This document shows positions 1 to 32,163 of a stretch of 32,163 nt of DNA, in pieces. A model generated the notes under the pieces. That model was given only the letters and a program-made list of their open reading frames with translations. It was not told the DNA's origin and did not search any database. Location of the stretch: NCBI GenBank assembly GCA_020445765.1, contig JAGRFY010000042.1:1-32163 (forward strand), in the 5' to 3' direction. The position numbers and the translations under genes were made by a program. The stretch comes from Rhodocyclaceae bacterium. Its GTDB lineage: Bacteria; Pseudomonadota; Gammaproteobacteria; Burkholderiales; Rhodocyclaceae. Every line of letters begins with the position of its first letter. Position 1 is the stretch's first letter.

Positions 1-104
1 AGACCAACCTTCACTTCTTCGGCCGATTGCGCGGCCGGCATCATGACCCCTGCCAGCGCCATGCCGACTACCAGCCCGGACAGTCGCTTGCTCGCTTTTT
101 TCAT
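1..104 (-). CDS. Periplasmic substrate-binding protein, N-terminal fragment cut by the window edge
   Basis: Only the first 34 codons lie in the window. They begin at an ATG (102-104) preceded by a strong GGAGGAG ribosome site at 111-117. The peptide is a typical Sec signal peptide: MKKASKR basic start, a hydrophobic core rich in Val, Gly, Ala and Met, and an AQSA cleavage region, followed by a mature start EEVKVG. That mature start is common in branched-chain amino acid (LivK-type) ABC binding proteins. Box clusters of Azoarcus relatives often carry an ABC uptake system for benzoate, so this is probably the binding protein of such a system and the last visible gene of the leftward box operon. 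The signal peptide is seen directly. The ABC assignment is inferred from context and needs the sequence to the left. Confidence 0.6.
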   Translation of the reverse strand, partial: MKKASKRLSGLVVGMALAGVMMPAAQSAEEVKVG

Positions 105-171
105 TGTCGTCTCCTCCATTGCCTCATTGGCCCGACCGGCACGGCTGCCGGCCCGGGAACTCCTTGCGGCA

Positions 172-192
172 GTGACGCCCGCCTCGCGTCAC
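172..192. other. Hairpin over the hemerythrin stop codon
   Basis: A perfect 7-bp inverted repeat (GTGACGC at 172-178, GCGTCAC at 186-192, 7-nt loop) overlaps the stop codon of the hemerythrin-like gene and lies in the 84-bp gap before the binding-protein gene. A second short repeat (CCGGC/GCCGG, 136-151) follows on the minus strand. There is no T-run, so a full terminator is unlikely. It may set the ratio between the enzyme genes and the transporter genes. Confidence 0.3.
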
Positions 193-680
193 GCCCACTG
201 GCTGCCGCGATTGGCGGCGAAGGCGAGGTCGATGGCCGCCCAGTCCTCGCCGGTCAGCTGCGCCTCGGCCAGCGGCAGCACGACCTCTTCCTCGGTGGCC
301 ATGTGGCGCCACATGAACTCGGCATAGGCATCGAGCGCACCGGAAAACCCCACCAGGCCGGCGCCTTCGCGTGCTGCCTCCAGCTTCGCGCGCAGATCGG
401 CAAGCAGTTCCGCGCAGCGCGCATGCTCGGCCTCGAGGCGGTCGAGCACCGGCACCGCCTCGGCCGAGCGCATCCGCAGATAGCGAAACAGGTACTCGTC
501 CTCCTTGGGGTGGTGGCGCAAGTCCGGGAACGCTTCAATGTAGTCCAGCATCGCGCCGACGAGGTGGAAGTCGGGCTCGCCGCCGGCGTCGCGGGCGGCT
601 GCCAGTTGCTGCTGCAGCCCCTTGATCACGGCGCCCATCGACCGGTGCTCGTCCTTGATGATGTCGATTGCCTTGGTCAT
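189..680 (-). CDS. Hemerythrin-like (HHE) domain protein, box-cluster copy 1
   Basis: A 163-aa soluble protein with one hemerythrin-like cation-binding domain, expected to hold a carboxylate-bridged di-iron site that can bind O2 or iron. Visible ligand candidates are H12 (KDEH), H56/H57 and E60 (HHPKEDEYLF), H86 (EAEH), and H126 with E130/E131 (WRHMATEEE). There is no signal peptide. The start is the ATG at 680 with GGAGAA just upstream; a longer frame extends upstream but overlaps the ligase gene. It sits 19 bp after benzoate-CoA ligase, so it is almost certainly in the leftward box operon. It is clearly paralogous to the protein at 11562-12137, sharing IIKDEH, HHPKE, YLF, and a C-terminal DW..I..AF.AN block. 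Its role is unproven; O2 or iron handling for the di-iron epoxidase BoxB is an inference. Confidence 0.88.
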   Translation of the reverse strand: MTKAIDIIKDEHRSMGAVIKGLQQQLAAARDAGGEPDFHLVGAMLDYIEAFPDLRHHPKEDEYLFRYLRMRSAEAVPVLDRLEAEHARCAELLADLRAKLEAAREGAGLVGFSGALDAYAEFMWRHMATEEEVVLPLAEAQLTGEDWAAIDLAFAANRGSQWA

Positions 681-699
681 CGGGTTCTCCGGGCCATGC

Positions 700-2286
700 T
701 CAGCGGCGAGACAGGGCACGCAGCTTGAAGCGCTGGATCTTGCCGGTGGCGGTCTTCGGCAGTTCATCGACGAACTCGAACCAGCGCGGATACTTGTAGG
801 GCGCGAGCAGGCTCTTGACATGGGCCTTGAGCTCGGCAGCCAGGTCGTCGCCGGCGCGAATACCGGGCTTGAGCACGACATAGGCCTTGGGCTTGACCAA
901 TTCGTCCTCGTCCGCCTGACCGACGACAGCGGCCTCGAGCACCGCCTCGTGGGTGACCAGCACCGACTCGACCTCGATCGGCGAGACATAGATACCGCTG
1001 ACCTTGAGCATGTCGTCGGTGCGCCCCGAATAGACGTAGTAGCCGTCGGCGTTGATGCTGTACTTGTCGCCGCTGCGGGTCCATTCGCCGAGGAAGGTCT
1101 GGCAGGTCTTGCTGCGGTTGTTCCAGTAGCCGGCGGAACTCGACGGACCCCGCACCTGCAGTTCGCCGACTTCACCGATGCCGACCTCATGGCCGTCGTC
1201 GTCGGTCAGGCGCACTTCGTAGCCAGGCACGGGCGTGCCGGTGGTGCCGTATCGGACATCACCGGTGCGGTTCGACAGGAAGATGTGCAGCATCTCGGTC
1301 GAACCGATGCCGTCGAGGATGTCGACGCCGAAATGGGCGCGCCAGCGGCGACCGATCTCTTCCGGCAGCGCTTCACCGGCCGACGCGCAGAGCCGCAACG
1401 AAACGTGCTCGCGTGCCGGCAGGTCGCCACTGGCCAGCATGGCGGCAAACAGCGTCGGCACGCCGTAGAAGATGTTCGGACGATATTCGCGCAGGCGCCT
1501 GCCCACTGCCGCCGGTGTTGGGCGCTCGGCCATCAGCACCGCAGTCGCACCGACCGACATCGGAAAGGTCAGGCTGTTGCCGAGGCCATAGGCAAAGAAC
1601 AGCTTGGCCGCCGAAAACACCACGTCGTCCTCGCGAATGCCGAGGATCGGCCGGCCATAGAGTTCGGCCGTGTAGATCAGGCTCGAATGGATGTGGGTCG
1701 TGCCCTTCGGCAAGCCGGTCGAGCCCGACGAATACAGCCAGAAGCAGATGTCGTCGCGGGTGGTGTCGGCGATCTCGCACTCGCCCGGCTGTGCGTCGAG
1801 CAAGACCGCCAGCGAATCGGGGCCGGTACCACCGGAGACGACGATGCGCTCGAGCGTCGGCACACGGTCGAGCAGGGGCTGGAACAGCGGCAGAAGCGCA
1901 GCGGAGACCACCACCACGCGGGCGCGGCTGTCGCGCACCATATACTCGTAGTCACCCTGGGTGAGCAGGGTATTGACCGCGACCGGCACGATGCCGGCCT
2001 TGATCGCGCCGAGGAACACGGTCGGGAAATCGATGCCGTCGTGCACGCACATCAGCAGCCGCTGTTCGCGCTGCAGCCCCAGGGCGACCAGCGCGTTGGC
2101 ACAGGCGGCGGTGCGCCGGTCGAGTTCGGCGTAGGTGCAACGGTCACGGTCATCGATGAAGGCAGTCTTGTCGCCCCGCCCCGCCGCCAGGTTGCGACCG
2201 ATGAGGTCGACCGCGGCGTTGTAGCTGCGTGGAATGTCGATGGTCGGCGGACTGCTGCTGTGGTCCACCCGGCTCAGTTCCGGCAT
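700..2286 (-). CDS. bclA: Benzoate-CoA ligase
   Basis: A 528-aa ANL-superfamily acyl-CoA synthetase that activates benzoate with ATP and CoA to benzoyl-CoA, the entry step of the box pathway. The P-loop YSSGSTGLPKGT is at residues 186-197. The GRTDDMLKVSG hinge region is near 421-431, and the catalytic lysine K516 lies in KTATGKIQRF, all typical of the family. Length and the motif stretch FFAYGLGNSLTFPMSVGA (about 230-247) fit benzoate- and 4-hydroxybenzoate-CoA ligases, and the box context favours benzoate. The ATG at 2286 follows a GGAGACAAC-type ribosome site. It lies 52 bp after the DUF4863 gene and 19 bp before the hemerythrin gene. Whether it also accepts fluoro- or hydroxybenzoates cannot be read from the sequence. 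Confidence 0.95.
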   Translation of the reverse strand: MPELSRVDHSSSPPTIDIPRSYNAAVDLIGRNLAAGRGDKTAFIDDRDRCTYAELDRRTAACANALVALGLQREQRLLMCVHDGIDFPTVFLGAIKAGIVPVAVNTLLTQGDYEYMVRDSRARVVVVSAALLPLFQPLLDRVPTLERIVVSGGTGPDSLAVLLDAQPGECEIADTTRDDICFWLYSSGSTGLPKGTTHIHSSLIYTAELYGRPILGIREDDVVFSAAKLFFAYGLGNSLTFPMSVGATAVLMAERPTPAAVGRRLREYRPNIFYGVPTLFAAMLASGDLPAREHVSLRLCASAGEALPEEIGRRWRAHFGVDILDGIGSTEMLHIFLSNRTGDVRYGTTGTPVPGYEVRLTDDDGHEVGIGEVGELQVRGPSSSAGYWNNRSKTCQTFLGEWTRSGDKYSINADGYYVYSGRTDDMLKVSGIYVSPIEVESVLVTHEAVLEAAVVGQADEDELVKPKAYVVLKPGIRAGDDLAAELKAHVKSLLAPYKYPRWFEFVDELPKTATGKIQRFKLRALSRR

Positions 2287-2338
2287 GGTTGTCTCCTGAT
2301 ATCGTTATGTTTTCCGCCCGCCGGCGGCGACCCTGCCT

Positions 2339-2806
2339 CTACTGTCCGGTGAAGCGGATCTCCCCTCCCGGCAGCAGATAGAGCACATGGGCCTTGCCGC
2401 CGGCGACGGTCGGCCGGTGGGCACTGCCGGGTCCGTAGACGAACCAGCCGGCGCCGGCGCCGTCGAAGCGGGCATCTGCGTCGATCGGCATGACCATGTC
2501 GACTTCGCCGCGGGGATGCTCGTGATGGGGGCCGACGACGTCGCCCATCTCGACGACATCGATCGAAAAGCCGTGCAGCGCAGGGCCCGGCTTGGCGACG
2601 CGCCCGAAACGAATGCCACCCTGCTCGTGCCGGCACATCCAGCCTTCGGCCACGCCTTCGCGACAGGCCGCGGCGATGCGCTGGAAGACCTCGCCGTCGG
2701 CCGGGAAGCGCCGATTGAGTTCGGCCTCCAGTTGCTTGTCCACGGCCATGCCGTCGATTGCGCCGGTCACTTGCGAGACCAGGGCGACGAAGTTCTCAAC
2801 GCTCAT
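2339..2806 (-). CDS. DUF4863 / 4-hydroxylaminobenzoate lyase (PnbB)-like protein
   Basis: A 155-aa soluble protein. Its C-terminal half looks like a small cupin-type metal site: GPHHEHPRGEVDMVMP (about 92-107) supplies two or three His and a Glu, and a later GSAHRPTVAGGKAHVLYLLPGGE segment supplies more His. This pattern and length resemble the DUF4863 family, whose characterised member is the 4-hydroxylaminobenzoate lyase PnbB of nitrobenzoate degraders; this is recalled family knowledge, not a search result. The ATG at 2806 has GGAGAGCGGAG upstream. It lies between boxD (17-bp gap) and bclA (52-bp gap), so it is co-transcribed with benzoate genes. No nitroreductase is visible here, so the lyase function is doubtful. 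A step after BoxD, or removal of a side product, is possible. Confidence 0.7.
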   Translation of the reverse strand: MSVENFVALVSQVTGAIDGMAVDKQLEAELNRRFPADGEVFQRIAAACREGVAEGWMCRHEQGGIRFGRVAKPGPALHGFSIDVVEMGDVVGPHHEHPRGEVDMVMPIDADARFDGAGAGWFVYGPGSAHRPTVAGGKAHVLYLLPGGEIRFTGQ

Positions 2807-2823
2807 CTCCGCTCTCCTTGAAG

Positions 2824-4401
2824 TCATGCCCACATCAACGCGGCGTCGGCGCAGCCGGCGGCCAGCGACGCGATCCGCTCCGGCGAGCCCTGCACGACAT
2901 GGCGCCGCAGATACAGGCCCAGCGCCCTGAGCCCGCCCAGTTCCTCTCCGCCTCCAGCCCGACCAGGACCGCCATGCAGGCAACCCGGCATGACGTTGCC
3001 ATGACCGGTATGAGCATTGCCGACGGTGGCGTCGACCAGCATCAAGCGGCCATGCAGATCGCCCACCGCCGACACCAGTCGGTCTGTAAACACGCCATCC
3101 GACGAATAGACCGACGCGACCAGGGAACCCTCGCCGCGGCGCATCATGCGCGCCAGTGCGCGCTCGTCGGCATAGGGGATCACCGTCGCCGCCGGGCCGA
3201 AGACCTCGACCCGATGTACGGTTTCGGCGCGCTCGCCATCGCTGCAGAACAGCAAGGTCGGTTGCACGAAGGCCGACACTGCGGCATCGGCACCGACCGG
3301 CGCGAAGCCTTCGCCGCCACCGAAGGCGAGCTCGCACTCGCTGCGCAGCTCGGCGATGCCGGCGATCGCCGCCTGCTGCTGCGCACGGCTGACCAGCGGG
3401 CCCATGCGCACCCCGTCCACGGCGGGATCGCCGACGACGACGCGTGCCAGACGGGTCGCCACCGCATCGGCCAGCGCGCGGGCCTGGGCCATCGGCGCGA
3501 ATACGCGGCGAATCGCCGTGCACTTCTGACCACTCTTGATCGTCATCTCGCGGACGATCTCCTTCACCGCCAGCTCGAACTCGACGCTGTCGGGCAGCGC
3601 ATCGGGACCGAGCACGGCGGCATTGACGCTGTCGGCCTCGACGTTGACGCGGACCGCGTGCTCGACGATGCCCGGATGGCTGCGAATCCGGCGGGCCGTA
3701 TCGGCCGAACCGGTAAAGGAAACGACATCGCCTTCGCGCACGTGCGTCAGCAGGTCGCGGGCAGCGCCGCACACGATCGAAAGCGCACCGGGCGGCAGGA
3801 TGCCGGCCGCGATCACGTCGGCCACCATGCGCTGGGCGAGCCAGGCAGTCGGCGTCGCCGGCTTCACCAGCACAGGCATGCCGGCCAGCAGCGCGGGCGC
3901 CGCCTTCTCCCACAGGCCCCAGGCCGGAAAGTTGAAAGCGTTGATGAAGATCGCGACGCCCTTCTGCGGCACCAGGAAGTGCCGACCGACGAAGTTGCCC
4001 TCCTTCGACAGCGGCACCACGGCACCTTCGACCAGTCCACGAGTCTGGCCGAGCGCCTTGCCCAAGCGGGCGTAGCTCTTCAGCGTGAAGATCGCGCCGT
4101 CGACGTCGAATCCGGCATCGGCCTCGGTCGCACCCGCGTTCCTGCGGGAGATGTCGAAGTAGTCGGCACGGTTTTGAGCGAGCACGTCTGCGATCGCGGC
4201 CAGCATCGACGCCCGGTCGGCATGGCTCGCGGCGCGCAGCGATTCGCCTCCGGTCAGCCGCGCATGCGCCAGCGCCTGGGCGCAGTCCACGCCGTCGGAG
4301 CCGACCCGAACCAGGGCTTCGCCGGAGACCGGATCGAGCAGCGCAATGCCCTCACCTTCGCATTCGAACCAGCGATCACATACGTAATTGGGCAGATGCA
4401 T
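2824..4401 (-). CDS. boxD: 3,4-dehydroadipyl-CoA semialdehyde dehydrogenase (BoxD)
   Basis: A 525-aa aldehyde dehydrogenase that oxidises the CoA-bound semialdehyde released by BoxC to cis-3,4-dehydroadipyl-CoA, using NADP+ in characterised homologues. From the ATG at 4401 the key residues are N157 (NAFNFPAWG), K180 (VLVKPATPTA), E255 (VNVEADSVN) and the nucleophile C294 (SGQKCTAIRR). These match the BoxD/PaaZ-type ALDH group, where the catalytic pair is near 257 and 296. A 24-codon longer frame exists, but the ATG at 4401 has GGGAGA about 10 nt upstream and gives the family length. It is the first gene of the leftward box operon, with its own strong promoter at 4488-4515 and an untranslated leader of about 80 nt. 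Confidence 0.93.
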   Translation of the reverse strand: MHLPNYVCDRWFECEGEGIALLDPVSGEALVRVGSDGVDCAQALAHARLTGGESLRAASHADRASMLAAIADVLAQNRADYFDISRRNAGATEADAGFDVDGAIFTLKSYARLGKALGQTRGLVEGAVVPLSKEGNFVGRHFLVPQKGVAIFINAFNFPAWGLWEKAAPALLAGMPVLVKPATPTAWLAQRMVADVIAAGILPPGALSIVCGAARDLLTHVREGDVVSFTGSADTARRIRSHPGIVEHAVRVNVEADSVNAAVLGPDALPDSVEFELAVKEIVREMTIKSGQKCTAIRRVFAPMAQARALADAVATRLARVVVGDPAVDGVRMGPLVSRAQQQAAIAGIAELRSECELAFGGGEGFAPVGADAAVSAFVQPTLLFCSDGERAETVHRVEVFGPAATVIPYADERALARMMRRGEGSLVASVYSSDGVFTDRLVSAVGDLHGRLMLVDATVGNAHTGHGNVMPGCLHGGPGRAGGGEELGGLRALGLYLRRHVVQGSPERIASLAAGCADAALMWA

Positions 4402-4487
4402 CAACGCTCTCGTCTCCCGTCGGCGAATGGCCGCGCAGTCTCGTCCCGGCGAACCCCGCTGTAGATTTTTCACGGCACACCGGCTAT

Positions 4488-4515
4488 AGAATACATGTCA
4501 CACCTGCACTGTCAA
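4488..4515 (-). promoter_or_regulatory. Predicted sigma-70 promoter of the leftward box operon (boxD)
   Basis: Reading the minus strand, a perfect TTGACA -35 box (4510-4515) and TATTCT -10 box (4488-4493) are separated by 16 bp. They lie in the AT-rich gap between boxD and boxR. A TGCA motif (4505-4508) falls in the spacer, so a BoxR-type repressor bound there would block polymerase. Transcription would begin near 4481. Confidence 0.7.
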
Positions 4516-4528
4516 GCATTTTACTGCA
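4505..4528. promoter_or_regulatory. Paired TGCA motifs, candidate BoxR operator
   Basis: Two TGCA tetramers at 4505-4508 and 4525-4528 are spaced 20 bp start to start, about two helical turns, and the first lies inside the boxD promoter. BzdR/BoxR-family regulators of Azoarcus are known to recognise short TGCA-containing repeats (recalled knowledge). A third copy at 4651-4654 lies in the boxR promoter. The function is inferred. Confidence 0.5.
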
Positions 4529-4632
4529 TATTCTTCGCTTTATTCGGGGAATTACCCTAGAAAAATAGCACTTTGCTTCATGTTTCGCCGGAAGCACACA
4601 CTCGCAATGTGGCAATAAATCGCATCTTTCGG

Positions 4633-4661
4633 TTGACGATTGATAGACTCTGCACTATTCT
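4633..4661 (+). promoter_or_regulatory. Predicted sigma-70 promoter of boxR-boxCBA, with an overlapping TGCA motif
   Basis: TTGACG (4633-4638) and TATTCT (4656-4661) are separated by exactly 17 bp. A TGCA motif (4651-4654) lies directly upstream of the -10 box. The start of transcription would be near 4668, leaving a leader of about 18 nt before the boxR start codon. The overlap suggests BoxR represses its own operon. Confidence 0.65.
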
Positions 4662-4686
4662 TCACATCACTATGGAACTTTACTTC

Positions 4687-5601
4687 ATGTCCAAGCACGC
4701 CAACGCCACTCCCGTCGCATCGACCGAGCCTCGGCAGGATCTGCCGACACCGGTCACGCCCGACCAGGCCTTCCTGCGCGATCTCGGTCGCCGGGTGCGC
4801 GAGGTCCGTGACCGACGTGGCATGACGCGCAAGCTGGTGGCCTCCGAAGCGCAGGTATCCGAACGGCACCTGGCGCACCTGGAGAGCGGCGAAGGAAACG
4901 TTTCGATCGTCCTGCTGCGACACATCGCGGCCGCGCTCGGGGTTTCGCTGGTCGAACTGCTGACCAGCGAGGTCGAGGACACCGTCGAGCGACGGCTGAT
5001 CCGTCGCTTCCTGGAGCGCCTGCCCCAGCACCGTATGGAAGAGGTGGTATTCCGCCTGATGCGCGACTTCGGCCATGAAGAGGCCGTGCGTCGCAAGCGG
5101 GTGGCGCTGATCGGATTGCGCGGGGCCGGCAAGACCACCCTCGGCAGCCGGCTGGCGAAGGAGATGAACGCCCCCTTCGTCGAACTGGACAAGGAAATCG
5201 AGCGCGGCACCGGCATGCCGATCAGCGAGATCTTCGCGCTCTATGGCCAGTCCGGTTATCGCCGCATCGAGAAACAGACCCTCGAGCGCGTGCTTCAGGA
5301 CAACGCCGAAGGCGTGATCTCGGTCGGCGGCGGCATCGTCGCTCGCCAGGACGCTTACGACTACCTGCTGTCGTGCTGCTTCACGGTGTGGATCAAGGCC
5401 CAGCCGGAAGAGCACATGGCCCGCGTGATCGCCCAGGGCGACCTGCGTCCCATGGCCGGCAACGACGAAGCAATGGACGACCTGAAACGGATTCTGGAAG
5501 CCCGGGAACCCCTGTACAGCCGTGCCGACGAGACCATCGACACCTCTGGCGAGGAAGTCGATACCAGCTTTTCCCGGCTCCGGCAATTGGTATCGAGCTA
5601 G
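4687..5601 (+). CDS. boxR: BoxR-type transcriptional regulator (XRE helix-turn-helix fused to a shikimate-kinase-like domain)
   Basis: A 304-aa regulator with an XRE/HTH_3 domain at about residues 32-92 (RVREVRDRRGMTRKLVASEA, then SERHLAHLESGEGNVSI). A linker leads to a shikimate-kinase-like domain from about 137 with Walker A GLRGAGKTT (143-151), a GQSGYRRIEKQTL segment and GGGI. This architecture is diagnostic of BzdR/BoxR, benzoyl-CoA-responsive repressors of benzoate genes, where the kinase-like part binds the effector. The ATG at 4687 is preferred over upstream ATGs because GGAA at 4674-4677 lies about 9 nt ahead and the promoter places the transcription start near 4668. It is the first gene of the rightward operon, 20 bp before boxC. 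TGCA motifs overlap both divergent promoters, consistent with repression of both arms and autorepression. Confidence 0.93.
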   Translation: MSKHANATPVASTEPRQDLPTPVTPDQAFLRDLGRRVREVRDRRGMTRKLVASEAQVSERHLAHLESGEGNVSIVLLRHIAAALGVSLVELLTSEVEDTVERRLIRRFLERLPQHRMEEVVFRLMRDFGHEEAVRRKRVALIGLRGAGKTTLGSRLAKEMNAPFVELDKEIERGTGMPISEIFALYGQSGYRRIEKQTLERVLQDNAEGVISVGGGIVARQDAYDYLLSCCFTVWIKAQPEEHMARVIAQGDLRPMAGNDEAMDDLKRILEAREPLYSRADETIDTSGEEVDTSFSRLRQLVSS

Positions 5602-5621
5602 ACCCTATGGAGGAGACAACA

Positions 5622-7298
<1,677 letters not shown>

Positions 7299-7304
7299 GC
7301 GCAG

Positions 7305-7329
7305 CGGGCACGCCGCACCGGCGTGCCCG
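7305..7329. other. Intergenic hairpin between boxC and boxB
   Basis: A perfect 10-bp stem (7305-7314 with 7320-7329) and 5-nt loop lies 6 bp after the boxC stop, with no T-run after it. It is more likely an mRNA-stabilising or processing element than a terminator, since boxB and boxA have no clear promoter of their own. Confidence 0.45.
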
Positions 7330-7476
7330 ACCGAATTCCTCGTTCAACCGGCACCTGGCCGACCCTCTGCCGAAGCAGTCGGCGCGCCCACCCGGTTCAG
7401 GAGGCCCTTGGCAAGCAGGAGCGGCCGATGGCGCGATGCGTCACGGCGTTCCGAAACGACATCTGGAGACATGGCA

Positions 7477-8901
7477 ATGGCGATCAACTACAGCGAACGC
7501 ATTCCGAACAACGTCGATCTTTCGACCAACCGCACGTTGCAGCGCGCACTCGAGAACTGGCAGCCCGCCTTCCTCGACTGGTGGGGCGAGATGGGGCCGG
7601 ACGGTTCCACCGACTACGATGTCTATCTGCGCACGGCAGTCAGTGTTGACCCGGCCGGCTGGGCCCACTTCGAGCACGTCAAGATGCCCGATTACCGCTG
7701 GGGCATCTTCCTGACACCGCCCGAGCAGGACCGCAAGGTGAACTTCGGCGACCACAAGGGCGAAGATGCCTGGCAGGAGGTGCCGGGCGAGTACCGCTCG
7801 ACGCTACGCCGCATCATCGTCACCCAGGGCGACACCGAGCCCGCGTCGGTCGAGCAGCAGCGCCACCTCGGCCTGACCTGCCCGTCGCTGTACGACCTGC
7901 GCAACCTGTTCCAGGTGAACGTCGAGGAGGGCCGTCACCTGTGGGCGATGGTCTATCTGCTGCACGCCCACTTCGGCCGTGACGGCCGCGAAGAAGGCGA
8001 GGCGCTGCTCGAGCGCCGCTCCGGCGACGAGGACAATCCACGCATCCTGACTGCGTTCAACGAGAAGACGCCGGACTGGCTGTCCTTCTTCATGTTCACG
8101 TTCTTCACCGACCGTGACGGCAAGTACCAGCTCGCATCGCTGGCCGAGTCGGCCTTCGATCCGCTGTCGCGGACCTGCAAGTTCATGCTGACCGAGGAAG
8201 CCCACCACCTGTTCGTCGGCGAATCCGGCGTCGGCCGCGCGATCCAGCGCACCTGCGAGGTGATGAAGGAACTCAAGACCGACGACCCGGCCAGGCTGCG
8301 TGCCGCCGGCGTGATCGATCTGCCGACATTGCAGAGGTACGTGAATTTCCACTTCAGCGTCACCAGCGACCTGTACGGCGCCGAGATCTCGTCGAACGCG
8401 GCGACCTACTACACCACCGGACTGAAGGGCCGCTTCGAGGAAACCAAGATCGACGACGACCACACCCTGGGCAACGCCGAGTACGAAGTGATGGACGTCG
8501 CCGGCGACAGGATCCTGACCCGTCAGGTGGCCGCACTGACCGCCCTCAACGAGCGCCTGCGCGACGACTGGGTGACCGACGTACAGGCCGGTGTGGACCG
8601 CTGGAACCGCATCCCGGGCAAGTACGGCATCGACTTCAAGATCGTGCTGCCGCACAAAGGCTTCAACCGCAAGATCGGCATGTTCGCGGACGTTCATGTC
8701 AGCCCCGACGGCCGCATGGTGTCCGAGGCCGAATGGACCCATCAGCACAAGCACTGGCTGCCGACCGAAGAGGATCGCCTGTTCGTCCATTCGCTGATGG
8801 GTCGCTGCATCGAGCCGGGCAAGTTCGCCAACTGGATCGCCCCGCCCTCGCGCGGCATCAACAACCAGCCGGCCAACTTCGAGTACGTGCGATTCAACTG
8901 A
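7477..8901 (+). CDS. boxB: Benzoyl-CoA 2,3-epoxidase, di-iron oxygenase subunit (BoxB)
   Basis: A 474-aa class I di-iron protein that uses O2 and electrons from BoxA to epoxidise benzoyl-CoA. Six likely iron ligands are visible: E121 (DTEPAS), E151 and H154 (EEGRH), D212 (FTDRDG), E241 and H244 (EEAHH). They match the ligand set reported for Azoarcus evansii BoxB (recalled as E120, E150, H153, D211, E240, H243) with a constant offset of one. The ATG at 7477 is preferred over 7471 because GGAGA (7465-7469) is only 1 nt from the latter and 7 nt from the former. It lies 178 bp after boxC and 114 bp before boxA, gaps that contain stable hairpins. The di-iron centre makes this the most O2- and iron-dependent step of the cluster. 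Confidence 0.96.
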   Translation: MAINYSERIPNNVDLSTNRTLQRALENWQPAFLDWWGEMGPDGSTDYDVYLRTAVSVDPAGWAHFEHVKMPDYRWGIFLTPPEQDRKVNFGDHKGEDAWQEVPGEYRSTLRRIIVTQGDTEPASVEQQRHLGLTCPSLYDLRNLFQVNVEEGRHLWAMVYLLHAHFGRDGREEGEALLERRSGDEDNPRILTAFNEKTPDWLSFFMFTFFTDRDGKYQLASLAESAFDPLSRTCKFMLTEEAHHLFVGESGVGRAIQRTCEVMKELKTDDPARLRAAGVIDLPTLQRYVNFHFSVTSDLYGAEISSNAATYYTTGLKGRFEETKIDDDHTLGNAEYEVMDVAGDRILTRQVAALTALNERLRDDWVTDVQAGVDRWNRIPGKYGIDFKIVLPHKGFNRKIGMFADVHVSPDGRMVSEAEWTHQHKHWLPTEEDRLFVHSLMGRCIEPGKFANWIAPPSRGINNQPANFEYVRFN

Positions 8902-8938
8902 GCCCGTCCGGGCGCCCGTTGCCGCCGATCGAGCCGTC

Positions 8939-8965
8939 GCCCGGAGGCCTTCGGGGCCACCGGGC
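8939..8965. other. Intergenic hairpin between boxB and boxA
   Basis: An 11-position stem with one A-A mismatch (GCCCGG-A-GGCC at 8939-8949 pairing with GGCC-A-CCGGGC at 8955-8965) closes a 5-nt loop beginning TTCG. There is no T-run. It fits an RNA-stability or processing element inside the box operon. Confidence 0.45.
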
Positions 8966-9015
8966 AGGACGAAACCGGCCATGACCCGGGCGACCGCCAC
9001 CGAGAGGAAGAGACC

Positions 9016-10254
9016 ATGAACGCGCCCACAGAGCACGCCGACATTGCCCGCCAGCACCTGATCGACCCGGAGATCTGCATCCGCTGCAACACCTGCGAAG
9101 AGATGTGTCCGATCGACGCGATCACCCACGATTCGCTCAACTACGTGGTCAAGTTCGACGTCTGCAACTGGTGCAATGCCTGCATCGGCCCCTGCCCCAC
9201 CGGCGCGATCGACAGCATCCGGAACGTCGCGCGGGACAAGCCCTACACCGTCGAGGAGCAGTTCGGCTGGGACGTGCTGCCGGAGCAGACCGACCTCGAT
9301 TCGCTCGAAGTGGGTGGCGAGAACAGCCTGCCCGACGAGGTGCGCGAGATCACCGAGATCGCCACCGCGGGCCAGGGTGGACCGGCGCTGGCACCGTGGT
9401 CGGCGGCCCACCCCTACGTCAATCTTTACGCGGCGAAAAACCCGGTCGAGGCGACCGTGACCGGCAATTTCCGGTTGACCGCCGAAGACGCATCGAGCGA
9501 CATCCACCACATCGTGCTCGATTTCGGCGCGACACCGTTTCCAGTGCTCGAAGGCCAGTCGCTCGGCATCATCCCGCCCGGAGCCGATGCCAACGGCAAG
9601 CCCCACCTGCTGCGCATGTACTCGATCGCCAGCCCCCGCGATGGCGAGCGACCCCACTACAACAACCTCGCACTGACCGTGAAGCGGGTCACCGAGGACC
9701 ATGACGGCAAGCCGGCCCAAGGCGTCGCGTCGAACTACGTGTGCGATCTCAAGAAGGGCGACAAGGTCCAGGTCACCGGTCCCTACGGTTCGAGCTTCCT
9801 GATGCCCAACCATCCGGGCTCGTCGCTGCTGATGATCTGCACCGGCACCGGATCGGCGCCGATGCGCGCGATGACGGAGCGCAGGCGGCGGCGGCGCGAC
9901 CGCAACGAGGGGGGCGAACTGGTGCTGTTCTTCGGCGCGCGCTCGCCCGAGGAGCTGCCGTACTTCGGCCCGCTGCAGAAGCTGCCGAAGGAATTCATCG
10001 ACATGAATCTCGCCTTCTCGCGGGTGCCGGGCCAGCCCAAGCAGTACGTCCAGGATCTGATCCGCGAGCGCGCCGACAAGGTCTTCGAGATGCTCACCGA
10101 CGACAACTGCTACATCTACATCTGCGGCCTGAAGGGCATGGAGTCCGGCGTGCTCGAGGCCTTCCGCGACATCTGCCGTGCCCAGGGCACCGACTGGGAC
10201 ACCCTGCGCCCGCAACTGCTCGGCAAGGCCCGTTTCCACGTCGAGACCTACTGA
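9016..10254 (+). CDS. boxA: Benzoyl-CoA 2,3-epoxidase, reductase subunit (BoxA)
   Basis: A 412-aa iron-sulfur flavoprotein that passes electrons from NADPH to BoxB. The N-terminus holds two [4Fe-4S] ferredoxin motifs: C21, C24, C27, C31 and C50, C53, C56, C60. The rest is a ferredoxin-NADP+ reductase-like module with a FAD-binding RMYSIASPR segment, a pyridine-nucleotide segment [14 protein letters not shown], and a C-terminal [14 protein letters not shown]. Length matches characterised BoxA (about 414 aa). The ATG at 9016 follows GAGGAAGAG. The neighbouring boxB is its obligate partner. No key residue is missing. Confidence 0.96.
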
Positions 10255-10265
10255 CCCGCGTCGCT

Positions 10266-10318
10266 GCGCCCGCCACGGCATGCCGGGCGGGCGCGCGGAC
10301 CCGGCGGCAGCGCCGCCG
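10266..10318. other. Two adjacent hairpins between boxA and the thiolase gene
   Basis: The first is a perfect 9-bp stem (10266-10274 with 10286-10294) whose 11-nt loop contains the palindrome CGGCATGCCG. The second is a 7-bp stem (CGGCGGC 10302-10308 with GCCGCCG 10312-10318). Neither has a T-run. They could reduce read-through into the thiolase gene or protect the upstream message. Confidence 0.4.
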
Positions 10319-10341
10319 ACAACACCGAGCAGGCAAAAACG

Positions 10342-11550
10342 ATGAAAGACGCTGTGTTTATCTGCGATGGGGTCAGGACCCCGTTCGGCCGCTACGGCGG
10401 CAGCTTGTCCCCGCTGCGCGCCGACGACCTCGCGGCGCTGCCGGTGGCCGAACTGATGACCCGCAACGCCGGTGTCGACTGGGCTGCCGTCGACGACGTC
10501 ATCTTCGGCTGTGCCAACCAGGCCGGCGAAGACAACCGCAACGTCGCCCGCATGGCGGCGCTGCTGGCCGGACTGCCGGTCGAAGTGCCGGGAACCACCA
10601 TCAACCGGCTGTGCGGCTCGAGCCTGGATGCGGTGGCGACCGCGGCCCGTGCGATCAGCAGCGGCGAAGCCGGGCTGATGATCGCCGGCGGCGTCGAGAG
10701 CATGAGCCGTGCCCCCTTCGTCATCGGCAAGGCCGAATCGGCCTTCTCGCGCAGCGCGCGGATCGAGGACACGACGATCGGCTGGCGCTTCGTCAATCCC
10801 CGCATGAAGGGCCTCCACGGCATCGACTCGATGCCGGAGACGGCCGAGAACGTGGCCACCGAATTCGGCATCGCACGCGCCGACCAGGACGCCTTCGCGT
10901 TGCGCAGCCAGCAGCGCTGGGCCGCGGCGGCCGAGGCCGGTTTCTTCGCCGGCGAGATCTTCCCGGTGAGCGTACCGCGGCGCAAGGGCGAGCCCCTGGT
11001 GCTGGCCGCCGACGAGCATCCACGCCCGGATACCAGCGCCGACGGGCTCGCGCGCCTGAAGGGCGTGGTACGTGCCGACGGCTCGGTGACCGCAGGCAAT
11101 GCTTCCGGCGTCAATGACGGCGCCTGCGCGCTGCTGCTGGCCTCCGAGGCCGCGGTCGAGCGATTCGGCCTGAGGCCGCGCGCACGGGTGCTCGGCGCCG
11201 CCGCGGCCGGTGTGCCGCCGCGCATCATGGGCATCGGTCCCGCGCCGGCGAGCGAGAAGCTGCTGGCGCGCCTGGGCCTGTCGATCGAGCGCTTCGACGT
11301 GATCGAGCTCAACGAAGCCTTCGCCGCCCAGGCGCTGGCGGTGACCCGTCGCCTCGGCCTCGCCGACGACGACCCTCGGGTCAATCCCAACGGCGGCGCG
11401 ATTGCGATCGGACACCCGCTCGGCGCCTCGGGCGCGCGGCTGGTGCTGACCGCGATCAACCAGCTCGAAAAGAGCGGCGGCCGCCTCGGGCTGGCGACCA
11501 TGTGCATCGGCGTCGGCCAGGGCATCGCGCTGGCCGTCGAACGCGTCTGA
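10342..11550 (+). CDS. pcaF: 3-oxoadipyl-CoA thiolase
   Basis: A 402-aa thiolase of the 3-oxoadipyl-CoA/acetyl-CoA acyltransferase group. It would cleave 3-oxoadipyl-CoA with CoA to succinyl-CoA and acetyl-CoA, the last step of the box pathway. Catalytic residues are the acyl-accepting C91 (NRLCGSSLDAV), H358 (GHPLGASGAR) and C388 (CIGVGQG). The start MKDAVFICDGVRTPFGRYGG is typical of PcaF/PaaJ proteins. The ribosome site before the ATG at 10342 is weak (GAGCAGG). It lies 87 bp after boxA and 11 bp before the second hemerythrin gene. The substrate is inferred from sequence type and context; a general beta-ketothiolase is the alternative. Confidence 0.9.
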   Translation: MKDAVFICDGVRTPFGRYGGSLSPLRADDLAALPVAELMTRNAGVDWAAVDDVIFGCANQAGEDNRNVARMAALLAGLPVEVPGTTINRLCGSSLDAVATAARAISSGEAGLMIAGGVESMSRAPFVIGKAESAFSRSARIEDTTIGWRFVNPRMKGLHGIDSMPETAENVATEFGIARADQDAFALRSQQRWAAAAEAGFFAGEIFPVSVPRRKGEPLVLAADEHPRPDTSADGLARLKGVVRADGSVTAGNASGVNDGACALLLASEAAVERFGLRPRARVLGAAAAGVPPRIMGIGPAPASEKLLARLGLSIERFDVIELNEAFAAQALAVTRRLGLADDDPRVNPNGGAIAIGHPLGASGARLVLTAINQLEKSGGRLGLATMCIGVGQGIALAVERV

Positions 11551-11561
11551 GGGAGCCCCCG

Positions 11562-12137
11562 ATGAAACCGGAAGCGATCCAGATCATCAAGGACGAACAC
11601 CTGGCGATCGCCGCCGTGATGTACTGCCTGCGCTACCTGGTGCGCCAGATGCGCGACCACGGCGAGGCGCCGAACTTCCCGTTGCTGCACGCGATCCTCG
11701 ACTACGTCGTCTCCTATCCGGATCGCTGGCATCACCCGAAGGAGAACGACTATCTGTTCGCCGCGATCAAGGCGCGTACGCACGACGCCGACGCGATCAT
11801 CGCCCGGCTCGAGCAGGAGCATCGCGACGGCCACCCGCAGATCGAAGATCTGAAGACCCGCCTCAACGATTTCGAACGTGCAGGCAAGGCCGTGCCGTTC
11901 TACCAGGCGGCCGACGCCTATGCGCAGAGCGAGTGGGATCACATGCGTCGCGAGGAAGACGAGTTGATGCCGCTCGCCGAGCGCGCACTGACCGCCGACG
12001 ACTGGCAGCGCATCCACGAGGCCTTCCGCGCGAACGACAACCCGCTTTACGGGCTGAAGCCGAAGGACGACGCCGAGCGCCTCTATCAACGCATCCTCGC
12101 GCTCGCGCCGTCGCCGATCGGCTACGCCAGACGCTGA
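11562..12137 (+). CDS. Hemerythrin-like (HHE) domain protein, box-cluster copy 2
   Basis: A 191-aa soluble protein with a hemerythrin-like domain. Candidate iron ligands are H13 (KDEH), H57/H58 and E61 (HHPKEN), H87 (EQEH), and H127 with E131/E132 (WDHMRREEDE). The ATG at 11562 has GGGAG 6 nt upstream and starts 11 bp after the thiolase stop, so it ends the rightward box operon. It is paralogous to the protein at 189-680 at the other end of the cluster. It has a C-terminal extension of about 25 residues (GLKPKDDAERLYQRILALAP) that the other lacks. The role is unknown; O2 delivery, O2 or iron sensing, or iron supply to BoxB are possibilities from family chemistry only. Confidence 0.88.
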   Translation: MKPEAIQIIKDEHLAIAAVMYCLRYLVRQMRDHGEAPNFPLLHAILDYVVSYPDRWHHPKENDYLFAAIKARTHDADAIIARLEQEHRDGHPQIEDLKTRLNDFERAGKAVPFYQAADAYAQSEWDHMRREEDELMPLAERALTADDWQRIHEAFRANDNPLYGLKPKDDAERLYQRILALAPSPIGYARR

Positions 12138-12160
12138 GTCACTGCCGTCGGATCAACCTC

Positions 12161-12179
12161 GAGTCGGCCACTTCGACTC
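12161..12179. terminator. Possible weak bidirectional terminator between convergent genes
   Basis: A 6-bp inverted repeat (GAGTCG 12161-12166, CGACTC 12174-12179) lies in the 48-bp gap between the convergent hemerythrin and histidine kinase genes. The position suits a shared terminator, but the stem is short and no strong T-run follows. Confidence 0.3.
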
Positions 12180-12185
12180 TCGACT

Positions 12186-14903
12186 TCAAGCCTTGGCAAC
12201 CGCTTGCCTGAAGTCCATGATCGCGCCGACGAGGGCCTTCGAGACTTCCGTGAATCGGTCGCCGAGGGCCGACCTGGCGCCGGCCCTGTCATTGCGCTCG
12301 ACCCGGTCCACCACCTCGCCGGCGCACCGGTGGAAGTCCGCATGCTTGCCAACCAGCTGCCGGTAGCTGGCAAGGGACTCGTGCCGGGTACCCTGACGAC
12401 GGATCCATTGGCCCAGTTCGCACAAGTCATCCCTGCAAACGGTGGCGCTTTCCAGGCGCTCGGTGCTGCTGCCCTCGACGAACCGGCTCAAGCGAATCTT
12501 CAATCCAATGTGGGTGGCAATGTCATTGTCGAAGTTCGACAGGCCGCCGGATCGACCGGAGGATGCGGGCGTCGGCCTCTCTTCCCCGGCGCCGGTCGAT
12601 GCTTCCAGTCCGTGCAGCACCGCCTCGTACAAGCGCTCCGGCGTGACCGGCTTGCTCACGAAGTCACTCATGCCGACTTCGAAGCAGGCACGCTTGTCGC
12701 CATCAAAGGCGTTGGCGGTCATCGCCACGATCGGTGCCGCCGTGTTCAGGGAGTCGATGCGAATGATTCGGGTCGCATCGACGCCATTGAGTACCGGCAT
12801 CTGCATGTCCATCAGGATCAGGTCATAGGCATGTGCCTGGGCCAAATCGACAGCTTCGTAACCATCGACGGCGCTATCAGGGTGCAGACCCGCCTGGATG
12901 AGCAGCTCCTGCGCAATGATCAGGTTGACAGGCTCGTCTTCGACGATCAGGACGCGTGCGTTTCGATGGCGAGCCTGGAGGCGCTCCTTGGCCGAAGCTT
13001 CCACCGCTTCAGGCAACGCTTGCGGTGCATCGCGGCTGCCCTTTCCGACGCGTACCGTGAACCAGAAGGTACTGCCCTTGCCCAGCTCGCTGTCCACACC
13101 GATTTCGCCGTCCATCAATTGCACCAGGCGTTTGCTGAGGGCGAGCCCAAGCCCGGTTCCACCGTATTTTCGGGTGGTCGATGCATCCGCCTGCTCGAAT
13201 ACCAGGAAAAGTCGCTTCTGGTCCGCCGCACTGATGCCGATGCCGGTATCCGCCACTTCGAAGCGAAGCAACATCTCCGTCAATGTCTCTTCGACGAGTC
13301 GTGCACGGACGGCCACATGTCCACAATTGGTGAATTTGACGGCATTCCCGGCAAGGTTGATCAGGATCTGACCGAGGCGCAGCGGATCTCCCAGCAGCGG
13401 CTCGCGGGCCAGCCCGTCGGGAATATCGACAGGGAATGCGAGCCCTTCGTCTGCCGCCCGCTGGCCGAGGATGTTCTTCAGATTGCCGATCACCTCGCTC
13501 AGGGTGAAGGGGATTTGCTCGAGGGGCATATGCGCCGCCTCGATCTTCGACAGATCGAGAATATCGTTGATCAGCCCGAGCAGGTGATGGGATGCGACAT
13601 CGACCTTGTTCAGATAATCCTTCTGGTTCTGATCCGTGGCACGACCCAGGGCCAGGGACGTCATGCCCATGATATGGTTCATCGGGGTGCGCAGTTCGTG
13701 ACTCATGTTTGCCAGAAACGCACTCTTCGCGAGGCTTGCGGCTTCGGCCTTTTCCTTGGCGGCCGCCAGTTCGCGGGTTCTTTCCTCGATCAGGTCTTCC
13801 TGTCTGGCATTGACCTGCGACAATTCGACATAGGCACGACGACGGCTGCGCAATGACCAGCCGAGCACGATCAGGAGCAGCGTCTCCACCGAGGCAAATA
13901 CGATCCATTTGCCGTGCTTCTCCCACAGGGAAAGTTCGCGGTACAGGATCTCGCTGTCTGCCGGCAGGTCCGAACGGGAAATGTTCCAGCGTTTCAGTGC
14001 GCGATCGTCGAACTGATTGACCGAGGCGAAGGTATCCGGGAATGAATCGGGGCTGGCACCCGCGATAAGGTCCGCGATCATCCAGCCGACGCGTTCACCG
14101 GATATCACATAACCCCCGATGGTCCCGGTGCCCAGCAAGGAATCGTGCGTCGCGAAGACCGGCACCGAGGCCGCCGCTGAGAGTTTCTGCAGGACTTCGT
14201 AGGGCGCGGCGCGTGTTCCGGCACGGTCGTGGTTCACGACCTGATAAAGGATCACGGTGTCTCGCGAAAGCTCGGCCACGCGTGAATAGAGTTCCGAAAA
14301 GCTGAAATCCTCGCTCCAGGCCTCGTAGCTGACCCGATCCCTGAAATGCGCCTCCCAGGCAGCGCGAGCGCGCGCCAGTCGACCTGGCAACAGATTGCCG
14401 ATCACCAGGAGCCGACGCGCCTGGGGTTGCAGGTCGAGGGCAACACGAATCTGTCGCTCGAAATCCTCCTTGACCGCCAGCGTTGTTTCGGTCCTCTTGC
14501 CCTCTATCGCGCCGGCATGGACAAGCAGCCGCCTGGCACCGGGGAAGAGGTCGGGGTAGCGCGATAGGAAACTGGCAGCCGGGCCGGCCTCGGTGACGAT
14601 CAGGTCGAATGGGAGATCGCCGTACTTGTTGCGCAGATAATCGACGCGCCATGCGTCATCGTCATTGCCGCGGGCACGCATCGCGTCGAGCCGTTCCTCG
14701 AAAAGCGTGGGAGAGACCTCGTCTATTCGGGCGGCCAAACGCTGATTCAGCCCCGCATGCACGCGCTGCTGCCACGGCAATCGGTCTTCGAAGGACCAGA
14801 GAATCAGGACCTTGGGCTTCAGCGGCGCCGCTGCCGAGACCGCCGTCGAGGCAGCAGCGGCGGCAAGTGACAAGACAACCCCGGCAACCCATTTGAAGGT
14901 CAT
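12186..14903 (-). CDS. Hybrid sensor histidine kinase with periplasmic sensor and C-terminal CZB zinc-binding domain
   Basis: A 905-aa membrane kinase. The order is: signal-anchor-like N-terminus (1-26); periplasmic region of about 28-325 resembling ABC-type substrate-binding sensor domains; transmembrane helix at about 333-350; coiled coil; HisKA with H402 (SHELRTP); HATPase with N520, DTGIG (552-556) and GTGLGLALSK; and a receiver with phosphoacceptor D699 (LMDMQMP) and K751. The last part (about 790-905) looks like a chemoreceptor zinc-binding (CZB) domain, with ligands H798 (ATHIGLKIRL), C828 (DDLCELGQW), H854 and H858 (KHADFH). No HPt domain is present where one is often found. The ATG at 14903 gives a convincing signal peptide, although the ribosome site is weak. 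No response regulator is adjacent, so the output is unknown. Confidence 0.85.
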   Translation of the reverse strand: MTFKWVAGVVLSLAAAAASTAVSAAAPLKPKVLILWSFEDRLPWQQRVHAGLNQRLAARIDEVSPTLFEERLDAMRARGNDDDAWRVDYLRNKYGDLPFDLIVTEAGPAASFLSRYPDLFPGARRLLVHAGAIEGKRTETTLAVKEDFERQIRVALDLQPQARRLLVIGNLLPGRLARARAAWEAHFRDRVSYEAWSEDFSFSELYSRVAELSRDTVILYQVVNHDRAGTRAAPYEVLQKLSAAASVPVFATHDSLLGTGTIGGYVISGERVGWMIADLIAGASPDSFPDTFASVNQFDDRALKRWNISRSDLPADSEILYRELSLWEKHGKWIVFASVETLLLIVLGWSLRSRRRAYVELSQVNARQEDLIEERTRELAAAKEKAEAASLAKSAFLANMSHELRTPMNHIMGMTSLALGRATDQNQKDYLNKVDVASHHLLGLINDILDLSKIEAAHMPLEQIPFTLSEVIGNLKNILGQRAADEGLAFPVDIPDGLAREPLLGDPLRLGQILINLAGNAVKFTNCGHVAVRARLVEETLTEMLLRFEVADTGIGISAADQKRLFLVFEQADASTTRKYGGTGLGLALSKRLVQLMDGEIGVDSELGKGSTFWFTVRVGKGSRDAPQALPEAVEASAKERLQARHRNARVLIVEDEPVNLIIAQELLIQAGLHPDSAVDGYEAVDLAQAHAYDLILMDMQMPVLNGVDATRIIRIDSLNTAAPIVAMTANAFDGDKRACFEVGMSDFVSKPVTPERLYEAVLHGLEASTGAGEERPTPASSGRSGGLSNFDNDIATHIGLKIRLSRFVEGSSTERLESATVCRDDLCELGQWIRRQGTRHESLASYRQLVGKHADFHRCAGEVVDRVERNDRAGARSALGDRFTEVSKALVGAIMDFRQAVAKA

Positions 14904-15388
14904 GTCGGAAAGGTCCAGAACGTCATCCTCATTGGAAGTGCGTACATTCGCGGGTCACTCGTCCAATCGACGGCGCGAGGCGACGGCCTGGCCAAACACC
15001 CGATATCGCTGTGCCCCCAAGACGACCGGACGCGTTCGCCAAGAATCATCGCCGTTCCTGGCGGCTGCTCGTGGCGGGGATCATACGGCAATCGACTGCG
15101 TGGCATCTCCAGGTCCTACTCGCGCCGGCTCTCGCGTGCGCCTCCCCGCAACAACGTGACCGGGCGGCTCCGGCAGCGTGTGCCACGGTGATCGCACGGC
15201 CCGGCGCGCCGAGGCTCGCCGCACTCGGCGTCGAGACCCACCCCGCGACGGCACGCGTCCCGGATCTCGAGGGTCGCATGCTCGTGCAGGTGCCGACAGC
15301 GGCGGCGCCGCGGCGTCCAGCTCAAAGCCGAGATTGGGGCCCATGCGCGGTTCGAATCCGCGGCCACGGGCACCGCGGCAAACCGCCA
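14904..15388. other. 485-bp gap without a supported gene
   Basis: No intact gene with a ribosome site is evident. One plus-strand frame (about 15185-15300) encodes PRLAALGVETHPATARVP followed by LEGRMLVQVPTAAAP, which recalls the N-terminal region of RND-type periplasmic adaptor proteins, but the homology does not continue downstream. A short decayed remnant is possible (low confidence). GGTTCGAATCC at 15349-15359 looks like a tRNA T-loop, but no tRNA surrounds it on either strand. CCGCGG repeats at 15358-15378 can form a weak hairpin after the kinase gene that ends at 15389. Confidence 0.4.
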
Positions 15389-17791
15389 TCAGGCGCCGCG
15401 GCCGTCTTGGCGCAACCATCGCCTGGCGATGCGGTAGAGGTCGTCAGGCACGACCGGCTTGGCGATGAAATCGTTCATGCCGGCGTCAAGGCAACGCTGC
15501 CGATCCTCGGCAAAGGCGTTGGCAGTCATCGCGATGATCGGCACCGAGCGGCAATCCGGCAGCCGCCGGATCGCGCGGGTGGCATCCAGCCCGTCGAGGC
15601 GCGGCATCTGCATGTCCATCAGGATCAGCGCGAAGGCTTGCGCGCGGCAGGATGCGACCGCCTCGATGCCATCCTCGGCCTCGGTCACGATCATATGGGC
15701 GTCTTCGAGGATGAAGCGGCCGACTTCCCGGTTGACCGGATCGTCGTCGACCAGCAGCACGCGCAGTCCGCGAAAGACGTCCTGAACCTGCTCGAGGTCG
15801 GCAATCGACTCGTCGGCCGGCTGCCCTGCTTCGACTTCCGCCTCCGTCATCGGCTCCAGAACGACCGTGAACCAGAAGCGCGAGCCGCCGCCGGAGACCG
15901 GCTCGGCGCCCACTTCGCCCCCCATCAACTGAGCCAGCTGGCGGGTGATCGCCAGCCCCAGCCCGGTGCCGCCATAGCGGCGGGTGGTGGAGTTGTCGGC
16001 CTGTTCGAAGGCATGGAAGAGGCGCTCGACCGCCGCCTTGCGGATACCGATTCCGGTGTCTTCGACCTCGAAGTGGACCTTGACCCGTCGCGACGCCTGC
16101 GAGTCCACCCTGGCACGGATCGAGATCCGCCCGCGCTCGGTGAACTTGACCGCGTTGGTGGCGAAATTGGTCAGCGCCTGGCGCAGGCGCGTGGCATCGC
16201 CCCGCAGCAAGACGGCATCACCATTCACCTCCGTCCGGATCTCGAGGCCCTTGGCCTTGGCTGCTTCGCCGATCAGCGACGCGACCTCGCCGACGACCCG
16301 TCCGATGTCGACCCGGCCCTGCTCGAGCACCAGCTTCCCGGCCTCGATCTTGGACAGATCCAGAACTGCATTGATGACGCCCAGCAGGTGGGAACCAGCG
16401 TCCGTGAGCTGCTGCAGATGATGGTGCTGCGACGCAGACAAGCCCTCCCGCTTGAGCATGTGCGCCATCCCGAACATGGCATTGAGCGGGGTCCGAATCT
16501 CGTGGCTCATGTTGGCCAGGAAGGCGCTCTTGGCCCGATTGGCCTCCTCGGCCTGTTCCTTGGCCCGCGAAAGCTCGAGCGTGCGCGCGCGAACGCGATG
16601 CTCGAGCGTCTGGCGGTACTCGTGCAGTTCTTCGAGCGCGCGCCTGGACGACGTGACGTCCTCGAACATGCCCAGCACACCGACGATCTCGCCATGGCGG
16701 TCGCGCAGCGGCACCTTCGATGTGCGCAGCCAGATCGTCCCGCCGTCGTCGGCCGGAAAAGGCTCCTCGAAGCTCAGGCGCGCCGCGCCGGAGGCGATCA
16801 CCGCGGCGTCGTCGGCCCGGTAGCGGGCGGCCATGCCGGACCAGGGCATGTCGAAATCGGATTTTCCGAGAAGCGACTTCGGCGATTCGAAGCCCGCATC
16901 GCGGGCGAAGGCGCTATTGCATCCGAGATAGCGAAGTTCCCGGTCCTTCCAGAAGATTCGCACTGGCGCCGAATCGATGATCGTCAGCAGGAAGTTGTGC
17001 GATTCGGTCAGCGTGTCGCTGAGCGTCTGCAATTGCGATTCGCGGAACCTCGCCTGTCGGATCGCATCGCCCGCGGTGTGCTTCAGACCGATCACCGCCG
17101 CCGCCAGGCGTTCGAACTCGTCCGCCGGGCTTCTGTCCGGCCGGGCGGCGGCAGGCGCCAGCTGCTGCAATTCCTCAGGTCCGATTTCTTGCAGTTCGTG
17201 GGCGACCAGCAACAGGCGCCGCCGCACCACACGGTGGTAGGCGAGTGCCGTGGCCGAGGCCACCAGAAGGATCAGCAGTGCACCAATGGCGACACTGGAG
17301 AATGCCCGCTGCGCAACCTGCGAGCGATAGCGGCCGAGGTCGGTGCCGAGTACCAGCACGCCGAGGTCGTGCTGCCGGCCATCGTTCTGCAAGTGCAGCG
17401 GAAAGCGACGTTCCAGGCTGTCGCCGGGCATCGCGTCCGCACCGAGCCTGAGCTCGGGCCGCCCGGGCTCCTGCAGCACCACGCGATCGACGTCGCGCAG
17501 ACTGGCCAGTGCCTGCAACTGGGTGTTGATGCGGATGTCGTCGAAGGCCCATACGCTTTCCGCCAGCGGCGGCGCGGTCGACCGCCCGATCACATCGAGC
17601 TGGGTCGACATCGCGTCCACCAGGTCGTCGTACTCGGTCCAGGCCAGAATCAGCGCGGACAGCAGCGCCATGCCGACACCCAGCAGCATCGGCCACAGCA
17701 GGAGCCGACGTGCAGTGCGGCTGCGCATTCCGATGCCTGCGCGGCCACGCCCGGAGCCGGTGGCGACCGGCAGATCCCCGAGGCTAGTCAC
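15389..17791 (-). CDS. PAS-containing hybrid sensor histidine kinase
   Basis: An 800-aa membrane kinase. Helices at about 27-50 and 163-185 flank a periplasmic region of about 110 residues. A short linker leads to a PAS domain (about 262-380), HisKA with H430 (SHEIRTP), HATPase with N546, DTGIG (578-582) and GTGLGLAI, and a receiver with D726 (LMDMQMP) and K778. The GTG at 17791 overlaps the end of the upstream solute-binding gene by 8 bp, implying translational coupling. An alternative ATG at 17728 gives 779 aa and still includes both membrane helices. The small periplasmic loop together with a separate binding protein suggests a split, BvgS-like sensor. No response regulator or HPt is adjacent, so phosphate must go to a partner elsewhere. 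Confidence 0.85.
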
Positions 17792-18491
17792 CCGAGATCC
17801 CGGCGATGATCCTGGCGTGACTGCCGTCCGCCTTCATGGCGCGGATGCTCGCGGCGAGTTCGGGCACCAGCGCAGAATGCCGTGCATTCAGGTAGAGATA
17901 CAGATCCACTTCCTTCAACGCCGGTCCGAGCGGAACGATCTGCGGCATCTGCATGCTACGGGCGAGCGCGACGCCATCCCCCCGCGTGTACAGTGCCAGG
18001 TCGATCCGCCCGGCCGCCAGCATCCTGAACAGTTGTTCCGGTTGATCGACCTTGGTCAGGGCCCTGACGCCGGATACCTTCTTTTCGAAGAGCTTCCATC
18101 CGGTGATGAAGCCGACCCGGTACGGCTCGAGACTCGTCCAGCCTTGGTCGAGCCGGATCGACGAATCCCTGGCGAAGGCAACGAAGGCGATGCGCTGGTA
18201 GGGTTCCGGTACGCGTATCAGGTTCGGATACTGCTTTTCGAGGCCCTCGACACGCAGGCCTTCGCCATCGACCTGGCCCAGGTTCGCCGACTGCAGGGAG
18301 CGTTCCGACGGCTGAATGACCAGCCGCAAGCCGAACCCGAGTCGTTGCAGCGCCTCTCGGGTGATCGCCTCGAGCACTTGTCGATCGATCGGCGTGCTGT
18401 TGCTGCTGACGGTGATCGTTTGCTGGGCATGGGCCACGCCGAGGCCGATCGCCAGAGTGGCAAGCGCCAGCGTGACGACACGACGAATCAT
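17784..18491 (-). CDS. Periplasmic solute-binding protein (SBP family 3-like), likely sensor partner of the kinase
   Basis: A 235-aa protein with a clear signal peptide ([22 protein letters not shown], cut near residue 22) followed by [15 protein letters not shown]. The fold signature resembles small polar-amino-acid binding proteins (Bac_SBP3) fused to or paired with sensors: an early [10 protein letters not shown] segment, [13 protein letters not shown], and [13 protein letters not shown]. The ATG at 18491 follows GGAGAATTGA. No transporter permease or ATPase gene is nearby, and the stop overlaps the kinase start by 8 bp. This argues for ligand sensing rather than uptake. The ligand cannot be read from the sequence. 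It is shorter than typical transport SBPs (about 260-280 aa). Confidence 0.8.
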
Positions 18492-19208
18492 TCAATTCTC
18501 CTGATCGTTGGGACGCGTGTGGACGTCCCGCTCCCGGGCGCGCGCCGCTCGAACAGACCGGGCGCGTCTATCGTGCGTCGACGGCCAACCGCAGCGCACC
18601 CCCCGCATGGGCGACAGGCGACCAACTTGCATCGACACCCCGTTCTCGTACGGCGCCGAAGCGGGAAGATACCGCCATCGGAATAATCCGCAGTCCGTTG
18701 CCGAACGTCGTGTCCTCGCACCTGACGGTGTCCCGATCACGTCTTGTCGACGGGGCCGACTCGCTACTGAAGATAGCGGCGCAAAGCGCCGAGACTTGAC
18801 GCCGCGTAGAGCTTGGCGCCGGTGACCGCCGCACGGCACCGGGATCCCGCATCCACGCGTTTGGCGAGGGGTCGCGCGGCAATCGATGGGCCCCAGGGGC
18901 GGTTGCGGTAACTGCGGAGCAAAAGCCTGAATGCCAAGTCAGCGCTTGGCCCGTTCCGGCAGACCATCGGGCGCCGTTCTCTGCGAAGTCAATCCGGCGG
19001 GGAACATGGCCGCAGCCCGCCTACCGCCGCCCGTGATCGAATCGGGCGACCCGCATCAGTTGGTGGGGCGGGACGCCACCATGTCGTGAAGCTCGACCGG
19101 ACGACGACAGGCTCGGGCCACGAAGCGTACCCGCGCAATGGCCGCACCCTTGTTTCGAGCGTGCGTACGTCTCCACGCACCGCGGAGTCCCGCCGATGGG
19201 CGCCACAC
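18492..19208. other. Gene-poor gap upstream of the sensor operon
   Basis: No convincing gene is seen in this stretch or in the short segment up to 19289. Small inverted repeats are present: GGGACG/CGTCCC (18510-18529), CGGCGC-AAA-GCGCCG (18777-18791) and GCCAAG/CTTGGC (18933-18950). The frames over 60 codons lack ribosome sites and recognisable motifs. The promoter of the solute-binding protein-kinase pair should lie in the left part, but no good sigma-70 match is visible. Confidence 0.45.
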
Positions 19209-19237
19209 GCCGGATCGGGGTGCGCCCCCGATCCGGC
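19209..19237. terminator. Strong hairpin downstream of the lectin-like gene
   Basis: A perfect 12-bp stem (GCCGGATCGGGG 19209-19220 with its complement 19226-19237) and 5-nt loop lies about 53 bp after the stop of the minus-strand lectin-like gene. It is one of the longest perfect inverted repeats in the window. There is no T-run on either side, so termination is plausible but not certain. Confidence 0.5.
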
Positions 19238-19289
19238 GGAAAGGCCGACATGTCGCGCACGATGCATCTCGGCGCGACGGGCAGTTCGA

Positions 19290-20246
19290 TCACTGCGGCA
19301 CGAGCTTCCAGAGCTGTCCGGTCACGTTGTCGCAGGTCGACATGAACGAGGCGCCGCCCAGTGTCGAAGTCGCAGCAAAGACGTTGCCCTCGAGGCACTC
19401 GTCGCGACTCTCCGCGTCCTGCGTCTGCAGTTGGAGGTAATTGCCTCGCGGATAGATCTTCCACGCCTGGCCGGTGAAGTTCCCGCAGGCGGCCATGAAC
19501 GACGCGCCGCCCAACGTGGAGGTCTGGGCCACGGCATTGCCTTCCAGGCACTCGCCGCGACCTTCCGACAGCGCCGACTGCAGTTGCACGTAACCGTCGC
19601 CCAGAGGTACCAGCTTCCATAGTTGACCCGTGACATCGGAGCAGGTATCCATGAAGGCCGCGCCTTCGAGGGTCGCACCTGCCGTAAGCGAGTTACTCTC
19701 CAGGCACTCGCCTCGACTCTCGGACAACACCGTCTGCAATCGATAGTAGCCGTTCTTGATGATCTGGAAGTTCTGCGAGGACTGATCCCAGCGCACCAGC
19801 GCGTCCTGGCCGGCAGCGGGAAAATTTGTCAGCTTGTAGATTCCGCTCGCGCCCGACAGGAAATCGGTGCCGAACGTCGTGACGACGAAGTCTGCGCTGG
19901 CGAACTCGACGCCATCGTCAAACAGGCGGATCGTGTGCTGTCCATCGCTGAACAGCCCCCAGTTGAGGAGCGCTCCGAACCCGACGTTGATCCCTGCACA
20001 AGCCCCCGAGTCCTGCACGTCGCTTCGAGGAGTCCCGTACGAAATCGGATTCTCGGCCCCTCCGTCGACGGTGAATGTCAGCACACCGGCGGTGCATTTC
20101 CAGCCCGACACGAGGCTGATCCCACTGACCAGGGAGTTCTTGGCCGGATTCTCGAGAAACGATTGGGCCATTGCTCCGCTGGCGCCAAACAGGAACGCGG
20201 CGGCGAACATCAAACTCTGAACTCGTCTCAAACGCAGCTTGCTCAT
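19290..20246 (-). CDS. Secreted protein with three tandem lectin-like (beta-trefoil type) repeats
   Basis: A 318-aa exported protein with a signal peptide of about 28 residues (ending GASGAMAQ). Residues 30-160 form a domain with SGWKC, SYGTPRSDVQDSG and GFGALLNWGLFSDGQHTIRLFDDG, a pattern that looks Ig-like. Residues 167-318 are three repeats of about 51 residues. Each runs Y.(Q/R)LQ, S(E/R), ECLE.N, TL.GA.FM..C, TGQ.WK, with two Cys per repeat. Three repeats with conserved QLW endings suggest a single ricin-type beta-trefoil that binds sugar. The ATG at 20246 follows GAGGGG. The gene stands alone between a strong hairpin and a 280-bp gap. The carbohydrate target and role (surface attachment, polysaccharide binding) are unknown. 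Confidence 0.75.
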   Translation of the reverse strand: MSKLRLRRVQSLMFAAAFLFGASGAMAQSFLENPAKNSLVSGISLVSGWKCTAGVLTFTVDGGAENPISYGTPRSDVQDSGACAGINVGFGALLNWGLFSDGQHTIRLFDDGVEFASADFVVTTFGTDFLSGASGIYKLTNFPAAGQDALVRWDQSSQNFQIIKNGYYRLQTVLSESRGECLESNSLTAGATLEGAAFMDTCSDVTGQLWKLVPLGDGYVQLQSALSEGRGECLEGNAVAQTSTLGGASFMAACGNFTGQAWKIYPRGNYLQLQTQDAESRDECLEGNVFAATSTLGGASFMSTCDNVTGQLWKLVPQ

Positions 20247-20526
20247 GGTGCCCCTCTGTCGATGGAATGAATAATTGTTACTGCTTGTTAAGCGGGAACA
20301 CGATACTCCATTTCACCCGACATTTCGCTGGCACTGCAGAGATTCCAGGCAAGTTCGCCTTCGCCGCCCAGCTGAGCAGCGACTGCCCGATCGCCGCTCG
20401 CCGCTCGCCGCACGCAGGATCAAGCGGCGGGCGCGCGATCCGGCGGGCGCTGTCCGAACATGCGGACATGCGCCCTGCAATCCGTGGGCGCTCGGTCGAT
20501 CGGGCCTTGCCGCATCCCGGAGGTCT
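20247..20526. other. 280-bp gap upstream of the lectin-like gene
   Basis: No gene is supported. The right-hand part next to the lectin-like gene (20265-20330) is AT-rich and probably holds its promoter, though no clear -35/-10 pair stands out. A 7-bp unit, TCGCCGC, is repeated three times in tandem at 20391-20411. Confidence 0.4.
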
Positions 20527-21438
20527 TCACTTGGTGCGGCGCATCTCGCCGCTGCTCCGATTGACGATCCATTCCCAGTCGAACTGCCAGCCACAGTGGG
20601 AAATGGCAATGCTGTGGCGTGCGGTCTCGCCATGGGGCTTGCCATCACGGAGCAATTGCACGTTCAGCGAACTACCGAAGCAGTTGCCGTTGCCGAGGCG
20701 CACATTCACGCGATCGTCGCCACCGGTCAGGTAGGGCGTCAGGTCAAACGTCGCCTGCCCGCCGGACTTGCTGAAACGCTCGATGGCGTTGATCTCGACG
20801 TGCACGTCGTCGTCGATGTTCGAGGCGACCAATTGCCAGCGATAGCCATGGATCGCCGGCGGTTTCGGCGCCGGCGATTGCGCGCTGGACGACATCGCCC
20901 CCTGCTCCGGCTTGTCCGGTCCACCCGGCTGGCGCACGAACAGGCCATAGGCCAGGGCGGCCAGCGCAACCGGCAGCGCGACCATCACGGGCCAACGTCG
21001 CCTCGCGCGCTCGGGACGTGGCGGCGGAGCCACCACCGGCGAAGACGCCGGCACCGCGCGATGTCGCATCGCCTGCAGCAACTGCGTCAGTCCGGGATGA
21101 TCGGCGGCGCCGTTCCACTCCGCCAGCGACACCGTCTGCTTGCGGCGGAACTCCAATGGCGGCCGCTGGCCATCGATCGAGACCGGGATCAGCACGCCCC
21201 GCTCGGCCGCCGTCGACGCCTCGCTGCGCACCCATTCCGAACCGACCGACGCCGCCGACCACAGAACGATGACGCTGCCTGCGCTGTCGAGTTCGCGCTC
21301 GATGACCTCGTCGAAGGTATGCCCGGCAACGATGTGCCGGTCCCACCAGACCGTGAGCCCTTTCGCCTCCAGCGCGCGAGCTAGGGATTCCGCCATCGCC
21401 TGGTCTTCCCTCGCATAGCTCAGGAACACGTCGCTCAC
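20527..21438 (-). CDS. TIR-domain membrane protein with a C-terminal extracytoplasmic domain
   Basis: A 303-aa protein. Residues 1-125 form a TIR domain: box 1 DVFLSYAREDQ near the start, then KGLTVWWDRHIVAGHTFDEV, and SVIVLWSAASVGSEWVRSEAS with E73 in the position of the catalytic glutamate of NAD-cleaving TIR domains. A Pro-rich linker leads to one transmembrane helix (about 149-168). A Pro/Ser-rich spacer is followed by a C-terminal domain (about 198-293) with two Cys (C253, C282) that may pair outside the cytoplasm. The GTG at 21438 is preferred over the GTG at 21444 because GGGGAG lies 6 nt before the former and abuts the latter. The neighbours are a lectin-like protein and an MFS exporter; no defence partners are visible. 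A signalling or self-toxic NADase function is inferred only from the family. Confidence 0.78.
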   Translation of the reverse strand: MSDVFLSYAREDQAMAESLARALEAKGLTVWWDRHIVAGHTFDEVIERELDSAGSVIVLWSAASVGSEWVRSEASTAAERGVLIPVSIDGQRPPLEFRRKQTVSLAEWNGAADHPGLTQLLQAMRHRAVPASSPVVAPPPRPERARRRWPVMVALPVALAALAYGLFVRQPGGPDKPEQGAMSSSAQSPAPKPPAIHGYRWQLVASNIDDDVHVEINAIERFSKSGGQATFDLTPYLTGGDDRVNVRLGNGNCFGSSLNVQLLRDGKPHGETARHSIAISHCGWQFDWEWIVNRSSGEMRRTK

Positions 21439-21499
21439 GCACACCTCCCCGCAGGCGGCAGACTTGGTCGAATCCGCATTGTCGCATCGCTGGCAGCAC

Positions 21500-22690
21500 T
21501 CAGGCCGTTTCCTGGAATACCGCCCGCGGCACCAGCAGCCAGGCCACCAGCCCGACCCAGATGCTGCAACCGGCGACGCCCCAGGACAGCGCCACGATCG
21601 GGTCGGCGAAGCTCGACCCGACCCAGCGACCGACGCCGAAGGCGAGCGCCATCATCAGGCAGCCGCTGAGTGCCGACGCGGTACCGGCGGCGCGCGGGAA
21701 CGGTGACAGCGCACCGGTCTGGCCACAGGGCTGGCAGACGCCATGCGCCATCATGTACACCCAGATCGGCAGCATCAGCGCCAGCGGCGAGTGCGCGCCG
21801 CCAGTCACCACCGCGAGCAGGCCGAGGCCACCGGCCACCGCCAGCACGCCGCCGACCGCCACCGTGCGCGCCACCGCGAAGCGGTGCAGCAGGCGCCGGC
21901 ACAGCACCGTTCCGCTGATGTAGGCGAGCGCATTGGACAGCAGCACCAGGCCGTATTGCTGGCGGCCGAGGCCGAACTCGCCGATGAAGACGAAGGACGA
22001 GACCGCGAGGATGACGAACAGGCCGCAATAACTGGCGGCAGCGAGCAAGGCGTACGCACGGAACACCGGATGGCCGACGATGCGACCCCAGCCGGGCAAC
22101 AGGCGCGGCAGCGCCAGCGCCGCGTGATCGGGACCAGCCAGGCTTTCCTCGAATTGACGCCAGACCAGTAGCAGCAGGCCGAAGCCGAAGACGCCGGTGG
22201 CGGCCAGCGCCGCGCGCCAGCCGAACAGCTCCGCCACCAGCGCACCGAGCGGCGCGCTGACGCAGGCCAGCACGCCGAGCCCGGTCAGCGCCCGGCTCAT
22301 GACGCGGGCGCCCGCCACCGGCGGGTACAGGTCGCGCACGATCGCCCGCCCGCACATGACGGGCGCACCGAGCGCCAGTCCCTGCCCGACTCTCGCCGCC
22401 ACCAGCCACTCGATGCTCGGCACCAGCGTGCTGGCGAACGAGAACAGGACGTAGCCGGACAGGCCGATCAGCAGGATCGGCCGCCGTCCGAAGCGGTCGG
22501 ACAACGGCCCCCAAACCAGCTGGGAACCGCCGAAGGCGAGCAGCAAGGCCGACAGCGTGAGCTGGGTCTGGGCGGCCGAACTGCCGAGGCTGGCCGAGAT
22601 CGCCGGCAGAGTCGGCAGGTAGAGGTCGGTGCTGACCGGCTGGATGCCGAGCAGCAGCGACAGCACGATGACGACGCGGGCGTCGCTCAC
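21500..22690 (-). CDS. MFS transporter, Bcr/CflA-type drug exporter family
   Basis: A 396-aa inner-membrane protein with about 12 predicted hydrophobic helices. The early segment PVSTDLYLPTLPAISASLG and the loop motif GPLSDRFGRRPILL between helices 2 and 3 are characteristic of the Bcr/CflA multidrug-resistance subfamily. The start is taken as the GTG at 22690, with CGGAAAA upstream; the open frame extends further but without hydrophobic or conserved sequence. The gene follows the terminator of the porin gene and is probably transcribed separately. The substrate is unknown. Export of toxic aromatics or antibiotics are both possible. Confidence 0.85.
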   Translation of the reverse strand: MSDARVVIVLSLLLGIQPVSTDLYLPTLPAISASLGSSAAQTQLTLSALLLAFGGSQLVWGPLSDRFGRRPILLIGLSGYVLFSFASTLVPSIEWLVAARVGQGLALGAPVMCGRAIVRDLYPPVAGARVMSRALTGLGVLACVSAPLGALVAELFGWRAALAATGVFGFGLLLLVWRQFEESLAGPDHAALALPRLLPGWGRIVGHPVFRAYALLAAASYCGLFVILAVSSFVFIGEFGLGRQQYGLVLLSNALAYISGTVLCRRLLHRFAVARTVAVGGVLAVAGGLGLLAVVTGGAHSPLALMLPIWVYMMAHGVCQPCGQTGALSPFPRAAGTASALSGCLMMALAFGVGRWVGSSFADPIVALSWGVAGCSIWVGLVAWLLVPRAVFQETA

Positions 22691-22777
22691 GATCGTTTTC
22701 CGCAGGCCGGCGCGGCCGCGAACGGCGCCGGCGGCGCGAGGGGGGTCGTCAGGTCTGTCATCGGCGCACACTCTACG

Positions 22778-22809
22778 AAAAAGGGCCGGCTCCTGCCCGG
22801 AGCCGGCTC
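22778..22809 (-). terminator. Rho-independent terminator of the gentisate-TRAP-porin operon
   Basis: On the minus strand a perfect 9-bp GC-rich stem (22799-22807 with 22785-22793), with a 5-nt loop, is followed by CC and a run of five T (plus-strand A at 22778-22782). It lies 58 bp after the porin stop. This is the clearest intrinsic terminator in the window. Confidence 0.88.
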
Positions 22810-22865
22810 GCCAAGCGCCGCTCGGCATGCAGACCGAGGGCGGTAAGGTGACACGATCGCGGTGT

Positions 22866-23924
22866 TCAGAACGTATGCGAGATGCCGGCGATCACGGCAT
22901 TGGTGCTCTCGCCCGGAGAGCCGACCGTCGACAGCGCGCCCGGGTTGCCGGTGTAGGTGACGCCGTCGTCGAAGGTGAGCCGGTTGAGCACGCCATAGAC
23001 CTTGGTGCGCTTCGACAGGGCATGGAGGTAGCCGAGGGTGATCGCGCGGGCGTTGTTGTCGTCGCCGCGCGGATTGAGCTTGGCCGCACCCAGATGCACC
23101 TGCCCGGCCGCGCCCACCGGTGCGATCACACCGGCCGAGAACAGCGTGTTGTCGGCGGCGGTCGAGCCGTCCGCGTCCTTCTTCGACCAGGTACCGACCA
23201 GCTTGACCACGCCGAGATCGTAGGCGGCGCCGACCAGCACTTCCTGGGTGTCGTCGGCGTCCGAGCCGGAACCGACGCTGTGGTACACGACACCCACGGC
23301 GAGCGGCCCCGCATCGTAGGTCAGGCCCAGGCCCCAGCGATCGTCGTCGGCGCGGTCGGTGCTGCCGTCGTCGCTCTGCTGCGCGTGGAAGGCGTAGATG
23401 CCCTGCACGCCGAGACCGCCGAAGCTGCCGGCATAGCGCAGCGCGTTGTCCCAGCGCGCACCGCTGCCCGGCGAGATGGTGTAGCCGCCGCCGAAGGCCA
23501 GGGTCGAGCGCGGCGCCAGGAATGGTGCGCCCTGCATGATCTGGTACTTGTAGGGGATCAGGTAGCCCGGCGCGTACTGGTAGCCGGCGCTGGCGGTGCC
23601 GAAGCCGCCCTTCAAGCCGACCCAGGACTGGCGGCTGAAGGCGCGGCCGGCGCGGTGCGGGCCACCGTCGCCGATCAGGAAGCCCTGCTCCAGGGTGAAC
23701 ACCACCGACAGGCCGTTGCCCAGGTCCTCGCTGCCGCGCAGGCCGAAGCGGTTGCCGGCGAGGCCGCCGTCGCGGATGAAGCCGGTGTAGGTGGCGTCGT
23801 CGGACTTGCCGTAGGCGAGCGCGGCGTCGGCCACGCCGTAGAGCGTGACTTGGGTCTGTGCCAGCGCGGGCGCGGCGAAAGTGGCGGCCAGTGACAGGCA
23901 GCAGGCCAGGTGCGTGCGGTTCAT
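22866..23924 (-). CDS. Outer-membrane general porin (betaproteobacterial OmpC/Omp32-like family)
   Basis: A 352-aa outer-membrane beta-barrel with a signal peptide ending PALAQ, then TQVTLYGVADAALAYG, the standard first strand of betaproteobacterial trimeric porins. Further porin marks are RFGLRGSEDLGNGLSVVFTLEQGF and a final strand ending in ISHTF with the C-terminal Phe needed for outer-membrane assembly. The ATG at 23924 has GAGGAG about 10 nt upstream; the TTG at 23933 abuts that site and is less likely. It follows the hemerythrin gene by 108 bp in the same direction and ends in a strong terminator. It therefore probably supplies the outer-membrane entry route for the aromatic acid taken up by the TRAP system. 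Confidence 0.9.
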   Translation of the reverse strand: MNRTHLACCLSLAATFAAPALAQTQVTLYGVADAALAYGKSDDATYTGFIRDGGLAGNRFGLRGSEDLGNGLSVVFTLEQGFLIGDGGPHRAGRAFSRQSWVGLKGGFGTASAGYQYAPGYLIPYKYQIMQGAPFLAPRSTLAFGGGYTISPGSGARWDNALRYAGSFGGLGVQGIYAFHAQQSDDGSTDRADDDRWGLGLTYDAGPLAVGVVYHSVGSGSDADDTQEVLVGAAYDLGVVKLVGTWSKKDADGSTAADNTLFSAGVIAPVGAAGQVHLGAAKLNPRGDDNNARAITLGYLHALSKRTKVYGVLNRLTFDDGVTYTGNPGALSTVGSPGESTNAVIAGISHTF

Positions 23925-24032
23925 GGTGTGCAATCTCCTCGTTGGTTTGTGCTCTTGGCTGCAAGGCGACCGCCGGCCGGAGCCGACCGGGCGCTTCGCG
24001 GAGGGTGAAAGATGGTGTGGCGCGACGGTCTC

Positions 24033-24599
24033 TCAGATGCGCCGACGGTATCGCGACAGGGCCTCCGGCAGGGCGTCGCGCATGTGCAGCGACAAGCCCA
24101 GGGCCGCCATCTGGTGTCCGTCGCGACCGAGGATCTGCTCGGACAGCGGCAGGAATTCCCGTTCCTCGAAACGGGCATGGCCCTCGTAGCGGCTCACCAG
24201 CGCATGCACGCCATCGGCCGGCAGCGTGGCGTCGCGGCCCTTGGCAATCGCCTTCAGCGCCGGCACCAGCCGCCGCCAGGCCGCCTCGACCTCGCGATGC
24301 TCGGCGGTCAGGCGCTCGACGATCCGACGCACCTGCTCGCGCTCCTCGCCGGCCACCGCCGCCGCCATCACAGCCGGAAACAGCGACTTCTCCTCCTGGG
24401 CGTGATGCTCGACGATGACGTGGTCGAAGAAGCGCTGCAGCTCGCCGGCGATGCGCCGCGCCTCGGCCGCGGCATCGACCAACGCCGGCAGGCGGTCGAG
24501 CGCATGCAACTGGCCGACGATGCCGGCGTGGCAATCCGAGAACCGGTCGAGCGGCGCGTTGTCCTGCGCCCCCGCCGGATGATCCGGTTTCTGTTCCAT
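24033..24599 (-). CDS. Hemerythrin-like (HHE) domain protein, gentisate/TRAP-operon copy
   Basis: A 188-aa soluble protein with a hemerythrin-like domain of a different subtype from the two box copies. Candidate ligands are H24 (SDCHAGI), H65/H66 and E69 (EHHAQEEKSLFP), H101 (TAEHREVE), and H141 with E145 (EGHARFEEREFLPL). The ATG at 24599 is preceded by GGAGATCAAT and starts 23 bp after dctM, so it is in the TRAP/gentisate operon. The HHAQEE and EEREFLP segments are typical of bacterial single-domain hemerythrins. As with the other copies, O2 or iron handling is the family chemistry; the link to 3-hydroxybenzoate oxygenation is inferred from operon position. Confidence 0.88.
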   Translation of the reverse strand: MEQKPDHPAGAQDNAPLDRFSDCHAGIVGQLHALDRLPALVDAAAEARRIAGELQRFFDHVIVEHHAQEEKSLFPAVMAAAVAGEEREQVRRIVERLTAEHREVEAAWRRLVPALKAIAKGRDATLPADGVHALVSRYEGHARFEEREFLPLSEQILGRDGHQMAALGLSLHMRDALPEALSRYRRRI

Positions 24600-24622
24600 A
24601 TTGATCTCCAGGAGTCCGGGGC

Positions 24623-25897
24623 TCAGCCGAGGGTCAGGCCCGGCAGCCAGGTGGAAAGGGCGGGCACGGCCGCGATCAGGACGATGCACAGCAGCACCGC
24701 CACCAGGAACGGCACGGTGGCGCGAAACAGCGGCCCCATCCGGATGTCCGCGGCCACCATCGCGATGTAGAGGCCGGGACCGACCGGCGGCGTCACCAGC
24801 CCCATCACCGTGGCCACCGTGCACACCACGCCGAAGTGGATCGGATCGATGCCGAGCGACGTCACCACCGGCATCAGCAGTGGCACGACGACGATCAGCA
24901 CGCTGATGCTCTCGAGGAACATGCCGAGCACCATCAGCGCCAAGATCACCAGCAGCAGGAAGACGAAGGGCGAATCGGTCAGGCCGGACATCAAGGCCAC
25001 CAGTTCGTCGGGCACGCCCTGGAAGGCCAACGCCCAGCTCAGCACCGAGGCCGCCGCGATCAGGCCGGTGATGGTGGCGGTGCCGAGGGCCACGGTCAGC
25101 AGGATCGGTCCGAGATCCGCGAGTCGCAGCTCGCGGTAGGCAAAGCCCAGCACCAGCGCGATGATCGACGCCACCGCGCCGGATTCGGTCGGTGTCATGA
25201 CGCCGGCCATGATGCCGACGATCACCACCAGCGGAATCAGCGCCGGCGCCAGGCCTTCGAACAGAATCCGGCTGCGCGGCCCGAGGTCGTGGCCGACGCC
25301 GGACGGCAGGCCCTTGCCCAGCAGGCTGGTCAGCAGGATCACGATGCCGAGGGCGCCGATGATCAGCACGCCCGGCAACACGCCGGCGATGAACAAGGGC
25401 GCGATCGGCTGCACCGCGACGACACCATAGATGATCATCAGCATCGACGGCGGGATGATCGGCCCCAGCAATCCGGCCGACACCGTGACCGCGCCGGAGA
25501 ACGCTCGGTCGTAGCCCTTGCGCTCCATTTCCGGAATCATCACCTTGCTCATCACGCCGATCTGGGCCACCGCCGAACCGAGGATCGACGCCGCCATCGC
25601 ATTGGTGACCAGGTTGGCGTAGGCGAGGCCGCCGGTCATGCGGCCCACCAGCACCTCGGCCACCGCCACCAGCCGCGAGGTCAGGCCGGCCTTGTTCATG
25701 ATCTCGCCGACCAGCAGGAACAGCGGGATCGCCAGCAGGCCGTTGATCTCGAGCGAACCGAAGAACTGGATCGGGATCGAGTCGTACAGCACGGCCAGAT
25801 CGTTGGTCTGCAGGAAGACGATGGCGCCGGCGAGGATCACGCCGAAGATCGGCAGCCCCGCGAACAGCAGCAGGAAGAAGGTCAGCAGCGCGGTCAT
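24623..25897 (-). CDS. dctM: TRAP transporter large permease (DctM)
   Basis: A 424-aa inner-membrane protein with about 12 hydrophobic segments. It shows DctM family marks: LFAGLPIFGVILAGA at the N-terminus, IPLFLLVGEIMNKAG, GLLGPIIPPSMLMIIYG, and a C-terminal GLVTPPVGPGLYI. It is the ion-coupled channel subunit that works with DctQ and DctP for organic-acid uptake. The ATG at 25897 overlaps the dctQ stop by 4 bp (ATGA), showing tight coupling. The hemerythrin gene follows 23 bp later. The substrate is probably 3-hydroxybenzoate or gentisate from the operon context. Confidence 0.95.
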   Translation of the reverse strand: MTALLTFFLLLFAGLPIFGVILAGAIVFLQTNDLAVLYDSIPIQFFGSLEINGLLAIPLFLLVGEIMNKAGLTSRLVAVAEVLVGRMTGGLAYANLVTNAMAASILGSAVAQIGVMSKVMIPEMERKGYDRAFSGAVTVSAGLLGPIIPPSMLMIIYGVVAVQPIAPLFIAGVLPGVLIIGALGIVILLTSLLGKGLPSGVGHDLGPRSRILFEGLAPALIPLVVIVGIMAGVMTPTESGAVASIIALVLGFAYRELRLADLGPILLTVALGTATITGLIAAASVLSWALAFQGVPDELVALMSGLTDSPFVFLLLVILALMVLGMFLESISVLIVVVPLLMPVVTSLGIDPIHFGVVCTVATVMGLVTPPVGPGLYIAMVAADIRMGPLFRATVPFLVAVLLCIVLIAAVPALSTWLPGLTLG

Positions 25898-26397
25898 GAG
25901 CGCACTCCGGCGAAGGCCGCCAGATGGCGCAGCAGTGCCGCGCCCTGGTGGCAGGCCATCGTCGTCGCCGCCGCCGGCAGCACCGCGTAGCTGTACCAGC
26001 GCGGCAGCTGGGTGGTGGCGGAGAGCTCGATGCGTACGTCCGGCTGAGCGATCCAGGTCCAGGAAAGCCAGGCGACGAACACCAGGATTGCGAACATCAC
26101 CAACCCGAGCGCGGCAAACAAGGCGTGCCGCTTGCGCTCGGGCAGCGCCCGTGGCAGGAAGTCGATGCTGACCAGTTCGTTGGCGCGGGTCAGCAACGAG
26201 AGCCCGAACAGGCTGGTGAATACCAGGAGCTGCACCGAGATCTCCTCGGCCCAGAAGATCGGTGAGCTGAAGAAATAGCGCAGCACCACCTGGGCCATCA
26301 TGATGCAGGCGATGGCCGCCGTGAGCGCGATCACGAGCACGCGCTCGAGCGCCGCCAGACCGTCGTCGGCGCGCTGGACAATCGACAGGATGCCCAT
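25894..26397 (-). CDS. dctQ: TRAP transporter small permease (DctQ)
   Basis: A 167-aa protein with four hydrophobic helices and the DctQ signature region FFSSPIFWAEEISVQLLVF (about 51-69), where the WAEE motif follows helix 2. It forms the membrane complex with DctM. The ATG at 26397 follows a strong GGAGGAGGA. The gap of 76 bp after dctP carries a hairpin, a common arrangement that lets the binding protein be made in excess. Confidence 0.93.
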   Translation of the reverse strand: MGILSIVQRADDGLAALERVLVIALTAAIACIMMAQVVLRYFFSSPIFWAEEISVQLLVFTSLFGLSLLTRANELVSIDFLPRALPERKRHALFAALGLVMFAILVFVAWLSWTWIAQPDVRIELSATTQLPRWYSYAVLPAAATTMACHQGAALLRHLAAFAGVRS

Positions 26398-26432
26398 CCC
26401 GAGGTCCTCCTCCGTAGGGGGTGGGTGGCCGC

Positions 26433-26453
26433 GGACCGATCCGTGGTCGGTCC
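26433..26453. other. Hairpin between dctP and dctQ
   Basis: A perfect 7-bp stem (GGACCGA 26433-26439, TCGGTCC 26447-26453) with 7-nt loop and no T-run. It lies directly after the dctP stop. It fits partial attenuation or message protection favouring dctP over the permeases. Confidence 0.45.
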
Positions 26454-26473
26454 GGGCGCGGACTGGGGTCGGC

Positions 26474-27448
26474 TTACAGGTCTTTCGCCTGCTGGTAGAA
26501 GGTGCCGATCAGCGGATTGCGCGCGGTGTAGGCGTCGCGCACGCCCTGGGCCACGGCGCGGAAGGCCTCGGCGTCGAAGTCGATGATCTTGGTGCCGTCG
26601 GCGCGGGCCTTCTCGAGATTGGCGGTCTCGGCGTCGATCGCAGCCTGGACGCCCCACCGCTCGGCCTCGGCAACCACCTTGCGCACGGTCTCGCGCTCGG
26701 CGTCCGAGAGCTTCGACCACCAGGCCTTCGACACCGCGATGACGCCCGGGAAGGCCATGTGGTTGGTCAGCGTCAGGTTCTCGGCCTGCTGGTAGAACTT
26801 GAGGCCGACCAGGGCGTCGAGGTCGATGTCGACCGCATCGAGCAGCTTGGTGGTCAGCGACGGCGCGATCTCGGACAACGGCATCGCCGTCGGCGCAGCG
26901 CCGATCGCCAGCCACCAGTCGTTGTAGATCGGGCTCGGAAAGGCACGGATTTTCTTGCCGGCGAGATCGGCAGGCGAGCTCACCGGTGCCAGCGACAGCA
27001 CGTGGCGCATGCCGGCGAAGACGTAGCCGAGACCGACCAGTCCGCTGGCGTCGAGGCGGGCCAGCATCTCGCGCGCGGCCGGGGTGGCGGCGGCACGGGC
27101 GGCATGGGCGACGTCCTTGAAGACGTAGGGCAGCGACCAGCCGAGCAGCGACTCCTCGCGGTTGGCCAGCCCGCCGGCGGTGAAGATCGCGAACTGCACC
27201 GCGCCTGGTCGCATCAGGTTGATCACCTGGTCTTCCTTGCCGAGCTTCCTTAGCGGGCTGACGGCAATCGTCATCTTGCCGCCGGTGGCCTGGTCGAGAT
27301 CGGTCGCGATCTTTTCGGCGACCTTGTGCCAGACGTGGGTCGGCGGCGTGATGTGGGCGAACTTGAGCGGTGCGGCGGCGGCGATGGTGGCACCGGCGGC
27401 CAGCGCCAGCGCGCCGACGAGCTTCAGACTGCGGGTGAGTGCGTTCAT
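26474..27448 (-). CDS. dctP: TRAP transporter substrate-binding protein (DctP)
   Basis: A 324-aa periplasmic binding protein with a signal peptide (MNALTRSLKLVGALALAAGA, ending IAAAA) and a mature start PLKFAHITPPTHVWHK, typical of DctP. The central DLAGKKIRAFPSPIYNDWW holds the conserved Arg of the carboxylate-binding site, followed by GAAPTAMPLSEIAPSL. The ATG at 27448 follows AGGAGA. The gene starts 65 bp after the isomerase gene in the same direction and leads dctQM. The operon context suggests 3-hydroxybenzoate or a related aromatic carboxylate as ligand; the sequence alone does not prove it. Confidence 0.93.
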   Translation of the reverse strand: MNALTRSLKLVGALALAAGATIAAAAPLKFAHITPPTHVWHKVAEKIATDLDQATGGKMTIAVSPLRKLGKEDQVINLMRPGAVQFAIFTAGGLANREESLLGWSLPYVFKDVAHAARAAATPAAREMLARLDASGLVGLGYVFAGMRHVLSLAPVSSPADLAGKKIRAFPSPIYNDWWLAIGAAPTAMPLSEIAPSLTTKLLDAVDIDLDALVGLKFYQQAENLTLTNHMAFPGVIAVSKAWWSKLSDAERETVRKVVAEAERWGVQAAIDAETANLEKARADGTKIIDFDAEAFRAVAQGVRDAYTARNPLIGTFYQQAKDL

Positions 27449-27474
27449 TTGGGTCTCCTGTTGTCGTTCGGTTC

Positions 27475-27493
27475 GGCCGGCCTGGTGCCGGCC
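27475..27493. other. Hairpin between the isomerase gene and dctP
   Basis: A perfect 7-bp GC stem (GGCCGGC 27475-27481, GCCGGCC 27487-27493) with 5-nt loop lies in the 65-bp gap. No T-run follows, so transcription probably reads through. Confidence 0.4.
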
Positions 27494-27513
27494 TTGTCGT
27501 TTCTGCATGGTCG

Positions 27514-28155
27514 TCAGCCGGCGTCCGGCTGCTGTGCGGGTGCGGCGCGGCGGAAGGCGTCGAGCGCGCCGCAGGCGGCGTCGACCGCGGCGATGCGCGG
27601 CCAGCGCGACAGGTCCACCTGGAAGCGCCGCGCACTCTCGACCTGCGGCACCAGATAGACGTCGGCCAGGCCGGGCCGGCCACCGAAGCAGAATTCACCC
27701 CGGCGCCCGTCATCGGCCAGCATCGCCTCCAGCGCATCGAAACCGGCCGCGATCCAGGTGCCGCACCAGGCGTTGATCGCGGCTTCGTCGGCACCGAGGT
27801 AATGGCGCAGGTACTCGAGGATGCGGCGGTTGTTGATCGGGTGGATGTCGCAACCGACGATGGCGGCCATCGCCCGCACCCGCGCCCGCTCGTCCGGATC
27901 GTCCGGCAGCAGCGGCGGGGTGGGATGGCGTTCTTCGAGCCACTCGATGATTGCCGGCGACTGGATCAGCGGCAGGTCGCCATCGACCAGCACCGGCACC
28001 AGGCCCTGCGGGTTCAGCGCGCGGAACGCCTCGCCGAGATGCGCCTCGCGGCGCAGGTCGACGGCGACGTACTCGTAGGCCAGGCCCTTCAGCTCGAGCG
28101 CGATGCGCAAGCGGTGCGAGGTGCCGGAACGGAAGAAGTTGTAGAGCTTGAACAT
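27514..28155 (-). CDS. nagL: Maleylpyruvate isomerase (zeta-class glutathione transferase)
   Basis: A 213-aa protein that isomerises maleylpyruvate to fumarylpyruvate with glutathione, following gentisate ring cleavage. The N-terminal thioredoxin-like domain starts MFKLYNFFRSGTSHRLRIAL, with the zeta-class Ser motif near residues 10-13. It continues with LNPQGLVPVLVDGDLPLIQSPAIIEWLEERHP, which holds the glutathione-contact QSPAI segment. A helical C-terminal domain follows. The ATG at 28155 lies 12 bp after the hydroxylase stop. The family also contains maleylacetoacetate isomerases; the adjacent gentisate genes decide for maleylpyruvate. Confidence 0.92.
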   Translation of the reverse strand: MFKLYNFFRSGTSHRLRIALELKGLAYEYVAVDLRREAHLGEAFRALNPQGLVPVLVDGDLPLIQSPAIIEWLEERHPTPPLLPDDPDERARVRAMAAIVGCDIHPINNRRILEYLRHYLGADEAAINAWCGTWIAAGFDALEAMLADDGRRGEFCFGGRPGLADVYLVPQVESARRFQVDLSRWPRIAAVDAACGALDAFRRAAPAQQPDAG

Positions 28156-28167
28156 CGCCGCCGGCCT

Positions 28168-29361
28168 TCAGTGCTGCGCCAGGCAGTTGCCGACGTTCCA
28201 GCCGTACAGCCACTCCATCGCGTCGTAGAAGCGCTCCGGGCTGCGGCCGCGCCACAGGTCGTTGCGCACCAGGCGTTCGACCCCCTTGGCGTGGTAGATG
28301 CGGCCCATCTCCCGCGACGACAGCACGATGCGGGCGGTACGGGCGATGCGCGAGCGCTGGTAGAGGTCGAAGGCCGCTTCGAAATCGTTGTCCTTGACCC
28401 GCAGCGCCTCGCCCAGGGTCACCGCGTCCTCGAGCGCCATGCACGCGCCCTGCGCCATGTACTGGGTGGTCGGATGGGCGGCGTCGCCCAGCAGCGTGAC
28501 CCGGCCGAAGGTCCAGCGGTCGATCGGCTCCCGGTCGGCGGTGGCCCAGCGCTTCCAGCTCTTCGGCAGGTCGATCAACTGATGGGCCTTCGCGCAGATG
28601 CCCTGGAAGTAGCTCTGAACCTCCTCCTTGCTGCCATCCCGTACGCCCCACTCTTCCTGCTCGCGGCTATGGAAGGTCACCACCACGTTGTACTGCTCGC
28701 CGCCGCGCAGCGGGTAATGCACCAGGTGGCAGTTGGGTCCGACCCAGATGCTGGCCGCGTTCCACTGCAGCTCCTCGGGGAAGTCGGCCTTGTCCACCAC
28801 TGCGCGATACACCACGTGGCCGGTGACCCGCGCCGGATCGCCGACGAACTGCTCGCGCACCACCGACTTGACGCCATCGGCGCCGATCAGCGCACAGCCG
28901 CGGAAGGCCTTGCCGTTCTGGTCATAGACGGTGACGCCGTCGGCATCCTGCTCGATGCGCTCGACCCGGGTCGAGGTGTGGAACTCGACGCTGCCGGTCT
29001 CCTGGGCACCCTCGAGCAGCGACATATGGACGTCGACCCGATGGATCACTGCGTACGGGTTGCCGAAACGGCGGCGGAAGTTCTCGTCGGTCGGGATGCG
29101 GCCGACCTGGTATTCGTCGATCGCGTCGTGCATCACCATGTAGTCGGTGAATACCGCCCGGCTGCGGGCCTTGTCGCCGATGCCGAGGGCGTCGAAGGCG
29201 TGGAAGGCGTTGGGGCCGAGCTGGATGCCGGCACCGATCTCGCCGATCTCCGGTGCCTGCTCCAGCACCGTCACGGCAAAGCCACGTCGCACCAGGGCCA
29301 GCGCCGCCGCCAGTCCACCGATGCCGCCACCGGCAATCACCACGGGAAGTTTCTCGCTCAT
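28168..29361 (-). CDS. nagX: 3-hydroxybenzoate 6-hydroxylase (FAD monooxygenase)
   Basis: A 397-aa class A flavoprotein monooxygenase that converts 3-hydroxybenzoate to gentisate with NADH and O2. The FAD-binding GGGIGG is at 11-16, the DG motif at GADGVKS (160-166), and the GD motif at GDAAHPTTQYMAQGA (292-306). H212, Y216 and Q300 fall one position from the active-site His213, Tyr217 and Gln301 recalled for the Rhodococcus enzyme. The ATG at 29361 follows AGGAGAGAG. The neighbours are fumarylpyruvate hydrolase (54-bp gap) and isomerase (12-bp gap). A salicylate 5- or 1-hydroxylase is less likely given these residues. Confidence 0.9.
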   Translation of the reverse strand: MSEKLPVVIAGGGIGGLAAALALVRRGFAVTVLEQAPEIGEIGAGIQLGPNAFHAFDALGIGDKARSRAVFTDYMVMHDAIDEYQVGRIPTDENFRRRFGNPYAVIHRVDVHMSLLEGAQETGSVEFHTSTRVERIEQDADGVTVYDQNGKAFRGCALIGADGVKSVVREQFVGDPARVTGHVVYRAVVDKADFPEELQWNAASIWVGPNCHLVHYPLRGGEQYNVVVTFHSREQEEWGVRDGSKEEVQSYFQGICAKAHQLIDLPKSWKRWATADREPIDRWTFGRVTLLGDAAHPTTQYMAQGACMALEDAVTLGEALRVKDNDFEAAFDLYQRSRIARTARIVLSSREMGRIYHAKGVERLVRNDLWRGRSPERFYDAMEWLYGWNVGNCLAQH

Positions 29362-29415
29362 CGTCTCTCTCCTGTCTCTGTGTGTCGGGTTGTCAACGCG
29401 GGCCGGGCGCCCGCC

Positions 29416-30123
29416 TCATTCGCGCTCGCCGATGGTCAGATGGACCTCGGCGACGCCGGCCACGCGGCCCACCAGGCGGTCGCCGCTGACCACCGGGCCG
29501 ACGCCTTCGGGGGTGCCGGTGTAGATCAGGTCGCCCGGCTGCAGGTGATAGAACCGCGACAGGTCAGCCAGCAGTTCGGGGATGTTCCAGATCAGCTTCG
29601 AGACGTCCGACGACTGCCGGGCCTCGCCATTGACCTCCAGCACGATCTCGCCGCTGTCGACCACCGGGCGGCCATTGGCCGGGACGATCGCCGAGCACAC
29701 CGCGCTGCGTTCGAAATCCTTGCCCAGGTCCCACGGCCGCCCCTGCTCGCGGGCCACCAGCTGCAGGTCGCGGCGGGTCATGTCGAGGCCGGCGGCGTAG
29801 CCGTAGATCAGGTCGGCGGCATCGGCCTCGGCGACCCGGAAGCCGGCCTTGCCGATCGCCACCACCAGTTCCATCTCGTAGTGGTAGTTCTCGGTGCCGG
29901 TCGGATACGGCACGGTCTCGCCGGAGGCCACCAGCGTCGACGGCGTCTTGGTGAAATAGAACGGGCGCATCGTCGCCTTGTCGACCGGCCGCGCCATCTC
30001 GACGGCATGGGCGTGGTAATTGCGACCGACGCAGAAGATGCGGCCGACCGGATAGCGGGTGTCGCTGCCGACCACCGCCAGCGACGGCACGGCGGCCGGT
30101 TGGAACAGGTATTTTTCGGTCAT
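29416..30123 (-). CDS. nagK: Fumarylpyruvate hydrolase
   Basis: A 235-aa fumarylacetoacetate-hydrolase-fold enzyme that splits fumarylpyruvate to fumarate and pyruvate, the final gentisate step. The metal-binding E-x-E...D set is E83, E85 (HYEMEL) and D114 (AGLDMT). FCVGRNYHAHAVEM near 30-43 is the family start, and YTGTPEGVGPV lies near the C-terminus. The ATG at 30123 has GGAGAG upstream; an 18-codon longer frame lacks family sequence. It lies 41 bp after the dioxygenase gene. Confidence 0.93.
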   Translation of the reverse strand: MTEKYLFQPAAVPSLAVVGSDTRYPVGRIFCVGRNYHAHAVEMARPVDKATMRPFYFTKTPSTLVASGETVPYPTGTENYHYEMELVVAIGKAGFRVAEADAADLIYGYAAGLDMTRRDLQLVAREQGRPWDLGKDFERSAVCSAIVPANGRPVVDSGEIVLEVNGEARQSSDVSKLIWNIPELLADLSRFYHLQPGDLIYTGTPEGVGPVVSGDRLVGRVAGVAEVHLTIGERE

Positions 30124-30164
30124 GGGTTGTCTCTCCAGGGATCGTTCGGGATTGGTGGCTGCGC

Positions 30165-31199
30165 TCAACCGCGGCACTCATAGACGCCGAGCTTCTTCTG
30201 CAGCGGCGCCTCGTCGGCGATGAAGACGAAGGAAGGTCCGTCGGCGCGGTTGATCAGCGTCACAGGTGCGTAGCCCGGCGCGCAGCAGGTGTCGGCCTCG
30301 GCCAGTTCGAAGGCGGTGCCCTCGACATCGACGCCGGCCGCACCCTCGATCAGGTGGAACACCATCGCCGGCGAGCGCACCGGCAGTCGCAGGGTCTCGC
30401 CCGGGCGCAGCATCAGCGCCGAGTAGCCAAGGATGTTCTGGCAGTCGTCGCCGGTCTCGGGATTGACGTAACTGACCTGCACCGGCCGCCCGGCCGGCGC
30501 GTCGGCAGCCTGGGCCTCGAGCGCGGCGCGTACCTCCTGCCACGGGTAGCGCAGCATCGGGTAGCGTCGGCCGCTGCGACTGAACATCGGCGTCGGCAGC
30601 ACGCCACCGCGGGCATAGGCACGCTCGGAAGCTTCGGCGGTGACGGTCTGCGCCTCACCTTCGGTGACGTAGGACGCCTCCATGTAATAGACGAGGGGCA
30701 GGTCGAGCACATCGAGCCACACCACCGGCGCCGTGCCGTCGTGGCCGTGCTCGTGCCACAGGCCGGTCGGCGTCAGGATCAGGTCGCCGCGGTTCATCGG
30801 GCACTTCTCGCCATCGACCGTGGTGTAGGCGCCCTCGCCCTCGACGATCATGCGCACCGCATTGGGCGTGTGGCGGTGGGCCGGCGCCCACTCGCCCGGC
30901 AGCAGCAATTGCATGCCGAGGTAGATGCTGGCGCTGGCCTGCATCTTCTCGAGTCCATGGCCAGGGTTGGCCAGCACCAGCACGCGCCGCTCCGCCTTCT
31001 CGATCGGGGTCAGCTCGCCGGCCTGCAGCAGCAGCGGCTTGAGGTCGGCATACGTCCATTGCGTCGGTCGCGTCTTCGACGCGGGACGACCGGGCGGCAG
31101 CACCGCGCGCAGGCTGGGCCACAATGGCACCAGGTTGCGTTCAGTCAGCGCCTCGCGATATGCCAGCGGCAAGTCTTCCAGGGTACCCAGGGTCTCCAT
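30165..31199 (-). CDS. gtdA: Gentisate 1,2-dioxygenase
   Basis: A 344-aa bicupin that cleaves gentisate between C1 and C2 with Fe(II) and O2, giving maleylpyruvate. The first cupin holds the metal site: H108 and H110 (PAHRHTPNAVRMIVEGEG) and a His in GLWHEHGHDG (149-153). The second cupin (about 250-330) is degenerate, as is usual in the family. The ATG at 31199 has an excellent GGAGGAG ribosome site 6-8 nt upstream; a longer frame through the promoter region is discarded. It is the first gene of the minus-strand operon, directly downstream of an FNR-type site and a LysR-type palindrome. Confidence 0.94.
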   Translation of the reverse strand: METLGTLEDLPLAYREALTERNLVPLWPSLRAVLPPGRPASKTRPTQWTYADLKPLLLQAGELTPIEKAERRVLVLANPGHGLEKMQASASIYLGMQLLLPGEWAPAHRHTPNAVRMIVEGEGAYTTVDGEKCPMNRGDLILTPTGLWHEHGHDGTAPVVWLDVLDLPLVYYMEASYVTEGEAQTVTAEASERAYARGGVLPTPMFSRSGRRYPMLRYPWQEVRAALEAQAADAPAGRPVQVSYVNPETGDDCQNILGYSALMLRPGETLRLPVRSPAMVFHLIEGAAGVDVEGTAFELAEADTCCAPGYAPVTLINRADGPSFVFIADEAPLQKKLGVYECRG

Positions 31200-31242
31200 C
31201 GAATCTCCTCCTTCGCACCGCCACAAACAGGCCGGCTCGGTG

Positions 31243-31256
31243 TTGATCTGCATCAA
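31243..31256. promoter_or_regulatory. Perfect FNR/ANR-type site upstream of the gentisate operon
   Basis: TTGAT (31243-31247) and ATCAA (31252-31256) separated by 4 bp match the full FNR consensus TTGAT-N4-ATCAA. The centre lies 50 bp before the dioxygenase start codon and about 16 bp downstream of the predicted transcription start. In that position an FNR homologue would repress under anoxia. That suits an operon made of O2-consuming enzymes. Confidence 0.65.
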
Positions 31257-31271
31257 GGTTTTGGTGTGGCC

Positions 31272-31300
31272 AATGTACGAAACAGGGTTCATTCCAACTA
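31272..31300 (-). promoter_or_regulatory. Possible LysR-dependent promoter of the gentisate operon
   Basis: On the minus strand TACATT (31272-31277) could be a -10 box, with a poor -35 match TAGTTG (31295-31300) at 17-bp spacing. A weak -35 is expected for an activator-dependent promoter. This places the transcription start near 31265 and the palindrome at 31322-31339 at about -65, the usual LysR recognition position. Confidence 0.4.
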
Positions 31301-31321
31301 CCCATGAACTTGAATTACACT

Positions 31322-31339
31322 CATTCGAAATTTCGAATG
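31322..31339. promoter_or_regulatory. 18-bp perfect palindrome, candidate LysR operator
   Basis: CATTCGAAATTTCGAATG is perfectly self-complementary over 18 bp and contains T-N11-A spacings (for example T31324 and A31336). It lies in AT-rich DNA between the divergent regulator and gentisate operon, 9 bp before the chosen regulator start. It probably serves both activation of the operon and autorepression of the regulator. Confidence 0.65.
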
Positions 31340-31348
31340 TTTGCGACG

Positions 31349-32152
31349 ATGGAATCCTGTGATCTGCGCCTGCTGAAGATCTTCGAAGAGATCCACAAGA
31401 CCCGAAGCGTCACCCGCGCAGCGATCAACCTGGGCCTCGGTCAACCGGCCGTCAGCGTCGCCCTCGGCAAGCTGCGGCGCCACTACAACGACCCGCTGTT
31501 CGTGCGCACGTCGAACGGCATGGAGCCGTCGGCAGTCGGCGCCCAGGTGGCCGAACGCATCCACGACGCGATCGCCGCAATGGAACTCGCCCTTGGCCAC
31601 CAGGCGCGCTTCGATCCGGCCACCGCCCGGCGCAGCTTCTCGATCGCGATGACCGACATCAGTCAGCTCGTGCTGCTGCCGGCACTGCTCGAACGACTGC
31701 GCCGCCTCGGCCCGGGCATCGTCGTCGACGTCGACACCCTGTCGGCCGAGACCGCCCGCAAGCTCGAGACTGGCGACAGCGACCTGGCGCTCGGCTTCAT
31801 GCCGCAACTGGAAGCCGGCTTCTACCAGCAGGCGCTGTTCCGGCAGAACTACGTCTGCCTGGTCGGCAGCCGCCACCCGCGCGTCGGCGCCACGTTCGAC
31901 CGCAGCGACTTCGAGAGCGAGGAACACGCGGTGGTCACCACCTCCGGCACCGGCCACCTGATCGTCGACGCCGAGATCGCCCGCCAGCGCATCCGCCGCC
32001 GCGTCGCGCTACGCGTGCCCAACTTTCTCGGCGCGGTATCGGTAGTCGAGGCCACCGACCTGGTGGTCACGGTGCCGGTCCGCCTCGGCGAACTGATGGT
32101 CGCCCGCGGCCAGTGCCGCGCCCACCCGGTGCCGTTCGAACGTAAGCGGTAA
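31349..32152 (+). CDS. LysR-family regulator, probable activator of the gentisate operon, with short C-terminus
   Basis: A 267-aa regulator from the ATG at 31349. The N-terminal winged helix (ESCDLRLLKIFEEIHKTRSVTRAA, LGLGQPAVSVALGKLR) and a substrate-binding domain with RRSFSIAMTDISQLVLLPALLERL resemble the NahR/NagR/DntR group. This start aligns with family N-termini; the ATG at 31304 would place the palindrome inside the gene. No good ribosome site precedes any candidate. The protein ends at CRAHPVPFERKR, about 30-40 residues earlier than the usual 300, just where relatives continue into a conserved VKQHWH-type segment. Another frame reads NVSGKQS there, so a frameshift is possible. Divergent placement and shared control DNA support regulation of the gentisate genes. 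Confidence 0.82.
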   Translation: MESCDLRLLKIFEEIHKTRSVTRAAINLGLGQPAVSVALGKLRRHYNDPLFVRTSNGMEPSAVGAQVAERIHDAIAAMELALGHQARFDPATARRSFSIAMTDISQLVLLPALLERLRRLGPGIVVDVDTLSAETARKLETGDSDLALGFMPQLEAGFYQQALFRQNYVCLVGSRHPRVGATFDRSDFESEEHAVVTTSGTGHLIVDAEIARQRIRRRVALRVPNFLGAVSVVEATDLVVTVPVRLGELMVARGQCRAHPVPFERKR

Positions 32153-32163
32153 GCAGTCAACGT

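Follow-up and report, generated by a model that had tools for sequence, protein, structure and literature searches.

The window analyzed here is a 32,163-nucleotide stretch of a Rhodocyclaceae bacterium genome (assembly GCA_020445765.1, contig JAGRFY010000042.1), in which a run of minus-strand genes extends from 31199 to 24623. The first gene of this run (30165–31199) codes for a ring-cleaving enzyme resembling gentisate 1,2-dioxygenase (TIGR02272; E = 2.6e-74), which also matched the putative gentisate 1,2-dioxygenase of PDB entry 2d40 (E = 3e-61). Its TIGR02272 score of 250 bits lies below the curated cut-off of 442, and the assignment of its substrate therefore depends on the operon context. 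This context comprises a fumarylacetoacetate hydrolase family protein that is likely a fumarylpyruvate hydrolase by its neighbors (29416–30177, minus strand; PF01557, E = 1.3e-50), a 3-hydroxybenzoate 6-monooxygenase (28168–29361, minus strand; NF006021, 711 bits, above the cut-off of 459), and a member of the maleylacetoacetate isomerase family taken by context as a maleylpyruvate isomerase (27514–28155, minus strand; TIGR01262, 280 bits, above the cut-off of 171). The TRAP transporter genes DctP, DctQ, and DctM (24623–27508; PF03480, PF04290, PF06808) follow on the same strand after a gap of 5 nt. With the monooxygenase, dioxygenase, isomerase, and hydrolase all present together, the aerobic gentisate operon proposed in an earlier sequence-only reading of this DNA was recovered as a predicted 3-hydroxybenzoate/gentisate operon.

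A divergent LysR-family regulator is encoded on the plus strand at 31349–32152 (Pfam HTH_1 and LysR_substrate, searched with the longer frame 31304–32152). Its start at 31349 is backed by tblastn, in which the alignments of 22 out of 24 loci extend from residue 1. The divergent LysR protein is likely the activator of the gentisate operon. LysR-type control of 3-hydroxybenzoate/gentisate genes is exemplified by MhbR of Klebsiella, which the present arrangement resembles, and we know of no FNR operator in LysR-activated gentisate operons of this kind. It was noted that the transporter placed after the aerobic gentisate genes is of the TRAP type; for Aromatoleum aromaticum EbN1, PMC9765128 associates a TRAP transporter with anoxic and an MFS transporter with oxic 3-hydroxybenzoate uptake. 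Elsewhere in the window, a minus-strand frame at 20527–21444 contains a TIR_2 domain (E = 6.6e-25) and possibly encodes a defense or signaling protein. The C-terminal part of another minus-strand frame (2339–3913) matches the 4-hydroxylaminobenzoate lyase PnbB (E = 7e-54); this frame adjoins an AMP-binding enzyme gene (700–2286), which a hemerythrin-domain frame (189–1190) overlaps.

A pattern scan of the window identified a perfect, palindromic match to TTGAT-N4-ATCAA, TTGATCTGCATCAA, at 31243–31256, in agreement with the full match first claimed from the letters alone. We annotate this element, which has no strand, as a predicted FNR-type operator on the grounds of its exact match and of its conserved placement in family loci. 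No second match occurs in the window, even when up to one mismatch is allowed. On the dioxygenase strand, it occupies positions −57 to −44 relative to the ATG at 31199, which is itself preceded by AAGGAGGAG at 31205–31213. The element also lies upstream of the divergent LysR gene, 92 nt from the LysR start codon. Shuffling of the window yielded a mean of 0.22 matches with at most one mismatch, and at least one match was encountered in 21 of 100 shuffles, so that a match at the level of the window is by itself only mildly unusual, while a perfect match is rarer.

Across the whole genome (4.84 Mb, 210 contigs), six perfect copies of TTGAT-N4-ATCAA were counted, compared to none for the reversed pattern and none for TGATT-N4-AATCA, a palindrome of the same composition. 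The counts at one mismatch (103 compared to 10 for the reversed pattern) were left unused, since the rarity of the word TAG skews that control. As read from the frames and likely start codons, all six perfect copies are intergenic, with longer open frames overrunning some of them. The other perfect boxes (L002–L006) were inspected by eye. Four of them appear to precede, respectively, a class II aldolase/LysR pair, a cytochrome c gene near ccm genes, a PEP-CTERM protein gene, and an AAA ATPase gene, and one is located between genes near a contig end. The copy designated L003 adjoins genes that were judged by eye to be of the cytochrome c maturation, cytochrome c, and hemerythrin-like types, and a CRP/FNR-type gene is located nearby.

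The promoter layout was then compared across 16 site-bearing loci, comprising 13 family loci (the 14 that have two mismatches or fewer, minus L029) together with L065, L074, and L087. In the window, a LysR-type palindrome, ATTCGAAATTTCGAAT, is located at 31323–31338 (no strand), and a predicted −10 hexamer of the gentisate operon promoter, TACATT, is found on the minus strand at 31272–31277, 45 nt after the palindrome. This gap between the palindrome and the −10-like hexamer was exactly 45 nt in all 16 loci, with a second hexamer also satisfying the spacing in three of them. The palindrome (ATTC-N7/8-GAAT) itself contained no mismatch in 15 of the 16 loci and a single mismatch in L017. Such a fixed spacing places the center of the palindrome at approximately −65, with the transcription start predicted near 31265; a position near −65 is the usual one for LysR binding. 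A scan with the sigma-70 consensus found no promoter at the leader, a result that fits an activator-dependent promoter without constituting proof of one.

Relative to this predicted start, the FNR-type site would occupy approximately +10 to +23, and hence the region between the start and the start codon, as the sequence-only reading had placed it. The FNR-like site was downstream of the inferred start in every one of the 16 loci, beginning 15, 19, 21, 22, 28, 29, or 30 nt past the −10 hexamer. The combination of a fixed gap between palindrome and −10 hexamer with a sliding gap of 15–30 nt between the hexamer and the site is expected of steric repression and not of contact-dependent activation. 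Activation of the dioxygenase promoter from a site at −41.5 was also considered and is disfavored, as it would place the start at the ribosome-binding site.

We assessed the conservation of the site among relatives through a family search that read 199 genomes. A match was present in 41 of these, and loci were obtained from 30; the family set leaves out the remaining 11 matching genomes as well as another full-length copy in G192. In the zone starting 41–75 bases before the start codon, a perfect site was found in five of the 30 loci, a site with at most one mismatch in 10, and a site with at most two mismatches in 14. Dinucleotide shuffles (300 rounds) gave means of 0.003, 0.10, and 1.04 and maxima of 1, 2, and 4, respectively, counts that overstate independence because related sequences have common ancestry. 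Among the 14 site-bearing loci, pairwise identity reached 84% in the half-sites and 58% in the spacer, compared to 30% and 28% in the 14-base flanks, and the conservation of half-sites within an unconserved leader thus indicates more than shared ancestry of the leader. At the level of sequence, the presence of a putative FNR-type operator beyond chance was confirmed, with its positional conservation in relatives as the decisive evidence.

A full divergent LysR gene was present in 24 of the 30 loci, and all 14 site-bearing loci were among these (none of the remaining six). At more than two mismatches, the site was absent from 16 of the 30 family loci; it was missing from 10 of the 24 LysR-divergent loci, including those of Azoarcus indigens and strain TTM-91, and is therefore not essential. 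A set of named loci (the best 80 of 574 confirmed relatives), which overlaps the family set and is thus not independent of it, was split by name, with L051 counted among the first group. In the 18 loci related to Azoarcus, Aromatoleum, Thauera, or Zoogloeaceae, at most one mismatch was found in seven and at most two in 13, while among the remaining 62, none had at most one mismatch and five had two. The gentisate operon of A. aromaticum EbN1 (L030) carries a perfect site.

Two variant forms of the element were also observed. Four of the five loci just mentioned, from three Pseudogulbenkiania and one Aquitalea (L064, L068, L079, L116), possess TTGAG-N4-ATCAG-like elements upstream of the dioxygenase gene, roughly as far from the start codon as the FNR-type site is; these are possibly an older form of the site or one of different specificity. 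Six Aromatoleum/Azoarcus loci (L072, L074, L081, L082, L085, L096) have two mismatches within one half-site (TTGATCTGGCGCAA and similar), and a loss of FNR control in these loci is possible.

The availability of a regulator for this site was examined within the same genome. An FNR homologue scored 252 bits against NF008365 (above the cut-off of 228). Its residues C15, C18, C24, and C117 align with cysteines of the solved FNR-type regulator 9qll, with 5cvr scoring equally, and its recognition helix reads LETVSR (E-SR type). The genome thus encodes a canonical four-cysteine FNR. An FNR homologue was found in all 30 family genomes, with best matches that were 67–100% identical and an in-frame stop in the copy of G183. 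The genome also encodes several further CRP/FNR-type proteins, among them the paralogues L135, L136, and L139 with PETLSR or PETFSR helices.

These paralogues raise the question of which protein would occupy the site. If a DNR/NNR-type paralogue, which senses NO and lacks an iron-sulfur cluster, were to bind, denitrification intermediates and not the lack of oxygen would shut the operon. DNR and FNR sites overlap in sequence, and two of the three paralogues (L135 and L136) adjoin nir genes on contig C63. Speaking weakly against such an assignment, an FNR homologue is found in all of the family genomes, and within the 1.2 kb preceding the NirS match, the sole element with at most two mismatches is TTGACTCTCGTCAA (607 bases upstream of the match, L141), which departs from the FNR consensus at two half-site positions, a hint that the boxes for FNR and for DNR may not be the same in this genome. 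The 1.1 kb that surrounds and precedes the start of the NosZ match (L140) of this genome contained no element with at most two mismatches; canonical boxes at the denitrification genes are therefore unconfirmed, a point against the FNR reading. On balance, we regard control by a DNR/NNR-type protein as rather unlikely.

The location of the site between two divergent genes also permits a reading in which FNR activates the LysR gene, so that anoxia would raise the level of the regulator rather than block the operon. The site does lie upstream of the LysR gene, and FNR often acts as an activator (PMC7713065). However, the distance between site and palindrome ranges from 66 to 81 bp, unlike the fixed spacings of activators; the helical phase of these distances (mean resultant length 0.45, 13 values) is not clearly spread over the turn, so this phase test is not decisive. 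By eye, no convincing LysR −10 hexamer was seen at the distance required by a −41.5 site. We consider activation of the LysR gene improbable.

Equally improbable, in our judgment, is that oxygen acts on the operon only through the inducer, in which case gentisate, if it is the LysR effector, would need oxygen and the FNR-like site would be a relic or of minor importance. The 10 LysR-divergent loci that lack the site are in line with this reading, as is the better preservation of the LysR palindrome compared to the FNR-like site among site-bearing loci, but half-sites conserved within an otherwise unconserved leader are not expected of a relic. Finally, an mRNA hairpin or a chance repeat is very improbable: although a 5-bp stem with a 4-nt loop can be drawn and three of its pairs appear in the centroid fold of the window leader (not in the minimum-energy fold), the hairpin is absent from the minimum-energy fold in four of four leaders folded (energies ordinary, z −0.5 to 0.8), pairing is disrupted at one position or more in nine of the 11 copies (among the 16) that are imperfect and is kept as G-U in two (L017, L031), with none compensated on both sides, and chance is disfavored by the shuffle counts in family loci and by half-site conservation.

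We next considered the metabolic setting in which an FNR operator would function. The genome contains a NirS-like match to the cd1-type nitrite reductase model (PF02239, 513 bits) and a NosZ-like match of 487 bits, which is below the cut-off of 625 of the single NosZ model used. Matches for both nitrite and nitrous oxide reductases were thus obtained, consistent with the facultative denitrifier that had been supposed. A NirS-scoring match (>480 bits) was present in 25 of the 30 family genomes. NirS was rejected as a predictor of site retention: eight of the 10 genomes with at most one mismatch possess it, the two without it being G194 (80% complete) and G086, and G130 and G161 carry NirS but no site.

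It had also been suggested that the site allows the cell to switch directly between routes of aromatic breakdown that depend on O2 and routes that do not. In this genome (94% complete), a search for subunit B of class I benzoyl-CoA reductase (TIGR02260) gave no match, which leaves a switch to anaerobic breakdown of aromatics unsupported here. The same search matched in 11 of the 30 family genomes, with two above the cut-off. Among the 10 genomes whose site has at most one mismatch, four gave a match and six gave none, and a link of the site to an anaerobic aromatic pathway is disfavored, as the site does not track this subunit. Of the original interpretation, the anoxic repression predicted for the operon fits the geometry described above, while the toggle between two aromatic pathways was not upheld.

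Several known systems resemble parts of this arrangement. In Azoarcus sp. CIB, the bzd promoter (PN) is activated by AcpR, a member of the FNR family, from a site centered at −41.5; FNR of E. coli likewise binds this promoter and activates it (PMC6678401). That system shares with the present one an FNR-family protein and site, oxygen control of aromatic catabolism, and the same bacterial group; it differs in that an anaerobic pathway is activated there from −41.5, whereas here an aerobic pathway is proposed to be repressed from a downstream site. The nearest precedent was found in Sphingopyxis granuli TFA, where an FNR site (SGRAN_1582) is proposed to shut aerobic degradation without oxygen, an idea that is the speculation of its authors (PMC7713065). 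The TFA site (center −29.5) overlaps a promoter that serves a regulator gene transcribed away from the operon, whereas here it is the leader of the catabolic operon that contains the site.

In EbN1, whose gentisate operon has the perfect site noted above, the same motif and regulator class are present. The FNR motifs given in the main text of PMC9765128 (narK, narH, nirS, norBC, nosZ, nosR) are respiratory only, and the gentisate operon is unlisted there. The same source describes separate anaerobic and aerobic 3-hydroxybenzoate routes, with the aerobic module forming its own transcript component. This is in accord with expression under oxic conditions alone, although it is no demonstration of it. 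The open-licence literature searched yielded no description of a gentisate operon with an FNR site, and FNR was not mentioned in passages of PMC6449761 or, by term search, in PMC5874301. FNR repression is already established as a mechanism, and the gentisate operon would appear to be a new target.

Taken as an operator for the [4Fe-4S] oxygen sensor FNR, the site may function as follows. With oxygen present, FNR would be inactive, and LysR bound at the palindrome would drive the operon when inducer is available. When oxygen is absent, FNR would dimerize, bind at the predicted downstream position, and block initiation or early elongation, and the cell would be spared making a monooxygenase and a dioxygenase that are unable to work without oxygen. 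We infer that FNR, by binding this site, probably represses the aerobic gentisate operon in the absence of oxygen. As the site is kept at the same promoter position in many relatives, the operon is probably off when oxygen runs out, in what looks like an anoxic off-switch for an aerobic pathway and not a toggle between two aromatic pathways.

We would give an even chance to a broader proposal, in which the aerobic gentisate operon is directly repressed by an FNR roadblock close to the promoter throughout the lineage of Azoarcus, Aromatoleum, and Thauera, with a degenerate form in Pseudogulbenkiania and Aquitalea. Such a roadblock would be independent of any anaerobic aromatic pathway, would tolerate 15 bp of sliding, and would help account for the aerobic 3-hydroxybenzoate component of EbN1. 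If true, an aerobic aromatic operon that is repressed directly would form an exception to the relaxed regulatory stringency reported for EbN1 (PMC9765128), and it would mean that a ring-cleaving operon is under direct oxygen control in pollutant degraders at oxic-anoxic boundaries.
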